Source of the DNA: Brevibacterium yomogidense
GTDB lineage: Bacteria > Actinomycetota > Actinomycetes > Actinomycetales > Brevibacteriaceae
Length of the DNA stretch: 64,000 bases
Assembly (NCBI RefSeq): GCF_900163715.1
Contig: NZ_FWFF01000001.1
Location: forward strand, 124,001 to 188,000
Reading direction: 5' to 3'
Part shown: piece by piece, positions 1 to 64,000 of the stretch
Layout of the letters: each line of letters starts with the position of its first letter
Position numbering within the stretch: the stretch's first letter is position 1
Program-made: the position numbers and the translations under genes
Notes under the pieces: model-generated
The model's input: only the letters and a program-made list of their open reading frames with translations
Databases searched by the model: none
Told to the model about the DNA's origin: nothing

Positions 1-66
1 GACGAGCTGCGGGACGCCGTGGAGAACGGCGGCGTGCGGGGCGAGAACCGCCGACGGAGGTGGTGA
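1..66 (+). CDS. 3' end of an upstream gene (partial)
   Basis: Frame 1 is open from the window edge and ends at a TGA at 64-66, encoding about 21 residues that finish in a basic run (NRRRRW). No function can be assigned from this fragment. The call rests only on the open frame at the edge and on the promoter-like, gene-free stretch that follows it. Confidence 0.35.
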   Translation, partial: DELRDAVENGGVRGENRRRRW

Positions 67-157
67 CGCCCCGACGACGCGCCGTGAATCACAGTCGGCA
101 GGGCGCCTCACCCATGCCACCCGCTCACAATTTCGGGTAGTGTCTCAATATGTTCTT

Positions 158-180
158 ACCGAACGATCACTCAGATCGGT
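158..180. promoter_or_regulatory. Candidate operator upstream of TetR gene
   Basis: Arms ACCGA (158-162) and TCGGT (176-180) form an inverted repeat around a central AACGATCACTCAG. It lies about 100 bases before the TetR start at 280, in the only gap before that gene, so autoregulation is a reasonable inference. The CGAACGATCA core recurs in the promoter at 20459-20487. Confidence 0.35.
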
Positions 181-279
181 GAGACCGCAGACCAGAGCTC
201 GTCCGAAGGGCCCACGCGCGGCAGTGTCGCCGTCACGTGGAAGCGCTTCCGACAGCGGATGACGAAAGAGGAGTTCGAC

Positions 280-957
280 GTGGCGACCACCAACGGACGC
301 GCTGAGATCCTGCGCGCCGCGCGGATCACCTTCGCACGGCACGGATTCGACGGTGCGTCGATCCGCGACATCGCGCAGGAGGCGGGGCTCAGCCTTTCCG
401 CACTGTACTACTACTTCCCGTCGAAGCAGGATGCACTGCACGAGCTCATCCACAACGCCTTCACGTGGTTCAGCGAGCGGGCGCGTGCCACCGTCGACGC
501 AGCGGGGTCGGATCCGATCGACCGGCTCACCGTGCTGGTCCGCTTCACGGTTCGCTACCGGTCGATGTACCGCCAGATCAGCCGTGTGATCCTGCGGGAC
601 ACCGAGCGCCTGAACCCTGAGAGCTTCGGGACGATCCGCGAACTCCAGAAGGAGTCCCGCAACATCTTCGCCGACGTCGTCGAAGAGGGCCGGGCCTCCG
701 GCGTCTTCGCAGTCGAGAGCTCTGAGACCGCGTCGCGCGCGATCCTGTCGATCATCAACGCGATCCCCCTGTGGTTCTCCACGGACGGCGACATGACCGT
801 CGACGACCTGGAGCGGGAGTACACGCGCTTCAGCCTGCGCCTGCTGGCCCATGACCCGGACGACGCAGAGCTCGAGCGCCTGCTCGCCCTCCCCCTCGAG
901 GACATCGCGGACTTCAGCGGCCGACTCGACGGCACCGCGGCCCCCATCAAGCGCTGA
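280..957 (+). CDS. TetR/AcrR family transcriptional regulator
   Basis: This is a 225-residue one-component repressor-type regulator. The N-terminal helix-turn-helix is clear (residues about 8-55, with DGASIRDIAQEAGLSLSALY and YYFPSKQDAL), followed by an all-helical ligand-binding domain whose ligand is not predictable. I chose the GTG at 280 because an AAAGAGGAG Shine-Dalgarno sits six bases upstream; an ATG at 259 is in frame but lacks one. The gene stands apart from the downstream lipoprotein pair by 190 bases. The acyl-CoA genes in this region make a fatty-acid or aromatic-acid regulator plausible, but its targets are unknown. Confidence 0.9.
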   Translation: MATTNGRAEILRAARITFARHGFDGASIRDIAQEAGLSLSALYYYFPSKQDALHELIHNAFTWFSERARATVDAAGSDPIDRLTVLVRFTVRYRSMYRQISRVILRDTERLNPESFGTIRELQKESRNIFADVVEEGRASGVFAVESSETASRAILSIINAIPLWFSTDGDMTVDDLEREYTRFSLRLLAHDPDDAELERLLALPLEDIADFSGRLDGTAAPIKR

Positions 958-1147
958 CGCTGATGCTGAGGCGGGCGTCCGCCTCAGCACGGCGGGTCCA
1001 CGACCAGCTCACGACCGACGCGCAGCCAGCTCACCGCTGGCCTGAACCCGGCCCCCGTCCGCGGTCGTGCCTGATCCGCCACACATGTGCGGCTTCGGGC
1101 ACGACGGCGTCATCGTCGGCGGCCCCCGCCTCACGCAAACTGGTCAT

Positions 1148-2734
1148 ATGACCAGCACGCGCACACACCGCCGCCGAGGCCCCTGTCCGGTCCGAGACAT
1201 GCCTGCCGGTCTCCGCGCCCCCGCGCTCCTGAGCGGCCTCGCCCTCGTGCTCACCGTCACCGCCTGCGGCGAGGTCGGATCCGAGCCGGAGGTCGACTAC
1301 GAGGCCTTCGCCGAATCCGTCGCCGAACTCCCGGCCGTCGAGTCGGTCGACACCGACGGGGACGGGGATGGGGAAGCGTTCACCGCCGAGATCTCCGCTG
1401 AGGCCGACGAGGCCGCGCTCCGGACGACAGGCCGTCGCATCATGCGGCTGCTCGGAGACGCCGGAGTCGGCTATGACGCCTCGCCCCTCACGATCGTCAG
1501 CGGACCGTACACCCTCGAGGGCGCGTACGGCTACAGCGATCCGGACACGGGCACATACCGATCGGACCGCCTGGACCTGACGGATCTGCCGCACCTCCAT
1601 GCGCTGCCGGACGTCGCATCGGGGATCCTGCGCAACGGCACTGCGACCGTCACCCTCGCGGAGGGGGCGGACCTGCGCACCTGGGTCGAGGATGCCGTCA
1701 CCCGGGACGGGCACACACGCGTGCACGCCTATCCCGCGGAGGAGGACTCACAGGAGACGGAGGGCCCCGACGACACCCCTGGGGCAGACGGAGGAACGGA
1801 CGCGCAGACAGCCGCCGGCTCCGCTGCCGGCAGCTCGGCGGTCGACCGCAGGTGGGTCCCCGCGGACTCCGACGACCTCGAGGAATCATTCAGGTTCCAC
1901 CTGGGCTCCGAGGCGAACACCGAGGCCGTCCAGAAGCTGTTCACAGCTGCAGACGCCGCGGACGCGACGGTCGTCACGGCGGAGGTCTACACCGAGGGAG
2001 ACGTCGACGCCGACCTGGAGCTCCAGTCGCTCGACGCGCTCGAACAGCTCGATGACGTGTTCACCGACGAGTACGACGCACTGACCGGCTTCACGTTCCA
2101 CACGGGCGACGGGCTCCGTCTGGACTACGGCTCGTCCGTCGAGAGCCACTACAGCCCGAGCGCTCCCTCGATCGACGACGTCCTGTCCGCCCACGAGCAG
2201 ATCGAAGACCTGGGCGCTTCGCTGACCTCGGTGTCCGCGGGACTGCGGGAGGCTGAGGTGGAAGCACCCGACACCGGTGTCCTCCGGGACGTCGCGGACG
2301 CAGTGTCCTCGTCGTCGTGGCCGCTGGAGCCCACGGAGCGCGTCTCGCTGCACCACCCGGACTCACCGGATGCGGACTCCTCCCTCGCTGCTGAGTGGTG
2401 GGGCGAACGCGTGGACGTCCTCGCATCGCTGTGGGACGCGGGCTTCATCGACGCGACGGAGCGCGGCGAATCGGCCACCGCTGTCACGATCCATCGCGGC
2501 CAGGGACCGGACTTCACGACCGCTGCAGGTCGCGACGCCCTCATCGCAGCGCTCCGCGGCGCCGACTGGCAGGCCAACGCACGCATCACCCTTGAGGACT
2601 CCCAGCACCTCACGTTCGAGTCGACAGCCGACGGCAAGGCGCTGAACCCGCACAACCCCCAGGGCGACGCCTCCGCCGAGCTGTCCGAATGGGCACAGGA
2701 GTTCGTCGATGCCTGGGACGCGACGGCAGGCTGA
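1148..2734 (+). CDS. Putative lipoprotein, tandem paralogue 1
   Basis: A 528-residue exported protein of unknown function. The N-terminus has basic residues, a hydrophobic stretch and the lipobox VTAC, giving lipidation at Cys40. The mature part is acidic and Ala/Asp/Glu/Thr rich with no enzyme motif that I recognise, and ends EFVDAWDATAG. The gene at 2739 starts four bases later, shares the lipoprotein layout and the C-terminal EF(V/I)DAWDAT motif, and is clearly a paralogue. The start at 1148 is favoured because CAAACT lies six bases upstream, the leaderless arrangement seen elsewhere here; ATG 1199 also leaves a complete signal peptide. It probably sits on the outer face of the membrane. 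Confidence 0.75.
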   Translation: MTSTRTHRRRGPCPVRDMPAGLRAPALLSGLALVLTVTACGEVGSEPEVDYEAFAESVAELPAVESVDTDGDGDGEAFTAEISAEADEAALRTTGRRIMRLLGDAGVGYDASPLTIVSGPYTLEGAYGYSDPDTGTYRSDRLDLTDLPHLHALPDVASGILRNGTATVTLAEGADLRTWVEDAVTRDGHTRVHAYPAEEDSQETEGPDDTPGADGGTDAQTAAGSAAGSSAVDRRWVPADSDDLEESFRFHLGSEANTEAVQKLFTAADAADATVVTAEVYTEGDVDADLELQSLDALEQLDDVFTDEYDALTGFTFHTGDGLRLDYGSSVESHYSPSAPSIDDVLSAHEQIEDLGASLTSVSAGLREAEVEAPDTGVLRDVADAVSSSSWPLEPTERVSLHHPDSPDADSSLAAEWWGERVDVLASLWDAGFIDATERGESATAVTIHRGQGPDFTTAAGRDALIAALRGADWQANARITLEDSQHLTFESTADGKALNPHNPQGDASAELSEWAQEFVDAWDATAG

Positions 2735-2738
2735 GCGC

Positions 2739-4322
2739 ATGCAGGCCCGCCGCTCCCCCGCCATCGTCGCCTCGATCGCTGCGCTGCTGCTTGTCGCGAC
2801 GGGCTGCGGCCTCGCAGACGATCGTCCCGCCTCCGACTACGGGACCGCCGCCGAGGCCCTGCGCGCCCTGCCTGCCGTCGCCTCGGTCGACGGCCCGCAC
2901 CTGCCCACGGACGAAGCGCATGGCGCGGACGACACCACCGCTACCGCCTTCACCGTCGCCCTCGACGAGGAGGCCGATGCGGCCGCGCTCCGCTCGACGG
3001 GGGACGACGCCTTCGCGCTCGTCAACGACCACCGCTATCCCGACGGCCCACCGCACGTGACGATCTCGAGCGGCCCCTTCACCGGTGAGGTTCCCGTTGA
3101 CACCAGCACGAGCTGCAACTGCGTCCCCGAATCGGAGAACATCGACCTGAGTCTCCTCCCGCGCCTCCTCACGCTTCCGGATGTGAGTGCCGGCAGCCTC
3201 GGCGAGATCGGCGGCACGACGCAGATCGAACTGGACGACGGCACCGACGTGCACGCATGGGCCCAGGAGGCGGCAGACACCGCCGCAGAGACTGCAGAGG
3301 ATAGCGGGGTCGTGCAGGTCGAGGCTGCGCCCGCGGACGATGGCGGCCCACGCTATCGGCTGGACCTCGGTGCCGTCGCAGTGTCCGAGGCGGCGCGCAC
3401 ACTCCATCGGGCCGCAGCAGACACCGGTACCGAGGTCGTCAGAGCTGAGATCACCGTCGAGCATCCCGACAGCAAGCACCCCGACGCGGACGTTTCAGAC
3501 TCTGTCGATTCCGGCGACGCCGCGAGTGAGACGACCGGCACCACCGCGGACGAGAACGACTCCGACCCGGCCGCCGAGCACCCGCCTGTCGTCACGGAGG
3601 GCACGCTCACGGTCGCAGAGGACGCAGACGCGGTCCCCGCCCACCGAACGCTCCTCGAGCACTTCGATGACCAGACGATCGGCACGTTCACCGTCGAGGC
3701 CGACTCGGGACTCTCGATCGACGGTCCCGGCGACTCCGGCGACCTGGACGATGTGGCGGACGCGCTGGCCGCACTCGCGGATGCAGAGGTGGCGACGGCC
3801 TCGGCGGATGCCGTGGATGACACGCTCACCGCCCACGCGGCCGACGCGGACGGACTGCGCGCGGCTGCACGGCTCGTCTCCTCGCCGGACTGGCCGCTGG
3901 AATCCGACGCAGACGTCACCGTGAAGCACACCAGCGGAGCGGGAACCGGCTCCGTCTTCCGCGCCGCGGACTGGCCGGACCACATCGAGCTCGTCGCAGG
4001 GCTCTGGGAAGCCGGCTTCACATCCGTCGACGTCGAGGAGATCTCGCACGCCGCAGACCTGCGGATCCGCCTCGACCGGTCGACGGGACCGGATCCCCGC
4101 ACGGCCGACGGCCGCACCGCCCTCGTCGACGCACTGCGCACCGGAGGGTGGGACGGCACCGCGGAGATCATCTTCGCCGATGACGACCGGCTGGCCTTCA
4201 CCTCCACGGCGGACGGCACCGCGCAGGAGGCCGCGAACAGGCTCGCCGGAGCCGAGCGCACGCCTCGCGGGTGGGAGCAGGAGTTCATCGACGCGTGGGA
4301 TGCCACTGCGACGAGCGGGTGA
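2739..4322 (+). CDS. Putative lipoprotein, tandem paralogue 2
   Basis: A 527-residue lipoprotein of unknown function beginning MQARRSPAIV, with a hydrophobic core and lipobox ATGC (lipidated Cys23). The gap to the stop of the preceding gene is only four bases, so the two are almost certainly co-transcribed and translationally coupled. Sequence echoes between the pair include the early segments ending in LPAVxSVD, EADxAALRxTG, WPLExxxxVxxxH and the C-terminal QEFIDAWDAT. An Asp/Glu/Ser/Thr-rich insert in the middle (around residues 245-290) is absent from the first copy. An in-frame ATG at 2709 would overlap the upstream gene and bury the signal peptide, so I rejected it. Confidence 0.75.
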   Translation: MQARRSPAIVASIAALLLVATGCGLADDRPASDYGTAAEALRALPAVASVDGPHLPTDEAHGADDTTATAFTVALDEEADAAALRSTGDDAFALVNDHRYPDGPPHVTISSGPFTGEVPVDTSTSCNCVPESENIDLSLLPRLLTLPDVSAGSLGEIGGTTQIELDDGTDVHAWAQEAADTAAETAEDSGVVQVEAAPADDGGPRYRLDLGAVAVSEAARTLHRAAADTGTEVVRAEITVEHPDSKHPDADVSDSVDSGDAASETTGTTADENDSDPAAEHPPVVTEGTLTVAEDADAVPAHRTLLEHFDDQTIGTFTVEADSGLSIDGPGDSGDLDDVADALAALADAEVATASADAVDDTLTAHAADADGLRAAARLVSSPDWPLESDADVTVKHTSGAGTGSVFRAADWPDHIELVAGLWEAGFTSVDVEEISHAADLRIRLDRSTGPDPRTADGRTALVDALRTGGWDGTAEIIFADDDRLAFTSTADGTAQEAANRLAGAERTPRGWEQEFIDAWDATATSG

Positions 4323-4339
4323 GACGCCGAGCGGGGGAA

Positions 4340-4375
4340 GTGCCGAGGCGCGGGTCACCTCCCCTGCCTCGGCAC
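4340..4375. terminator. Bidirectional hairpin between convergent genes
   Basis: Ten-base arms GTGCCGAGGC and GCCTCGGCAC flank a 16-base loop between the lipoprotein stop (4322) and the dehydrogenase stop (4383). There is no strong T-tract, as is common for actinobacterial hairpin terminators. Confidence 0.6.
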
Positions 4376-4382
4376 CTCTCAC

Positions 4383-5621
4383 TCAGCGCAGTTCGCGCTT
4401 GGCGAGCGTCCGCAGGTGCACCTCGTCCGGTCCGTCGAAGAGCCGCATCGCGCGGTGCCAGCCGTACATCGCCGCCAGCGGCACGTCGTCGCTCACGCCC
4501 GCGCCGCCGTGGACCTGGATGGCCCGGTCGATGACCTGCAGCGTGGCACGCGGAACGGCGACCTTCGCGGCAGAGATGAGGCCGGCCGCCGCCTTGTTCC
4601 CGTGCATGTCGATGGTGCGAGCCGCGTGCTGGCACAGCAGTCGCGCCTGATCGATCGCGATGCGCGATTCGGCGATGTCCTGCTGGACCCCGCCCTGCTC
4701 CGCGAGCGGCTTGCCGAACGCGATCCGGTTCTGCGACCGGTCGACGAGCAGCGACAGCGCCCGCTCCGCCGCGCCCAGCGCACGCATGCAGTGGTGGATG
4801 CGACCCGGGCCCAGGCGCGCCTGGGCGAGCGCGAAGCCGGAGCCCTCCTCGTCCAAGAGGTTCGCCGCGGGCACGCGGACGTCGTTGAACTCGACCTCGC
4901 AGTGGCCGTGCTGGTCGTGGTGGCCCATCACCGGAAGATCGCGCACGACTGTCACACCGGGAGTGTCCATCGGCACGAGGATCATCGACTGCTGCTTGTG
5001 CTTCTCCGCATCCACATCGGTCTTGCCCATGACGATCATGATCTTGCAGCGCGGGTCCTTCGCCCCGGACGTCCACCACTTCCGGCCGGAGATGACGTAC
5101 TCGTCGCCCTCGCGGCGGATCGTCGTCTCGATGTTCGTGGCATCCGAGCTCGCGACCGCCGGTTCCGTCATCGCGAACGCGGAGCGGATCTCACCGTTCA
5201 GCAGCGGCTGCAGCCACTGCTTGCTCTGGTCCTCCGTCGCGAACATGTGGAGCAGCTCCATGTTGCCGGTGTCCGGCGCCTGGCCGTTCGTGGCCTCCGG
5301 AGCCAGGTGGAGGCTCCACCCGGTGATCTCCGCGAGCCCCGCGTAGTCGAGCTGGCTGATGCCCGATTCGGACGGCAGGAAGAGGTTCCACAGTCCGCGC
5401 GACTTGGCCTCCGCCTTGAGGGTCTCCACGACGGGCGGCACGGACCCGTCGCGCGGGTCGCGCTCGGCCCGGTATGCGTCGTACTCGGCCTCCGCCGGGA
5501 ACACGCTGGCATGCATGAAGTCGACGAGCTCCTCACGCAGCTCGAGTGCACGCGCCGAGGGGCGCAGGTCCAGGGAGTCGACGTCCGGTCTCACGGGCAT
5601 CGCCTTCAGCTGATCGGTCAT
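4383..5621 (-). CDS. Acyl-CoA dehydrogenase family protein
   Basis: A 412-residue flavoprotein of the acyl-CoA dehydrogenase superfamily, which oxidises acyl-CoA thioesters to 2-enoyl-CoAs using FAD and electron-transfer flavoprotein. Visible family features are AFAMTEPAVASSDATNI (FAD/substrate-binding middle domain), YVISGRKWWTSGA and a C-terminal VHGGAGVSDDVPLAAMYG region followed by DGPDEVH, as in the ACAD10/11-like branch. The ATG at 5621 is preceded by GGAGAG. It lies downstream of a TetR gene on the same strand with a 136-base gap. Substrate length and type cannot be told from sequence. Confidence 0.9.
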   Translation of the reverse strand: MTDQLKAMPVRPDVDSLDLRPSARALELREELVDFMHASVFPAEAEYDAYRAERDPRDGSVPPVVETLKAEAKSRGLWNLFLPSESGISQLDYAGLAEITGWSLHLAPEATNGQAPDTGNMELLHMFATEDQSKQWLQPLLNGEIRSAFAMTEPAVASSDATNIETTIRREGDEYVISGRKWWTSGAKDPRCKIMIVMGKTDVDAEKHKQQSMILVPMDTPGVTVVRDLPVMGHHDQHGHCEVEFNDVRVPAANLLDEEGSGFALAQARLGPGRIHHCMRALGAAERALSLLVDRSQNRIAFGKPLAEQGGVQQDIAESRIAIDQARLLCQHAARTIDMHGNKAAAGLISAAKVAVPRATLQVIDRAIQVHGGAGVSDDVPLAAMYGWHRAMRLFDGPDEVHLRTLAKRELR

Positions 5622-5757
5622 GATCTCTCCTTCTGTCTACGGCTTGCCGTGTATGGCTGTGTTCAGCTGTCTGAGTACTGGTGTGATGGGCATGTCTGGC
5701 TCGTCGGCTGTGTCTGGTGCACCTGGCTCTTGTGCTGGGCCTCGTGCGGTCGATGGT

Positions 5758-6342
5758 TCATCGACCGGATTCGACGGTGGCCGCTGCGAGTCGTACGTAC
5801 CTCTGGGCCATCTGCTCCGGGGTGAGCTCGCCGTCCGGGCAGTACCAGGACGGGACCGATGTGCCCATCGCGATGAGCGCCCTCACGGCGTCCGCGGGAT
5901 ACGGGGTGGCGAACCCTCCGTCCTCGACGCCTCGCATGACGACGTCGCGGAACATCGCCTCCTGCTCGTCCCGCAGTGCGACGATCAGGCGGCGACCGTG
6001 CGGGTCGAGGCTGCGGATCTCCGATGCCCCGACGAGCGCCTCCGCCCTCCGTTCGGTGTGGAAGAGGAGCCAGGCGTGCATGAGCGCGCTCAGCTGTTCG
6101 TCCGGTCGGCGGCCTGCACGGAGCACTGCGCTGCGGGTGAGTGCGAGCCCATCGCTGAGCACGCGCACCATGATGTCCTGCAGCATCTGCTGCTTCGAGG
6201 GGAAGTGGCTGTAGATCGAGGCGACGGTCAGGTCTGCTCCCCGGGCGATGTCGCGCATGGTCGTCCCGTGGTAGCCGAGGCGCTCGAACCGATCCACGGC
6301 GGCGTCCAGGATCGCGTCCCTGGTCGACCTCGTCCGTGCCAT
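5758..6342 (-). CDS. TetR/AcrR family regulator
   Basis: A 194-residue TetR-family repressor. The N-terminal HTH is evident (STRDAILDAAVDRFERLGYH, then TTMRDIARGADLTVASIYSHFPSKQQML). The start at 6342 is chosen because AAGGAG lies seven bases upstream; an in-frame upstream extension to 6390 has no ribosome-binding site. It is transcribed away from the cyclase/ligase operon at 6726, and two matching palindromes (6419-6432 and 6550-6563) lie between them. It most likely represses itself and that operon, and possibly the dehydrogenase gene downstream of it. Confidence 0.9.
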   Translation of the reverse strand: MARTRSTRDAILDAAVDRFERLGYHGTTMRDIARGADLTVASIYSHFPSKQQMLQDIMVRVLSDGLALTRSAVLRAGRRPDEQLSALMHAWLLFHTERRAEALVGASEIRSLDPHGRRLIVALRDEQEAMFRDVVMRGVEDGGFATPYPADAVRALIAMGTSVPSWYCPDGELTPEQMAQRYVRLAAATVESGR

Positions 6343-6418
6343 CGTCTGCTCCTTCGCACTGCTGGCCGCAGCATTCGCCGATTCGCCCACGGCACCGGCT
6401 GATCGACACGCTACGCAC

Positions 6419-6432
6419 CGAACGCTTGTTCG
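6419..6432. promoter_or_regulatory. TetR-type operator, copy 1
   Basis: CGAAC-GCTT-GTTCG is a perfect inverted repeat about 77 bases upstream of the TetR start codon. The same arms and spacer length recur at 6550-6563, which supports a real binding site rather than chance. Confidence 0.55.
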
Positions 6433-6549
6433 TCAACGACCAGCCTGCAGCCCTGAGAGAGCACCGTGCAAACCCAGTCGTCCTGACAGCTGGCCATTCT
6501 CTCCAGCAGCTGCCCCACAGGCACCCATTCCGCACAGCGGCCATGACCC

Positions 6550-6563
6550 CGAACGTGCGTTCG
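6550..6563. promoter_or_regulatory. TetR-type operator, copy 2
   Basis: CGAAC-GTGC-GTTCG is the second copy of the palindrome at 6419-6432. It sits 22 bases upstream of the -35 element of the cyclase promoter, a position consistent with control of that operon. Confidence 0.55.
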
Positions 6564-6584
6564 CCTCGAAAGCCCGCGCACCCC

Positions 6585-6613
6585 TTGACACCCCGCCAGG
6601 CGACGGCAATGCT
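6585..6613 (+). promoter_or_regulatory. Sigma70-type promoter for cyclase/ligase operon
   Basis: A consensus TTGACA (6585-6590) is followed after exactly 17 bases by AATGCT (6608-6613). The next start codon is the cyclase ATG at 6726, so the transcript would carry a leader of about 105 bases. Confidence 0.6.
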
Positions 6614-6725
6614 GGCGGCACCGGCCAACGACGACCGGCACGCCCCGCGCACCTGATCATCCTCGCGGCCCCCACGGCGGATCCGCATCGCGCAGGCGTG
6701 AACCCTCCCGAAAGGCGTGACGATC

Positions 6726-7679
6726 ATGTCCGATGCTCCGGATCTCAACGACCTCCTCGCAGACGCCCCGAAGAACTGGGGACGCTGGGGTGACGACGAT
6801 GAGGTGGGCTCCCTCAACTTCCTGACGAACGACCAGGTCCTGCGCGGCGTCCGCAGCATCCGCGGCGGCGAGGTCCACACGCTCCAGCGCCTCATCGGCG
6901 ATCCGAAGGGCGATCCGGTCTGGCCGTCACGGCTCCCCGCCGAGCGCGAGATGGTCATCGACGAATCCGCGTGGGACGGCGACGACGCCCCCGCCTTCCC
7001 CGGCGGCCTCCACTACGCGGACGACAAGCTCGTCGCGTTCCTGCAGGGGTCCACGCAGTACGACGCGCTGGGCCACGTCTGGTACGGCGGACAGATCTGG
7101 AACGGCTACGACGCGCGCACGACGATCGGCGGCCTGGACAAGGCCAGTGTCGAGCCGATCGCCCAGCGCGGCGTCGTGGGACGCGGTGTCCTCATCGACA
7201 TGGCGCGGCACTTCGGCGTCGAGGCGATCGAGTCCAAGCGCACCTTCGACCACACCGACCTGCTCGCCGCCGCCGAGGCTCAGGGCGTGACCATCGAGAA
7301 GCACGACATCCTGCTCATCCGCACGAACCACCTGCAGCTGTTCTTCGAGCAGGGCGACGCGTTCTATGAGGACTTCTGCGAGCCGGGGCTCCAGTACAGC
7401 CCGGAGCTCGTGACGTGGTTCCATGAGATGGAGATCCCCAACCTCGTCACGGACACGATCGCGAACGAGGTGACGACCGACCCGGACACCGGTGTGGCGC
7501 TCACGCTCCACAACGCGCTCATGCGCAACCTCGGCATCGCTCTCACGGAGATCTGTGATCTGGAGGAGCTGGCTGCGGCGTGCGCTGCGGACGGCCGCTG
7601 GGACTTCCTCTACGTCGCAGCACCGCTGAAGATCCACCGGGCGACGGGGTCGCCGGTCAATCCGGTGGCCATCCGATGA
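6726..7679 (+). CDS. Cyclase family protein (kynurenine formamidase-like fold)
   Basis: A 317-residue member of the metal-dependent cyclase/kynurenine formamidase superfamily, known for hydrolysing amide, lactone or ester-like bonds. The sequence has the family's WGRWGDDDEVGSLNFLT opening and QYDALGHVWYGG, which corresponds to the HxGTHxDxxxH metal-binding region. The ATG at 6726 has GAAAGG ten bases upstream, whereas a GTG at 6717 would be only one base from it. The stop overlaps the ATG of the ligase gene by four bases (ATGA), so the two are translationally coupled and probably work on the same compound. The substrate is unknown. Confidence 0.85.
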   Translation: MSDAPDLNDLLADAPKNWGRWGDDDEVGSLNFLTNDQVLRGVRSIRGGEVHTLQRLIGDPKGDPVWPSRLPAEREMVIDESAWDGDDAPAFPGGLHYADDKLVAFLQGSTQYDALGHVWYGGQIWNGYDARTTIGGLDKASVEPIAQRGVVGRGVLIDMARHFGVEAIESKRTFDHTDLLAAAEAQGVTIEKHDILLIRTNHLQLFFEQGDAFYEDFCEPGLQYSPELVTWFHEMEIPNLVTDTIANEVTTDPDTGVALTLHNALMRNLGIALTEICDLEELAAACAADGRWDFLYVAAPLKIHRATGSPVNPVAIR

Positions 7680-9307
7680 AGCCGTTCACGGAATCCCTCA
7701 CACCGGCCTCACCCACGATGCTCGACGCGTGGGAGCACCGGGTGCGGGAATCCGCTGATCAGCCGTTCCTGCACTCCTTCAGCGAGACGCTCAGCTTCGG
7801 CGAGGTCGACCAGCAGGCAGATGCCCTTGCGGCGTCGTTGGCCGGCCACGGCGTCGCTGCGGGAGACCGGGTCGCGCTGTACACGCAGAATGATCCGCTC
7901 TTCGCGGTCGGCGTCATCGCTGCATGGAAGCTCGGGGCGGTGGGCGTTCCCATCAACCCGATGAACACCGCCCGCGAGTTGCGCTATCACCTGCAGGATT
8001 CCGGTGCGAAGGCGCTCGTCACCCTGCCGACCCTGTGGGACGACGTCGCCGCCGAGGTCGTCGCGGACTCCTCCGTCCGCGTCACCGTGCTCGGTGGGTT
8101 CCTCCGCTGGCAGCCTGACGGTGGCGGCATCCGCGTCGAGGCCGTGCCGGCGGACATCGGTGCGGCTCGCCCTGCTCCCGACGGCAGCGTCCTGCTCTCC
8201 CTCGAGGACCTTCCGCGAGGGAAGAGAACCGCGGACCGGCCGGGGACCTCGGCGGCGGATCCTGCCCTGCTGACGTACACGTCGGGCACGACGGGCAGCC
8301 CCAAGGGCGCGATCAACACCCACGGCAACATCGCGTTCAATGCGGAGACGTATGCGCAGATGGGCGGATTGGAGCCGGGCCAGCCGATCCTGGCCGTCGC
8401 ACCGCTCTTCCACATCACGGGGTCCGTGGGGCATCTGGCGTACGGCATCCGTGCAGGGTGTCCGCTCGTCCTGAGCCATCGGTTCCACCCGGTCGCGGTG
8501 ATCGAATCGATTCGTCAGTGGCGTCCCGTCTTCACGATCGGTGCCATCACTGCGCTCATGGCGATCGCGGATTCAGCGGAGCTGCAGGACGGCGACCTCG
8601 CCAGTCTGGAGGTCGTCTTCACGGGCGGCGCCCCTGTGGCCCCATCGCTGTCGGATCGGCTGGAGAAGGTCTACGGCTCCTACATCCACAGCGCGTACGG
8701 GATGAGCGAGACGGCGTCGCCGATCACGGTCGGGCCGGTCGGTGAGCGGTCACCGGTCGATCCGGACTCGGGCTCACTGTCCGTGGGGCGTGCCGTGTAC
8801 GACACAGAGCTGCGGATCGTGGACGACGCCGGAGCAGACCTGCCCGACGGCGAATACGGGGAGATCTGGGCGCGTGGGCCGCAGATCACCCCGGGCTACT
8901 GGCAGAACGACGCGGCCACGGCCGCGGAGATCACGGATGGCGGCTTCCTCCACACCGGCGATGTCGCGTTCCGGGATGCCGAGGGGTGGATCTACCTCGT
9001 CGACCGGAAGAAGGACATGATCAACGCGGCCGGGTACAAGGTGTGGCCGCGTGAGGTCGAGGGCGTCCTCTACGACCACGCTGCGGTATCCGAGGCCGCG
9101 GTCGTCGGGGTCGCGGACGATTACCGGGGCGAGACGGTCGCCGCATACGTCACCGTCAAGACGGGCCAGTCCGTCACGGAGGAGGAGCTCGTGGCGCACT
9201 GCCGCGAGCAGCTGGCCGCCTATAAGATCCCGCGCAGCATCGGGATCCTCGACGAGATGCCGAAGACCGCCACCGGCAAGATCATGCGCCGAGCGCTCCG
9301 GGACTAG
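7676..9307 (+). CDS. Class I adenylate-forming acyl-CoA ligase
   Basis: A 543-residue AMP-dependent synthetase that activates a carboxylic acid through an acyl-adenylate to its CoA thioester. Motifs in order: TYTSGTTGSPKGAI (phosphate-binding loop), SAYGMSETASP (A5 region), GEIWARGPQITPGYW, GGFLHTGDVAF, DRKKDMINAAGYKVWPREVE (hinge and A8) and catalytic Lys in PKTATGKIMRR near the C-terminus. It overlaps the cyclase gene by four bases. The natural substrate could be a medium-chain, cyclic or aromatic acid; the motifs do not decide. Confidence 0.9.
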   Translation: MKPFTESLTPASPTMLDAWEHRVRESADQPFLHSFSETLSFGEVDQQADALAASLAGHGVAAGDRVALYTQNDPLFAVGVIAAWKLGAVGVPINPMNTARELRYHLQDSGAKALVTLPTLWDDVAAEVVADSSVRVTVLGGFLRWQPDGGGIRVEAVPADIGAARPAPDGSVLLSLEDLPRGKRTADRPGTSAADPALLTYTSGTTGSPKGAINTHGNIAFNAETYAQMGGLEPGQPILAVAPLFHITGSVGHLAYGIRAGCPLVLSHRFHPVAVIESIRQWRPVFTIGAITALMAIADSAELQDGDLASLEVVFTGGAPVAPSLSDRLEKVYGSYIHSAYGMSETASPITVGPVGERSPVDPDSGSLSVGRAVYDTELRIVDDAGADLPDGEYGEIWARGPQITPGYWQNDAATAAEITDGGFLHTGDVAFRDAEGWIYLVDRKKDMINAAGYKVWPREVEGVLYDHAAVSEAAVVGVADDYRGETVAAYVTVKTGQSVTEEELVAHCREQLAAYKIPRSIGILDEMPKTATGKIMRRALRD

Positions 9308-9326
9308 GACGCGGACCAGCAGCGAT

Positions 9327-9360
9327 GTGGGCCGGAAGGATGATCATCCTTCCGGCCCAC
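9327..9360. terminator. Bidirectional terminator, 34-base perfect palindrome
   Basis: The sequence is its own reverse complement over 34 bases, centred on TGATCA, between the convergent ligase (stop 9307) and META-domain gene (stop 9380). It can form a long hairpin on either strand. Confidence 0.75.
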
Positions 9361-9379
9361 AGTCATGTCCCCGCGCAGT

Positions 9380-9865
9380 TCAGTCCTCGGAATCCTCTGC
9401 TTCGTCGATCGAGGCCCCAGCGCTGCCGGTCGGTGTCGGAGTGGCGTCGCCACCCTCATCGCGCGTCAGAACGCCGAGCTCTTCGCCCTCGTCGTCCTGG
9501 ATGTGCATCGTGTCGCCGTCGACCACGACCACGGTCACTCCACTGAGCCAGGTGTCGACACCCGGGCAGCCCTTGAGCGTGCCGGCGCCGCGCTCGATCT
9601 CTGCGGTGTCGCCGTCGATGTGGAACTCCCCCTGGAGTCCGTTGCATCCGTCGGACCCGCCCATCGTGCCGCCGCCCTCGTCGACCTCGGTGAACTCGAG
9701 GAATGCGTCGGCGGGGTCATCGGCGACCCAGCGCCCCTCGAAGACCGGATCCGCAGCGGGAGCGGCAGTGGTGGGGTCTTCCCCAGGACCGTCGTTCGTC
9801 CCGCATCCGACGAGTGCCAGTGCGGAGAAGACGGTGAGTGCTGCCAGGCGGATCGGTACCTTCAT
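9380..9865 (-). CDS. META-domain (HslJ-like) lipoprotein
   Basis: A 161-residue lipoprotein. The signal peptide MKVPIRLAAL leads to the lipobox ALVGC, with lipidated Cys21. The mature part has the META-domain signature: GRWVADD, then GGSDGCNGLQGEFHIDGD and GTLKGCPG. META proteins are often linked to envelope stress or novobiocin tolerance (HslJ in E. coli), but their biochemical role is unsettled. A short acidic, Thr/Pro-containing tail follows. The ATG at 9865 is preceded by GGAGGGA at ideal distance; an in-frame upstream extension would bury the signal peptide. The gene is separated from the protease by a hairpin. Confidence 0.8.
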   Translation of the reverse strand: MKVPIRLAALTVFSALALVGCGTNDGPGEDPTTAAPAADPVFEGRWVADDPADAFLEFTEVDEGGGTMGGSDGCNGLQGEFHIDGDTAEIERGAGTLKGCPGVDTWLSGVTVVVVDGDTMHIQDDEGEELGVLTRDEGGDATPTPTGSAGASIDEAEDSED

Positions 9866-9965
9866 GGGTCCCTCCGTGGGGTAGGGGGTCGGCTGGTTCA
9901 TGCTAACGGGCGAGGCTGAGGGACACCCGAATGCCCTCATGCCGGACGGTTCGGCTCTGTCCGAC

Positions 9966-10003
9966 GACGAAGGGGCACTCGCGTGTGCGAGTACCCCTTC
10001 GTC
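9966..10003 (-). terminator. Hairpin terminator after LPxTG protease gene
   Basis: Seventeen-base arms with a single G-T type mismatch surround the loop GTGT. It is 54 bases beyond the stop of the protease gene at 10057, which is transcribed towards it. No T-run follows. Confidence 0.6.
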
Positions 10004-10056
10004 AACCGTCAGCGTTCCGTCTCAGGGAGTCGGAGCGCCTCCGGGCTCAGCTGTGC

Positions 10057-12069
10057 TCAGGCCTTGCGGCGGCGAGCCACGTAGACCAGTGCGCCACCCA
10101 GGGCGACCAGTCCGGCTGCGCCGGCAGCCAGCGGAGCGGTGGTCGAACCGGTGCGCGGCAGGTCGTCGCCGCCCTCACCGTTGTCGCCATCGTCCTGGCC
10201 TCCGTCGCCGCCGTCTTCACCGATAACCACGAACGAGCTCTCGAGTGTCTCGCCCTCAGCCGTCACGAGGACTTCGTAATCACCGATGTAGGCCTCGGCC
10301 GGTGCCGTCGGCAGGCCCCAGACGCGGGACGAAGCGTTGCCGTCTTCGTCAGCGGTCACCGTGACCGACTTAGCCGGTGCATCGTTGGAGTCCTCGGCCG
10401 GTGCCTCTTCCGAACCCGCGTTGGCGGATGCGGAGTCGGTCGACGCGTAGGTGTCGAACGTGACGTCCGAACCGGGCTCCACTCCTGTCACGGAGTAGGT
10501 GACGCCGCGGTCCTGCTCGATGGCCTGGTCTTCGTCCTCGGCGAGGAACTGCTCAGCAGCGATCTCGCGCGGGTCGACGGTCAACTCAGCGTCCTCGTCC
10601 GCCTCTTCCGTCTCAGACGGAGTCGGCGCCGGGGTCGTGGGCTCGTCGGTAGCAGTCTCCGTGGGCTCCGGGGAGTCGGTGTCCGTCGGAGTCGGCTCCG
10701 GGGAATCCGTCTCGGTCGGAGTCGGTGCCGGCGTGGTCGGGTCCTCGGTGGGCTCGTCCGTCGGGTCCTCAGTCGCCGTCGGCGTGGGCTCCGGGGAGTC
10801 TGTCGCGGTCGGCGTGGGCTCCGGCGTCTCAGTTGCTGTGGGAGTCGGATCCGGCGTCTCGGTGGGCTCCTCAGTCGGATCCTCCGTTGCCGTCGGAGTC
10901 GGCGAGGGCTCCTCGTCGTCCGCGGTCGTCTTGACCTCGTAGTCTCCGGGGAGGTACTTGAGGCCTTCAGCCAGCTCAGCGACCCAGATCCAGTTGTCGT
11001 CGCCCTGGTCTTCGCCCTGGTAGTTGGACAGCGACGTGACGCCTACTGCCTGGTCGCCCATCATGACAGCGCCACCCGAATCGCCCGGGATGCCCAGGGC
11101 CTTCGCTGCGAACCCGTAGACCAGCGAATGGCCGCTCCCGTCGGGGAGAGGCACGACGGAGTAACCATCGACGATGCCGCCGATTCCACCTTCGTTTTCA
11201 TCGGAGGGGATCGGTCCCGACTGCATTCCGGAGGTACGGCCGGAGCGCCAGATCTCCTTGCCGATGTCGTCGGTCGTCACATTGTGGACGCCCGCAACAG
11301 GCTTCGTCGAAGCGGAAAGATCGTCGCCCTGGGCCGTCGTCCAGTCCGTCACCTCGGGATGCGTGGTGACAGTGTCGTCTTCGAGCGTGATGACCCCGAA
11401 ATCCTGCGTGCTCGCCGGGTTGTACAGGCTGGGATCGCCTGCTTCTGGGTCGTCAATATCGATCGGAGTCTCACCGAACTCGGAGTGCGTGAAGGAGCCG
11501 ATGGGCTCTGACTTCAAGAGTTCGAACGGGCGCTCCGGGTTGTGGTAATCGTTGGCTCCGGCGTTCGACTGCGAGGGCTTCTCGAGGAGGACGTCTTCTC
11601 CGACCTCGCCGCAGTGACCTGCGGTGATGATCGCCTCTTCACCGCCGGGACCGGTAGCCGGGAACCCGAACGAGCAGAGCCCGTAGTTGGGCCCGCCCTT
11701 GGGCACTGCGTAACCGGCGCCGCCGACGACATCCTCAGCGTTCACCTCGCTGTATCCGTTGGGGATCTCTTCGACGAGGACCTTCTTGCTGTCCTCGCTC
11801 TTCGCAAAAGCAGTGACCGGCTTGAGCTCGTCAGACGCCGCGCTGATGCCCGAGCCCTCAACGACCTGCACGACGACGTCACGGTTGGCGTTGTAGCCGA
11901 CGGCCGCGATCTGATCGCTCTTCTCAGCGGCCATGGCGACCGCCGCAGCCAGCTCTTCGGGCGCTTCGTTCGCAGCCATGGCGGGGACCGTGAGGGCCAC
12001 TCCGCCGAGTCCGATGGCGACGGCCGCGCTCAGCGCGACGAACCGCTTGCCCGTCTCAGGGTTCTTCAT
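10057..12069 (-). CDS. Secreted trypsin-like serine protease, LPxTG cell-wall anchored
   Basis: A 670-residue exported protease. Residues 1-32 are a signal peptide (cleavage after AMA). A likely propeptide runs to about 110. The chymotrypsin-fold domain has the full triad: His152 in ITAGHCG, Asp223 in DFGVITL and Ser331 in PGDSGGAVM. Residues about 386-490 form a Pro/Thr/Glu-rich stalk of repeated PTPTAT and DSPEPTPT units. A further domain of about 130 residues and the sorting signal LPRTG (637-641), hydrophobic helix and RRRKA tail follow, predicting sortase anchoring. The ATG at 12069 has GAGGAA eight bases upstream; an in-frame extension to 12153 would disrupt the signal peptide. Its substrate is unknown. 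Confidence 0.88.
10605..10920 (-). repeat. Degenerate tandem repeats encoding the Pro/Thr stalk
   Basis: Repeated units such as GGAGTCGGCTCCGGGGA and its variants encode PTPTxTxSPE-type motifs in the protease. The repetition is visible at DNA level with mismatches and is in frame throughout, as in many cell-wall stalks. Copy number is likely to vary between strains. Confidence 0.75.
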
Positions 12070-12312
12070 ACTGTTCTTCCTCTGATCTCTCATGACATCG
12101 AGTCGAAAATCTCCGACATCGCACAGCTGAACTACACGACGCTCAGTGGACACTGTGCCAAAGATCGCGGCGGCGTAACACTTCTGACCATTTTGATCAC
12201 CGAATGATCACAACGGATTCGTTGCCCACATCACATGACAGCGCTCACACGCGGTCTACCCACACGCTGTCGGCTCACACGCAGCCGTCACACACAGCCA
12301 TCCCGCACTCCC

Positions 12313-14031
12313 TCAACCGAGGGATGCCGCAAGCTGCTCCTGCATCGCCTTCTTGTCCGGCTTCCCGATCTTCGTCACTGGGATGCCCTCGACGAACACG
12401 ACGTCCTTCGGAGTCTGGACACTCCCCTTCTCCTCGCGGACGAAGGCCCGGATCTCCTCGACGAGGCCATCCGCAGCCGGCCCGCGGCCCCCGGCAGGGA
12501 CCTCGGCGGCGGTGCCGTTCGTCAACCCAGCGTCGCCCGTGAAACCATCGCCGCCCTCCGCCACTCGCGCCTCCCGCAGCACGACTGCGGCGACGACCCG
12601 CTCTCCCCAGTCCGCGTCGGGGACCCCCACCACACACGCCTGGGCGACGGCGGGGTGCTCGAGCATGCGGGCCTCGACCTCGGCGGGGTACACGTTGAGG
12701 CCACCGGTGATGATCATGTCCTTCTTACGGCCCACGATGCTGAGGAATCCGTGCTCGTCGAGACGGCCCAGGTCACCCGTGTGCAGGCGTCCGTCGCGCA
12801 GCGTCTCCGCCGTGAGCTCCGGGTTCTGCCAGTAGCCGGTCATGACGATGGGCCCGGAGACGCACACCTCGCCGACCTCGCCCACCGGCACCTCCCGATC
12901 CTCGTCGTCCCGGATCGTCAGATCCGCGCACGAGGTCGCCCTGCCGGCGGACGCAAGCCTGCCCGGAACCGTCGGATCGTGGTCCTCCCTCCGGAGGACG
13001 GTGATGAGGTTGGGCGCCTCCGACTGGCCGTAGAGCTGCAGGAACACCTGCCCGATCCGGGTCAGCGCCTCCTGCATCCGCGACGGGTCCATGAGGGACG
13101 CGCCGTAGACGACGGTCTCCAGCGACGACAGCCGGTCCAGCTGCTCCTGCGGCAGGTCTAAGATCCGGTAGATCATCGTCGGCACGAGGAACGTCGACGT
13201 GATCCGGTGCTGCGCGACCGCATCGACGAACGCCTGCGGCGAGAACTTGTCCAGCATGACCATCGAGCCGCCCTGCAGCAGGATCGGCAGGGCCATCGCA
13301 CCCGAGGCGTGGGACATCGGCGTCGTCACGAGGAACCGGTTGTCGGCCGGCCACTCCCAGTCGATCACCGTGAAGAGCGCATTCGTCACCATCGTCCGGT
13401 GCGAGCGCACGATCCCCTTGGGCGTTCCGGTCGTCCCGCCGGAGAATCCGAGCGACGCGTCCGATTCCGGGTCCACACGCACGGGCCGGTCGAGGACGGA
13501 GAAGCCGGAGACGGCCTCGGCGCCCTGCGCCTGCGATGCCGGATCGAGGATCTCGACGGGGATGACGGTGAGGCCGGGGACGGTCTCCGCGAGTTCGCGC
13601 GCCATGTCGTCGAACCGCCCCTGCTCATAGAGCAGGTACTGCACCTGCGAGAGCTCGAGCGACTGGCGATGGTCGCGGATGCCGTTCTCCGGATGGAGCG
13701 GACTCACCCGCAGCCCTTCGAGGTAGATCGCCGACGTCGAGAAGAACGTCTCCGGCCGGCTGCTGCCCAGCAGCGCGCCGTAGTCGCCGGGCTTCGCCCC
13801 CGCCGCACGGAGCGAGTCGCGGATGGCCTGGACCCGGGCCGCCGACTGCGCGTAGGTGAGCGTGCGGTCGCCGTCGACGAACGCGGTGCGCCGATCGAAG
13901 CGGGTGAAGGCCGAGTAGAGGAGCTCGCCCATCGTACGGGTCGCCGGCTGCGGTGACGGCACCGCCGCCGAGGCAGGGGTCGCCGAGGCCGAGGTCGCTG
14001 CGGTCTGCTGCGTAGGAGTGTTCGCGGTCAT
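12313..14031 (-). CDS. AMP-dependent acyl-CoA ligase
   Basis: A 572-residue class I adenylate-forming enzyme. It carries SLGFSGGTTGTPKGIVRS (P-loop-like), QLYGQSEAPN, GEVCVSGPIVMTGYW, RLHTGDLGRL and GRKKDMIITGGLNVYPAEVE, with catalytic Lys near the end in PVTKIGKPDKK. Its ATG at 14031 overlaps the thiolase stop by four bases, so the two are co-translated and likely act in one pathway. An Ala/Thr/Ser/Pro-rich N-terminal extension (about 35 residues) and an insertion containing GTAAEVPAGG near the C-terminal domain are unlike the family norm. The substrate is unknown. Confidence 0.88.
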   Translation of the reverse strand: MTANTPTQQTAATSASATPASAAVPSPQPATRTMGELLYSAFTRFDRRTAFVDGDRTLTYAQSAARVQAIRDSLRAAGAKPGDYGALLGSSRPETFFSTSAIYLEGLRVSPLHPENGIRDHRQSLELSQVQYLLYEQGRFDDMARELAETVPGLTVIPVEILDPASQAQGAEAVSGFSVLDRPVRVDPESDASLGFSGGTTGTPKGIVRSHRTMVTNALFTVIDWEWPADNRFLVTTPMSHASGAMALPILLQGGSMVMLDKFSPQAFVDAVAQHRITSTFLVPTMIYRILDLPQEQLDRLSSLETVVYGASLMDPSRMQEALTRIGQVFLQLYGQSEAPNLITVLRREDHDPTVPGRLASAGRATSCADLTIRDDEDREVPVGEVGEVCVSGPIVMTGYWQNPELTAETLRDGRLHTGDLGRLDEHGFLSIVGRKKDMIITGGLNVYPAEVEARMLEHPAVAQACVVGVPDADWGERVVAAVVLREARVAEGGDGFTGDAGLTNGTAAEVPAGGRGPAADGLVEEIRAFVREEKGSVQTPKDVVFVEGIPVTKIGKPDKKAMQEQLAASLG

Positions 14032-15194
14032 CGGATCAGCTCCAGGATCGTGGCGTTGGCCTGGCCGCCGGCCTCGCACATGGTCTGCAGGCCGTACTGC
14101 GTGTCGGTCGCGCGCATGTGGTGGATGAGGTCGGTCATGATGCGGGCACCGGACGCACCGAGCGGGTGACCGTACGCGATCGCTCCGCCGTTCGGGTTCA
14201 CACGGTCGGCGCCGACGCCGAACTCCTGCATCCATGCCAGCGGGACGGAGGCGAAGGCTTCGTTGACTTCGAAGATGCCGATGTCGGCAGCGGACAGGCC
14301 GGACTTCTTCAAAGCCTTCTCCGTCGCCGGGATGGGCGCGGTGAGCATGATGACCGGATCCGTGGCGGCGAGCGCAGCCGTGTGAACCCGGGCGATGGGG
14401 GTGAGCCCCAGGTCGCGGGCGCGCTCCGGCGTCATCACGAGGAGTGCGGAGGCACCGTCGGAGATCTGCGAGGAGTTGCCGGCCGTGACGACACCGTCCT
14501 CCTTGAAGACCGTCGGGAGGGTGCCGAGCTTCTCGAGCGTGCCGCCGGGGCGGATGCCCTCGTCCCTGCGGAAGTCCTGCGACTCTCCCTCCTTGGTGAG
14601 TCCGGAGATGGGGAGGATCTGCTCGGAGAGGACCCCGGCCTCGGTCGCGGCGAGTGCGCGCGCATGCGATTCGAGCGCCAGCTCATCGAGCTGCGTGCGC
14701 GTGAGGTTCCAGCGCTCCGCGACCATCTCCGCACCCTCGCCCTGGCTGAAGCCCTCACAGCCGTAGCGCTCCGCGATGGAGGGGCCGAAGGCCTTGCCCG
14801 GCCCGTTGTTCCGCTGGGAGCCCATGGGCACGCGCGTCATCGACTCGACGCCTCCGGCGATGACGATGTCGCTGTGGCCTGCGATGACGGAGGCGACGGC
14901 GAAGGTGAGTGCCTGCTGGGACGATCCGCACGCACGGTCGACAGTCGTCCCCGCGACGGTCTCCGGGAAGCCGGCCGCCAGAGCCGCCCACCGGCCGACG
15001 TTCGAACTCTGCTCCCCCACCTGGGTCACGCAGCCGAAGACCACGTCCTCGATCAGCGCGGGGTCGATCCCGTTCCGCTCCACGAGTCCGCGCAGCACGT
15101 GCGCCCCGAGGTCGACGGGATGGACGTCGCGCAGGGCTCCGCCCCTCCTGCCCACTGCTGTACGCGCCGCATCGACGATCACTGCTTCCGGCAT
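14028..15194 (-). CDS. Acetyl-CoA C-acyltransferase (thiolase family)
   Basis: A 388-residue thiolase that cleaves 3-ketoacyl-CoA with CoA or, for biosynthetic types, condenses two acyl-CoAs. The nucleophilic cysteine is in DRACGSSQQALTFA, the catalytic His in GGAIAYGHPLGASGARI and the second active cysteine in MCEAGGQANATI. The N-terminus PEAVIVDAARTAVGRRGG is typical. It is the first gene of a minus-strand pair with the ligase at 12313 and is divergent from the acyl-CoA dehydrogenase at 15410. The context suggests the last step of a beta-oxidation-like pathway. Confidence 0.92.
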   Translation of the reverse strand: MPEAVIVDAARTAVGRRGGALRDVHPVDLGAHVLRGLVERNGIDPALIEDVVFGCVTQVGEQSSNVGRWAALAAGFPETVAGTTVDRACGSSQQALTFAVASVIAGHSDIVIAGGVESMTRVPMGSQRNNGPGKAFGPSIAERYGCEGFSQGEGAEMVAERWNLTRTQLDELALESHARALAATEAGVLSEQILPISGLTKEGESQDFRRDEGIRPGGTLEKLGTLPTVFKEDGVVTAGNSSQISDGASALLVMTPERARDLGLTPIARVHTAALAATDPVIMLTAPIPATEKALKKSGLSAADIGIFEVNEAFASVPLAWMQEFGVGADRVNPNGGAIAYGHPLGASGARIMTDLIHHMRATDTQYGLQTMCEAGGQANATILELIR

Positions 15195-15237
15195 CGACTC
15201 ACTCCTTCGTGGGACTCCACTGTCCGTGCAGTCAGTA

Positions 15238-15288
15238 ACTCTGTCAGTCCGCAGACTCTTTCAGTCCGCGGACTCTGTCAGTCCGCAG
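15238..15288. repeat. Three tandem 17-bp repeats in divergent promoter region
   Basis: The unit ACTCTGTCAGTCCGCAG occurs at 15238-15254, 15255-15271 (two changes) and 15272-15288 (exact). The middle copy makes a perfect 12-base palindrome, AGTCCGCGGACT. The repeats lie between the thiolase start (15194) and the dehydrogenase promoter region. They could be a repeated operator or simply slippage products. Confidence 0.7.
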
Positions 15289-15325
15289 TCCAGTTGCACC
15301 GCTTTCGTGCACCCTATAGCGTGAA

Positions 15326-15344
15326 AACAATCTTAACGATTGTT
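15326..15344. promoter_or_regulatory. Candidate operator upstream of acyl-CoA dehydrogenase
   Basis: AACAATC-TTAAC-GATTGTT is a perfect 7+7 inverted repeat. A possible promoter (TTGCAC at 15294, TATAGC at 15315, spacing 15) lies just upstream, placing the palindrome close after the transcription start, where a repressor would block the dehydrogenase gene at 15410. Confidence 0.5.
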
Positions 15345-15409
15345 CGATACCTCCGGAAAAGCCGTCCACATCTCAGTCAACCCCACCACAGTCAACGGAG
15401 ACCCCTTCC

Positions 15410-16582
15410 ATGCGCAGAACCGTCTACAACGAGGACCACGAGTCCTTCCGCGCCCTGGCTCGCGAGTTCGTCGAGCGCGAGCTGGCGCCCAAGTTCCAGG
15501 AGTACGAGGACGCCGGTCGGATCGACAAGGCCGTGTTCGCGAAGATGGGCGAACTGGGGCTCATCGGCCTGCAGATCCCGGAGGAGTTCGGGGGCGGCGG
15601 GCAGACCGACACCTTCAAGTACAACGCGATCCTCACGGAGGAGACCGCGCGGGCCTGCACCAGCCTGGGCTCGCTGCGCGTCCACCAGGACGTCGTGACC
15701 CCCTACATCCTCGAGTACGCGACTCACGAGCAGAAGGGCCGCTGGCTGCCGGGGATGGCGAACGGCACCCTCATGGCCGCGATCGCGATGACGGAACCGG
15801 GCACGGGCTCGGACCTCACCGGCATCCGCACGCGCGCGGAGCAGCGCGAGGACGGCGCCTGGGTGCTCAACGGGTCGAAGACGTTCATCTCCGGCGGTGC
15901 GAATGCGGACCTCGTGCTCGTCATCGCGCGCACCAGCGCGTACGACCCGGACGACCGCCGCGGAGGCCTCACGATCTTCGTCGTCCCGACCGACTCCCCC
16001 GGCTTCGAGGTGGGCCGGGACCTCGAGAAGATCGGCATCAAGAGCCAGGACACGGTGGAGCTGCACTTCACGGACCTCGTCGTGCAGGACGCCGACATCC
16101 TGGGCGAGCCGGGGCGCGCGTTCGAGTACATGTCGCACAACCTCGCGCAGGAGCGGCTGACGATCGCGGTGAACGCCGTGTCGACCGCGCAGTCGGCCAT
16201 CCGTCTGGCATCCGAGTACGCGCAGGAGCGGACATCGTTCGGGCAGCCCCTGTCCTCGTTCCAGAACACGAAGTTCGTGCTGGCGGAGTGCTCCACGGAG
16301 ACGGCCGCGGCGCAGGCGATGCTCGACCAGGCGCTCGAGGCGCACGACGCGGGCGAGCTGAGCCCGGCCGACGCCGCGCGGGTGAAGCTATTCACCACCG
16401 AGGTCCAGGGCCGCGTCATCGATCGCTGCCTGCAGGTGCACGGCGGCTACGGCTACATCCTCGAGTACCCGATCGCCCGCCTCTACACGGACGCGCGGGT
16501 CACCCGCATCTACGGGGGCACGTCCGAGGTCATGAAGACGATCATCGCGAAGGACATGGGGCTGTCGGCACGCCGGTCGTGA
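15410..16582 (+). CDS. Acyl-CoA dehydrogenase
   Basis: A 390-residue FAD-dependent acyl-CoA dehydrogenase. Features in order: AIAMTEPGTGSDLTGI (FAD-binding loop), WVLNGSKTFISGGANADLV, the QERLTIAVNAVSTAQSAI helix, SFQNTKFVLAE, and QVHGGYGYILEYPIARLYTD followed by YGGTSEVMKTIIAK with the likely catalytic Glu. The length matches the family. It is divergent from the thiolase/ligase pair and upstream of an enoyl-CoA hydratase gene, so it probably supplies the first oxidation of the same pathway. It is likely controlled by the operator at 15326. Confidence 0.93.
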   Translation: MRRTVYNEDHESFRALAREFVERELAPKFQEYEDAGRIDKAVFAKMGELGLIGLQIPEEFGGGGQTDTFKYNAILTEETARACTSLGSLRVHQDVVTPYILEYATHEQKGRWLPGMANGTLMAAIAMTEPGTGSDLTGIRTRAEQREDGAWVLNGSKTFISGGANADLVLVIARTSAYDPDDRRGGLTIFVVPTDSPGFEVGRDLEKIGIKSQDTVELHFTDLVVQDADILGEPGRAFEYMSHNLAQERLTIAVNAVSTAQSAIRLASEYAQERTSFGQPLSSFQNTKFVLAECSTETAAAQAMLDQALEAHDAGELSPADAARVKLFTTEVQGRVIDRCLQVHGGYGYILEYPIARLYTDARVTRIYGGTSEVMKTIIAKDMGLSARRS

Positions 16583-16610
16583 GCCGGCGGGGCTCTGACA
16601 GTCGAACCGG

Positions 16611-16693
16611 GCCCGAGGTCCGGGCCGGGTCCCGGCTCCGGTCTGGGTTCGGCTGGTCCGGGTCCGACTGACTCCCCGGCCCGGACCTCGGGC
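16611..16693. terminator. Long perfect inverted repeat between dehydrogenase and hydratase genes
   Basis: Two 19-base arms (16611-16629 and 16675-16693) are exact reverse complements around a 45-base GC-rich loop with further internal complementarity. It begins 29 bases after the dehydrogenase stop and ends 83 bases before the hydratase start. It probably terminates or attenuates transcription between the two genes. Confidence 0.6.
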
Positions 16694-16776
16694 CTGCAAT
16701 ACTGAACATCCGTGCAGGACCTCGACGAGGTCGGCACCGCACACCCACTCGAAGCATTCGAAGCAAAGGAGCACGC

Positions 16777-17562
16777 ATGTCGGAGAACACCGAGTCGCAG
16801 ACCGCAGAGGTCCTCACCGAGGTCCAGGGCAATGTCCTCGTCATCACCCTGAACCGGCCGGAGGCGAAGAACGCCGCCACGCAGAACATGGCGCAGATGA
16901 TGGCCCAGATCCTCGATGACTTCGATGCGAACGATGATCTGTTCGTCGCTGTCATCACGGGTGCGGGGAAGACCTTCTGCGCAGGCATGGACCTCAAGGG
17001 GTTCCTCCGCGGCGAGCGCCCGTCCATCGACGGACGCGGCTTCCTGTCGCTCACGGAGGCGCCGCCCAAGAAGCCGCTCATCGCAGCAGTCGAGGGCTAC
17101 GCGCTGGCCGGAGGGTTCGAGACGATGCTCGCGTGCGATCTGGTCGTCGCGGCGGACACAGCGAAGTTCGGCACGCCCGAGGTGAAGCGCGGCCTGGTGG
17201 CCGCCGCCGGCGGTGTGACGGTCCTGCCGCAGCGCACGCACCGCGCGGTCGCGATGGAGATGGCGCTCACGGGCAACATGTACGGCGCGGAGTTCGGCCA
17301 GAAGCACGGTTTCGTCAACACGATCGTCGAGGACGGCAAGGCACTCGACGGCGCCCTGGAGCTGGCACAGACGATCGCCGCGAACGGACCCCTCGCGGTC
17401 AAGGTGTCGAAGCAGGTCATCGTCGAGTCGCAGGACTGGACGCAGGACGAGGTCTGGCAGAAGCAGGCACCGCTGGTCGCCGACGTCTTCGCGTCGGAGG
17501 ACGCCAAGGAGGGCTCCCGCGCCTTCGCGGAGAAGCGCGCACCTCAGTGGACGGGGAAGTGA
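16777..17562 (+). CDS. Enoyl-CoA hydratase/isomerase (crotonase family)
   Basis: A 261-residue crotonase-fold protein that would hydrate 2-enoyl-CoA or act on a related acyl-CoA. It shows VLVITLNRPEAKNAAT, the oxyanion-hole segment FCAGMDLKGF and the second segment EGYALAGGFETMLACDLVVAAD. The segment AKFGTPEVKRGLVAAAGG follows as usual. An AAGGAG sits five bases before the ATG. It follows the acyl-CoA dehydrogenase but is separated from it by a strong inverted repeat, so it may also have its own promoter (AATACT near 16698). Confidence 0.92.
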   Translation: MSENTESQTAEVLTEVQGNVLVITLNRPEAKNAATQNMAQMMAQILDDFDANDDLFVAVITGAGKTFCAGMDLKGFLRGERPSIDGRGFLSLTEAPPKKPLIAAVEGYALAGGFETMLACDLVVAADTAKFGTPEVKRGLVAAAGGVTVLPQRTHRAVAMEMALTGNMYGAEFGQKHGFVNTIVEDGKALDGALELAQTIAANGPLAVKVSKQVIVESQDWTQDEVWQKQAPLVADVFASEDAKEGSRAFAEKRAPQWTGK

Positions 17563-17626
17563 CCTGACCTGCCGCTGACGCTCAGTGCGGACGCTCAGTC
17601 GCCGCCGACGCACAGGTCAGCCCGCC

Positions 17627-17662
17627 GCGGCCCCGCCTGCCCCTTCCGGGCGGCGGGGCCGC
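17627..17662. terminator. Hairpin between convergent hydratase and thioesterase genes
   Basis: Eleven-base GC-only arms GCGGCCCCGCC and GGCGGGGCCGC flank a 14-base loop. It lies between the stops at 17562 (+) and 17725 (-) and can serve both strands. Confidence 0.65.
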
Positions 17663-17693
17663 TGCGATTCAGCCCTGGCAGCGCTGGGTCACG

Positions 17694-17738
17694 TTCAGCT
17701 GGATCGCATTCAGCTGGCGCGGATTCAGCGGGGACGCC
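17694..17738 (-). repeat. 15-bp tandem duplication across the thioesterase stop codon
   Basis: Units beginning TTCAGC at 17694, 17709 and 17724 repeat every 15 bases; each contains the complement of TGA. The 17724 unit carries the real stop, and the other two place further TGA triplets in the same frame downstream. A looser copy starts at 17668. Confidence 0.75.
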
Positions 17739-18564
17739 GCTGCCTGATCAGCCCGTCCTGGACGAAGGTGGCCAGCCGCTGACCATCGCGCGAGTACATC
17801 GCCGCATGCGACAGCCCGCGCCCACCGCCCGCCCACTCCGACCGCTGATCGATGAACACCCACTCCCCCGGGGTGGGGTCGGCGTGGAAGTGGACGGAAT
17901 GGGTGAGCGTCGCCCGCGGGATGTCGGGCGCCCCCAGCATGACCCCATGGGGCACCAGCGAAGCCGCCAGCAGCGCGAGGTCACTGACGTACGTGATGAG
18001 ACACCGTCCCCGCCACGGCTCCTCACCCTCAACCTGGGGCAGCCGCATCCACAGCTGCTGGCGCCCGTGATCCGGCACGGGATCGATGAGATTCTCCTCG
18101 ACGTAGCGCAGGTCGAGGAACGACCATTCTGTCCTCCACGCACCGGAGTCCAGCGTGCTGTGCCGATCCATGACGTCGACCAGTGATGGCACCTCTTCCG
18201 GAGGAGCAGCCAGCGGCATCGGTGCCTCGTGCGCGAAGCCGTCTCCCTCTGCCTGGAACGAGGCCGTCAGTCGGAAGATCTCACGATGCCCCTGATGCGC
18301 ACGGACCGCGCGCATATCCATGGACCGCCCGTCGCGCACCCGCTCGACCGTGAATCGGGTCGGACCGTCCGTGTCCCCCGCTGACAGGAAGAAGCCCTGC
18401 GCGGACACCGGCGAGCGCGAGCCGTCGACGGTGCGGCACGCGGCGGCGAGTGCTTGCCCCATCGTGTGACCGCCGAAGGTCTTCGGGAGGATCGTCCCCG
18501 TCCGAGGCTGCCCTTCGAACACGTCGGCCTCCACCTCCGACAGGTTCAGCAGAGCATCGATCAT
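17725..18564 (-). CDS. tesB: Acyl-CoA thioesterase II
   Basis: A 279-residue double-hotdog thioesterase that hydrolyses acyl-CoA to free acid and CoA. It matches the TesB layout: an N-terminal hotdog with TFGGHTMGQALAAACRTV and GFFLSAGDTDGPTRFTVERVRDGRSM, and a C-terminal hotdog with LTHSVHFHADPTPGEWVFIDQRSEWAGGGRGLS. The ATG at 18564 is preceded by GGAAGGA eight bases upstream. The open frame continues upstream, antisense to the CoA-transferase gene, and is not used. It is divergent from that gene and may recover CoA when acyl-CoAs accumulate. Confidence 0.9.
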   Translation of the reverse strand: MIDALLNLSEVEADVFEGQPRTGTILPKTFGGHTMGQALAAACRTVDGSRSPVSAQGFFLSAGDTDGPTRFTVERVRDGRSMDMRAVRAHQGHREIFRLTASFQAEGDGFAHEAPMPLAAPPEEVPSLVDVMDRHSTLDSGAWRTEWSFLDLRYVEENLIDPVPDHGRQQLWMRLPQVEGEEPWRGRCLITYVSDLALLAASLVPHGVMLGAPDIPRATLTHSVHFHADPTPGEWVFIDQRSEWAGGGRGLSHAAMYSRDGQRLATFVQDGLIRQRRPR

Positions 18565-18735
18565 GTGCGCGGTCCTTCCGGATGGTCCAGGGCAAGTGCT
18601 GACGAGGCCAGATCGGGATGCGTCTCGCACCCAGCGCCCACCGTACACAGGCCGCCAGCGGCTCGTCGCGCCTGACCACCCGCCGCACGAACGCCCCTCC
18701 CACCAGGCGCTTTCAGTTTCCTGAACGTCGACTGA

Positions 18736-18741
18736 GACAAT
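18736..18741 (+). promoter_or_regulatory. -10 element, probable leaderless start
   Basis: GACAAT ends six bases before the ATG at 18748 and no Shine-Dalgarno precedes that start. The spacing matches the leaderless pattern of several other genes in this window. Confidence 0.45.
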
Positions 18742-18747
18742 GTGCGC

Positions 18748-20253
18748 ATGAATCGAATTACCGATCCGACCCTCGCGGCAAAGGTCACCACAGCTGACCG
18801 CGCCGCGGAGCATATCCGCCCCGGAGACACCGTGGGCATGAGCGGTTTCACCGGCGCCGGCCACCCGAAGGCCGTCCCCGCGGCACTCGCGGACCGCATC
18901 GACGCCGCGCACACAGCGGGAGAGGACTTCCGCATCAACCTCCTCACCGGCGCCTCCACCGGCGAAGAGGTCGACGGCGCACTCGCCCGCGTGAACGGCA
19001 TCGCGAAGCGCGCTCCGTTCGTGTCCGACCCGGACCTGCGGAAGCAGATCAACGCGGGCGAGGTCGAATACACGGACACCCACCTGTCGCACCTCGCACA
19101 GCAGGTGTGGTTCGGGTTCCACGGCAACCTCGACGTCGCCGTGGTCGAAGTCGCAGCGATCCTGCCCAACGGCTTGCTGGTCCCCGGCAGCTCGGTGGGC
19201 AACAACAAGACGTGGCTCGACCTCGCGGACAAGGTCATCCTCGAGGTCAACGAGTGGCATCCGCGCGAGTACGAGGGGTTCCACGACGTCTACTACGGCA
19301 CGAAGCTGCCCCCGCACCGCCGCCCGATCGAGATCCTCGATCCGCTCCAGCGCATCGGCGACCCCTACCTGCGCGTCGATCCGGACAAGGTCGTCGCCGT
19401 CGTCCACACGAACGCGCCGGACCGCGACAACACGTTCGCGGCGCCGGACGACGCGTCCGAGGCGATGGCCGACCACCTCATCGACTTCCTCCGCCACGAG
19501 GTCTCCGCCGGACGCATGCCGAAGAGCCTCCTGCCGCTGCAGTCGGGCGTCGGCAACGTCGCGAACGCGGTGCTCGCCGGCCTTGCGGACTCCGAGTTCG
19601 AACACCTCACCTCCTACACGGAAGTCATCCAGGACAACCTGCTGCGGCTCCTGGACTCCGGGAGGCTCGACTCGATCTCCGCCACGTCGTTCTCCCTCAC
19701 CCGCGAGGTGGCGGAGGAGTTCAACCGGAACATCGAGTCCTACAAGGGCCGCATCCTCCTGCGCCCCCAGGAGATGTCGAACCACCCGGAGATCGTCCGC
19801 CGCCTGGGCGTCATCGCGATCAACGGGATGGTGGAGACGGACATCTACGGCCACGTGAACTCCACGGAGATCAACGGCTCGAAGATGATCAACGGGATCG
19901 GCGGCTCCGGCGACTTCGCCCGCAACGCCTTCCTCAACTTCTTCGTCTCACCGTCGACCGCGAAGAACGGTGAGCTGTCCGCGATCGTGCCGATGGTGCC
20001 CCACGTCGACCACACCGAGCACGACGTCCACGTGATCGTCACGGAGCAGGGCATCGCGGACCTGCGCGCGACAGCGCCGAACGAGCGGGCGAAGCGCATC
20101 ATCGACAAGTGCGCCCACCCGGACTTCCGCGACCGCCTGCACGACTACCACGATCGTGCGTACGCCCAGAACACCACGGCCCGCCACGCCCCTCACCTCC
20201 TCGAGGAGGCACTCAGCTGGCACCAGCGGGCCGCGACGGACGGACGCATGTAG
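18748..20253 (+). CDS. Acetyl-CoA hydrolase/CoA-transferase family protein
   Basis: A 501-residue class I CoA-transferase family member, similar in length and layout to succinyl-CoA:acetate CoA-transferases. Glycine-rich GMSGFTGAGHPKAVPAAL forms the N-terminal CoA-binding region, GVGNVANAVLAGL is the second, and the likely catalytic Glu is in HLTSYTEVIQDN. EQGIADLRATAPNERAKRII near the end is characteristic. It would interconvert acetyl-CoA and another acid's CoA ester, or hydrolyse acetyl-CoA. The ATG at 18748 is preferred over GTG 18742 because a -10-like GACAAT lies six bases upstream. The last codons GACGCATGTAG are repeated 17 bases downstream. Confidence 0.88.
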   Translation: MNRITDPTLAAKVTTADRAAEHIRPGDTVGMSGFTGAGHPKAVPAALADRIDAAHTAGEDFRINLLTGASTGEEVDGALARVNGIAKRAPFVSDPDLRKQINAGEVEYTDTHLSHLAQQVWFGFHGNLDVAVVEVAAILPNGLLVPGSSVGNNKTWLDLADKVILEVNEWHPREYEGFHDVYYGTKLPPHRRPIEILDPLQRIGDPYLRVDPDKVVAVVHTNAPDRDNTFAAPDDASEAMADHLIDFLRHEVSAGRMPKSLLPLQSGVGNVANAVLAGLADSEFEHLTSYTEVIQDNLLRLLDSGRLDSISATSFSLTREVAEEFNRNIESYKGRILLRPQEMSNHPEIVRRLGVIAINGMVETDIYGHVNSTEINGSKMINGIGGSGDFARNAFLNFFVSPSTAKNGELSAIVPMVPHVDHTEHDVHVIVTEQGIADLRATAPNERAKRIIDKCAHPDFRDRLHDYHDRAYAQNTTARHAPHLLEEALSWHQRAATDGRM

Positions 20254-20276
20254 TGCACAGACGCATGTAGCGCCCG
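20243..20276 (+). repeat. 17-bp tandem duplication of the CoA-transferase 3' end
   Basis: GACGCATGTAG occurs at 20243-20253, where TAG is the stop, and again at 20260-20270. The second copy carries a redundant TAG. Confidence 0.65.
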
Positions 20277-20558
20277 GGCTGCGGCAGACCGCCGCATGCG
20301 ACGAAGCCTCTCGCGCGGGTGCGATCTCTGCGAGCCGAGTGCGCAACATCCGCACCATTTCGTACGACGAATCGCGCGGGTGCGCTCTCGCCGCCAGCAG
20401 CTTTCGCTCCGTTTTCTGCCCCCGCGCATTCGCCGCCATCCGCATCCACCCCCTCGTCTTGAACGAACGATCAGACAGTTCTATGCTCCGACAGTGAGTG
20501 CACGGCCCTGCACCGTGTCTGCGCGACGACCGCGCCACCAGTTCACTACGGAGGATCG
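20254..20558. other. 305-base intergenic region before third ligase gene
   Basis: No gene is seen. It holds the duplicated stop just described, a dispersed 18-base direct repeat (TCGCGCGGGTGCG[A/C]TCTC at 20311 and 20372), the small inverted repeat TTCGT-ACG-ACGAA between those copies, and the promoter with an overlapping operator-like half-site at 20459-20487. Confidence 0.6.
20459..20487 (+). promoter_or_regulatory. Promoter with embedded CGAACGATCA site
   Basis: TTGAAC (20459-20464) and TATGCT (20482-20487) are separated by 17 bases. The sequence CGAACGATCAGACAG starts at 20464 within the spacer and resembles the candidate operator at 158-180, so a TetR-type repressor could occlude polymerase here. 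Confidence 0.5.
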
Positions 20559-22409
20559 ATGACGACCACGGACCACGGAACCGCTGACCAGGGAACCGCT
20601 GACCACGACGCGCAGACGGGTTACTTCCCCGCCGGCATGCCGCGGCAGCTCGACTACACCCCCGCGGCGGTTCCGGAGATCCTCCTGTCCTCGGCGAAGC
20701 GCTATCCCGACCGCCTCGCCTTCATCGACGGGGAAGACACCATCACCTTCGCGGAGCTCCTCGCCCGGGCCTCGCGCCTCGCGCAACGGCTCGCCGCCGA
20801 TGGCGCCGGACCGGGCCGGGTCGTCGCGATCCAGCTGCCGAACACCCTCGACTTCCCCATCGCCTACTTCGGCGCGCTGCTCACCGGGTCCGCTGTCACC
20901 CTTGTGAACCCCCTCCAGCCGGCGCCCGCGCTGGCCCGCCAGCTCACGGACGCGCAGGCCCACCTCCTCATCACCCACCCGGCGCACCTCGCCGCCGCAC
21001 TCGAGACCGCCGACGACCTCGACCTCACCCGCATCCTCATCACCGGCGTCACCTGGGCGGGTCCGGCGACGGACGAGGAGCTCACCGCTGCCCGCGAGGC
21101 CGTCGACGACGCCTCCCAGCCCCGGTTCGCCTCGTTCGCCGCCGCGATCGCGGCTCCCGCCGCAGCATCCACCGCCGCCGAGGTCGCGGTCGCCGAACGA
21201 TCGGACGCCGCCGCGCTATCCGCCTCGGTCGATGCCTCGGACGCCGCCTCCTCCTTCGCCCCCGTCCTCGCCGGTTCCGACGAGGTCGCCCACTACCAGT
21301 TCACGGGCGGCACGACGGGCCGCTCGAAGGCCGTGCGCGTCCTCCACCGCAACGTGATCGACAACGTCACGCAGGTCGCCGCATGGCGACTGCACGTCCG
21401 CATCGTGCGGGACGCGGACGGAGACCTCGACCTCGTCCCGATCGAGACTCTCGGCGAACCGCTCCTGCGCCGGGGCGCGGGCGTCGCGATCCAGGTGCCG
21501 CCGCTGTTCCACGCGCAGGGCATCGCGAGCATCGCACTCTTCACCCTGGGCGGCGTCACGACCGTCTTGACGGGCCGCTTCCGCCCGGACACCTTCATCG
21601 ACCTGTGCGACCGCTGGCAGGCGGAGTACACGTCCGGCAACCCGCCCATGTACCTCACACTCGCGGCGCACGCGGCCAAGACCGGCCAGACCGCGCCGAC
21701 CATCCGAGCCGCCATGTCCGGTGCGGCGCCGCTCGACGCGACGTCGCTGGGCAAGATCACCGAGGTCATGCCGAACGCGATCGTCGGCGAGGGGTACGGC
21801 CTCACCGAGGGCACCTGCGTCGTCACCGCCTCGGACATCACCGTCGGCGGCACCCGCAAGCCGGGCACAGTCGGCGTTCCGATCGCGGACACGCAGCTGG
21901 AGATCCGCTCCGCAGACGGCACCGAGGTCCTCCCCTCCGGCAGCGAGGGAGAGCTCTGGGTCCGCGGCCCCCAGGTCACCGCCGGCTACGCCGATGCTCC
22001 GGAGCTGACGGCGGCGCAGTTCGTCGACGGCTGGCTGCGCACGGGCGACGTCGCCTCCATCGACTCCGAGGGCTTCGTCCGCATCCACGACCGCGCGAAG
22101 GACATGCTCCTCTACAAGGGGTACAACGTGTACCCCCGCGAGCTCGAGGACATCCTCAGCGCGCACCCGAACGTCGCGCAGGCCGCGGTCGTCGGTCGCC
22201 CCGACGCAGACGTGGGCGAGGTCCCGATCGCCTTCATCGTGCATCGTCCTGACACTGCCCAGACTGACGGCGACGCCAAGGCGCTCATGGACTGGTTCGC
22301 CGGTCAGGTGCTGCCCTACCAGAAGGTCCGCGAAGTCCACTTCGTCGACGCACTCCCCACCTCGACCGCAGGGAAGGTGCTGAAGACGGAGCTGCGCGCA
22401 CGCCTGTGA
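20559..22409 (+). CDS. AMP-dependent acyl-CoA synthetase
   Basis: A 616-residue class I adenylate-forming ligase. Motifs: YQFTGGTTGRSKAVRVLHRN, PLFHAQGIASIALF, GEGYGLTEGTCVV, GELWVRGPQVTAGYAD, GWLRTGDVASI, DRAKDMLLYKGYNVYPRELE and catalytic Lys in PTSTAGKVLKTELR. The GGAGG six bases before ATG 20559 fixes the start. A segment of about 65 residues just before the P-loop-like motif is almost pure Ala/Ser/Asp/Val (EVAVAERSDAAALSASVDAS) and looks like an expanded low-complexity insert. It would feed acids into the beta-oxidation genes nearby. Confidence 0.88.
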   Translation: MTTTDHGTADQGTADHDAQTGYFPAGMPRQLDYTPAAVPEILLSSAKRYPDRLAFIDGEDTITFAELLARASRLAQRLAADGAGPGRVVAIQLPNTLDFPIAYFGALLTGSAVTLVNPLQPAPALARQLTDAQAHLLITHPAHLAAALETADDLDLTRILITGVTWAGPATDEELTAAREAVDDASQPRFASFAAAIAAPAAASTAAEVAVAERSDAAALSASVDASDAASSFAPVLAGSDEVAHYQFTGGTTGRSKAVRVLHRNVIDNVTQVAAWRLHVRIVRDADGDLDLVPIETLGEPLLRRGAGVAIQVPPLFHAQGIASIALFTLGGVTTVLTGRFRPDTFIDLCDRWQAEYTSGNPPMYLTLAAHAAKTGQTAPTIRAAMSGAAPLDATSLGKITEVMPNAIVGEGYGLTEGTCVVTASDITVGGTRKPGTVGVPIADTQLEIRSADGTEVLPSGSEGELWVRGPQVTAGYADAPELTAAQFVDGWLRTGDVASIDSEGFVRIHDRAKDMLLYKGYNVYPRELEDILSAHPNVAQAAVVGRPDADVGEVPIAFIVHRPDTAQTDGDAKALMDWFAGQVLPYQKVREVHFVDALPTSTAGKVLKTELRARL

Positions 22410-22445
22410 CCGGGTCGGAGCAGTGACTGACGCACTCCTCTGACT

Positions 22446-22487
22446 GACGACGGCACCGCCCTGCTTCACCAGAGCGGTGCCGTCGTC
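22446..22487 (+). terminator. Hairpin terminator after ligase gene
   Basis: Fourteen-base arms GACGACGGCACCGC and GCGGTGCCGTCGTC flank a 14-base loop, 36 bases after the ligase stop. Confidence 0.7.
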
Positions 22488-22543
22488 CGCCGGTCGTTCC
22501 GGATCCGTCACACCTCCATACGATCCTCGACGGATCCGACTCG

Positions 22544-22549
22544 TAGACT
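22544..22549 (+). promoter_or_regulatory. -10 element, probable leaderless start
   Basis: TAGACT ends six bases before ATG 22556 and there is no Shine-Dalgarno in front of the rhodanese gene. Confidence 0.5.
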
Positions 22550-22555
22550 TCTCCC

Positions 22556-22882
22556 ATGGACAATCCACGCGCATCAGTTGACGAGATCCCCGAGGGCGCT
22601 CCGATCCTCGACGTCCGCGAGGACGACGAATGGGCGGCCGGCCACATCGAGGGAGCACTGCACATCCCGCTGGCGGATCTGCCGGCACGCTACGGCGAGG
22701 TGCCGCTCGACGAGGACGTCTACGTCGTGTGCCGCACCGGCGGCCGGTCGCGCCAGGCCGTCATGTGGCTCAACGACAACGGCTTCGACGCGATCGACGT
22801 CACCGGCGGCATGGGAGCCTGGAACCTGGACAACGGCAAGCCGATCGTCGCCGAGGGCGACGACGAGCCGTGGGTGAAGTGA
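22556..22882 (+). CDS. Single-domain rhodanese-like protein
   Basis: A 108-residue rhodanese homology domain that carries sulfur as a persulfide on cysteine. It shows ILDVREDDEWAAGHIEGALHIPL and the active-site loop VVCRTGGRSRQAV with catalytic Cys, then GGMGAW. Single-domain rhodaneses of this size act as sulfur carriers or sulfurtransferases; the acceptor is unknown. A TAGACT element six bases upstream of the ATG suggests leaderless transcription. The next gene starts five bases after its stop, so they probably form an operon. Confidence 0.88.
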   Translation: MDNPRASVDEIPEGAPILDVREDDEWAAGHIEGALHIPLADLPARYGEVPLDEDVYVVCRTGGRSRQAVMWLNDNGFDAIDVTGGMGAWNLDNGKPIVAEGDDEPWVK

Positions 22883-22886
22883 CCCG

Positions 22887-24215
22887 GTGACGACTCTCCG
22901 CACGATGCGGGGGCGGGCTGCGGCCGTCCTCGCCGCCTCGGCGCTCGTGGCCCTCACCGCCTGCTCACAGGACACCGACGCCGAGGCCGGGGCCACCACC
23001 CCGGCGCCCGACGCCTCCACAGCCCACGCCACCGATGAGGCCGCCACCGCGGCGGCGGATGATGACGACGCGGCCGGCGATGACTTCGCCGCCGCCATCA
23101 CGCGCGAGCTCGACATCGACTTCGGTTCCGCGCCGTACGACCGGATCCCCGCCTGCCACCACGACGGCCCCGTCACCGTGGACGGCGGACGGGCGACGTT
23201 CGCACCGTCGAACCCCTCGCCGGAGCTCACAGACATGGGCGCCGAGGTCGAACTCACGATCACCGGCGGGGCCGGGTACGTCGAGATCGGACCGGACGGC
23301 CGCAGCTACGCGGCCGTGCCGTTCTCGTGCTCGGCGGTGGGCGGCGACGCACCGGACGGGGCCGAGGCCCTCCTCGACTCCGGCGAACTGTTCGTCGGCG
23401 GAACGCAGGACGCCCTCCAGGTCATGGGACTGGTCACCGCGGGCGACCCGATCACGGACGAAGCGGACGGTGACGAGGCAGAGGAGACCAGCGCCTCGGC
23501 GGTCGACCTCCTGACCCACGAGCCCGCCGGGATGGGCGTGGCCCTCCTCCACTCGAGCCTGCGCAACGGCGACGGCTACCGCTACTACGTGCGGCAGCAG
23601 CGCGACGGCGACACGGACGAGCCCAGCGGGATCGGCTGGAAGAACGTCGCGTGGGACATCGATTCCGGCTCCGTCCGGCAGATCGACCACGTCGAGGACT
23701 TCATGGACTCCGTGCCGCGACCGGATGAGACGCTCGTGGTGGGCGTCGACGGCGACAACGGGATCCTGCCCGGCCAGGAGGACCTCTCCGACCAGGAGGC
23801 CTTCGACGCGATCGCAGCCTCCATGGGCGAACCGGACGCCGAGTCCTCGGAGTTCTCCGAGGAGGGCGCCCACCGCGGCTACCGATCGGAGACGAGGACG
23901 TGGGGCACCTTCGAGGTCACCTACTACTCCCCCGCTGACGGAGAGCCGGACTGGGTCGGCACCTGCCTCGCGTGGGAGGCCGAGCTCGGCGAGATGCCGG
24001 ACGACGTGACGCTTGCGGCGCCTATGCGGATGGGCATGTCCCTGTCCGAGTACCCGTACTTCGGATCGACGGCGGCCGACCATGTGGAGGACGGGGAGGC
24101 CCCGTCGCTCGTCACCACGGACGACGGCAGATACACCGTCGACGTGATGGGCGGCACCCGCATGGACGGCATGCTCACGAAGGTGTCCTCAGGCACCGGC
24201 TGCGCCCGCGTCTGA
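22887..24215 (+). CDS. Putative lipoprotein of unknown function
   Basis: A 442-residue predicted lipoprotein. MTTLRTMRGRAAAVLAASAL is the signal, and ALTAC gives lipidation at Cys26. An Ala/Asp/Glu-rich linker follows, then a globular part with SAPYDRIPACHHDGPVTVDG, SYAAVPFSCSAVGG and DWVGTCLAWEAE, whose three spaced cysteines could form disulfides outside the cell. I recognise no family. GTG 22887 lies five bases after the rhodanese stop; ATG 22905 is an alternative that still leaves a signal peptide. The last 24 bases including the stop are repeated immediately downstream. Confidence 0.75.
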   Translation: MTTLRTMRGRAAAVLAASALVALTACSQDTDAEAGATTPAPDASTAHATDEAATAAADDDDAAGDDFAAAITRELDIDFGSAPYDRIPACHHDGPVTVDGGRATFAPSNPSPELTDMGAEVELTITGGAGYVEIGPDGRSYAAVPFSCSAVGGDAPDGAEALLDSGELFVGGTQDALQVMGLVTAGDPITDEADGDEAEETSASAVDLLTHEPAGMGVALLHSSLRNGDGYRYYVRQQRDGDTDEPSGIGWKNVAWDIDSGSVRQIDHVEDFMDSVPRPDETLVVGVDGDNGILPGQEDLSDQEAFDAIAASMGEPDAESSEFSEEGAHRGYRSETRTWGTFEVTYYSPADGEPDWVGTCLAWEAELGEMPDDVTLAAPMRMGMSLSEYPYFGSTAADHVEDGEAPSLVTTDDGRYTVDVMGGTRMDGMLTKVSSGTGCARV

Positions 24216-24241
24216 CCCACCGGCTGCGCCCGCGCCTGACG
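24194..24241 (+). repeat. 24-bp tandem duplication of lipoprotein 3' end with stop
   Basis: Positions 24194-24217 and 24218-24241 match except for two changes. Each copy contains CCGGCTGCGCCCGCG followed by a TGA; the first TGA (24213-24215) is the actual stop. Confidence 0.8.
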
Positions 24242-24266
24242 ACGGACGGCTGGTTCTGAAGCCGGT

Positions 24267-24305
24267 CAGCAGGGTCTCCACCGGGTCACGGCGGGGCCCC
24301 TGCTG
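24267..24305 (+). terminator. Weak hairpin after lipoprotein gene
   Basis: Arms CAGCAGGG (24267-24274) and CCCTGCTG (24298-24305) with a 23-base loop lie between the lipoprotein and phosphoglucomutase genes. The stem is short, so termination is tentative. Confidence 0.35.
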
Positions 24306-24370
24306 CTGTCCCGGTTCAAGACCGCGGGGCCACTATGCGAGAATCCGGCCCCGGATCCATACCGTTTGTG

Positions 24371-24376
24371 CATAGT
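24371..24376 (+). promoter_or_regulatory. -10 element, probable leaderless start
   Basis: CATAGT ends six bases before ATG 24383 of the phosphoglucomutase gene. The GTGAGG nearby is only two bases from the ATG, too close to be a good Shine-Dalgarno. Confidence 0.4.
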
Positions 24377-24382
24377 GAGGAC

Positions 24383-26023
<1,641 letters not shown>

Positions 26024-26042
26024 GCGGATCCGACGGCTCCCA

Positions 26043-26087
26043 CCGCCGAGGTGCCGGTCGGCTGGTCGATGACCGGCACCTCGGCGG
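26043..26087 (+). terminator. Hairpin terminator after pgm
   Basis: Seventeen-base arms (26043-26059 and 26071-26087) are exact reverse complements with an 11-base loop, 19 bases after the pgm stop. Confidence 0.75.
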
Positions 26088-26133
26088 CGGCTGGCTCAGT
26101 CTGCAGCTGAGCCCCCGCGCCCGTCCGCAACCG

Positions 26134-26139
26134 TAGGAT
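26134..26139 (+). promoter_or_regulatory. -10 element, probable leaderless start
   Basis: TAGGAT ends seven bases before the ATG at 26147 and no Shine-Dalgarno is present. Confidence 0.5.
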
Positions 26140-26146
26140 CAGCCCT

Positions 26147-27403
26147 ATGCTGCGGACGTACTCGGAGATCTTCGCCCTGCCCGGGGCGCTGAAGTTCTCG
26201 CTCGCCGGTCTGGTCGCCAGGATGCCGATCGCCATCCTGGGCCTCGGGATCGTCCTGTTCGTCCAGGGCGAGACGGGATCCTACGAGCTCGCGGGGCTCG
26301 TCACGAGCGTCTTCATGGTCGTGCAGGCGGTCACGAATCCCCTCATCGCGCGGCTCGTGGACGCCCACGGGCAGTCGCGCGTCATGGTGCCGATCGTGTG
26401 CGTGCATCTGGTGGGGATCGTCGGCCTGCTCGCCGCGGTCCTCCTCGGGTGGTGGTTCGGGTTCGTCTTCCTGCTGGCAGGGATCGTCGGCGCCAGCGTG
26501 GGCAGCCTCGGGTCGCTGGTGCGCGCGCGGTGGAACGCACTCGTGCGGAACTCCCGGCAGCTCGACACCGCGTTCAGCTGGGAGGCGGTCGCGGACGAGT
26601 TCCTCTTCGTGTCCGGACCCGTCGTCGTCACGGCGCTCGCGACTCTGTGGTTCGCGCCGGCCGGCGTCCTGCTGTCCGGAGTGGCCACGGCGGTGGGGGC
26701 ACTGCTCTTCTACCCGCAGAAGGCGACGGAACCCGCGCCGCGGGGCCGCACCGTCGGAGGCGGTGGGCGCGTGCTCACCCACCCGGGGATCCTCGCAGCG
26801 ATCGTGTGCCAGATCTTCCTGGGCGTGCTGTTCGGGGCGATCGATGTGACCGCGGTGGGGTTCGGGGACGAGCAGGGGGCGAAGGCGTTCGCCGGGATCG
26901 CGCTGAGCGCACTGGCAGCGGGATCCCTGGTCGCAGGAACGATCTACGGATCGTACGACTGGCAGATGCCGGTGCGGTACCGCTTCCCCCTCATGCTCAC
27001 CGTGCTCACCGCGGGCGCGTGGCTCCTGCTGCTGGCGAACGACATGGTGGTCTTCGCGGCGCTGCTCTTCGTGGTGGGGGTCGGGATCGCGCCCAGCCTC
27101 ATCGCGGTCAGCTCCGTCATCCAGACGCTCGCACCCGCGGAGCGGCTCACGGAGTCACTCGCGTGGATCTCCACGGCGCTGGGGTTCGGGGTGGCGATCG
27201 GGTCCGCTCTGGCCGGCACCGTCATCGACCGGATGGGCGCGCACGAGGCCATCTGGATCATCGCGATCTGCGCGTCGCTCGGGCTCATCGTCGCCGTCAT
27301 CGGGCTGCCGGGCATGGACCCTGCGCGGACGCCGGCGCTGCGCAGGCCGCGCCGCCAGACGATCGACACGGAGTCCCTGCCCGTCGTGGATCCGAACGGG
27401 TGA
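26147..27403 (+). CDS. MFS transporter
   Basis: A 418-residue membrane protein with about twelve hydrophobic segments and the usual central break near residue 205 (KATEPAPRGRT). Family hints are ARLVDAHGQSRVMVP after helix 2-3 and a symmetrical second half. The segment SRQLDTAFSWEAVADEFLFV is echoed in the MFS protein at 33416 (SAVLSYESMTDELMFV), so the two are paralogues. The substrate is unknown. TAGGAT seven bases before the ATG suggests a leaderless transcript. The stop is the first of four TGA triplets spaced exactly 13 bases apart. Confidence 0.88.
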   Translation: MLRTYSEIFALPGALKFSLAGLVARMPIAILGLGIVLFVQGETGSYELAGLVTSVFMVVQAVTNPLIARLVDAHGQSRVMVPIVCVHLVGIVGLLAAVLLGWWFGFVFLLAGIVGASVGSLGSLVRARWNALVRNSRQLDTAFSWEAVADEFLFVSGPVVVTALATLWFAPAGVLLSGVATAVGALLFYPQKATEPAPRGRTVGGGGRVLTHPGILAAIVCQIFLGVLFGAIDVTAVGFGDEQGAKAFAGIALSALAAGSLVAGTIYGSYDWQMPVRYRFPLMLTVLTAGAWLLLLANDMVVFAALLFVVGVGIAPSLIAVSSVIQTLAPAERLTESLAWISTALGFGVAIGSALAGTVIDRMGAHEAIWIIAICASLGLIVAVIGLPGMDPARTPALRRPRRQTIDTESLPVVDPNG

Positions 27404-27452
27404 CGCGGCCGGGTGACACAGTCGAGTGACGCAGCCGGGTGACGCCGTCGCG
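27401..27452 (+). repeat. Four 13-bp tandem units each beginning with a stop triplet
   Basis: TGA occurs at 27401 (the real stop), 27414, 27427 and 27440, with units such as TGACGCGGCCGGG and TGACGCAGCCGGG. With a 13-base period, the successive TGAs fall into all three frames. Confidence 0.8.
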
Positions 27453-27508
27453 AACATGCTCTCACCTGCGGGAAGACACGTGTTCACCGGTCGGCTACAC
27501 TGATTCCA

Positions 27509-27546
27509 CCGTGGCGGTCAGACTGAAACATGTGTGGCCGCCACGG
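27509..27546 (+). terminator. Hairpin between MFS and glycerate kinase genes
   Basis: CCGTGGCGG and CCGCCACGG pair across a 20-base loop. It lies 106 bases after the MFS stop. TACACT at 27496 just upstream could be a -10 element, so this may be the start of a small structured transcript instead of a terminator. Confidence 0.45.
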
Positions 27547-27626
27547 CTCAGTTCTCCGGCATGTGCGCTCTTGTCCCGTGACCAGACGGGCACTGTTTCC
27601 CGACCAGACCGACCGTGTGCCGCGAC

Positions 27627-27632
27627 TAGGCT
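27627..27632 (+). promoter_or_regulatory. -10 element, probable leaderless start
   Basis: TAGGCT ends six bases before ATG 27639 of the glycerate kinase gene. Confidence 0.5.
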
Positions 27633-27638
27633 GAGAGC

Positions 27639-28760
27639 ATGCATATCCTGCTCGCCTGCGACAAGTTCAAGGGAACCCTCACGTCCGCTCAGGTCGCTGC
27701 GGAACTCACTCCGCCGCTGACCGCCGCCGGCCACACCGTGGCCTCCGTGCCGATCGCTGATGGCGGAGACGGCACCGTCGCCGCCGCCCTGGCAGCGGGC
27801 TTCGAACAGCGCACGGCCACGGTCGCCGGCCCGCTGGGGCATCCCGTCGAGGCGACGTGGGCGCAGTCCGGCCGGACGGCGATCGTCGAACTCGCGGAGG
27901 CGTCGGGCATCGCGCTCGTCTCCCCCACGCGGGACACCGCTCTCAACGCCGGGACGCACGGGACGGGCGAGGTCGTCGCCGCCGCATTGGACGCCGGCTG
28001 CTCGAAGATCGTGCTCGCGGTGGGCGGTTCGTCGTCGACGGACGGCGGTGCGGGGATGCTCGCCGCGCTGGGAGCCCAGTTCCTCAACGATTCGGGTCAA
28101 TCCGTCCCCACCGGGGGTCTGGGCCTGCTCGAGGTCGCCCAGGTCGACCTCACCGGTCTGGACGATCGCCTGCGCGACGTCGAGGTCGTGCTGGCGAGCG
28201 ACGTCGACAACCCGCTGCTCGGTGAGACCGGGGCGGCCGCCGTCTACGGGCCGCAGAAGGGCGCCTCCGACACCGAGGTCGCTCTCCTGGACCGCGCGCT
28301 CACGCACCTGCGCGACCGGTTCGCCGATGCTGGCGGAGCCGACGCCGAGGCGATCGCACGGATCGCGCTCACCCCGGGTGCCGGCGCGGCGGGCGGCACC
28401 GGATTCGGAGCGCTGGCCGGGCTGGGCGCCCAGGTCCGCCCCGGCGCCGACTACATCATGGAGCTCGTCGGATTCGAGGACGCGTTCTCCTCCGCTGAGC
28501 TGGTCGTCACGGGTGAGGGGCGCTTCGACGTCCAGACCCTGAGTGGGAAGGGTCCCGGCGCTGTGATCGACCGTGGGCGCGAGGCCGGGGTGCCTGTGTG
28601 GGTGGTGTGCGGCGCTGCCGAGATCACCTCGGAGGAAGCCCCGGGCGTCTCCGGGATCGTCGAACTGCGGTCGCTCGCGCCTGAGGAGACGTGCATGACC
28701 AGTCCCGCCGCAGTGGTGCGGCAGGCGGGCGAGCGCCTCGCGGAGCTGCTCCGGGCGTAG
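27639..28760 (+). CDS. Glycerate kinase (GarK/GlxK family)
   Basis: A 373-residue glycerate kinase type I, phosphorylating glycerate with ATP to a phosphoglycerate. Recognisable are the N-terminal LLACDKFKGTLTSAQVA, PIADGGDGTVAAAL, LAVGGSSSTDGGAGMLAALG, GPQKGAS, PGAGAAGGTGFGALAGLGA and VVTGEGRFDVQTLSGKGPG. The length fits the family. A TAGGCT element six bases upstream of the ATG suggests a leaderless transcript. It could serve glyoxylate, glycerate or serine catabolism, but no pathway partner lies next to it. The final 24 bases are duplicated downstream. Confidence 0.93.
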   Translation: MHILLACDKFKGTLTSAQVAAELTPPLTAAGHTVASVPIADGGDGTVAAALAAGFEQRTATVAGPLGHPVEATWAQSGRTAIVELAEASGIALVSPTRDTALNAGTHGTGEVVAAALDAGCSKIVLAVGGSSSTDGGAGMLAALGAQFLNDSGQSVPTGGLGLLEVAQVDLTGLDDRLRDVEVVLASDVDNPLLGETGAAAVYGPQKGASDTEVALLDRALTHLRDRFADAGGADAEAIARIALTPGAGAAGGTGFGALAGLGAQVRPGADYIMELVGFEDAFSSAELVVTGEGRFDVQTLSGKGPGAVIDRGREAGVPVWVVCGAAEITSEEAPGVSGIVELRSLAPEETCMTSPAAVVRQAGERLAELLRA

Positions 28761-28789
28761 GACACGGAGCTGCCCCGAGCATAGGGCAC
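28742..28789 (+). repeat. 24-bp tandem duplication of glycerate kinase 3' end with stop
   Basis: Positions 28742-28765 and 28766-28789 agree at 20 of 24 bases. The first holds the true TAG stop (28758-28760) and the second a redundant TAG. Confidence 0.75.
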
Positions 28790-28799
28790 CCCCGCACAC

Positions 28800-28838
28800 G
28801 ACGAGGCGCCCCGCACGTGCTGTGCGGGGCGCCTCGTC
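28800..28838. terminator. Strong hairpin between convergent genes
   Basis: Seventeen-base arms GACGAGGCGCCCCGCAC and GTGCGGGGCGCCTCGTC surround a five-base loop between the glycerate kinase gene and the convergent CopC gene. Confidence 0.75.
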
Positions 28839-28904
28839 GTCGGACTGTCTCGATCGTCGGGCTGCTTCGACCGTCGGACTGGCTCGTCATCGGGCCGACT
28901 CATC
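28837..28904. repeat. Degenerate 17-bp tandem repeats
   Basis: Units at 28837 (TCGTCGGACTGTCTCGA), 28854 (TCGTCGGGCTGCTTCGA), 28871 and 28888 follow one another with a 17-base period and growing divergence. They occupy the gap before the CopC stop at 28957. Confidence 0.6.
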
Positions 28905-28956
28905 GTGAATCCGGTTCGTAGCCGGACTGACTCGTCCGCCCTTCAGTGGGAGTCGC

Positions 28957-29628
28957 TCACTTCGTGTCGGGCTTCTCCGGCGTCTCGGGGTTCTCCGGGT
29001 TGCCGGGAGTACCCGGCAGGCCCTTCTGCTTGCGGGTCAGCAACAGGATCACGAGCACCACGACCGCGAGGCCGCCCACGACGAGCAGGATCATCATCGG
29101 CGTCGACATGCCGCCGGAGTCCGCATCCTCACTCAGTGCGCCCTGGTCCTGTGCGCCGTCCTCCGGCTGGTCGACAGCGGCGCCGCCCAGCTCTGCGGGG
29201 CCGTCGCCGCCCTCACCCTCGTCAGCGCCGCCTTCCTCACCGGCGCCCACGGCATCGGTCAGGGTGAAGTCGAACTCGCCGGAGATCGGGTGGCCGTCCG
29301 AGGACACGACGCGCCACTGCACCGTGTAGTCACCGGGGGTCATGTTGTCCGGCAGCGCGGAGGAGACCGTGGTTCCCTCGACGGTCACCTCGCCGGCGGA
29401 GATGTCCTCGTCGCCGTCCTGGAGGACCTGGATCTCCGTCCCGACGTCCTGGATCTCTCCGCTGAAGTCGAGTTCGAGCCATTCCGGCTGTTCGTCGAGT
29501 TCCGCGCCCTCCTCCGGGTTCGACCCGACGAGCTGATCATGGGCGTGCGCGGCCTGGCCGACCGTCAGGCCGAACACCATGAGCAGCGCCGCGATGACAG
29601 CGGTGAGCGTGCGAGAGCGCAGAGTCAC
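28957..29628 (-). CDS. CopC-domain copper-binding-like membrane protein
   Basis: A 223-residue exported protein. Residues 1-29 are a signal peptide ending AAHA, so the mature protein begins with His, as copper-binding CopC proteins do (HDQLVGSNPEEGAELDEQP). The beta-sandwich domain continues to DGHPISGEFDFTL, with the conserved DGH. An acidic Glu/Gly/Asp linker and one C-terminal membrane helix (MMILLVVGGLAVVVLVILLL) follow, then a Pro/Glu/Asn-rich tail. GTG 29628 has AGGAGG five bases upstream. No copD lies adjacent. Copper handling is inferred from the family. Confidence 0.85.
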   Translation of the reverse strand: MTLRSRTLTAVIAALLMVFGLTVGQAAHAHDQLVGSNPEEGAELDEQPEWLELDFSGEIQDVGTEIQVLQDGDEDISAGEVTVEGTTVSSALPDNMTPGDYTVQWRVVSSDGHPISGEFDFTLTDAVGAGEEGGADEGEGGDGPAELGGAAVDQPEDGAQDQGALSEDADSGGMSTPMMILLVVGGLAVVVLVILLLTRKQKGLPGTPGNPENPETPEKPDTK

Positions 29629-29738
29629 GAGACCTCCTGTGGATGTGCATAGGGTCCCGGCGGTGCGATGTCACACCCGGGACCCTTCCGATTATCCGTG
29701 ATGAGTCTGGGAACTTCATCTTCCCGCGCCCGGGCTTC

Positions 29739-29744
29739 TAGTGT
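29739..29744 (+). promoter_or_regulatory. -10 element, probable leaderless start
   Basis: TAGTGT ends six bases before ATG 29751. The intervening GGGGGT could also be read as a poor ribosome-binding site. Confidence 0.45.
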
Positions 29745-29750
29745 GGGGGT

Positions 29751-31730
29751 ATGACCACCGAGCAGAGCACTGCGTCCGCTGACGCCCCCCAGATCCCCAC
29801 GGACATCCGCCCGCAGGACGACCTCTACCTCCACGTCAACGGTGAGTGGATCGCGTCGCACACCATTCCCGATGACCGGTCCGCAGACGGTGTCATCCGC
29901 GGACTCTTCGACATCGCCGAGGAGAAGGTGCGGGACATCATCACCCACGCCGCGGAGAACACCGGATCGGATGCCGCCGCCGAGGAGGCGCGGAAGGTCG
30001 CAGACCTCTTCGCCTCGTTCATGGACGAGGACCGGGTCGAGGAGCTGGGCGTCCAGCCGCTGGAGGACGACTTCGCGGCACTGGAGGCGGCCGGCGACCA
30101 CGACGAGCTCGTGCGCGTCCTCGGCCGGCTGGAGCGCTCGGGCAGCCCCGGAGCACTCGCGGCGTACGTGTCCGCGGACGCGAAGGACCCGGAGCACTAC
30201 GTCCTCTACGTCCATCAGGACGGGATCGGCCTGCCCGACGAGTCCTACTACCGGGAGGACCAGCACGCGGAGGTCCGTGAGCTCTACGTCGCGCACCTCG
30301 CCCGCATGGCGACCCTCACCGGCATCGATGCACGCACCGGACGGGATGCGGCTGACATCGCGCAGACCGTGCTCGACCTCGAGACGAGGTTCGCGCGCGA
30401 CCACTGGGACGTCGTGGAGACGCGCGACGCGCAGAAGACCTACAACCGCATGACGATCGATGAGGCCGCGCAGCTGGCCGATGGCTTCGACGTCCGCGGA
30501 TGGCTCACCGAGGTCGGTGCCGGCGACGCGCCCCACGTGATCGTGGGCGAGCCCAGCTTCCTCGAGGGTCTGGGCACGGTGTGGGCGGAGGCCTCGCTGG
30601 ATGACCTCAAGGTGTGGGCCATGCTGGGCACCGCCCACGCATTCGCCGCGTACCTGAACAGCGACGTGGTGGAGGCGAACTTCGACTTCTACGGTCGGTC
30701 GCTGTCCGGCACCCCGCAGCTGCGCGAGCGGTGGAAGCGGGGCGTGAGCCTCGTGGAATCGCTGCTGGGAGAAGCAGTGGGCCGGATCTACGTCGCGCAG
30801 GAGTTCCCGCCGTCGTCCAAGGAGGCGATCAGCGAGCTGGTCGACGCGCTCATCCAGGCGTACGACTCGTCGATCCGCACGCTCGACTGGATGGGTGAGG
30901 AGACGAAGGAGCGCGCGCTCGAGAAGCTCGGGCTGTTCACGCCGAAGGTCGGCTACCCCGATGTGTGGCGCGAGTACACGTCCGAGATCCGCGCCGACGA
31001 CCTCGTGGGCAACGTGCGCCGAGCGACCGAGGCTGAGCATGAGCGCCAGGTGAAGCGGATCGGCCAGACCATCGATCGCACCGAATGGCTCATGACCCCG
31101 CAGACGGTCAACGCGTACTTCCACCCGGTGATGAACGAGATCGTGTTCCCCGCGGCCATCCTGCAGCCGCCGTTCTTCGACCCGGAGGCGTCCGACGCAC
31201 AGAATCTGGGAGCGATCGGTGCGGTCATCGGGCACGAGATCGGCCATGGCTTCGACGATCAGGGGTCGCGCTACGACGGGCACGGGACGCTCAGCGACTG
31301 GTGGACCGAGGAGGACCGGGCACGATTCGAGGAGCAGACCGGATCGCTCATCGCCCAGTTCGATGTGCTCGTGCCCCGCGGCATGGCCGACGAAGACACG
31401 GTGAACGGCGCGCTGACGATCGGCGAGAACATCGGCGACCTGGGCGGTCTCTCGATCGCGTGGAAGGCGCTCCACCTCCGGGCCGCCGAGCGCGGCGTCG
31501 AGGTGACCGAGGACGACGGGCGAGCGTTCTTCGAGTCGTGGGCCCGCGCGTGGCGGACCGTGATGCGGGACGAGGAGCGTCGCCGCCGCCTGACGATCGA
31601 CCCGCATTCGCCGGAGGAGTTCCGCTGCAACCAGATCGTCAAGAACATGGACGCGTTCGCCCAGGTGTACGGCACCCAGGAGGGCGACGGCATGTGGATG
31701 GCGCCGGAGGAGCGGGTCTCCATCTGGTGA
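29751..31730 (+). CDS. M13 family zinc metallopeptidase (neprilysin-like)
   Basis: A 659-residue M13 endopeptidase. The zinc-binding motif HEIGH is in IGAVIGHEIGHGFDDQGSRYD and the third ligand is in TIGENIGDLGGLSIA (ENxxD). Substrate-pocket NAYFHPVMNEIVFPAAILQPPFF and the C-terminal FRCNQIVKNMDAFAQVYG are also conserved. There is no signal peptide, so this bacterial form is likely cytosolic, as is usual for actinobacterial PepO-like enzymes that degrade oligopeptides. The 3' end is followed by three further near-copies of its final GGTGA. Confidence 0.95.
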   Translation: MTTEQSTASADAPQIPTDIRPQDDLYLHVNGEWIASHTIPDDRSADGVIRGLFDIAEEKVRDIITHAAENTGSDAAAEEARKVADLFASFMDEDRVEELGVQPLEDDFAALEAAGDHDELVRVLGRLERSGSPGALAAYVSADAKDPEHYVLYVHQDGIGLPDESYYREDQHAEVRELYVAHLARMATLTGIDARTGRDAADIAQTVLDLETRFARDHWDVVETRDAQKTYNRMTIDEAAQLADGFDVRGWLTEVGAGDAPHVIVGEPSFLEGLGTVWAEASLDDLKVWAMLGTAHAFAAYLNSDVVEANFDFYGRSLSGTPQLRERWKRGVSLVESLLGEAVGRIYVAQEFPPSSKEAISELVDALIQAYDSSIRTLDWMGEETKERALEKLGLFTPKVGYPDVWREYTSEIRADDLVGNVRRATEAEHERQVKRIGQTIDRTEWLMTPQTVNAYFHPVMNEIVFPAAILQPPFFDPEASDAQNLGAIGAVIGHEIGHGFDDQGSRYDGHGTLSDWWTEEDRARFEEQTGSLIAQFDVLVPRGMADEDTVNGALTIGENIGDLGGLSIAWKALHLRAAERGVEVTEDDGRAFFESWARAWRTVMRDEERRRRLTIDPHSPEEFRCNQIVKNMDAFAQVYGTQEGDGMWMAPEERVSIW

Positions 31731-31796
31731 CGGCACGGAGCAGTCGGTGAGACGGAGCCGTCGGTGACACCGAGGAGCCGGTGAAACCGAGCAGCC
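31726..31796 (+). repeat. Tandem units after M13 gene, each with a stop triplet
   Basis: GGTGA begins at 31726 (the true stop), 31746, 31763 and 31780. The last three units are 17 bases apart and resemble GGTGACACCGAGGAGCC. Confidence 0.75.
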
Positions 31797-31841
31797 GCCT
31801 CCGGCGGGTCTGAGGACCTCGCCCGAGGCGGCTGTTCCGTG

Positions 31842-33389
31842 TCAGCCTCGGGTGATGACGAGGCGGGTGAAGCGATCGATGAGGTCGGTCCACACCCGTC
31901 GCCGGGTGTCCGTGTCGTCGCCGATCTCTGCGGCGAGGGCCTCGATGTCGATGATGCCCATGTCGGCCTCGGGGCACATCGTGACGCAGCCGCGCAGCAT
32001 CCGGTCCTCGGCGACGTCCGCGCTCACGACGACGGGCATCGGGCTGGTGTCGAAGGACGTGTGCTGACCGGTCGAGCCCATCTGCTCCCGAGCGGCGTCG
32101 AACACGATCTCCGCCCCCGAGGTCCCGATGCCGATGACCGGGGTCCCCACGGCGAGCGCGTCGCCGGCGAACTCGCGTACCGCCGCCACCGAAGCGTCAT
32201 CGGCGTGCCCGTCGATGTCCTTCATGCCGAAGACGATGAACGCGGAGGCTGCCATCGGCCCGGGAACGGTCGTGCTGCGGCGGAGACGGTGCCGGAACAG
32301 CTCGGTGCCGGAGTCGTCGAGCCAGTCGAGGACCTCGGGCAGGGGAAAGCCGTCGGACATGGCGATCAGACCCACCGGGTGGCTCACGCCGTCCTCGGAG
32401 ATCGTGCGCGTGGGCGACTGCTCCCCCGCCCGCACGGCGACGGAGAGGATGTTCTCGCGGACCGGTGCCGGGCAGGTCGCCCACGGCATGAACGCGAAGG
32501 GATAGACGACGGTGCGGTTGAAATCGAGGGTCACGACACCGTCCGGATCCGGCAGGCCGACGCTCAGCGTGCGCCACATGGGGGTGGTGTCGCCGTTCGT
32601 GCGGTCCTGGAAATCCACTGTGAGACCGGTCTGCAGGCTGCCGGTCGCCGTGAGCGTGTGGGTGGCGCCGCCGAACTCGAAGGTGAGGGTGCCGAGCGTC
32701 TGCTGGTCCATCTCCAGCCCCGGCAGCGCAGTCGCGATACGGCGGGAGCGGGGCTCCGAATACGGCACGAACACACCGGGCACCACTGCGGATCGCTTGA
32801 GCGGGAACGCGGGGATGTCCACGAAGTTCGACAGGAGCGCGGACTTCGAATCGCGCACGCGGACACCGATCCGACCGTCCCGGTTGATCGCTTCGTACGC
32901 GGTGTGATCGGCCACGAGCCAGGAGAGGGCGGCATCCTTCGCGAGGCGGATCCACGGCGTTCCGGACCGGTCCGTCCCGAGCGTCGTGCGCAGGGCACCG
33001 TTCGCGTGCGAGTCAGCGTCGCCTCGGGCAGGGGCCACGGTGTCTGGGCCGCCGACGGCGTCCTGCGCGCCTTCCGCCTCCAGCGCGGCACGGGTGGGCC
33101 CGGCACTGCGGCCGGTGCCGATCCGGAAGCGGATCGTGTCGCCGTCCAGGTCGAAGCTTCCCGGGGCGCCCTCCCAGGTGTTCTCTCCCTGCTGCAGCCA
33201 GTGGAGACCTGTGATGCTGAGGAAGCCGAACGGGGTGGCGAGAGCGGCAAGGCGGTCGTCATGCCACGCCTGCCATTCTGAGGTGAACTGTTCCAAGTGT
33301 TCCTCGGATCGTCGGGTGCGTACGCTCGGACGCCGACGGTCGGTCGGCGGCATCGCCCGATGCCACGGCTCGGCGGCATCGGTGGCCAT
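31842..33389 (-). CDS. DUF1684 domain protein with extra C-terminal domain
   Basis: A 515-residue cytosolic protein. The N-terminal half matches DUF1684 as I know it: EWQAWHDDRLAALATPFGFL, SITGLHWLQQGENTWEGAPG, VVPGVFVPYSEP and the closing LDFNRTVVYPFAFMPWATCP with ENIL. DUF1684 proteins usually end there, at about 250-280 residues. Here a second segment of about 220 residues follows, with PVIGIGTSGAEIVFDAAREQ and MLRGCVTMCPEADMGIIDIEAL, which I do not recognise. The function of DUF1684 is unknown. The start at 33389 is an ATG without a clear Shine-Dalgarno. It is 26 bases from the start-proximal end of nothing else; the MFS gene at 33416 ends just upstream of it on the same strand. Confidence 0.75.
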   Translation of the reverse strand: MATDAAEPWHRAMPPTDRRRPSVRTRRSEEHLEQFTSEWQAWHDDRLAALATPFGFLSITGLHWLQQGENTWEGAPGSFDLDGDTIRFRIGTGRSAGPTRAALEAEGAQDAVGGPDTVAPARGDADSHANGALRTTLGTDRSGTPWIRLAKDAALSWLVADHTAYEAINRDGRIGVRVRDSKSALLSNFVDIPAFPLKRSAVVPGVFVPYSEPRSRRIATALPGLEMDQQTLGTLTFEFGGATHTLTATGSLQTGLTVDFQDRTNGDTTPMWRTLSVGLPDPDGVVTLDFNRTVVYPFAFMPWATCPAPVRENILSVAVRAGEQSPTRTISEDGVSHPVGLIAMSDGFPLPEVLDWLDDSGTELFRHRLRRSTTVPGPMAASAFIVFGMKDIDGHADDASVAAVREFAGDALAVGTPVIGIGTSGAEIVFDAAREQMGSTGQHTSFDTSPMPVVVSADVAEDRMLRGCVTMCPEADMGIIDIEALAAEIGDDTDTRRRVWTDLIDRFTRLVITRG

Positions 33390-33415
33390 ACTAGGACACT
33401 TCGATGATCACACGC

Positions 33416-34801
33416 TCATGACGGGCTGACCGCCGACCGCAGACGCGGTCTGGGGCGCGAGACCAGTTGGAAGGCCAGGCCGAGCACCACGAGCAGGGCG
33501 CCCGACAGTGCCGGCCCCCACAGACCGGCGGCGAGGCCGACGCTGTCCAGGACTGTTCCGCTCAGTGCGGAGGCCGCGGACTGGCCGACGACCACGCCGG
33601 TGCTCATCATCGCCATGACGGTCGTGAGGCGGCCGACCGGGGACTGATCGGAGGCGATCGCGAAGAGGGTGACCAGGCTGGGCCCGATGCCCGCTCCCAT
33701 GATGAGCAGCGCGATGACGAAGACGGTGAGCGTCTCCGCCTGCGTGTAGAGGAGGCAGCCCGCCAGTGACAGGGTCGAGAAGACCAGCCAGCGGGCCCGC
33801 AGCTGGAACGCCTCCGGGAGCAGGACGACCGACAGCGCACACACTGCGGAGCCGACTCCCATGACCCCGTAGAGGATTCCCGTGGCGTCGGCGTTGTCGA
33901 GCGTCTCCATGAACGCGGTGAGGCTGGTGAGGGTCGACCCGAAGAACAGGCCGATGCAGGTCATGCCGCCCACCGGCAGGAGCACCGCGGCGCGGAAGAG
34001 CATCGAGACCGGATCCGGTGTCCGGGTCGCATGGGACGAGGCAGCAGCTGTGTCTGCGGCAGCCGGGTCTACGGTCGGGTCTACGGTAGCCGGGTCTGCG
34101 GAAGTCGGGTCTGCGGAAGTCGGGTCCAAGGCAGGCGGGGCTGCGGGGGAGGCTTCCGCGGCACCTGCTGTTCCGGCGGCGCGCTTGCCGGTGCGGCCCT
34201 GCGCGTAGTCGGCGGAACGGTGGAGGGCGAAGGCGATGATCCCGACTCCTGTGAGGAGTGCCGCTCCCACCACCGGCGAGACAGTCCCCCACGCCACAGC
34301 AGAGACGCCGACGATGACGGGCCCGAAGACGAACATGAGTTCGTCGGTCATGGACTCGTACGAGAGGACCGCCGAGGTGGAGCGGCTCCGCGAGGCCGCC
34401 GGAACGTCGGAGTCGATGGCGAGCAGCCAGCGGGAGCGAACCATCGACGATGCTTGCGGAGCCGTGAGGCCGATGAGGATGCCCATGGTGAAGATGACGG
34501 AGGAGGCCGCCTCGCCGACGAGTGCCCATGCGAGACCCAGCAGTGCGGCCGCGTTGGCGACGCCGAGGACGAGCAGGATGGGGCGCTGCCCCCAGCGGTC
34601 GGCGGCGGCGCCCATGAGGGGGCCGGAAATCGCTGTGCCGAGCCCCACCAGCGCGGCTGTGATGCCCGCCTCCGCGTAGGAACCGCGCAGCGCAGACACC
34701 GCTGTCATGACAGCGACGACCGACATCGCGAACGGGAGTTTCGCGACGAGGGCGATGGGGAGGTAGCCCCATCCGAGGAGGCGGATCAGAGAAGCGAACA
34801 C
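33416..34801 (-). CDS. MFS transporter
   Basis: A 461-residue major facilitator protein with about twelve hydrophobic segments. It shares YESMTDELMFVFGPVIVGVSA and MMSTGVVVGQSAASALSG-type segments with the carrier at 26147. The cytoplasmic loop between halves is swollen by an Ala/Pro/Asp/Thr insert with a repeated DPTSADPTSADPATVDPT motif. I give GTG 34801 as the start; TTG 34810 is the in-frame alternative and neither has a good ribosome site. The DUF1684 gene follows on the same strand after 26 bases, so the two may be co-transcribed. The substrate is unknown. Confidence 0.82.
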   Translation of the reverse strand: MFASLIRLLGWGYLPIALVAKLPFAMSVVAVMTAVSALRGSYAEAGITAALVGLGTAISGPLMGAAADRWGQRPILLVLGVANAAALLGLAWALVGEAASSVIFTMGILIGLTAPQASSMVRSRWLLAIDSDVPAASRSRSTSAVLSYESMTDELMFVFGPVIVGVSAVAWGTVSPVVGAALLTGVGIIAFALHRSADYAQGRTGKRAAGTAGAAEASPAAPPALDPTSADPTSADPATVDPTVDPAAADTAAASSHATRTPDPVSMLFRAAVLLPVGGMTCIGLFFGSTLTSLTAFMETLDNADATGILYGVMGVGSAVCALSVVLLPEAFQLRARWLVFSTLSLAGCLLYTQAETLTVFVIALLIMGAGIGPSLVTLFAIASDQSPVGRLTTVMAMMSTGVVVGQSAASALSGTVLDSVGLAAGLWGPALSGALLVVLGLAFQLVSRPRPRLRSAVSPS

Positions 34802-34911
34802 GACAGTCAAGGGTAGCCGTCGTGGAGCGGAAAGGCCCGACGACGTCGCTCAGATCGCGGTCGCGCACGTGATCTCGGACTCGTGCGCGTCGTCCATGAG
34901 TGAAGGCACAG

Positions 34912-34963
34912 TTGGAGGCCACTCTTGAGAACCACGGTTGAAGGCCACGGTTGAATGTCACGG
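34912..34963. repeat. Four tandem 13-bp repeats upstream of MFS gene
   Basis: TTGGAGGCCACTC, TTGAGAACCACGG, TTGAAGGCCACGG and TTGAATGTCACGG follow directly at 34912, 34925, 34938 and 34951. They lie between the HNH reading frame (ending 34990) and the MFS start, so they could be in the MFS promoter or be 3' slippage products. Confidence 0.7.
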
Positions 34964-34989
34964 CCGATCGTCACAGCTGCGAGCCCGCG

Positions 34990-37070
34990 TCATGCGCCGA
35001 GCGGCAGTTCGGGCGGAAGTCCGAGCAGCGCGACCCGGAACCGCGAGTGGAACACGGGGCGCTGGCGGGGGTCGATCGCCTGCGGCGGTCTCCACGCGGG
35101 GAATCCGCGGAGGAAGAGCGATTCCCACCCGGTCCGTTCGAACCAGCGATGGTGGAACGGGCAGACCAGGGTGAGGTTGTCGATCTCGGTCTTCCCTCCG
35201 CGCGAGTACGCGAGGATGTGGTGGGCCTCGCACCATTCGGCGGGGGCGTCGCAGTCGGGGAAGGTGCATCCCTGGTCACGGGCTGATAGCACTGCCATCT
35301 GCGTGCGGGTGGCGAAGCGACCGTGAGACCTCACCTCGAGCGACCTGCCGACTCCGTCCGTGACGTGGACGAACATCTGTGCGGCATTCGACCACGCTTC
35401 GAGTCCTCCAAGAGTGGTCGGCGCTCCGGCATGCTGGTCAGCACCCCACCTGGCCGGACGAGGTCTTCCGCTCGAGCGGTGACGACGAGGGCGTGGTCCG
35501 CACCATGGAGGACGCGTTCACGCGCAACGCTGCGCAGCAGGAACGCGAACCTGTCGTGCCGGGCAAGGCCAGGCATTCCACCTTGCGAAAGGCTGATCCG
35601 AAGCCCAGTTCGCGTGCCGTCCTCGAACACTCCGTCTGCGGTGACCGGAGTCTGCGGGGACTGCAACAGCATGTCAGTACCGGGGTCGTTCAGAGGTGAT
35701 GAGCTGGAATCCGGCGGGTCAGCAGAACCCGCAGGGCCGGTGGCATCAGGTGGTCGACTGGGTTCTGGCGGCGGGCTGGGTTCAGGCGGCGGGTTCGTGG
35801 GCACTCGTCCGAGCACCTTCTCCCAGATCACGCTCGCCGCGACACCGGATTCCGACGACTTCGCCTCTGCGAGGAGCTTCTGCACCTCCGCGGAGACGCG
35901 CTCGCTCAGGTGCACCGGCCAGCCCGTCTCGTCGAGATAGAAGAGTGGTTCGTCCTCCAAGAACGTTCCGACCTTTCCACCCACGCTGATCGTCGCGTCT
36001 GCTTGGACAGTGATCCGGGTGTCTTCCCACATCACTTCAAGCGGGATCTGCGGCACTTCCTCGTCGGGATCGGTGTGCTCACCGGATTCTTCCGCACCAC
36101 TACTCCTACCCTCCGGCACTGGAGGGGCCGAGTAGTCGAAGGCGTCATCGACCGCTGGGGCCGCAGAGGCGGCTGGGGTGCCGTCACCGCCAGTCGCACC
36201 TTCACCGCCAGTCGCACCTTCTCCGCCCGCCGCACCTTCTCCGCCCGCCGTTGCCTCATTGCACGCCGCATGGGGGCGGACCGCCACCGGGACGTCCGCA
36301 TCCTTCATCCGGCCGTAGAGGAGCGCCTGCAGCGTCGTACCGGTAGGGCAGTCCAGCAGCCCCTTCAGTCTCCAGTCACCATTGCGCTGCTGAGACAGGT
36401 CGACGTGGTACTTCTGCGGTTCGGTCTCGAAGCGCGGCAGCTTCCCGTCCGGATCGATGTTCTGGATGATCCGCTGACTGAGCTTGGGAAAGTCCTTGAG
36501 CGACACCGTCGGGGCCAGCTCCACCAGCGTCTTCTCGACAGTGTCCGCATACTTCGCCCGGATCGTCGGCGGAAGATCGTCGACCGCGTCGCAGAGAGCC
36601 TTCGCCTCATCCGCGGAGATGCGCCCGTCCGCGAACTCCTCCGCTATAGACGGACGCACAGCTTCCTGCTGTTCGCCGACTGCAGAGATCCTGCCTGCGA
36701 GGTTGTCGCTGAGGCGGGTCCGCCGGCGCGCTTCTCCCGGCGTGATCCTGAACTCCCCCGCGAGCAGACTGGCCGTGGTCCGGTATCCATGTGCGGAGGA
36801 GTCGCCGATCCGCTGGTAGTGGGCGAGCATGTCCGTACTCATCGACTCGATGAGTCGGCGCGTCGCTTCGAGAGCGCGAATCGCAGCCAGCGCTTCCTGC
36901 GCACCCAGCGATCGGTGACCGGACGAAGCCGCGCGCACGTCCGCGGCAGTGTCGAGGAACTCGACAAGATGAGGCGCCCGGGCTTCGAGCAGCTCCCGAT
37001 CCATGTCTGAGAAGGGACTGCGGAACCGCGGCTCCTCAACCCCATCGTCGCTTTCCCTGCTGGTATCCAC
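34990..37070 (-). pseudogene. DUF222/HNH endonuclease gene broken by a frameshift
   Basis: The N-terminal part (37070 to about 35430) encodes a DUF222 protein: RALEATRRLIESMSTDML, ASLLAGEFRITPGEARRRTRL and LVVTARAEDLVRPGGVLTSM. After that methionine, homology continues in another frame as GAPTTLGGLEAWSNAAQMFV and the HNH nuclease domain with CTFPDCDAPAEWCEAHHILA and LVCPFHHRWFE. One missing base near 35429-35430 restores continuity; without it the first frame runs out at 35331. GTG 37070 has AGGGGG upstream. A Gly/Glu/Ala/Thr repeat (GGEGATGGEG) lies mid-protein. The HNH residues are intact, so the lesion could be recent or a sequencing error. Confidence 0.8.
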
Positions 37071-37137
37071 ACCCCACCCCCTTCGCTGGTGCTGCTTCTG
37101 CTGATCACGCCTCGTCGCGGTGCATCTCAAGAAGTCA

Positions 37138-37157
37138 GTTCTATGTAGATATAGAAC
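37138..37157. promoter_or_regulatory. Palindrome in AT-rich divergent intergenic region
   Basis: GTTCTAT-GTAGAT-ATAGAAC is a perfect 7+7 inverted repeat in a stretch that is strikingly AT-rich for this genome (about 37130-37205). TATTCGATTT occurs twice further on (near 37162 and 37192). It sits between the HNH gene and the aminopeptidase gene and is a candidate operator or nuclease-associated site. Confidence 0.45.
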
Positions 37158-37242
37158 AATCTATTCGATTTCACCTCTTTGTTCTAGTGCTTATTCGATT
37201 TTTCTTCCGCAGCAGCCCGGCGCCCCTCGTCCCGCCACCGCA

Positions 37243-37248
37243 TAGGCT
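37243..37248 (+). promoter_or_regulatory. -10 element, probable leaderless start
   Basis: TAGGCT ends six bases before ATG 37255 of the M18 aminopeptidase gene; no Shine-Dalgarno is present. Confidence 0.5.
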
Positions 37249-37254
37249 GGCCGC

Positions 37255-38769
37255 ATGACCGATACGACTCCGCATGGAAGCACCCCCGGACCTCAGGACG
37301 ATCCCGCGCTCCGACCATCAGCGCTCCGACCATCAGCACACCGGCCCTCAACGCACGGCCGGGCAGCGACGGGCCCTGGCCCCAGCCGCACCGGCTCGGC
37401 CGTCGACGCCGCTCTGGCTGCGGACCTCTCGTCGTTCGTCATGCGGTCTCCGTCGTCGTACCACGCGGCCTACGCGGTGCGTGAGCGCCTCGTGGACCAC
37501 GGCTTCGAAGAGCTCGATGAAGGTGACCGGTGGTCCCTGGAGCCGGGCGGAAGGTACGTCGTGGTCCGCGACGGCGCAGTCATCGCCTTCGCAGTGCCCG
37601 ACCCAGCCACGGCACCAGACGCGACCCCGGCCTCTTCCGAGGCCTCGGCCCCGCGCTCAGCCGCAGACCCCGCCCTCGCCTCGGTCCCGTTCCACGTCGT
37701 CGGCGCGCACACCGACTCCCCCGGCTTCAAGCTCAAGCCCCAGCCGGACTTCGTGGCGGAGGGCGCGCTCCAGGTCGGGGTGGAGATCTACGGTGGGCCG
37801 TTGCTCAACTCATGGCTCGACCGCGAGCTCTGCTTCGCTGGACGTCTGGTGCTGCGCGACGGCACGACCGTCCTCGCGCAGACGGGCCCGATCGCACGCA
37901 TCCCCCAGCTCGCGATCCACCTGGACCGGAAGGCCAACGAAGGCCTCGCACTCGACCGGCAGCGGCACACCCAGCCGGTGATCGGTCTGGCCGACATGGT
38001 GGAGGCCGGGGGCCTCGGCGATCCGGACGCGGCAGGCTCGCACGTGCTGGGCCTCCTCGCGGAATCCGCCGGAGTCGACCTCGCCGACGTCGACGGATTC
38101 GATGTCCTCACCTTCCCCGTGCAGGAGCCCGCCGTGTTCGGAGCGCACAGCGAGTTCCTCGCGTCCCCGCGCCTGGACAACCTCGCGTCCGTGTGGGCGG
38201 GGACGAGCGCACTCGAGGACGTCGACCCCACACAGCTCACCGGGATCGCCGTGCTCGCAGCGTTCGATCACGAGGAGGTGGGCTCGGAGACCCGGTCCGG
38301 CGCCAGCGGTCCCTTCCTGGAGGTCGTCCTCGAACGAGTCACGACCGGCCTGGGAGGCGAGCGCGACGACCACCTGCAGGCGCTCTCCGCGTCCGTGTGC
38401 GTCTCCTCCGACGCGGGCCACGCGGTGCACCCGAACTATCCGGGCCACCACGACCCGGTCAACCGGCCGAGGCTGGGCGGAGGTCCACTGCTCAAGATCA
38501 ACGCGCAGCAGCGCTATTCCACCGATGCCGTCGGCACCGCGGTGTGGGCGCGCGCGTGCCGCGACGCGGGGGTGGGGTTCCAGGAGTTCGTCTCGAACAA
38601 CACGATCCCGTGCGGATCGACGATCGGCCCCCTCACCGCGACCCGCCTGGGGATGACCACGGTGGATGTGGGGCCGGCGCTGTGGTCGATGCACTCGGCG
38701 CGCGAGATGTGCGCGGTGTCCGATCTGGCGGACCTGCGGGCGGCACTGGGGGCCTACTTCGCCGGGTGA
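37255..38769 (+). CDS. apeB: M18 family aminopeptidase
   Basis: A 504-residue dizinc M18 aminopeptidase that removes N-terminal, often acidic or neutral, residues from peptides. Metal-binding and catalytic segments: VVGAHTDSPGFKLKP, FDHEEVGSETRSGA, SSDAGHAVHPNYPGHHDP, NNTIPCGSTIGPLTATRLG and ALWSMHSAREM with the final zinc His. The N-terminal 45 residues are an atypical Pro/Ser/Arg/Ala extension with ALRPSALRPSAHRPSTHG repeats, and a second Ala/Ser-rich insert follows VPDPATAPDAT. The gene starts with TAGGCT six bases before ATG. It is presumably cytosolic and acts in peptide turnover. Confidence 0.93.
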   Translation: MTDTTPHGSTPGPQDDPALRPSALRPSAHRPSTHGRAATGPGPSRTGSAVDAALAADLSSFVMRSPSSYHAAYAVRERLVDHGFEELDEGDRWSLEPGGRYVVVRDGAVIAFAVPDPATAPDATPASSEASAPRSAADPALASVPFHVVGAHTDSPGFKLKPQPDFVAEGALQVGVEIYGGPLLNSWLDRELCFAGRLVLRDGTTVLAQTGPIARIPQLAIHLDRKANEGLALDRQRHTQPVIGLADMVEAGGLGDPDAAGSHVLGLLAESAGVDLADVDGFDVLTFPVQEPAVFGAHSEFLASPRLDNLASVWAGTSALEDVDPTQLTGIAVLAAFDHEEVGSETRSGASGPFLEVVLERVTTGLGGERDDHLQALSASVCVSSDAGHAVHPNYPGHHDPVNRPRLGGGPLLKINAQQRYSTDAVGTAVWARACRDAGVGFQEFVSNNTIPCGSTIGPLTATRLGMTTVDVGPALWSMHSAREMCAVSDLADLRAALGAYFAG

Positions 38770-38829
38770 TGAGGCGAGCCGATCAGGTGCGCCCGGCCAG
38801 ACGAGCTAGATGGGTGACGTGAATAGACG

Positions 38830-38872
38830 AGACGCCTCTACCGGGTGATGCGATCACCCGGTAGAGGCGTCT
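38830..38872. terminator. Bidirectional terminator, 20-bp perfect stem
   Basis: Twenty-base arms (38830-38849 and 38853-38872) pair exactly around the loop GCG, between the convergent aminopeptidase and thioredoxin genes. Confidence 0.8.
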
Positions 38873-38880
38873 GACGTCGT

Positions 38881-38912
38881 GGTCCTCAGAGGTCTGGGAC
38901 CTCAGAAGTCCG
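38881..38912 (-). repeat. 16-bp tandem duplication at thioredoxin 3' end
   Basis: 38881-38896 and 38897-38912 agree at 13 of 16 bases. The right-hand copy contains the thioredoxin stop (complement TCA at 38902-38904), and the left-hand copy has another at 38886-38888. Confidence 0.65.
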
Positions 38913-39393
38913 TGGGCGAGGTCCCGGGTGCGCCAGCGGACCGGTGCTGGTCCTGTGCCTGGCTGCCGGAGTCCTGGCTGCTGGGGTCCTGGCCACCGGG
39001 TGCCTGACCCGCAGCCTCCTGCTCGGCCATCTTCGCCTTCTGCTCCTCGACCTGCTTGTGCACGTCCTCCATGTCGAGGTTCCGCACGCCGTCGATGAGC
39101 TCCTCCAGCTGCGGCGCGGCGAGTGCCCCCGCCTGGCTGAAGACGCCCACGCCCTGGCGGAACACCATGAGCGTGGGGATGGAGGTGATCCCGAACGCGC
39201 CCGCGAGCTGCTGTTCGGCTTCCGTGTCGACCTTCCCGAACACGATGTCCTCGTGCTTCGCGGAGGCCGCTTCGTACACGGGGGCGAAGTTGCGGCAGGG
39301 TCCGCACCAGTCCGCCCAGAAGTCGAGGATGACGATGTCATTGTCCCCAACGGTCGACTGCAGGTTGTCCGATGTGACCGTGGTTGTACTCAT
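38902..39393 (-). CDS. Thioredoxin with C-terminal low-complexity extension
   Basis: A 163-residue thioredoxin. The active site is WADWCGPCR and the cis-proline is in TSIPTLMVF, so disulfide reduction is expected. The thioredoxin fold ends near residue 105. A helical KQVEEQKAKMAEQEAAGQ segment and a Gln/Gly/Ser/Asp-rich tail of about 40 residues are additional and unlike standard TrxA. The tail may be flexible or may bind partners. TAGCGT lies six bases before the ATG on the minus strand, suggesting a leaderless transcript. No thioredoxin reductase gene is adjacent. Confidence 0.92.
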   Translation of the reverse strand: MSTTTVTSDNLQSTVGDNDIVILDFWADWCGPCRNFAPVYEAASAKHEDIVFGKVDTEAEQQLAGAFGITSIPTLMVFRQGVGVFSQAGALAAPQLEELIDGVRNLDMEDVHKQVEEQKAKMAEQEAAGQAPGGQDPSSQDSGSQAQDQHRSAGAPGTSPTDF

Positions 39394-39399
39394 GCGCCC

Positions 39400-39405
39400 A
39401 CGCTA
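39400..39405 (-). promoter_or_regulatory. -10 element, probable leaderless start
   Basis: On the minus strand TAGCGT ends six bases before the thioredoxin ATG (39393). No Shine-Dalgarno is seen. Confidence 0.5.
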
Positions 39406-39531
39406 TCGGATGCGGCTGAACACGACGTGAGGGCGTCTCCTTCGAACACCACTGGCCCCCAGCCCCACTGACCCACCGGCCTCGCTGACCTCACTGGCCT
39501 CACTGGCCCCAACCTCACCGACCCACGAGCC

Positions 39532-41754
39532 TCACTGCGCCGCGTCGAGCTCCGCCTCCGCCAGCAGCCAGCCCAGCGCCCTCGTCGCCTGCTGCAGAGC
39601 CGGCAGCGTCGACGCGAGGAGTCGGCGGCGGAGGTCCGCGAGCTCGTCAGCGCTCACCTCGCGGCCGTCGGGACCTACGATCGGGGACGCCGAGTCCGCG
39701 CTGCCATCACCGACCGCCAGCCTCAGTGCCTCGATGAGGGCCGAACGACCGGAGGGCGCCGAGCTGTCCAACGGGTCCGACCCCCTCGCCGGCACGATCC
39801 CGTCGCCGTGAGCATCCAGCAGGCTGGCGCCCTCCCAGCGGCCGCCGGACCGTGCGGTGAACTGCGCTCCAGCCACCGAGTCGTCGGCTGACTCGCCACC
39901 GGCCGCGCCCGAGGTGCCCGCCGGCTTCCCTGCCCGCTCGCCGTCCCGCTGCGGGAAGACCACGAAGCGCAGTGCTTCGCTGAGCGCCGTCGCGAACGCC
40001 TCCTCGTCGCCGACCGCGTGCGCGGCGACGGCCAGCTGCGCCGCATCGGCGAGCCCCGCAGCTCCAGGGCCGCCCTCGCCCTCCGTGCTGCTGCGCAGCA
40101 GCGACCCGTGCTGATCCGCCAGCACGTCACGATTCGCCGACTCGTCACGATCCGCCGCCTCGTCACGATCCGCCGGCTCGGCACGATTCGTCGTCGCCAA
40201 CGCGTCGAACGCGCGCTTCGCAGCCGCGGTCCATTCGTCGACCTCGAAGACTCGACCGGCGTCCATGAGCGCGGCGATCGCGAGGCCGTTCCACTCGGTC
40301 ACGAGCTTCTCGTCGCGATTCGGCAGCGCGCGCCCGGACCTCCGCTCGGCCAGCTGTCGCCGAGCCTCGCGGGCCTCGGCCGTCGCCCACGGCGCCTCTG
40401 CACCACCCGGCACGTCCACCGGATCGGAGCCCGTGACAGCAGCACCGGTGACAGCAGAGCCAGCGTCAGCAGCGTCCTCAGCGGCGCTCTCCGCCGCAGA
40501 CCGACCGCCCCCGGGCCCATCTGCGTCTTCAGCACCTTCAACACGATCGGCCGCTTCAGCACGATCGGCACCGTCTGCCTCGCCGTGCACCCATTCGGCG
40601 ACCGCCGGGAGTCCGACGGCGAAGGGGCGCCCAGGAGCGGCGGCATCGACGGGGCCCAGCGCCACGAACGGCTCCGGGACCGAACTCCCCGCCTCCAGGT
40701 AGTACGCACCCTCCGTCCGTCGCCCGTCATCGTCCACCGAATCGGCGTCGAGCCCGGATGCGAAGCCCCCGCCCGGCAGCTCGAGCCGCTCCAGGAGGAA
40801 GCGGGCGGTGTCGTGGACCTCGCGCGCGGCGAGCGCGGTGTACCGGGATGAGGCACCTCGGCCCCGTTCTGTGACGTACCAGTGCGTGGCGGCCCTGAGG
40901 TGCAGCGCATTGTCGAAGAGCATCTTCTCGAAATGCGGGATGTGCCACTGTGCATCGACGCTGTAGCGCGCGATGCCGCCGTCGACCTGGTCCCGCATCC
41001 CTCCCGACGAGATCCCGGCGAACGTGCGGCGGACCGCCGCGAGCTCGGGACCCGAGGGGACCTCGGGCGTGGAGGAGCGGTCATGCCGCCGGAGCAGCTG
41101 GACGAGGCTCATCGTCGGCGGGAACTTCGGCAGTGAGCCGAAGCCGCCCCATCTCTGATCCTCCGCAGCGAGGAGGTTCTCCGCAGCCGCAGTGAGCGAG
41201 TCATCGTCGACCTCCGGGACGGGTGAGTCGGCCGGCAGCCCCATCGACAGATCCGGCAGGCGGACCAGCGACGAGGCGAGCTGGCTCGCGATCGATTCCG
41301 CACGCTCTCGCTCATCGGCCCAGGTCCGGGCGATCGTCGTGACCACCTGACTGAAGCTGGGCATCCCGCCGCTGGGCTCCGGAGGGAAGTACGTGCCGGC
41401 GAAGAACGGCCGGGCATCCGGCGTCGTGAACACGTTCAGCGGCCAGCCGCCCTGGCCCCGCATCGCGAGCAGCGCGTCCATGTAGAAGGCGTCGACCGCG
41501 GGCAGCTCCTCGCGGTCGAGCTTGATCGCCACCACCGATTCGCCGAGCAGGCGCCCGACCGCCGGATCCGAGAACGACTCCACCGCCATGACGTGGCACC
41601 AGTGGCACGTCGAGTAGCCGATGCTCACCAGCACGGGGACGTCCCTGTCCCGCGCCTCGACGAATGCGTCCCTGCCCCACGGGCGCCACTGAACGGGATT
41701 CTCCGCGTGCGCACGCAGATACGGACTGGTGGACGAGGCGAGCAGATTCGTCAT
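39532..41754 (-). CDS. Thioredoxin-domain DUF255 protein (YyaL/SPATA20-like)
   Basis: A 740-residue member of the DUF255 family: an N-terminal thioredoxin-like domain with [20 protein letters not shown] and [20 protein letters not shown], followed by an (alpha/alpha)6-barrel glycosidase-like region with [34 protein letters not shown] and [17 protein letters not shown]. The biochemical role is not established. The middle is inflated by low-complexity inserts: [16 protein letters not shown], a [15 protein letters not shown] stretch and a repeated (A)DRDE(S/A)A(N/D)RD block. The core motifs remain intact on either side, so the protein may be functional. The stop is followed by repeated CCTCACTGG units. 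Confidence 0.88.
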
Positions 41755-41861
41755 ATCCCCACCGTCTCATCCGCCGCCGCCCGTGCACAGGCCGCGCACG
41801 ACCTTCGCACACCGCACCCAAGCGGCTCACGAGCTCTGTACCCAGGAGTCGACGTCGAACG

Positions 41862-41867
41862 TATGGT
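41862..41867 (+). promoter_or_regulatory. -10 element, probable leaderless start
   Basis: TATGGT ends six bases before GTG 41874. The GGAGGG between them is contiguous with the GTG, too close for a Shine-Dalgarno. Confidence 0.45.
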
Positions 41868-41873
41868 GGAGGG

Positions 41874-43451
41874 GTGACAGACAACGTCTCTCCCCCACCC
41901 GAACCGAACGAGCCGCCGCGGGAGCCGACGCCGCCACAGGCTCCGGGGCCTCAGCCGGGCCCGTACGTGTACTCCCCGCAGACGGGCGAGCAGCCACAGG
42001 TGCCGCCGCCCGGAGCCCCGCCGCAGGCCACGCCCCCGAGCTCTCCGAGCGCTCCGCCCCTCGCCCCCGCGAGCGACCCCTCGGCATACGGCTTGCCGCC
42101 GAGCGGCGCCTACCCTCCCGGCGCGTACCCTCCCGGCTCAGCCCCGCCTGGCGCCCACCACCCCGGCCCCGCTCACCCCGGTGCTGCGCATTCTCCCGCC
42201 AGCACCTACCCCGGCGCGTACGGCGCGCCCGTCGACACCCGGGACCCGCACACCCCGGCTCCGGGCCTGCCGTTCGGCTCCAGCTACCGCACTCCTCGCG
42301 CTCGGTGGTGGAAGGGCGCGATCAGCATCGTCGTCGTGATCGCAGCGATGCTGGTCTTCTCGCTGGTCCTGAGCCTGATCGCCGTCGCCGTCGACATGAT
42401 TCTGGGGATGCAGGACGTCCAGGCCCTCACCGAGGGCACCATCGCGATGACCCCGGCGATCCTCGCGGCGACGAACCTCAGCCTCGTCGCCGGCGCCGGC
42501 GTGGCGATGCTCGCGCACCGCTGGATCAACGGTGTGAAGATCGGGTACTTCCACTCGGTCGCACCCGGCATGCGGTGGCGCTGGCTGCTGATCTCCTTCG
42601 CGATCGTCGCCCCGGTCTACCTGCTGTTCGCCGCCTCGAGCTTCCTCGACCCCGCCTATCAGTCGCTCACGTTCTCCGGCACCACGCTGGCGTTCCTGCT
42701 GATCATCATCCTCACGACGCCTCTGCAGGCCGCCGCCGAGGAGTACATGTTCCGCGGGGTCGTCCAGCGCTCCGTCGGCGGCTGGTTCCGCTCGAACCGC
42801 TGGGGCTTCATCGTCGGCACCGCGGTCAGCGCGACGGTCTTCTCCGCCGCCCACTTCGCCGGCGACATCTGGCTCATCGTCTACTACCTGCTGTTCGGCG
42901 TCCTCCTGTCGATCCTCACCCAGCGCACCGGCGGACTCGAATCCGCCATCGCGATCCACACGGCGAACAACCTGTTCCTGCTGATCGTCGCGTCTCTGGC
43001 GGGCCAGATGGATGCAGGGTTCGACCGATCGGCCGGCACCGGCGGCCCCGTCATGCTGGTACCGCTCGCCATCCTGGCCGTCATCGTCCTGGGGCTCTCC
43101 TGGTTCGCGAAGCGCCGGAGGCTCACGCTCGTCACGGGCGGGGACGGCACTGCTGCAGGCACCGCCGCCGAGGCTGCACCGGCGTCCGTGGACCGGCCCG
43201 GTCCCGGAGTCGGGCCGGTCCACGGTGCCGCCTTCGCCTCGGGCGCGGGCATCGCCCCAGCACAGCCCGCCACCGGGCCCATCCCGGTCACCACCGGTGA
43301 CCCGAGGGCCGGTTCGGAGTCGCTCACGTCGGAGTCGCTCACGCAGGACCCGGCAGCGGCCGGCCCGGGTCACGCCGGCGCCACGACCGGACCGATCCCC
43401 ACCGATATCGGACGCATCCCACCGCAGACCGGCCGCGAGCCAGGTGAGTGA
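41874..43451 (+). CDS. CPBP family intramembrane glutamic endopeptidase
   Basis: A 525-residue polytopic membrane protein. The N-terminal 130 residues are cytosolic and Pro/Ala/Gly-rich (PPSGAYPPGAYPPGS repeats). About eight hydrophobic segments follow, and the CPBP/Abi motifs are all present: EEYMFRGVVQRS (EExxxR), FSAAHFAGD (FxxxH) and AIHTANNLFLL (HxxxN). The C-terminal 100 residues are again low complexity, with two TTGPIP-type repeats. GTG 41874 is chosen for the TATGGT -10 at six bases and because the open frame upstream has no ribosome site. CPBP proteases cleave within membranes; the substrate is unknown. The encapsulin gene follows after 152 bases. Confidence 0.88.
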   Translation: MTDNVSPPPEPNEPPREPTPPQAPGPQPGPYVYSPQTGEQPQVPPPGAPPQATPPSSPSAPPLAPASDPSAYGLPPSGAYPPGAYPPGSAPPGAHHPGPAHPGAAHSPASTYPGAYGAPVDTRDPHTPAPGLPFGSSYRTPRARWWKGAISIVVVIAAMLVFSLVLSLIAVAVDMILGMQDVQALTEGTIAMTPAILAATNLSLVAGAGVAMLAHRWINGVKIGYFHSVAPGMRWRWLLISFAIVAPVYLLFAASSFLDPAYQSLTFSGTTLAFLLIIILTTPLQAAAEEYMFRGVVQRSVGGWFRSNRWGFIVGTAVSATVFSAAHFAGDIWLIVYYLLFGVLLSILTQRTGGLESAIAIHTANNLFLLIVASLAGQMDAGFDRSAGTGGPVMLVPLAILAVIVLGLSWFAKRRRLTLVTGGDGTAAGTAAEAAPASVDRPGPGVGPVHGAAFASGAGIAPAQPATGPIPVTTGDPRAGSESLTSESLTQDPAAAGPGHAGATTGPIPTDIGRIPPQTGREPGE

Positions 43452-43486
43452 GTCCATACTCACTGGTGGACGGACGACGCAGCCAG

Positions 43487-43492
43487 TAAACT
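43487..43492 (+). promoter_or_regulatory. Possible -10 of encapsulin promoter in a palindrome
   Basis: TAAACT lies inside CCAGT-AA-ACTGG (43483-43494), in the 152-base gap between the CPBP gene and the encapsulin gene. I see no good -35 match. Confidence 0.35.
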
Positions 43493-43537
43493 GGAACCAC
43501 TCAAGAAAGCGACACTGTCAGTGCTACTGAACGGTCG

Positions 43538-43574
43538 GGGCCGCCGCACGCAGCTCCACGCTCCACGGCGGCCC
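43538..43574 (+). other. Hairpin in encapsulin 5' leader
   Basis: GGGCCGCCG (43538-43546) and CGGCGGCCC (43566-43574) can pair around a 19-base loop. It lies 15-20 bases before the Shine-Dalgarno of the encapsulin gene and may stabilise the mRNA or terminate read-through from the CPBP gene. Confidence 0.4.
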
Positions 43575-43603
43575 GCCGTGGCCACCCCTGAGGAGGGACG
43601 ATC

Positions 43604-44407
43604 ATGAACAACCTTCATCGCGAACTCGCACCGATCTCCGACGCCGCCTGGGCCGATCTGGAAGACGAGGTGAAGCAGACGTTCCGCCGCCACATCGCCG
43701 GCCGGCGCTTCGTCGAGATGCCCGAACCGCGGGGCTACGAGTTCTCGTCGCTCACGACGGGGCGCGTCTCCGAGGTCACCACGGACATCGACGGAGTCCG
43801 CGGCCGCAGCCGCGTGGCCCTGCCCGTCGTCGAACTGCGCGCGCCGTTCTCCGTCAGCCGCGACGAGATCGACGCGGTCGCACGCGGTTCGGTCGACGCC
43901 GACTGGGATCCGGCCAAGGACGCCGCGATGCGCCTGGCCAAGGCCGAGGACAACGCGGTGCTCAACGGCTCGGGCGACGGCGTCGGACTGTCCGGCATCA
44001 TCTCCGCCAGCCCCCACAAGCCCATCCAGCTGCAGTCGGACATCAAGGACCTCACGTCCGCGGTGGCCGAGGCCATCACGAACCTCCGCCTCGACGGCGT
44101 GGGCGGCCCGTACAACCTGCTGCTGTCCGCAGAGCTGTACACGCAGCTCGCGGAATCCGCCGATGAGGGCAACCCGATCTCCGCGCACATCCAGCGCATC
44201 CTCAACGAGGGCCGCGTGATCTGGGCACCCGCGATCGACGGCGCGATCGTCGTCTCGCAGCGCGGCGGCGACTACGAGCTCCACCTGGGGCAGGACGTGT
44301 CGATCGGCTACGACTCGCACGACGGGGAGAAGGTCAACCTCTACCTGGAGGAGTCATTCACCTTCCGCGTGGCGAGCTCCGAGGCCGCCGTGCACCTCAT
44401 GCCCTGA
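43604..44407 (+). CDS. Family 1 encapsulin nanocompartment shell protein
   Basis: A 267-residue HK97-fold shell protein that self-assembles into a protein nanocompartment. It opens MNNLHRELAPISDAAWADLE and contains FRRHIAGRRFVEMPEPRG, FSVSRDEIDAVARGSVDADWDP, VGGPYNLLLSAELYTQLAES, GRVIWAPAIDGAIVVSQRGGDYEL and IGYDSHDGEKVNLYLEESFTF, matching Brevibacterium linocin M18 as I remember it. AGGAGGGA before the ATG is a strong ribosome site. In most genomes a cargo gene such as a Dyp-type peroxidase or ferritin-like protein lies next to it; none does here, and I saw no LGIGSL-type loading peptide at any C-terminus in the window. The final ATGCCCTGA is repeated 20 bases downstream. Confidence 0.95.
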   Translation: MNNLHRELAPISDAAWADLEDEVKQTFRRHIAGRRFVEMPEPRGYEFSSLTTGRVSEVTTDIDGVRGRSRVALPVVELRAPFSVSRDEIDAVARGSVDADWDPAKDAAMRLAKAEDNAVLNGSGDGVGLSGIISASPHKPIQLQSDIKDLTSAVAEAITNLRLDGVGGPYNLLLSAELYTQLAESADEGNPISAHIQRILNEGRVIWAPAIDGAIVVSQRGGDYELHLGQDVSIGYDSHDGEKVNLYLEESFTFRVASSEAAVHLMP

Positions 44408-44485
44408 TCTCCAGCACGATGCCCTGACCTCACGGCACCTCACGGCCTGACGTGGCTGGCTGGCGTGGCTGGCGTGGCTGGCGTT
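44399..44485 (+). repeat. Repeats after encapsulin stop
   Basis: ATGCCCTGA occurs at 44399-44407 (true stop) and 44419-44427, with a looser ACGGCCTGA at 44442-44450. A run of CGTGGCTGG units follows at 44451-44485. Confidence 0.65.
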
Positions 44486-44504
44486 GGGCAGGAGCATCCA
44501 AGGA

Positions 44505-44545
44505 AAGGGGGCGGGGACGCAGCAGTGAGGCGACCCCGCCCCCTT
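44505..44545. terminator. Hairpin between encapsulin and methyltransferase genes
   Basis: AAGGGGGCGGGG and CCCCGCCCCCTT pair across a 17-base loop between the convergent stops at 44407 and 44613. The second arm ends in CCTT on the plus strand. Confidence 0.65.
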
Positions 44546-44612
44546 CGGCATGCCAGGGCCTGCGTGTCTCTCCGGCGCCCCCACACGACGCCGGGGCCGA
44601 GGCCGGACCGAG

Positions 44613-45494
44613 TCAGTCCGTCAGCTCGCCCAGGAGGACGTGGGTGGAGTTCGGGAACGTATAGCGCCCGTCCACGGCGTACTCGTGGAAGATCCGCTCG
44701 AGGTCCGCGATGAGCGGCTCGCGGGCGGGATCGCCCTCCTTGGGCGCGTAGGACGTGGAGAGGTGGCGTTCGCGGAACGTCTCCCACCCGATCTCCTCGT
44801 CGTTGTCGAACGCGAAGCGCTGGAAGTGGGGCCCGCCGTAGAACTCCTCGAGGTCTTCGTCCGTGATCTCCTCCCCGAGCGTGAGCGCGACGAAGCCGCC
44901 CACGCGCGCACGGAACGCCTCTGCGACGGCCTGAACCGACGCCTCGCTGCGCCGTCGGAAGTTCCAGATGAGCGCGACCTGACCGCCGGGGCGCAGGATC
45001 CGCCGGCACTCGGCGCGGAACGAGGGGATGTCGAACCAGTGGAAGGCCTGGGCGACGGTCACGAGGTCGACCGCCGCATCCGCCAGAGTCGTCGCTTCAG
45101 CAGGTGCCCCCACCACGGTGAGGCGCTCGTCGTCCGCCAGGCGCGCGACGAGCGCATCGCGCATGTCGTCATTCGGCTCGACCGCGGACACGTTCCAGCC
45201 GCGGGACAGGAGCTCCGCTGTGAGCTTCCCCGTCCCCGCCCCGATGTCGGCCACGACGGGCGCACCGGCACGGCCGGCCTCGGGCACCTCGGCGGCGGTC
45301 GTGTCTGCCGCAGTCGAGTCAGCGCCAGTCGAGTCAGCGCTGGCTGGAGCAGCCTCGATCCGTTCTGCCGCAGCGGCCTCGACGCCGCCCATCCGCGCGG
45401 CCAGGAGGTCGAGCAGCTCTGTCGGGTACCCCGGTCGGCTGCGGGCGTAGACCTCACCCAGTCCGGTGAACTTGCCGGTGTTGTCCGTGGTCAT
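44613..45494 (-). CDS. Class I SAM-dependent methyltransferase, paralogue A
   Basis: A 293-residue Rossmann-fold methyltransferase. It opens GKFTGLGEVYARSRPGYPTELL; the SAM motif I is VVADIGAGTGKLTAELLSRG, motif post-I VEPNDDM and motif III AQAFHWFDI, then RILRPGGQVALIWNFRR. Between residues 37 and 76, just before motif I, an insert rich in Ala/Thr/Ser/Asp (STGADSTAADTTAAEVPEAG) is absent from its neighbour. The ATG at 45494 has AGGGAAG upstream. The adjacent gene at 45570 is a paralogue without the insert. The methyl acceptor is unknown, probably a small molecule. Confidence 0.88.
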   Translation of the reverse strand: MTTDNTGKFTGLGEVYARSRPGYPTELLDLLAARMGGVEAAAAERIEAAPASADSTGADSTAADTTAAEVPEAGRAGAPVVADIGAGTGKLTAELLSRGWNVSAVEPNDDMRDALVARLADDERLTVVGAPAEATTLADAAVDLVTVAQAFHWFDIPSFRAECRRILRPGGQVALIWNFRRRSEASVQAVAEAFRARVGGFVALTLGEEITDEDLEEFYGGPHFQRFAFDNDEEIGWETFRERHLSTSYAPKEGDPAREPLIADLERIFHEYAVDGRYTFPNSTHVLLGELTD

Positions 45495-45569
45495 GCTTCC
45501 CTTCCGTCGTGCCGGGGCCTCACTGCGCCGGCGTGGAGGCGGCGCCCGAGTGAGCGCGCCGCAGGGTGC

Positions 45570-46352
45570 TCAGACCCCTACGCCGCCCACGAACAGCCGG
45601 GTGGTGAGGGGGAAGCGCACCATGTCATCCTCGCGGTACTCGTCGAACAGTGCACGAAGGTCCGCGACGAGGGGCTCGTACGCCGGATCGTCCTCGCGGG
45701 GCGCGTAGGTGGCCGACAGATTGCGGCCCAGGAACTCGTCAATCGTGAGCATCTGGTCGTGGGGGAACTCGCGGTACTCGTACCCGTCGGGCTCGAAGAA
45801 CGCGTCGAAGTCCGCGGCGCTCACGCGGTGGTCGCCGCTGAAACCGGGGAAGTCCCCGATGTGCCGGCGGAAGACGTCTGCCGTCGCGTGGGTGAACGCG
45901 CTGTCGCGGCGGCGGGAGTTCCACACGAGTGCGACCCTGCCCCCGGGGGACAGGATGCGGCGGCACTCCGCGCGGAACGCGGCCTGGTCGAACCAGTGGA
46001 AGGACTGCCCGGCCGTCACGAGGGAGATGGAGGCGTCCGGCAGCTGCGTGTCCTCTGCGGTGGCGTGCACGGCGGTGAGGAGGCTGGTCGTCGCGGCCTT
46101 CGCCTCGAGGATGCCCAGCATGTCCCGGTTGGGCTCGACCGCGACGGTGCGGATGCCCTGGTAGACCAGCTCCTCGGACATCTTCCCGGTGCCGGCGCCG
46201 ATGTCCGCGACCTGGTTGGAGGTCCCCAGCCGGAATGTGTCGGCCAGCCATCCCAGGCACTCTGCAGGGTAGCCCGGCCGGAACCTGTCATAGATCCTGG
46301 CCAGGCCGGTGAAGCGAGTCGTCGCGTCACGGGGCGCGGTGCTCACGTTCAT
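45570..46352 (-). CDS. Class I SAM-dependent methyltransferase, paralogue B
   Basis: A 260-residue methyltransferase closely related to the gene at 44613: TRFTGLARIYDRFRPGYPAE, motif I VADIGAGTGKMSEELVYQG, VEPNRDML, GQSFHWFDQAAFRAECRRIL and SPGGRVALVWNSRR align directly with it, as does EDDPAYEPLVADLRALFDEY near the end. The start at 46352 is supported by GGGAGGA six bases upstream; an in-frame ATG at 46379 is weaker. The pair arose by tandem duplication and reads in the same direction, 75 bases apart. It is divergent from the leader and ABC-F gene. Confidence 0.88.
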   Translation of the reverse strand: MNVSTAPRDATTRFTGLARIYDRFRPGYPAECLGWLADTFRLGTSNQVADIGAGTGKMSEELVYQGIRTVAVEPNRDMLGILEAKAATTSLLTAVHATAEDTQLPDASISLVTAGQSFHWFDQAAFRAECRRILSPGGRVALVWNSRRRDSAFTHATADVFRRHIGDFPGFSGDHRVSAADFDAFFEPDGYEYREFPHDQMLTIDEFLGRNLSATYAPREDDPAYEPLVADLRALFDEYREDDMVRFPLTTRLFVGGVGV

Positions 46353-46542
46353 GATCGGTCCTCCCTGGCGAGCCGGCACGCGGATGTCGTCGGCGGGAGC
46401 CGGCGTCGAGCGCGACGGACATGATCGGTCAGCGTCTCTGCCGATACGATTGCTTCATTCGAGAGTACCCAGGGAAACCCCTCCGTGAAGCCTGAACGCA
46501 TGAGGGTTCGATCACACTGGAAAGGCCTCTGGACACCGCTTG

Positions 46543-46548
46543 TATCCT
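46543..46548 (+). promoter_or_regulatory. -10 element of leader/ABC-F transcript
   Basis: TATCCT ends seven bases before the leader-peptide ATG at 46556, the same leaderless spacing as several genes here. The transcript would begin at or near the leader start codon. Confidence 0.5.
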
Positions 46549-46555
46549 GGTGGGC

Positions 46556-46603
46556 ATGAGACATACGGGCATCGCACACGTGAGGATCCGCAGCCGCCGC
46601 TGA
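46556..46603 (+). CDS. Leader peptide upstream of ABC-F gene
   Basis: A 15-codon open frame, [15 protein letters not shown], ends at TGA 46601-46603, 98 bases before the ABC-F start. Its basic C-terminus and its position immediately before a set of competing stems are what is seen in leader peptides of antibiotic-responsive ABC-F and erm genes. A ribosome stalled on it would alter the downstream folding. No protein evidence is available, and the peptide itself probably has no separate function. Confidence 0.65.
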
Positions 46604-46697
46604 CGGCGGACGCGGACTCGACTCACCCCTTTCCTCCTCCGCCGTCGGACGCGCAATGTTCCGACCGGCGCCTTTCGCGCGCCCGTTCCCCGGAGGA
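46594..46697 (+). promoter_or_regulatory. Candidate translational attenuator of ABC-F gene
   Basis: Three stems compete. Stem I pairs CCGCCG (46594-46599) with CGGCGG (46604-46609) at the end of the leader frame. Stem II pairs GACGGCGGA (46602-46610) with TCCGCCGTC (46638-46646). Stem III pairs TCCTCCG (46635-46641) with the Shine-Dalgarno CGGAGGA (46691-46697). I and II exclude each other, as do II and III. A ribosome stalled on the leader would favour II and free the Shine-Dalgarno. GTCGGA/TCCGAC (46644, 46660) is a further small stem. Confidence 0.6.
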
Positions 46698-46701
46698 CCC
46701 C

Positions 46702-48360
46702 GTGCCCCGCACACCTTTCCCATCTGTTCATTCGACCCCTGCTTCTGCCACGGAGGGGACTGTCCCCGAGAGGACTGTCCCGGAGGGCGCTGCGACAGCC
46801 GCGGCTCCCACCACCGGCGCCCCTCTCACCGAAGCCCCTCTCACCGGCGCTCCCGCGGGCGACCGCGCCCACATCCGCGCCCGTGGCATCACCCACTCCC
46901 CCGGCGGGCAGCCCCTGCTCACCGGCGTGGACGTCACCGTGTCCGCGTCGACGAAGCTCGCCGTCGTCGGCGAGAACGGCAGCGGCAAGACCACGCTGCT
47001 GCGCATCCTCACGGACCGGCTCACCCCCGACGGCGGCTCCATCGACCGTGCGGGCACGCTCGCGGTCGCGGACCAGGAGCTGCCCGCGTACCCGGACGTC
47101 ACCGTGGGCGACCTCGCCGATGAGGCGATCACACCGGCCCGGGCGGCGCTCGCCGCCCTCGACGACGCGGCCGCCGCGATGGCATCCGATGCCGACGGCT
47201 CCGGGTCGGACGGCTCTGGCGGCTCCGGCGACGACTACTCCCGCGCGCTGGAGCTCTGCATCCTTCTCGACGCATGGGATGCTGAGCGGCACGTCGACAT
47301 CGCTCTCGAGGCACTGGGGGCGGTCACGGACCGGACGCGGCAGCTCGCGCACCTGTCCGTCGGGCAGCGCTATCGCGTGCGCCTGGCCTGCGTGCTGGGC
47401 GCCCAGCCGGACCTGCTCGTGCTCGACGAGCCGACCAACCACCTCGACGCCGCCGGGCTGGACTTCCTCACCGCCACCCTGCGGTCGCGCACCGGCGGAC
47501 TCCTCGTCGTGTCGCACGACGCGGCCCTGCTCGCCGACGTCGCCGATGAGTTCCTCGACCTCGACCCATCCGCGGACGGCGGCCCGCGCCTCTACGGCGG
47601 CGGCTGGGACGGCTGGCGCACCGGCCGTGCGCGGGACCGCGAGGCCTGGCAGGCCGCCTATGACGCGCAGCAGGCCGAGCACCGGCGCCTGCGGGAGTCC
47701 GTCGACCAGGCTCGTTCGCGACTGTCGACCGGCTGGCGGCCGGACAAGGGCGTGGACAAGCACGCCCGGCAGTCGCGGGCACCGGGCATCGTGCAGTCTC
47801 TCCACCGTCGCGAGGACGAGCTGCGTCGCCATGCGCTGACGGTGCCGCCGCCTCCACCGCGGCTGGCTGTGCCGACGGGGCGCACCCAGAAGGGCGCTCC
47901 CTTGCTGACCGCCGCCGAGGTTGCCGTCGCCGACCGCTCTTCCCATCCCGTCTCCGTCGGGCTGGCCGGCGGAGACCGCCTGCTGGTCGTGGGGCCGAAC
48001 GGGGCCGGGAAGTCGACGCTGCTCGCGATGCTCTCCGGGGCACTCGAACCCGACCAGGGCTGGGTGCGCCGGCACGGCACTGTCACTGTGAGCCGCCTCG
48101 GTCAGGAGGACGAGATCGACGACGGGCATCGCTCCCCCGGTCAGCTGCGCAGACGGCGCCTCACCCAGGTGCTCGCGCAGGGGCCGGACGTGGTGCTGCT
48201 CGACGAGCCGACCAACCACCTGTCGATGTCGTTGGTCGACGACCTGCTTGAGGGACTCGAGGGAGCGAGCGCCGCAGTCGTCGTGGCGACGCACGATCGG
48301 CAGGTGCTGCGGCGGCTCGCGCACTGGCCGCGGGTGGAGCTGGGTGACGCGTCAGCCTGA
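46702..48360 (+). CDS. ABC-F family ATP-binding protein (ribosome protection type)
   Basis: A 552-residue soluble protein with two ABC domains and no membrane segments. Domain 1 has [15 protein letters not shown], signature [16 protein letters not shown] and Walker [16 protein letters not shown]; the linker includes [20 protein letters not shown]; domain 2 has [34 protein letters not shown] and [12 protein letters not shown]. This matches ABC-F proteins that release antibiotics from the ribosome. The first 50 residues are Thr/Pro/Ala low complexity. GTG 46702 has GGAGGA upstream; the open frame upstream overlaps the leader and is not used. It overlaps the convergent exporter gene by nine bases. 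Confidence 0.9.
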
Positions 48361-50364
48361 CCATGCCTCCCACAGGGCGGCGTAGCGGCCGCCCGCGGCG
48401 ACGAGCTGGGCGTGCGGGCCCTCCTCGACGACCTGTCCGTGCTCCATCACGAGGACCCGGTCCGCCGCCTCCGCCTGGCTGAGCCGGTGCGCGATGACGA
48501 GCGCGCCCCGGCCCTCCAGCGCGGCCGCGGCGGCGGTCTCGAGGAGGTGTGCGCCCGTCGACCCCGCCTCGGCGGTCGCCTCGTCGAGGATCGCGATGTC
48601 CGGGTCCGCGAGCACCAGCCGGGCGAGCGCGATCGTCTGCTCCTGCAGCGGGGAGAGCCGCGCACCCCCGTCGCCCACCACGGTGTCGAGGCCGTGGGGC
48701 AGGGCGAACGCCCAGTCCGCGCCCACGCGGCGCAGTGCGTGCTCGATCGCCGCCGGGGGCGCATCGGGGACCGGCATCGCCACGTTGTCGCGGATCGTGC
48801 CGACGAAGGTGTGGACCTCCTGCGCGATCATCGCGACGTGTGCTCGGAGTCGGTGCTCGGGCAGGGTCGTGATCTCGTGTCCCGTGCGCGCAGCCGGCCC
48901 GTTCACGATCGCCGGCCGGTCCTCGATCACTGACCCGCTTTCGTTCACCGGCCCGTCTTCGCTCACTGACGAGTCCTCAATCACCGGCCAGTCCTCGATC
49001 AGCTGCGCGGAGCCGCTTGACGGCGCGGCGAGCCCCGCCGCGATCTTCGCGAGCGTCGACTTCCCGGCACCGGTCGTGCCGACCACGGCCACCACTTCCC
49101 CCGGTGCGACCGTGAGATCGACTCCGCGCAGGACGTGGTTCTGCTCGCCGGGCAGGGCCACCTGGTCGTCGTAGGAGTACCAGAGGTCCCGCAGGACCAG
49201 GCCCGCGGACCGAGCTCCGCCGTCTGCGGCGGCGACGGGACCGTCTGACCCGGGCACGGCCTCGGCGGCGGTGTCTGTCGCATCTGTCGCGGTGTCTGTT
49301 GCGGCCGCCTCGCGGTCTCGCGAACCAGCCGCGTCGATGACGCCGACCATCCGGGTGAGGGAGGCGCCCGCCGACTGGATCTGGTCGAAGAGCCCCACCA
49401 GCGCGCCGATCGGGTTGAAGAGCCGGTGGAAGACCAGCGCCGCGGTCGTGACTGCGCCCGGAGTCGTCTCGTCGAACCACACCAGCGCGAAGCCGGTGAG
49501 GAGGAGCAGGGAGAGGACGACGGCCTCGGCGCGGTTGTTGCGGCTGAAGGCGCGGGTGAGGAAGCGGAAGACTCCGATGGAGAGGTCGCGGGCCTCCACG
49601 GAGGCGGAATCGATGCGGGCGAGCTCGATGTGCTCGGCGCGGTGGGCCCGCAGCGTCCGGGCTCCGGTGAGGCCGCCCAGCAGCCGGCCCGACCTGCGAC
49701 CGATCGCTGCGCGCTCCTGCTGATAGAGCGGGGCCGAGCGCGGCAGGTACCACCGCAGCGTCAGCCAGTACATCGGCAGGGCGACCAGGCCCACGAGGCC
49801 CAGCCGCCAGTCCACCGCCGCCAGCCCGATGGCGGACACGACGACCACGAGGACGGACTCGACGACGAGCGGCAGGATCTGCGTCGACGTCTCGCTGACC
49901 CTGCGCGAATCGTCTGCGACGCGGGAGACCAGGTCGCCGGTGCCCGTGCGCTCCACGGTCTGCGCGTCGAGCGCCAGCGCGGCGCCCACGACGTCCGTGC
50001 GGAGTCCCGCCACGGCCGGCATCGCGACCCGCGCCAGCGCCCACGCCCCGATCCATGTGCCCACCGCCATGACGAGGCCCGCGACGGCGACGGCGATCGC
50101 GCTCGTCCAGACGACCTCGGGGCCGGCTCCTGCCGGAAGCGCGTCGACCAGTCGACCGATCGCCCACGGCCCCACGAGCCCGGCTGCCGCATTGGCGGTG
50201 CCGGCGACGAGGAGGACGACCAGCCAGCCGGCCCGTCCTCGCAAGTGGGGCAGTAAGCGGGCGAAAGCGCGGCGCCTGGTCGCGATGGGCAGGGTGGGGG
50301 TGTCCGGCCGGGTGGAGGAGTCCGGCGGGCTGGTGGCGTCCGGCACCGTGGAATCCGTACTCAT
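48352..50364 (-). CDS. ABC exporter half-transporter, degenerate signature
   Basis: A 670-residue fused membrane and ATPase protein. Six hydrophobic segments occupy residues 40-310. The nucleotide-binding domain keeps Walker A ([15 protein letters not shown]) and Walker B ([15 protein letters not shown]) but has LSPLQEQ where LSGGQ is expected. Between Walker A and the Q-loop region an insert of six-residue repeats ([30 protein letters not shown]) has been added. Its ATG overlaps the stop of the partner gene by four bases, so the pair forms a heterodimer whose intact ATP site would combine this Walker A with the partner's LSGGQ. The substrate is unknown. Confidence 0.9.
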
Positions 50365-52178
50365 CGGGCCACCGCCTCCCGGTAGGAATCACCGATGGTG
50401 CCGGCGGCGCCGAGCAGTCCGCTGTGCGTGCCAGTGACAGCCGGGGCGTCGGCAGGCACGTAGACGACGGCGTCCGCGGCGGCGAGGAACGCAGGCGAAC
50501 CTGTCACGACGAGGGTCACGGCGTCGCACCGGAGGGTGGCGATGCCGGCGGCGATCCGCGCCTCTGTCACGGCGTCGACCGCCGTGGTGGATTCGTGCAG
50601 GACCAGGATCCGCGACTGCGCGTGGAGCGACCGGGCCAGCGCGATCCGCTGCCGCTGTCCTCCCGACAGGTTGCCGCCCAGCTCCTGGATCCTGTGGTCA
50701 AGGCCGTCGGCGACCAGCCCCAGCAGTTCGTCCGCGCCCGAGGCCGCGAGCACATCCGCCGCCACGTCGCCGGAGGCTGGTGGGGCCGCCGGGGCAGTGC
50801 CGGGTGACGCAGTCATGTCCGTGCCGGATGACATCGTGATGTTCGACCGGATGGTTCCCTCGAACAGGTCGACGGCGTGGGGTGTCACGAGGAGGTGATC
50901 GGGCCCCAGCACGCGGCTCTGCGACGTGAGGGCTGTCAGGACGTCGTGGGCGAGCGCGTCCTCGTCGACTAGCACACAGAGGAGCGTCCCCGCGGGGACG
51001 TCGACGGCGGGGAGGGAGTCGCCGCTGACCGTCAGCCCCGATGCGTGAGCGGTCACGGCCAGGCGAGGTGCGCCGTGTGGGGGTGCTGCGTGCCCGGGCT
51101 CCGCCTGCGGGTGTGCAGCACGTGACGGTCCAGAGTGTGAGGGTCCATCGTGCGACGGTGCGGCGTGCGCGGGCTCGGTCGGGGCCTCGGCCGCGGAGTG
51201 GGTCTTCGGGTGGGTCTCTGCCAGATCCGTCAGCAGCGCCGCGATGCGCGACGCCGCGCCGTGGGACCGGGCGGTGAGCCCGACGATGTCGGCGAGCGCA
51301 CGCATGGGCTCGGTGAGGAACGCAGTCATGCCGAGGATCGCGATGAGTGCCCCCGCACTCATCTGCCCGTCGAGCAGACGGAGGCCGGCGACGACGAGGA
51401 CCACGGCGAGCACCGCGGACATCACGAGCGCGCCGACGCCGCTGAGCCGTCCGGAGCGCTCCCCCGTCGCGACACCGGCGACGGCTGCGTCATCGGACGT
51501 CGTGCGGAAGCGGCGCAGCGCCCACTCTGCACCGCCGAGCGCCTTGAGGACCCGGAGTCCACGCATGAGGTCTGCGGCGGAGTTCGCGGCGCGCGCCGTC
51601 GCCGCGAGCTGTGCACCGGCCTTCACGGACACGGCCCTGCCGGGCAGCGCCACGAGGACCAAGCCGACGGGCACGGCGATGAGCACCAGCAGCCCCGTGA
51701 CGGCATCCGATAGGACGAGGAGGACGGCGGCGACGATCATGCCCAGCAGCGCGGCGACGCCGCGGCCCAGGTGGGCGAAGACCTCGGCAGCGAGATCGGC
51801 ATCCGCAGAGGCGATCGACAGGACCTCACCGGACGCGCGGTCCGGCGGCAGATCCGGTGAGGTGAGCGCAGCGTGCGAGACCTCCACGCGCAGCGCGTGC
51901 GCTTCATGCTCCCGGGCCGCATTGCACAGGCGGGCACCGAACCGGTAGCCGTAGCTCAGGACGGTGAAGAGCAGCGCGATGCCCGCGATGGACACGGCGA
52001 GCATCGGCAGGGAACGGGGGATGATCGCGATGTCGACGACGGCCCCGATCACCACCGGGACGAGCGCTTCGCACACCTGCCACACCGACAGTGAGGCGAC
52101 GCCCGGGAGCAGCAATCGGAGCCTGCGGACGAGCGCGCGCGACAGCAGTGTCCTGCCGGACGAGGGTGGGGCGGGCAT
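50361..52178 (-). CDS. ABC exporter half-transporter, degenerate Walker A and B
   Basis: A 605-residue ABC exporter subunit with about six membrane segments. The signature LSGGQRQRIALARSL is intact, but the Walker A position reads VPAGTLLCVLVDEDALAHDV with no GxxGxGK(S/T), and Walker B is RILVLHESTTAVD, with His for the usual Asp. It therefore cannot bind ATP canonically and must work as the partner of the 48352 gene. A His/Pro/Ala-rich insert of about 50 residues (EPAHAAPSHDGPSHSGPSR) separates membrane and ATPase domains. TAGGAT six bases before the ATG marks a leaderless start for the two-gene operon. Confidence 0.88.
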   Translation of the reverse strand: MPAPPSSGRTLLSRALVRRLRLLLPGVASLSVWQVCEALVPVVIGAVVDIAIIPRSLPMLAVSIAGIALLFTVLSYGYRFGARLCNAAREHEAHALRVEVSHAALTSPDLPPDRASGEVLSIASADADLAAEVFAHLGRGVAALLGMIVAAVLLVLSDAVTGLLVLIAVPVGLVLVALPGRAVSVKAGAQLAATARAANSAADLMRGLRVLKALGGAEWALRRFRTTSDDAAVAGVATGERSGRLSGVGALVMSAVLAVVLVVAGLRLLDGQMSAGALIAILGMTAFLTEPMRALADIVGLTARSHGAASRIAALLTDLAETHPKTHSAAEAPTEPAHAAPSHDGPSHSGPSRAAHPQAEPGHAAPPHGAPRLAVTAHASGLTVSGDSLPAVDVPAGTLLCVLVDEDALAHDVLTALTSQSRVLGPDHLLVTPHAVDLFEGTIRSNITMSSGTDMTASPGTAPAAPPASGDVAADVLAASGADELLGLVADGLDHRIQELGGNLSGGQRQRIALARSLHAQSRILVLHESTTAVDAVTEARIAAGIATLRCDAVTLVVTGSPAFLAAADAVVYVPADAPAVTGTHSGLLGAAGTIGDSYREAVAR

Positions 52179-52184
52179 CCGACC

Positions 52185-52190
52185 ATCCTA
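52185..52190 (-). promoter_or_regulatory. -10 element, probable leaderless start
   Basis: On the minus strand TAGGAT ends six bases before the exporter ATG at 52178. Confidence 0.5.
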
Positions 52191-52299
52191 GGCTCAACCG
52201 ATCCGCGCCGTCACAGGGCAGACAGCGCCCGTGCGAGTCCGCCGAAACCGGCTGGCGCGCCCCCTTGCGGAGCCCTGATCCCGCAGTCACCATGTGACT

Positions 52300-53496
52300 A
52301 TGGTCACGCGCGCTCAACACAACCCGATGCCTCCGCTCAATGCGTACGTGTCCTCACTGGGCGGTTCCCCGATCCGCAGCCTGCTGTCGCTGGCTCAGGA
52401 CCCGGACATCATCAGCTTCGGCGGCGGTGCACCGGCCAGTGAGAGCTTCGACGTCGAGGGGATCGGGAAGTCCTATCAACGGGTGCTCGAGGAGCACGGC
52501 CCGCGCGCACTGCAGTACTCGTCGACGGAGGGCGAACCGGAGCTGCGCCGGGCCGTTGCCGAACGCATGACGTACAACGGCCTGTACACGGAGGCGGACG
52601 ATGTCCTCATCACCTCGGGCTCCCAGCAGGGGCTGGGTCTGATCGGTCAGGTGGTGCTGGATCCGGACTCCATCGTCCTGACGGAGAACCCGACGTTCGT
52701 GTCCGCACTGCAGGCGTTCGCGCTGTCGCGCGCGCAGTTCCGCCCCGTCGACACGGACTCCGGCGGACTCGTGCCGGAAGCGCTTGAGGCCGCGATCCTC
52801 CAGTACGCGCCCCGCGCGGTGTACCTCATCCCCACGTTCCAGAACCCCACGGGCGTGACGATGCCGGAGTCCCGCCGTCGCGAGGTCGCCGACGTCCTCG
52901 CCCGGTACAACGTGTGGCTCATCGAGGACGACCCGTACTCGGAGCTGCGCTACGACGAGTGGACGATGACGCCCATCAGCGCGGACCCCCGCCTCACCCA
53001 CAAGTCCCTCTACCTGGGGACGCTGTCGAAGGTGATGGCGCCCGGGCTGCGGATCGGCTGGGTGCGCGGACCTCAGGAGGCACTCGACACACTCGCCACG
53101 ACGAAGCAGGGCACATCCCTCCAGACGTCGACCATCGACCAGCTCGCCGCCGTCGACTGGCTCGAGCACAACGACCTCGACGCGAAGCTCGTGCCCATCC
53201 GCGCCGAATACCGCAGGCGCCGCGACGCGATGGTCGAGGGCCTCGACGCGGTCCTGCCGGAGGGGTACACGCTCAACACGCCGATGGGCGGGATGTTCCT
53301 GTGGGCGACGCTGCCGGAGCCGTTCGACGCGAGCGAATCCGTCATGGACGCCGTGCGCGCGGGGGTGGTCTACATCCCCGGCATGCAGTTCTACGTGGCG
53401 GATCCGAAACCGTCGACGCTGCGGCTGAGCTTCGTGTCGAACCCCGTCGACGTCATCGCGCAGGGGTTGGAACGGCTGCGCACGGTCTTCCAATGA
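52300..53496 (+). CDS. PLP-dependent aminotransferase (class I/II, 2-aminoadipate-like)
   Basis: A 398-residue fold-type I aminotransferase. It shows DIISFGGGAPASESFDVEGI, YSSTEGEPELRRAVAERM, TSGSQQGLGLIGQVVLDP, YLIPTFQNPTGVTMPESRR, LIEDDPYSELRYD, the PLP-lysine motif LGTLSKVMAPGLRIGWV, and Arg in STLRLSFVSNP for substrate carboxylate. This resembles the MocR-type and LysN/KAT aminotransferases, without the GntR domain. ATG 52300 is chosen; GTG 52294 and ATG 52327 are alternatives. It lies divergent from the exporter and upstream of an amino-acid symporter, which suggests amino-acid catabolism or synthesis. Confidence 0.9.
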   Translation: MVTRAQHNPMPPLNAYVSSLGGSPIRSLLSLAQDPDIISFGGGAPASESFDVEGIGKSYQRVLEEHGPRALQYSSTEGEPELRRAVAERMTYNGLYTEADDVLITSGSQQGLGLIGQVVLDPDSIVLTENPTFVSALQAFALSRAQFRPVDTDSGGLVPEALEAAILQYAPRAVYLIPTFQNPTGVTMPESRRREVADVLARYNVWLIEDDPYSELRYDEWTMTPISADPRLTHKSLYLGTLSKVMAPGLRIGWVRGPQEALDTLATTKQGTSLQTSTIDQLAAVDWLEHNDLDAKLVPIRAEYRRRRDAMVEGLDAVLPEGYTLNTPMGGMFLWATLPEPFDASESVMDAVRAGVVYIPGMQFYVADPKPSTLRLSFVSNPVDVIAQGLERLRTVFQ

Positions 53497-53503
53497 GGCG
53501 AGA

Positions 53504-53529
53504 ACCCCGAGGCGGCGGGGACTCGGGGT
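53504..53529 (+). terminator. Hairpin after aminotransferase gene
   Basis: ACCCCGAG and CTCGGGGT pair around a 10-base loop, starting eight bases after the aminotransferase stop. Confidence 0.55.
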
Positions 53530-53600
53530 GGCACACTGGCCTGTGAGGCCCGACGACATCCGCGGCTCTCACCCACACCCACCTCCGAAGGGATCCCGCA

Positions 53601-55061
53601 GTGGATGCGTTCCTCGACTTCATCACCAGCGTCGACGGCTTCCTGGGCTACGTGCTCGTCGCCGTCCTCATCCCAGTGGGTCTCTACCTGACGATCCGCA
53701 CCGGAGTCGTCCAGCTGCGGCTCCTGCCGGAGATGTTCCGACTGATCCGCGAACCCGCGGGTCATGACGCGGACGGCAACAAGCAGATCTCGCCGTTCCG
53801 GGCGTTCTGCATCTCCGCCGCCTCCCGCGTCGGCACCGCGAACATCACGGGCGTCGCCCTCGCCATCAGCATCGGCGGGCCCGGTGCGATCTTCTGGATG
53901 TGGGTGACCGCGATCGTGGGCGGCGCGACCGCGTTCGCGGAGTCCGCACTGGGCCAGCTCTACAAGGTGAAGGACGGCGCCTCGTTCCGCGGCGGACCTG
54001 CCTACTACATCACGCACGGACTGAAGGCGCCCGTCGTCGGCGCGCTCTTCGCCGTGATCGTGGCGGTCGTCTACGGAATCGTCTTCAACACGGTGCAGTC
54101 GAACTCCATCACGGACGCCCTCGCCGCGAGCTTCGACGCCGAGGCATCGGGCAGCGGCTTCGCGATCATCGTGGGTCTCATCATCGCCGTCGCCGCCGGC
54201 ATCGTCTTCGTGGGCGGCGTCCACCGCATCTCCGCGATCGCCTCGGTCATCGTGCCGGTCATGGCGGTCCTCTACCTGATCCTCGGGATCATCGTCGTCA
54301 TCCTGAACATGGACGCGGTCCCCGGGATGATCACCACGATCTTCGCGGAGGCCGTGGGCCTCCAGTCGATCGGCGGCGCCGCGCTGGGCACCATCATGAT
54401 GGAGGGCATCCGCCGCGGGCTCTTCTCCAACGAGGCCGGCATCGGCTCCGTCCCCAACGCCGCCGCCACGGCGTCCGCATCCCACCCCGCGAAGCAGGGA
54501 CTCGTCCAGTCGCTGGGCGTCTACTTCGACACCCTGCTCGTCTGCTCGATCACCGGGTTCATCGTCCTCCTGTCCAACCCCGAGTACGGGACTCCGCAGG
54601 GGTCGCAGCTCACCCAGACGGCGCTCGCCAGTCAGGTCGGACAGTGGGGCGTCCACTTCCTCACCATCGCGATCTTCTTCTTCGCCTTCAGCTCGATCCT
54701 GGGCAACTACTACTACGGGCAGACGAACATCGAGTACCTCACGAACTCGAAGGCCGCGCTCAACGGGTACCGGCTCGTGGTCGTCGTGGCTGTGTTCCTC
54801 GGATCCGTCGTCGCACTCGATGCCGTGTGGACCGCGGCGAACATCGCGATGGCGATCATGGCCTTCATCAACCTCATCGCGGTCCTGCTGCTCAGCAGAA
54901 CGGTCCTGCGGATCCTGCGCGACTACCAGAAGCAGCGGAAGGAAGGCGTCGAGCCCATCTTCCACAAGGACCGGATGAGCGACCTCGACGGCCTGGACGC
55001 ATGGGACGGCACGGACGAGGTGACGCAGACGGAGTTCTGGGAGCAGCGCAGCCAGCGCTGA
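53601..55061 (+). CDS. Alanine or glycine:cation symporter (AGCS family)
   Basis: A 486-residue transporter with about eleven hydrophobic segments. Family marks are FCISAASRVGTANITGVALAI, IGGPGAIFWMWVTAIVGG, GASFRGGPAYYITHGL, GLFSNEAGIGSVPNAAATA and ILGNYYYGQTNIEYL. The family takes up alanine, glycine or related amino acids with Na+ or H+. GTG 53601 has GAAGGGAT upstream at suitable distance and gives the expected N-terminus. It may supply the aminotransferase upstream of it or the glycine cleavage operon about 2 kb further on, but there is no direct link. Confidence 0.94.
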   Translation: MDAFLDFITSVDGFLGYVLVAVLIPVGLYLTIRTGVVQLRLLPEMFRLIREPAGHDADGNKQISPFRAFCISAASRVGTANITGVALAISIGGPGAIFWMWVTAIVGGATAFAESALGQLYKVKDGASFRGGPAYYITHGLKAPVVGALFAVIVAVVYGIVFNTVQSNSITDALAASFDAEASGSGFAIIVGLIIAVAAGIVFVGGVHRISAIASVIVPVMAVLYLILGIIVVILNMDAVPGMITTIFAEAVGLQSIGGAALGTIMMEGIRRGLFSNEAGIGSVPNAAATASASHPAKQGLVQSLGVYFDTLLVCSITGFIVLLSNPEYGTPQGSQLTQTALASQVGQWGVHFLTIAIFFFAFSSILGNYYYGQTNIEYLTNSKAALNGYRLVVVVAVFLGSVVALDAVWTAANIAMAIMAFINLIAVLLLSRTVLRILRDYQKQRKEGVEPIFHKDRMSDLDGLDAWDGTDEVTQTEFWEQRSQR

Positions 55062-55129
55062 GATGCGCAGCGGCTGGAGCACCGGAGACGGGGCCTCTTC
55101 CGGGTTATAGGCCAAAATGCGTGAACAGC

Positions 55130-55147
55130 ACCACACCCTCTTGTGGT
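55130..55147. promoter_or_regulatory. Candidate operator before VOC gene
   Basis: ACCACA (55130-55135) and TGTGGT (55142-55147) form an inverted repeat in an AT-richer stretch upstream of the dioxygenase gene. It is followed by TTTAAGTTTCAACG, and a -10-like CATACACT lies downstream. The regulator is not in this window. Confidence 0.35.
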
Positions 55148-55207
55148 TTAAGTTTCAACGACATACACTGGTGTCATAGCCCTCGCACAGCAACCCTGGG
55201 AGACACC

Positions 55208-56137
55208 ATGAACGCCGCAGCCCCCGCCACCACAGACACCATCCTCAACCCCGCCACGACGATGGACGCGGTCACGCTCCACGTCGGCGATCTCGAGAAG
55301 ATGAGCTCCTACTACGCGCAGGCCCTGGCGCTCACACCGATCGAGGAGCGCACGGCCGGCCGTGAGGTCGTCCGCATCCTGGGCCGCCGCGGCGTTCCGC
55401 TGATCCGCCTCATCGCAACCCCGGGGCTGCCCGGCGTCGACCGCCGCCAGGCAGGTCTCTTCCACACCGCGTTCCTCTTCGAGGACGAGGCGTCACTCGC
55501 GGCGACCGTCGCCCGGGCCGCCCAGCATCCGGAGAGCCGCTTCGCCGGGTCGAGCGACCACCTGGTCTCCGAGGCGTTCTACTTCACGGACCCGGAGGGC
55601 AACGGCATCGAGCTGTACCGCGACCGCCCCCGCTCCGCCTGGACCTACCAGCCCAACGGCGACGTCGACATGGCGTCGCTCTACCTGGATCCCAACGCGT
55701 ACCTGCAGACGCACCTCACCGAAACGGCACTCACCGACACGGAGAACCACGCCGGCATCATCGGCCACGTGCACCTCCAGGTGGGCGACATCGCCCGCGC
55801 CCGCGACTTCTACGTGGGCGCCCTGGGCTTCGAGACCATGGTCGGCACCCACCCCGGGGCGCTCTTCGCCTCAGCCGGCGGCTACCACCACCACGTCGCG
55901 ATGAACACGTGGAACAGCGCAGGTGCCGGTCCCCGCGCATCCAGCCTGGGCCTCGGCGACGTCGCAATCACGGTCCCGGGCCGTGAGGACCTCGACGCCC
56001 TCACCGCACGCCTGGGCGGTACAGGGCTCCAGTCCGCAGACGACGGCGACCGCGTGACGGTCAACGACCCGTGGGGCACCCACGTGACGGTGTCCGTCCC
56101 CGGCGCCTCGACGACGGAATCGCTGCTGACGCGGTGA
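55208..56137 (+). CDS. VOC family protein (catechol 2,3-dioxygenase-like, two-domain)
   Basis: A 309-residue protein with two vicinal-oxygen-chelate modules. Module 1 has VTLHVGDLEKMSSYYAQAL and AFYFTDPEGNGIELYRDRP; module 2 has GHVHLQVGDIARARDFYVGAL and YHHHVAMNTWNSAG. Metal ligands typical of such enzymes are the His in each N-terminal strand and Glu in GIELY. Proteins of this length (CatE type) cleave catechols or detoxify quinones; the substrate is inferred only from the family. GGGAGA is seven bases before the ATG at 55208. The open frame upstream runs antisense-free through the symporter gene and is not used. Confidence 0.88.
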   Translation: MNAAAPATTDTILNPATTMDAVTLHVGDLEKMSSYYAQALALTPIEERTAGREVVRILGRRGVPLIRLIATPGLPGVDRRQAGLFHTAFLFEDEASLAATVARAAQHPESRFAGSSDHLVSEAFYFTDPEGNGIELYRDRPRSAWTYQPNGDVDMASLYLDPNAYLQTHLTETALTDTENHAGIIGHVHLQVGDIARARDFYVGALGFETMVGTHPGALFASAGGYHHHVAMNTWNSAGAGPRASSLGLGDVAITVPGREDLDALTARLGGTGLQSADDGDRVTVNDPWGTHVTVSVPGASTTESLLTR

Positions 56138-56462
56138 TCAGCGGCGTCTGACTTCCTGTGGACGCAGCGGTGACCACGCATGCGAACGGTGAGTGAACCA
56201 CGCCTCAGCGCCGCATTCTCGTCACCTCCGAGTCACGTGCGCGAATCGTTCCGATCGTCGTTCTTCTCGACATGAAGGCATGTGGTCCGACAGTGCAAAG
56301 CATGCGGGTCCTGCCGCCATCCCCCGGTTCCCGCCACGGGGGCCGGACCTGTCGGCGGCCAGGAACCGTTCAGCCGGGCTGTGTTCGGGTGGAGACGCAC
56401 CGACCACGGTGCACATGCACTCGTGCGACGCACGAAGCCGACCGAGGAGACAGGTGAGTACT
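56138..56462 (+). promoter_or_regulatory. Long structured 5' region of M23 peptidase gene
   Basis: No gene is seen in these 325 bases. From about 56275 to 56455 the sequence is rich in paired GC blocks (for example CCCCCGG near 56323 with a GGGGGCCGG block near 56338, and CGTGCG/CGCACG near 56420). Actinobacterial M23 and Rpf genes often carry a c-di-AMP (ydaO) riboswitch in this place. The segment is similar in organisation but lacks the conserved GGGTGAA and CCGACAGCTAACC blocks I would require, so I call it only a candidate structured leader. Confidence 0.3.
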
Positions 56463-57245
56463 ATGACGCCCATCGACCGCACTCCCGCAGACTTCGACTC
56501 GAGGAACTCCGCCCACACGAAGAGCACCGCCCGCTCATTCAGCCCCGTTCACGCGGCCGGACCCGACGCGAGGGCTCACCGCTCCGCGCTGCGCCGCGGG
56601 CTCGGCTCCGCACTCGGCCTCGCAGTGAGCGCCGGACTCGTCGTCGGCGGCCCCGCACTCGCGGCCAACGCCGCGGACGAGGCCCCTGCCCAGTCATCCA
56701 CGCAGCAGACCGCCGGATCGGTGCCCGCGTCGCAGCAGCAGGCGGCCTCCGACCGGATCTACAGCTCACCAGTACCCGAGGGCACCGGTGCGCCCACCAG
56801 CGAGTTCGCGTCGCCTGAGCGCCCCGAGCATGTCGGCACGGACTTCGCCGTCCCGGTCGGGACTCCCGTCTCGTCCGTGTCCGAGGGCACCGTGCTGCGC
56901 ACAGCGACCACCGGCGAGGGCGGCGCCCTCGACCACCACACCGGCAAGGGCGTCGTCGTCGACCACGGTGTGATCAACGGCGACCGCATGTACTCGTACT
57001 ACGGCCACCTCGACGAGGTGCAGGTGGAGCCGGGCGACACCGTCGAGGCCGGCACCCAGATCGGGAAGTCCGGCAACACCGGCAACAGCACCGGACCCCA
57101 CCTCCACCTGGGTGTCTTCATGAACTCCAAGGACCCGAACGGCGCCATCTGGAACGCAGACTCCGGAGTCGGATTCATCGATCCGGTCGACTGGCTGGAC
57201 CGCAAGGGCGTCGACGCAGGACAGGACGCACCCGTCGAGCCGTGA
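56463..57245 (+). CDS. Secreted M23 family metallopeptidase
   Basis: A 260-residue exported LytM-type peptidase. A long N-region precedes the signal sequence SALRRGLGSALGLAVSAGLV, with cleavage near ALAANA. A Gln/Ser/Ala linker leads to the catalytic domain, with zinc ligands in PEHVGTDFAVPVG (HxGxD), GVVVDHG and GPHLHLGVF (HxH). DEVQVEPGDTVEAGTQIGKSG is typical of the family. Such enzymes cut peptidoglycan cross-bridges or recognise wall peptides during growth. ATG 56463 has GGTGAG four bases upstream; the open frame further up has no signal peptide. Confidence 0.9.
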   Translation: MTPIDRTPADFDSRNSAHTKSTARSFSPVHAAGPDARAHRSALRRGLGSALGLAVSAGLVVGGPALAANAADEAPAQSSTQQTAGSVPASQQQAASDRIYSSPVPEGTGAPTSEFASPERPEHVGTDFAVPVGTPVSSVSEGTVLRTATTGEGGALDHHTGKGVVVDHGVINGDRMYSYYGHLDEVQVEPGDTVEAGTQIGKSGNTGNSTGPHLHLGVFMNSKDPNGAIWNADSGVGFIDPVDWLDRKGVDAGQDAPVEP

Positions 57246-57281
57246 CGCCTCCAGACACCGCCTGCCGCAGAGGATCGGACA

Positions 57282-57341
57282 GCGAGTGAGTGCAATCCGG
57301 CCCCCAGGAATCCTCCCGGGGGCCGGATTGCACTCACTCGC
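57282..57341. terminator. Bidirectional terminator, 24-bp perfect stem
   Basis: Arms 57282-57305 and 57318-57341 are exact reverse complements with a 12-base loop, between the M23 stop (57245) and the convergent sdaA stop (57431). Confidence 0.85.
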
Positions 57342-57380
57342 CGATCAGGTTCGGACCTGCCCGATCAGGTTGGGGCCTGC
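57341..57380. repeat. 20-bp tandem duplication
   Basis: CCGATCAGGTTCGGACCTGC (57341-57360) is followed directly by CCGATCAGGTTGGGGCCTGC (57361-57380), with two differences. Confidence 0.75.
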
Positions 57381-57382
57381 GC

Positions 57383-57445
57383 TCAGCACTCCACGACATG
57401 CCAGCACCCCACGACGTGTCAGCAGACCTGTCAGCACTCCACGAC
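57383..57445 (-). repeat. Repeated copies of the sdaA 3' end with stop
   Basis: TCAGCACTCCACGAC at 57431-57445 is the sdaA C-terminus and stop read from the other strand. It recurs exactly at 57383-57397 and with two changes at 57401-57415, with a short TCAGCAG at 57419. The gene's last codons GTCGTGGAGTGCTGA have thus been copied downstream. Confidence 0.85.
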
Positions 57446-58837
57446 GTTGACGGCGAGGCCGCCCATCGCGGTCTCCTTGTACTTGTCGCTCATGTCCGCG
57501 CCGGTGGCCTTCATCGTGGCGATGACCTCGTCGAGGCTCACGTAGTGGTCCCCGTCGCCCCACATCGCCATCTTCGCCGCATTGATCGACTTGCCCGCAC
57601 CGATCGCGTTCCGTTCGATGCACGGCACCTGGACCAGCCCGGCGATCGGATCGCACGTCAGCCCCAGGTTGTGCTCCATCGCGATCTCCGCGGCGTTCTC
57701 CACCTGCTCGACCGAGCCGCCCAAGACCTCCGCGAGGCCGCCGGCCGCCATCGACGAGGCGGACCCCACCTCGCCCTGGCAGCCCACCTCAGCACCGGAG
57801 ATCGACGCACCCTCCTTGTAGAGCACTCCGATCGCGCCGGCGGTCAGCAGGAACCGCACCGTCGCCTCGTCCCGGGCCGCGTCACCGCCCTCCTGCACCC
57901 AGTCCACATAGTTGAGCGCGTAGTGCAGCACGGCCGGGATGATCCCCGCCGCACCGTTCGTGGGCGCGGTGACGACGCGTCCGCCGCTCGCGTTCTCCTC
58001 GTTCACAGCCAGGGCGACGAGGTTGACCCACTCCTGGTAGTAGCGGGGATCGCGATCCGGGTCCTCCTCCTTGAGCCGCAGGTGCCAGTCATGCGCGCGC
58101 CGGCGCACCGACAGGCCACCGGGCAGGTGCCCCGACCGGTCGAGGCTGTGCGCGGCGCACTCCTCCATCACCTTCGCGATGTGGAGCAGTCCGTCGCGGA
58201 CCTCCTGCTCCGTGCGGCCCGCGCCCAGTTCGTTCGCGAGCATCACCTGCCAGACCTCCAGACCCTCGCGGTTGGCGATCTCCAGGAGCTCATCCCCGGT
58301 CCGGAAGTCGTGCGGCGTCGCAGGCTCCCGCGCGGACTCGCCGGCCTCGGTCCCGAGGACGGCGGCCTCCTCATCGGACTGGGTGACGACGAATCCGCCG
58401 CCCACCGAGTAGTAGATCTCGTGGGCCAGCTCCTCGCCCGTCGCAGTCCGCGCCCGCAGCTCGAGCGCATTCGTGTGCCGCTCCAGCACGGTGAGCGGCC
58501 GCTGCCGCATGTCTGCGACGGCGAACGGGATCTCCACCCGGTCGCCGAACCGGACGATGCCGGACTCCGCCATCCGTGCGGTGCGCTCGTCCACCTCGTC
58601 GGGCAGGACCTCGTCGGGTCGGCACCCCTCGAGTCCCAGCAGGATCGCATCGAACGTGCCGTGTCCCCGGCCGGTGGCCGCGAGCGAGCCGTAGACATCG
58701 ACCTCCAGGGCTGCGACATCCTCGGTCCGGTCCCCCACGAGGTCGACGAAGCTCGCCGCGGCCCGCATGGGGCCGACGGTGTGCGAGCTGGACGGGCCGA
58801 TCCCCACTGTGAAGAGATCGAAGACGCTGATGGGCAT
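57431..58837 (-). CDS. sdaA: L-serine ammonia-lyase, iron-sulfur type, single chain
   Basis: A 468-residue L-serine dehydratase converting serine to pyruvate and ammonia. The N-terminal beta domain has [24 protein letters not shown]; the catalytic alpha domain has [39 protein letters not shown] and [20 protein letters not shown], with cysteines for the [4Fe-4S] cluster. ATG 58837 is preceded by GGAGG; an in-frame ATG at 58855 is weaker. It is the last gene of the gcvP-gcvT-gcvH-sdaA run, so glycine converted to serine (by GlyA elsewhere) could be drained to pyruvate under the same glycine control. Confidence 0.95.
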
Positions 58838-58913
58838 GATCGCCTCCAAACGCATGGTGTCGACGGGGCCTCTTCGACCCGTCGGGCCGGGACCGCGCAG
58901 GTCCCGGCCGGGC

Positions 58914-58955
58914 CACCTCCGGAGAGGTGGTTGGCACCTCAGGAGAGGTGGTTGG
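58914..58955 (-). repeat. 21-bp tandem duplication of gcvH 3' end
   Basis: 58914-58934 and 58935-58955 differ at one base. The right copy contains the gcvH stop (TCA at 58939-58941); in the left copy the corresponding triplet is TCC, so the redundant stop has been lost. Within the left copy CCACCTC-CGGA-GAGGTGG also makes a small hairpin. Confidence 0.8.
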
Positions 58956-59340
58956 CTTCCGCATAGGCGGCATGGTCCATGAGCGGACCCGCCTCAGTCA
59001 CCGCGACCTCGAACAGCCATCCCTCGCCGTAGGGATCGGAGTTGAGGATCCCGGGGTTCGCGGACACGAGCTCGTTGACGGCGGTGACCTCGCCGGTGAC
59101 CGGCGAGTACAGGTCGGACACCGACTTCGTCGACTCCACCTCGCCGCAGGTCTCGCCCGCGGTCACGGTGTCGCCCACCTCGGGCGCCTCGACGAAGACG
59201 ACCTCGCCCAGCGCGTCGGATGCGACGGCGGTGATGCCGACCTTCACGGTGGTGCCCGCGACGCTCTCAGCGGTCGCGTTCACCCACTCGTGCTCCGCGG
59301 AGTAGGAGTAGTCCTTGGGCAGTGCGGGGAGTTCCGCCAT
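58939..59340 (-). CDS. gcvH: Glycine cleavage system H protein
   Basis: A 133-residue lipoyl carrier that shuttles the aminomethyl group between P, T and L proteins. The sequence [20 protein letters not shown], then [23 protein letters not shown] and the lipoylation site [20 protein letters not shown] (Lys of STKS) are canonical, as is the length. GAGGAA lies upstream of the ATG. It sits between gcvT and sdaA on the minus strand. The lipoyl ligase and L protein genes are not in the window. Confidence 0.97.
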
Positions 59341-59374
59341 GATGGTTCCTCTTTCGATGCAGAAGGGGTGGAGT

Positions 59375-59417
59375 GTCAGCCGCGCGCGCAGTCAGCGGCA
59401 CGCTAGTCAGCCGCGCG
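59375..59417 (-). repeat. Three copies of gcvT 3' end with stop
   Basis: GTCAGCCGCGCG occurs at 59406-59417, containing the true stop (TCA 59407-59409), and again at 59375-59386. GTCAGCGGCACG at 59389-59400 is a degenerate copy. All three contain the complement of TGA. Confidence 0.75.
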
Positions 59418-60561
59418 AGTAGAACGGCAGGTCGACGATGCGGAAGGGGTGCGCCTTGCCGCGGATGTCGACGACCAGTTCGGTGCCCGCACTCGTGTGT
59501 GCCTGGTCGACGTAGGCGAGCGCGACGGGATGCCCGAGCGTGGGCGACGGCTGTCCCGATGTCACGGTGCCCACGACCTGGTCGTCGACCAGGACGTCAG
59601 CACCGGAGCGTGCGGCACGGCGTCCGTCGGACACGAGTCCCACGAGCTTCCGCGCGGGCTCCGACTCCGTGATCGCTGCGAGGGATTCGCGCGCGAAGAG
59701 GTGCTCCCGCTTGAGCGCGTTGAGAGCCATCTTCCCCATGCCGATGTCGACCGGGGTCGTCTCGAGCGTGATCTCGTTGCCGTAGAGCGGCATGCCCGCC
59801 TCCAGCCGCAGCGAGTCGCGGGCCGCCAGTCCGCAGGGGGTCAGGTCGATGCCGGCCCGCTCCGCTCCCGCGACCAGCGCGTCCCACACGGGCTCCGCCG
59901 CGTCGTTGCCGAGGTAGAGCTCGAACCCGTCCTCGCCGGTGTAGCCGGTCCGCGCCAGCAGCACGTCCTTCTCACCCGCGGCGGTGCTGACGGTGATGCG
60001 GGTCCACGCGTAGTACGCGACCTCGCGCACGGCCTGCGCACCCTCGTCGCCTCCGCCCACGACGGTCAGCAGGATCGCCTCGGAGCTGGGCCCCTGCACG
60101 GCGACGAGCGACGTGTCCGGCGACTCGTCCGTCACGGTGGCGTCCGCGCCCGGCACCAGCTGGGTGGTGAACTCGCGCTGGCGGGCGGCCAGGGCCTCGG
60201 CGACGGCGACGGCGTTGCCTGCGTTCGGCACGACCAGGAACTCGTCGTCGGCCAGGCGGTAGGTGATGAGGTCGTCGAGCACGCCGCCCGATCCGTTCAC
60301 GATGAGGCCGTACTTCGCACGGCCCACTTTCAGGATCGAGTACTTGGCGAGCAGCGCGTAGTCGAGGAACGCGGCGGCATCAGCGCCCGTGATCCGCACC
60401 TCGCCCATGTGGGAGAGGTCGAAGATCCCGGCGGATTCGCGGACGGCCCTGTGCTCGGAGAGCTCGGATCCGTACTTGAGCGGCATGTCCCAGCCGCCGA
60501 AATCGGTGAAGGACGCCCCCAGTCGGGCGTGCAGGTCGTGGAGGGCAGTGGTCTCAGTCAT
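59407..60561 (-). CDS. gcvT: Glycine cleavage system T protein (aminomethyltransferase)
   Basis: A 384-residue tetrahydrofolate-dependent aminomethyltransferase, releasing ammonia and forming methylene-THF from the H-protein-bound intermediate. Motifs: SFTDFGGWDMPLKYGSELSEH, GIFDLSHMGEVRITG, NGSGGVLDDLITYRL, RTGYTGEDGFELYL and GLAARDSLRLEAGMPLYGNE, with C-terminal GTVTSGQPSPTLGHPVALAYV. AGGAGT precedes the ATG at 60561; the open frame upstream lacks a ribosome site. It follows gcvP after 100 bases on the same strand. Confidence 0.97.
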   Translation of the reverse strand: MTETTALHDLHARLGASFTDFGGWDMPLKYGSELSEHRAVRESAGIFDLSHMGEVRITGADAAAFLDYALLAKYSILKVGRAKYGLIVNGSGGVLDDLITYRLADDEFLVVPNAGNAVAVAEALAARQREFTTQLVPGADATVTDESPDTSLVAVQGPSSEAILLTVVGGGDEGAQAVREVAYYAWTRITVSTAAGEKDVLLARTGYTGEDGFELYLGNDAAEPVWDALVAGAERAGIDLTPCGLAARDSLRLEAGMPLYGNEITLETTPVDIGMGKMALNALKREHLFARESLAAITESEPARKLVGLVSDGRRAARSGADVLVDDQVVGTVTSGQPSPTLGHPVALAYVDQAHTSAGTELVVDIRGKAHPFRIVDLPFYSRG

Positions 60562-60661
60562 CGGTGACTCCTGGTGGTGCGAGGGGATCCGCCGGTCCCC
60601 GCCGGCGCCCGAGGTGCCTGCTGGCACCCAGCGCGGGCGGGCTCCCGGCGACGGATGCGGA

Positions 60662-63622
60662 TCAGACGGTCTCGAAGGCCTCCGGCGGCGGGCAGGAGCA
60701 GACGAGGTTCCGGTCGCCGTATGCGCCGTCGACGCGGCGGACCGGTGGGAAGAACTTCGTCAGGCGCAGGCCCTGGACGGGGAAGACGGCCCGCTCACGG
60801 GTGTATGCGCCGTCCCAGTCGTCCATCACGCAGGTCGCGGTGTGCGGGGAGTTCGCGAGCGGCGACTCCTCGTAGGAGTAGTCGGTGCCGATCGCATCGA
60901 TCTCCTCCCGGATCGTGAGCATCGCCTCGATGAAGCGATCGATCTCGCCCTTGTCCTCGGACTCCGTCGGCTCCATCATGAGGGTGCCGGCGACGGGGAA
61001 CGCGAGGGTCGGCGCGTGGAAGCCGAAGTCGATGAGGCGCTTGGAGACGTCCTCTGCGGTGACTCCCGTGCGCGCCGTGAGGGCACGCAGGTCGAGGATG
61101 CACTCGTGCGCGACGAGCCCGGTGTCACCCGTGTACAGCGTGGGGAACGCGTCCGCGAGCTTCTTCGACACGTAGTTGGCGGTGAGCAGCGCGGTGCGGG
61201 TCGCCTCCGTGATGCCCTCACCGCCCATGAGCCGCATGTACGCCCAGCTGATCGGCAGGACGCCGGCGGAGCCGAACATCGTGCCGCTGATGGGGTCGCC
61301 CAGTCCGTCGAACTCGCCCGCGACCAGGCGCGGGTCCGTCGCGTCGCCCGGCAGGTACGGTGCGAGGTGCTCGCGCACCGCGACCGGGCCCACGCCGGGG
61401 CCGCCGCCGCCGTGCGGGATGCAGAACGTCTTGTGCAGGTTCAGGTGCGAGACGTCGCCGCCGAACTCGCCCGGCTGCGCCAGGCCCACGAGCGCGTTGA
61501 GGTTCGCGCCGTCGACGTAGACCTGACCGCCCGCCTCATGCACCTTCTGGCAGACCGTGCGCACGTCCTCCTCGAAGACGCCGTGCGTCGACGGGTAGGT
61601 GATCATGATGCCCGCGAGCGTGTCCGCGTGCTTCTCGAGCTTCGCGTCGAGGTCCGTCAGATCGATCGAGCCGTCCTCCGCGGTCTTGACGACCACGACG
61701 TCCAGCCCCGCGAGCACTGCGGATGCGGCATTGGTGCCGTGCGCCGACTGCGGGATGATGCAGACGCGGCGGGCGTCGTCGCCGTTGGCCAGGTGGTAGC
61801 GGCGGATCGCCAGCAGCCCGGCGAGCTCGCCCTGGGAGCCGGCGTTGGGCTGCAGCGACACGCGGTCGTAGCCGGTCACCTCGACGAGCAGGTCCTCGAG
61901 GTCGCCGATGAGCTCGCGCCAGCCGGCGGACTGCTCGGCCGGGACGTAGGGGTGGATCGAGGCGAACTCGGGCCACGTGATCGCTTCCATCTCCACTGCC
62001 GCGTTGAGCTTCATGGTGCAGGAGCCCAGCGGGATCATCGTCCGGTCGAGCGCCAGGTCGCGATCCGCCAGCTTGCGCATGTAGCGCATGAGCTGGGTCT
62101 CCGAGCCGATCGAGCGGAAGATCGGGTGGGTGAGGAACTCCGTGGTGCGGTGGAGGTCCGTCGTCCAGGCCGGGGCGGCGATCGCGGCATCCCCGAACGC
62201 GCCCTCGCCCGCGGCGTCGAAGGACGCCTCGTCGATCGTCTCAGTCGCTCCCAGCGCGCCGAGCACCGCGTTCGCATCAGCGACGGTGTGCGGCTCGCCG
62301 AAGCTCACGGCGACGGTCGTGGAATCGATGCGGCGGATGTTCACGCCCGCCTCATCGGCGGCACGGACTGCGGCATCGGCGTCCGGGACGGTCAGCGCGA
62401 CGGTGTCGAAGAACTCCGCGTCGTCGCCGCCGGCCAGCGACGTGCCGTCGACCGAGACGACTGCGGCGGCGAAGGAGGTCGCCAGTCGGTGGACGCGCGA
62501 CGCGATGCGGCTGAGGCCCACGGGTCCGTGGTAGACGGCGTAGAAGCTCGCCACGACCGCCAGCAGCGCCTGCGCGGTGCAGATGTTGCTCGTCGCCTTC
62601 TGCCGGCGGATGTGCTGCTCGCGCGTCTGGAGCGCCAGGCGGTAGCCGGGCTTGCCGTCCTTGTCGTAGCTCACGCCCACGAGGCGGCCGGGCAGCTGGC
62701 GCTGCAGGCCCGACTTCACGGCCATGAAGCCTGCGTGGGGGCCGCCGAAGAACAGGGGGACGCCGAACCGCTGGGCGGAGCCCACCGCGATGTCGGCGCC
62801 CTGCGAGCCGGGGTCCTTGAGCAGTGTGAGAGCGAGGAGGTCCGCTGCGAAGGTGACGAGCGCGCCGCGCTCCTTGGCACCTGCGATCGCGTCGTCGAAG
62901 GAGCGGATGCGGCCGGAGGTGCCGGGCTGGGCGACGACGATGCCGAACACCTCTTCGCCCACGAGGCCCCGGGAGAGGTCCTCGACGCGGACGGTGAAGT
63001 CCATCGCACGGGCACGTGCGCGGACCACGGCGATCGACTGCGGGTGGAGCTCGGAGTCGAGCACCACGGTCGATCCCTTCTTCGAGGCGCGGCGCATGAG
63101 CAGGACGGCCTCTGCGACCGCAGTTGCCTCGTCGAGGAGCGAGGCGTTCGCGATGTCGAGTCCCGTGAGGTCCTGGACCGCGGTCTGGAAGTTCAGCAGG
63201 GCCTCGAGGCGGCCCTGGCTGATCTCCGGCTGGTACGGGGTGTAAGCGGTGTACCAGGCAGGGTTCTCCACGACGTTGCGGCGGATGACCGCCGGGGTGG
63301 TCGTGTCGTGGAAGCCCTGCCCGATCATCTGGACGCGCATCGTGTTCTTCGCGGCGAGCTCACGCAGCCGTGCGAGAGTCTCGCGCTCCCCCATCGGAGC
63401 GTAGGTGAGCGGATCCGCCTGTGCGATGCTCGCCGGCACGGCCTCGGCGGCCAGCGCCTCGAGCGAGTCGTAGCCCAGCTCTGCGAGCATCTCCTGCGTC
63501 TGCGAAGCGCGCGGACCGATGTGCCGGTCAGCGAAGGGGCGGGGTGCGTCTCCCCGTGCCGCACTCACGTGCGACAGTGCGGCGGCCGCATCAGGGGTCC
63601 GGGTTTCAGCGCCTGCGGTCAT
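60662..63622 (-). CDS. gcvP: Glycine dehydrogenase (decarboxylating), P protein
   Basis: A 986-residue PLP enzyme that decarboxylates glycine and passes the aminomethyl group to lipoyl-GcvH. Both halves of the single-chain P protein are present: [53 protein letters not shown] in the N-terminal half and the PLP-lysine motif [21 protein letters not shown] in the C-terminal half, ending [11 protein letters not shown]. The ATG at 63622 has GGAGGA seven bases upstream; the open frame extends further but runs through the riboswitch. It is the first gene of the gcv operon. Confidence 0.97.
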
Positions 63623-63709
63623 CGAGGATCTCCTCCGTCGGGTGCGTCCATCACGGGGACGGACACTGATCGGTTCGTCCTCCCCGCTCTGTCGACGTCC
63701 TGCACTGCC

Positions 63710-63729
63710 CGTCCGGATCTCTCCGGACG
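63710..63729 (-). other. Expression-platform hairpin after glycine aptamer
   Basis: On the minus strand CGTCCGGA-GAGA-TCCGGACG forms a perfect eight-base stem with a GAGA tetraloop, between the aptamer and the gcvP start. It is not followed by a T-run, so control may be translational or factor-assisted. Confidence 0.55.
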
Positions 63730-63734
63730 CACGG

Positions 63735-63835
63735 TCAGCCCGCTTCAGAGTCGCCTGCACATCGCGGTACTGGGCCTGAGAGTTTCCCGGGGAGGGATTG
63801 CACCTACGGCGCCGCCTGAGCGGCTCTCCCACGCT
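63735..63835 (-). promoter_or_regulatory. Glycine riboswitch aptamer upstream of gcvP
   Basis: Read on the minus strand, conserved blocks appear in the right order: GGGAGAGCC, then GGCGCCGTAGGTGCAA, then CGGGAAACTCTCAGGCCC and finally a GACTCTGAAGCGG block. These match the glycine aptamer core (GGAGAG, GCCGAAGGxGCAA, CTCTCAGG, CTCTG). I see one aptamer, not the common tandem pair. It would switch on the gcv-sdaA operon when glycine is abundant. Confidence 0.85.
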
Positions 63836-63861
63836 GTGTCGTATCGGCGTATCTGGAATAC

Positions 63862-63867
63862 AGGATA
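63862..63867 (-). promoter_or_regulatory. Probable -10 of gcv operon promoter
   Basis: TATCCT on the minus strand lies about 30 bases before the first conserved aptamer block, the right place for transcription to start just upstream of the riboswitch. Confidence 0.5.
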
Positions 63868-63901
63868 GGCGACGGGGCACCGGACTGGCCACCCCTCGTG
63901 C

Positions 63902-63961
63902 GTCAGCCGGGTCGCACGGCCCACGTGTCAGCCGGGTCGCACGGCCCACGTGTCAGCCGGG
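63902..63961 (-). repeat. 25-bp tandem repeats across the next gene's stop
   Basis: 63902-63926 and 63927-63951 are identical 25-base units, and a third begins at 63952 (GTCAGCCGGG) inside the end of the next gene. Each unit has the complement of TGA; the one at 63953-63955 is the real stop. Confidence 0.85.
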
Positions 63962-64000
63962 CTGGAAGGCGCTGATCAGCTGGTTGACGCCGAGCACCAG
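63953..64000 (-). CDS. 3' end of a gene entering from the right (partial)
   Basis: The minus-strand frame LVLGVNQLISAFQPG ends in TGA at 63953-63955. Fifteen residues are too few to assign a family. The stop coincides with the end of the 25-base tandem repeats, like the 3' ends of several complete genes in the window. Confidence 0.5.
   Translation of the reverse strand: MVLGVNQLISAFQPG

Follow-up and report, generated by a model that had tools for sequence, protein, structure and literature searches.

Background

The tripeptide R-X-R is described as an arrest motif of ribosomes exposed to macrolides or ketolides, with the codon of X in the P site, and X+P, XDK and XPW are also named as arrest motifs in the accessible part of the same source (PMC8298421). 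Upstream of erm(X) lies a leader peptide gene that, according to the available portion of PMC3350403, might act by erythromycin-inducible translational attenuation. Transcription attenuation has been demonstrated experimentally for msrD (accessible part of PMC10314930) and for lmrC of Streptomyces (accessible part of PMC8546547).

Here we analyse the region in front of an ABC-F gene of Brevibacterium yomogidense, which lies in a window of 64 kb (the whole stretch of DNA under study, to which all positions refer). Judged from its sequence, this region very probably controls the ABC-F gene as a translational attenuator that works by ribosome stalling and is of the macrolide type. A search of the open-access literature by titles and the beginnings of abstracts, with most subscription papers lying outside, found no account of this attenuator before actinobacterial ABC-F genes. 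When the peptides MHLYFL, MHLFFL, GIASMKLW and RRLRSRR were searched in that literature, only MHLFFL was found, in a paper whose title points to methionine production in Candida. Within the same bounds, a family that is leaderless, keeps a fixed register, works by a hairpin relay, has interchangeable motifs and is common to ABC-F and erm genes appears to be new.

Results and discussion

Leader and competing stems in the window

A sequence-only reading of the window had proposed a 15-codon leader followed by three competing stems, and on re-reading the leader, the stems and their coordinates proved to be exact (Table 1). Stems I and II share the bases 46604-46609 and stems II and III the bases 46638-46641, so that stem I excludes stem II and stem II excludes stem III, as had been proposed. 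Thus, the region contains mutually exclusive helices, one of them hiding the Shine-Dalgarno (SD) sequence, with exact pairing in the window and compensatory changes for both states in its relatives. The first accessory hairpin (46644-46665) lies inside stem III and overlaps the 3' arm of stem II.

The MFE fold of positions 46556-46720 (165 nt) has -65.4 kcal/mol and includes stems I and III. Its stability is mildly unusual (z -2.05), with 9 of 200 shuffles equally stable. No Rfam family matched positions 46200-47000 at E values up to 1, and none matched the loci of seven relatives at the gathering score.

Table 1. Positions of the proposed attenuator and of the ABC-F gene in the window.
Feature	Position	Strand	Remark
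-10 element TATCCT	46543-46548	+	7 nt spacing to the leader ATG
Leader ORF, 15 codons	46556-46603	+	without visible Shine-Dalgarno sequence; conserved in orthologues
Arrest motif Arg-Ile-Arg (+X+), codons 10-12	46583-46591	+	predicted P site at codon 11 (46586)
Stem I core, CCGCCG / CGGCGG	46594-46599 / 46604-46609	+	leader stop codon in the loop
Stem I, outward extension in the MFE fold	46580-46626	+	longer than in the sequence-only reading
Stem II (induced state), GACGGCGGA / TCCGCCGTC	46602-46610 / 46638-46646	+	9 bp, exact
Stem III (repressed state), anti-SD TCCTCCG / SD CGGAGGA	46635-46641 / 46691-46697	+	7 bp, exact
Accessory hairpin GTCGGA / TCCGAC	46644-46649 / 46660-46665	+	centroid fold; invariant in 6/6 of the window clade
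Accessory hairpin GGCGC / GCGCC	46667-46671 / 46679-46683	+	one compensatory pair, G-C 3 / A-U 3 (n=6)
Shine-Dalgarno CGGAGGA and GTG start of the ABC-F gene	46691-46697; 46702-46704	+	read from the sequence
ABC-F ATPase P0001, 552 aa, two ABC domains	46702-48360	+	NCBIfam

The leader accompanies the ABC-F gene

Among 65 orthologous ABC-F genes, 63 are preceded by an intact short leader, and a short leader ORF is kept just upstream of the gene in 64. In the remaining member of these 64 (L109, from Brevibacterium) a break close to the start interrupts the leader frame, and the region of the stop-codon stem and the -10 element are retained; only L223 has no leader. No leader ORF was found before ten more distant ABC-F genes (paralogues). 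Orthologues at E <= 1e-100 occur in 27 of 57 Brevibacterium genomes, that of the window included, and all 27 carry a leader ORF upstream. The same is true of a second Micrococcales family (f11), where 16 of 47 genomes have an orthologue at E <= 1e-85, each with its leader.

The order sample of 139 genomes gave 22 matches at E <= 1e-70, 17 of them new. The seven best of these (E <= 1.5e-112) all have the leader, and the ten weaker ones (E >= 8.5e-81) have none within 350 nt before the start of the match. In the class sample (148 genomes) there were seven matches at E <= 1e-85, six of them new, of which five have a leader and one, L223, has not. On plasmids, 20 records contain a relative at E <= 1e-60, and the nine that were retrieved, from eight genera, all have a leader. 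Viral contigs contained no relative of the ABC-F protein P0001. Moreover, a DNA pattern made of stem I and stem II matched at least 127 of 396 genomes of the order; six of its matches in f11 were leader-like by eye, and these six, the only ones followed, all lie before an ABC-F gene.

The set of 58 used below consists of the intact leaders from the genus, from f11 and from the order and plasmid samples, the class sample being left out. The distance from leader to gene start is 118-170 nt in 56 of them and 202 and 388 nt in the other two, the last value belonging to L096, whose main start is unsure and was assumed.

Leader motif, register and start

Ten of the 58 leaders read MHL[YF]FL (type C). 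In all of the other 48 (non-C), the sixth codon before the stop (-6) encodes R in 35 and K in 13, and the fourth (-4) R in 39 and W in 9, the residue between them being L in 28, P in 16, V in 2, I in 1 and D in 1. This gives R-X-R or K-X-R in 39 leaders, K-L-W in seven and K-P-W in two. K-P-W fits the XPW motif, and K-L-W (7/48) fits none of the motifs named in the accessible part of PMC8298421. The window leader holds both RIR and RSR, and so has the Arg/Lys-X-Arg/Lys of +X+ leaders. Since the Arg codons at -6 vary synonymously (AGG, CGG, CGC) and the terminal RR is dispensable, as seen in RLRSAA, KVRVVA and RLRPVL, it is the motif and its register that are constrained. The five leaders of the class sample (MNLPLYL, MQYLFFL, MIQSVLYL, MHLYFL and MCQSQLYL) are short and hydrophobic, much like those of type C.

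A tree was built from 63 ABC-F proteins, and several long branches are flagged in it. All 58 leader-bearing proteins cluster (100/100), separate from the five paralogues that it contains. So do the 48 non-C rows (99/98) and nine of the ten type C rows (98/83), with L215 standing apart. The W label needs four changes on this tree, three of which are forced by well-supported branches, indicating that this position has switched between R and W.

The window leader has five Arg codons in 15, and a terminal RR is common among the leaders, as would suit an arginine-responsive attenuator whose Arg-rich end, RIRSRR, senses charged tRNA-Arg. However, some orthologue leaders have few or no Arg residues (MHLYFL, MSFCMKPWFCR, MCAGTALMRLRSAA), the non-C leaders retain the -6/-4 register, and what is controlled is an ABC-F or erm gene rather than one of arginine metabolism. 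Sensing of arginine is therefore very improbable, and an arrest peptide responding to a macrolide-type drug remains the preferred explanation.

The TATCCT seven bases before the leader ATG, from which the leader had been taken to be leaderless, was borne out by the comparison. In all 49 genome leaders the end of an element TANNNT lies 6-7 nt ahead of the leader start, and with plasmids included this holds for 57 of 58, the exception being L208 with 8 nt; as a background, 9 of the 1347 ATGs in the 64-kb window have such an element. Because this spacing recurs in 57 of 58 leaders, the leader is probably leaderless, and in the window transcription probably starts at or adjacent to the ATG at 46556. 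Besides TANNNT, the upstream positions that stood out among 49 leaders were G at -6 (40), G at -3 (35) and C at -1 (43). No purine-rich run was seen at Shine-Dalgarno distance before the starts of these 49.

An ORF with the TANNNT spacing and an arrest motif was present in 47 of 58 orthologue upstream regions, to which type C leaders with TANNNT add ten more; the controls gave 2 of 2900 shuffles and none of ten paralogues. It might be argued that the ORF and the GC-rich hairpins arose by chance and have no regulatory role, as the window fold has only the mild z given above in a GC-rich genome and the window's own switch energies fall inside the shuffle range (see below). Yet this idea is already contradicted by the conservation tests, namely the recurrence of the leader in nearly all orthologues and its absence from all ten paralogues, by the shuffle controls and by the compensatory changes described next, and we give it practically no credence beside a regulatory leader.

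RNA structure across relatives

Most relatives have one hairpin more than the window. In these, the segments would pair as 1:1', 2:3 and 4:SD in the repressed state and rearrange to 1':2 and 3:4 in the induced state, leaving the SD free. MAFFT placed the 3' arm of stem II wrongly between clades (in alignment A1, and in alignment A2 by three positions), and stem II was therefore judged in each sequence and in an alignment of Brevibacterium alone. In the window register, over seven bases beginning with the G of the stop codon, it is found in 45 of the 48 non-C leaders when G-U pairs are counted, 32 of them exact, and this pairing is absent in L096, L187 and L190.

Alignment A2 holds 34 of the 48 non-C leaders, leaving out the six of the window clade, L102, L176, the divergent L096 and L196, and four plasmid leaders. 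Unguided RNAalifold on A2 returned 1':2 and 3:4, which is the predicted induced state, with 1':2 three positions off the window register. On 15 Brevibacterium leaders, also unguided, it gave 1':2 in the window register together with 3:4, with compensatory changes at four pairs. On 13 f11 leaders it gave a mixture of shifted 1':2 and 4:SD with no 3:4, neither state being cleanly backed.

When the structures were named beforehand, 98.3% of the cells of A2 were paired in 3:4, where two pairs are double-changed (GC 20/AU 11 each), and 90.7% in the repressed state of 1:1', 2:3 and 4:SD, where 4:SD has compensatory pairs CG 21/UA 12 and UA 21/GC 12. Stem I of the repressed state was paired in 80.3%, its outermost pair in only 10 of 34. 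Double-changed cells numbered 22 for 3:4 (8.1 in shuffles) and 25 for the repressed state (9.3 in shuffles), but the shuffles ignore relatedness, and the changes follow clades and thus count as few events. For these structures on A2 the number of double-changed pairs and that of pair types were not above shuffles.

The window clade (six sequences, alignment A3) has a simpler topology, in which the anti-SD directly adjoins segment 2. Its stem I core is invariant in all six, stem II is paired in 54 of 54 cells with eight of nine pairs invariant, and stem III is paired in 88.1% of cells; its covariation score, which comes from one compensatory accessory pair, was reached by 26 of 500 shuffles. 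The best reading of these stems is that they are a simplified form of the three-hairpin relay of most relatives. The sequence-only reading had staked its proposal on conservation of the peptide and the stems in orthologues, and this was found, as intact leaders, the C-terminal motif, the stop-codon stem and stem II all recur. The covariation that it expected is present in part: compensatory changes exist in the wider family, whereas in the window clade stem I is invariant and stem II varies one-sidedly at one pair.

Predicted effect of stalling on the Shine-Dalgarno region

The energy of opening the SD region was computed with the ribosome footprint masked for 30 leaders, comprising 27 of the 48 non-C (21 from Brevibacterium and six from f11) and three of type C. 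In the 27 non-C leaders, the predicted stall gave a mean gain in SD opening of 2.07 kcal/mol, compared with 0.22 in shuffled spacers. The gain was positive in 25 and absent in two, exceeded the leader's own shuffle mean in 26 and was matched by at most 5 of 100 shuffles in nine. When the P site was displaced, the mean gain was 1.79 at -6, 2.66 at -3, 2.07 at 0 and 1.46 at +3 nt, and it became negative from +6 on. Together with the fixed -6/-4 register, these offsets indicate that the arrest motif is placed where a stalled ribosome would free the switching segment.

The window itself is weak in this respect, with a gain of 0.7 kcal/mol that 12 of 100 shuffles equalled or exceeded. Hiding of the SD without drug averaged 7.7 kcal/mol as opposed to 6.8 in shuffles, and went beyond 95 of 100 shuffles in only four of 27 leaders; opening in the window costs 4.9 kcal/mol against a shuffle mean of 6.1, with 73 of 100 shuffles as high. 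As both the gain and the opening cost of the window lie within the shuffle range, energy alone does not demonstrate a switch there. Of the proposed sequestration of the SD, the exact seven-base complement stands, but without drug the SD is hidden no better than in shuffles.

L113 and L114, two of the three type C leaders analysed, carry in the leader itself a TTCCTCTG(A) that complements the SD region, and a ribosome stalled there would therefore unmask the SD directly. Shuffles reached as high in 5 of 100 cases for L113, 43 for L114 and 17 for L112, only L113 being clearly above them.

From the parts and how they are conserved, from the fixed register and from the compensatory changes, we infer a mechanism that would begin with transcription from or adjacent to the leader AUG and translation of the leader without a Shine-Dalgarno sequence. 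In the absence of drug, ribosomes would finish or leave, stem I would form around the stop codon and stem III would hide the SD of the ABC-F gene. With a macrolide-type drug bound, the ribosome would stall on the codons of Arg10-Ile11-Arg12 while Ile11 occupies the P site. A stalled ribosome reaches forward to about +16 from the P site, which, counted from codon 11, is position 46602, the first base of stem II. Hence the 5' arm of stem I would be covered and 46602-46610 would be free to pair with 46638-46646, removing the anti-SD and allowing the ABC-F protein to be made.

Stalling could instead act on transcription, preventing premature termination, whether intrinsic or Rho-dependent, with no exposure of the SD, as at msrD and lmrC. 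The experiments on these two genes give this alternative a precedent, and the window SD is not unusually hidden in the drug-free fold. Nevertheless, positions 46300-46800 contain no site like an intrinsic terminator, which speaks to the intrinsic route and not to the Rho-dependent one, and the helix at the start region is conserved with compensatory changes. We consider transcriptional attenuation rather unlikely here. The translational attenuation proposed from the sequence is supported by the conserved motif, the stems, the start-region helix and the -10 spacing, with a drug as the presumed inducer.

The ABC-F gene and its neighbourhood

The NCBIfam model that best matches P0001 is TlrC/CarA/OleB/SrmB (ABCF_producer), with 265.5 bits against a cut-off of 800, and ribo_prot_ABC_F gives 259.8 bits against 380. 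As these scores are below the curated cut-offs for resistance proteins, P0001 is classed only as ABC-F. Its closest named relatives are from B. jeotgali (80% identity) and other Brevibacterium, and among solved structures EttA proteins are the nearest by sequence. On a plasmid of P. equi an orthologue lies 1.2 kb from erm(46); this context and the attenuator suggest a role of P0001 in antibiotic resistance. In that region (L208, from a record titled pVAPA, perhaps by mislabelling) the ABC-F orthologue and erm(46) each have their own short leader with TANNNT upstream.

The ABC-F frame is open upstream as far as a TTG at 46540 (46540-48360, + strand), through the whole attenuator, so that a call of 606 aa could hide the leader. 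On the same strand, an encapsulin gene is found at 43604-44407 (Pfam Linocin_M18, 291.7 bits). Two tandem class I methyltransferase genes (44613-45494 and 45570-46379, - strand) are divergent from the ABC-F gene and have weak RrnaAD matches below the cut-off. The overlapping genes of two ABC exporter half-transporters (48352-50364 and 50361-52178, - strand) are convergent with it. On five plasmids from four Micrococcales and a Gordonia (L210-L214), the ABC-F orthologue overlaps the next gene, for an MFS transporter, by 4 bp. We considered whether this MFS gene might be mef; in the two tested, the best NCBIfam match was Tet(V), below its cut-off, with weak Mef matches in one.

A related module before erm genes

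A covariance model (R1) was built from ABC-F leaders only. In a phylum sample of 296 genomes it gave one match, an erm locus (L217), but the first filter passed over even the genome of the window. The gene at L217 encodes an Erm methyltransferase (227.4 bits, cut-off 212), and its leader, MCASIRKRPCL before the stop, has the same register as the ABC-F leaders. In the window R1 matched the attenuator best (31.9 bits, E 0.0006), with the match running up to and ending at the GTG, and there was no match in the five paralogues given to it, in L223 or in eleven type C-like loci.

Eleven erm loci were compared, consisting of nine plasmid erm regions (of 40 records listed), erm(46) on L208, and L217. 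R1 matched the leader of eight of them at E <= 1 and missed three. The E values were 5.7e-7 for L217, 6e-7 for Nocardioides, 4.4e-6 for erm(X), 0.0055 for erm(50), 0.011 for erm(51), 0.052 for erm(36) and 0.26 and 0.66 for two erm(46); the last three are in the range of chance, seven chance matches having occurred in the window at E 0.19-0.93. The pattern of the 3:4 hairpin is present in eight of 11 erm loci and in 35 of 42 non-C ABC-F loci outside the window clade (1 of 2200 and 15 of 8400 shuffles, respectively), and in none of the six of the window clade or the ten of type C. The erm leaders are looser: by reading, R-X-R occurs in nine of 11, several in another register, the Nocardioides leader has no stop at the expected place, and two erm(46) leaders are without R-X-R.

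The chances seem to us evenly balanced that a single actinobacterial cassette, made of a leaderless arrest peptide, a fixed distance from arrest to stop and a three-hairpin relay, senses macrolide-type drugs for the unrelated ABC-F and erm genes, with several exchanges of the motif in place (R-X-R/K-X-R for K-L-W/K-P-W, and type C outside that clade). From the type of arrest motif and the related module before erm genes, the drug class is most likely macrolide/ketolide. If the attenuator reading is right, drug-inducible expression of this ABC-F clade would be widespread in actinobacterial chromosomes and plasmids, with a sensor common with erm, and automatic gene starts such as the TTG at 46540 could hide such leaders. 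For questions such as which peptide contexts make an actinobacterial ribosome with bound drug arrest, and whether sensors of this kind require leaderless initiation, the leaders gathered here are a natural set.

Comparison with known systems

One of the closest known systems is erm(X) of Corynebacterium (pLEW279a). Its leader, MLISGTAFLRLRSNR before the stop, has Arg at -6 and -4 like that of the window, with TATAAT 7 nt before the leader ATG, and its 3:4 hairpin is shared with most ABC-F relatives. Unlike the window, it controls an rRNA methyltransferase and its stem sequences differ.

ErmDL and MefAL have the Arg-X-Arg macrolide arrest motif (accessible parts of PMC8298421 and PMC10314930) and are likened to the window leader by peptide motif alone. 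ErmDL precedes an erm gene, and MefAL, unlike the attenuator proposed for the window, acts by transcription attenuation at mefA. MsrDL (MYLIFM) is a short hydrophobic leader before a macrolide ABC-F gene and resembles the type C MHL[YF]FL of the relatives. According to the available portion of PMC10314930 it works by transcription attenuation at an intrinsic terminator, whereas the window leader is of the +X+ type.

Among actinobacteria, lmrC, are5sc and tiaA of Streptomyces share with the reading proposed for the window an attenuation of ABC-F genes based on uORFs (accessible parts of PMC8546547 and PMC12421871). Their uORFs respond to lincosamides, streptogramin A and pleuromutilins, which differ from the macrolide class suggested for the window, and those of are5sc and tiaA stall at the start codon, unlike the stall predicted here. 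The attenuation is transcriptional for lmrC and are5sc, and for tiaA the transcriptional reporter was constitutive.
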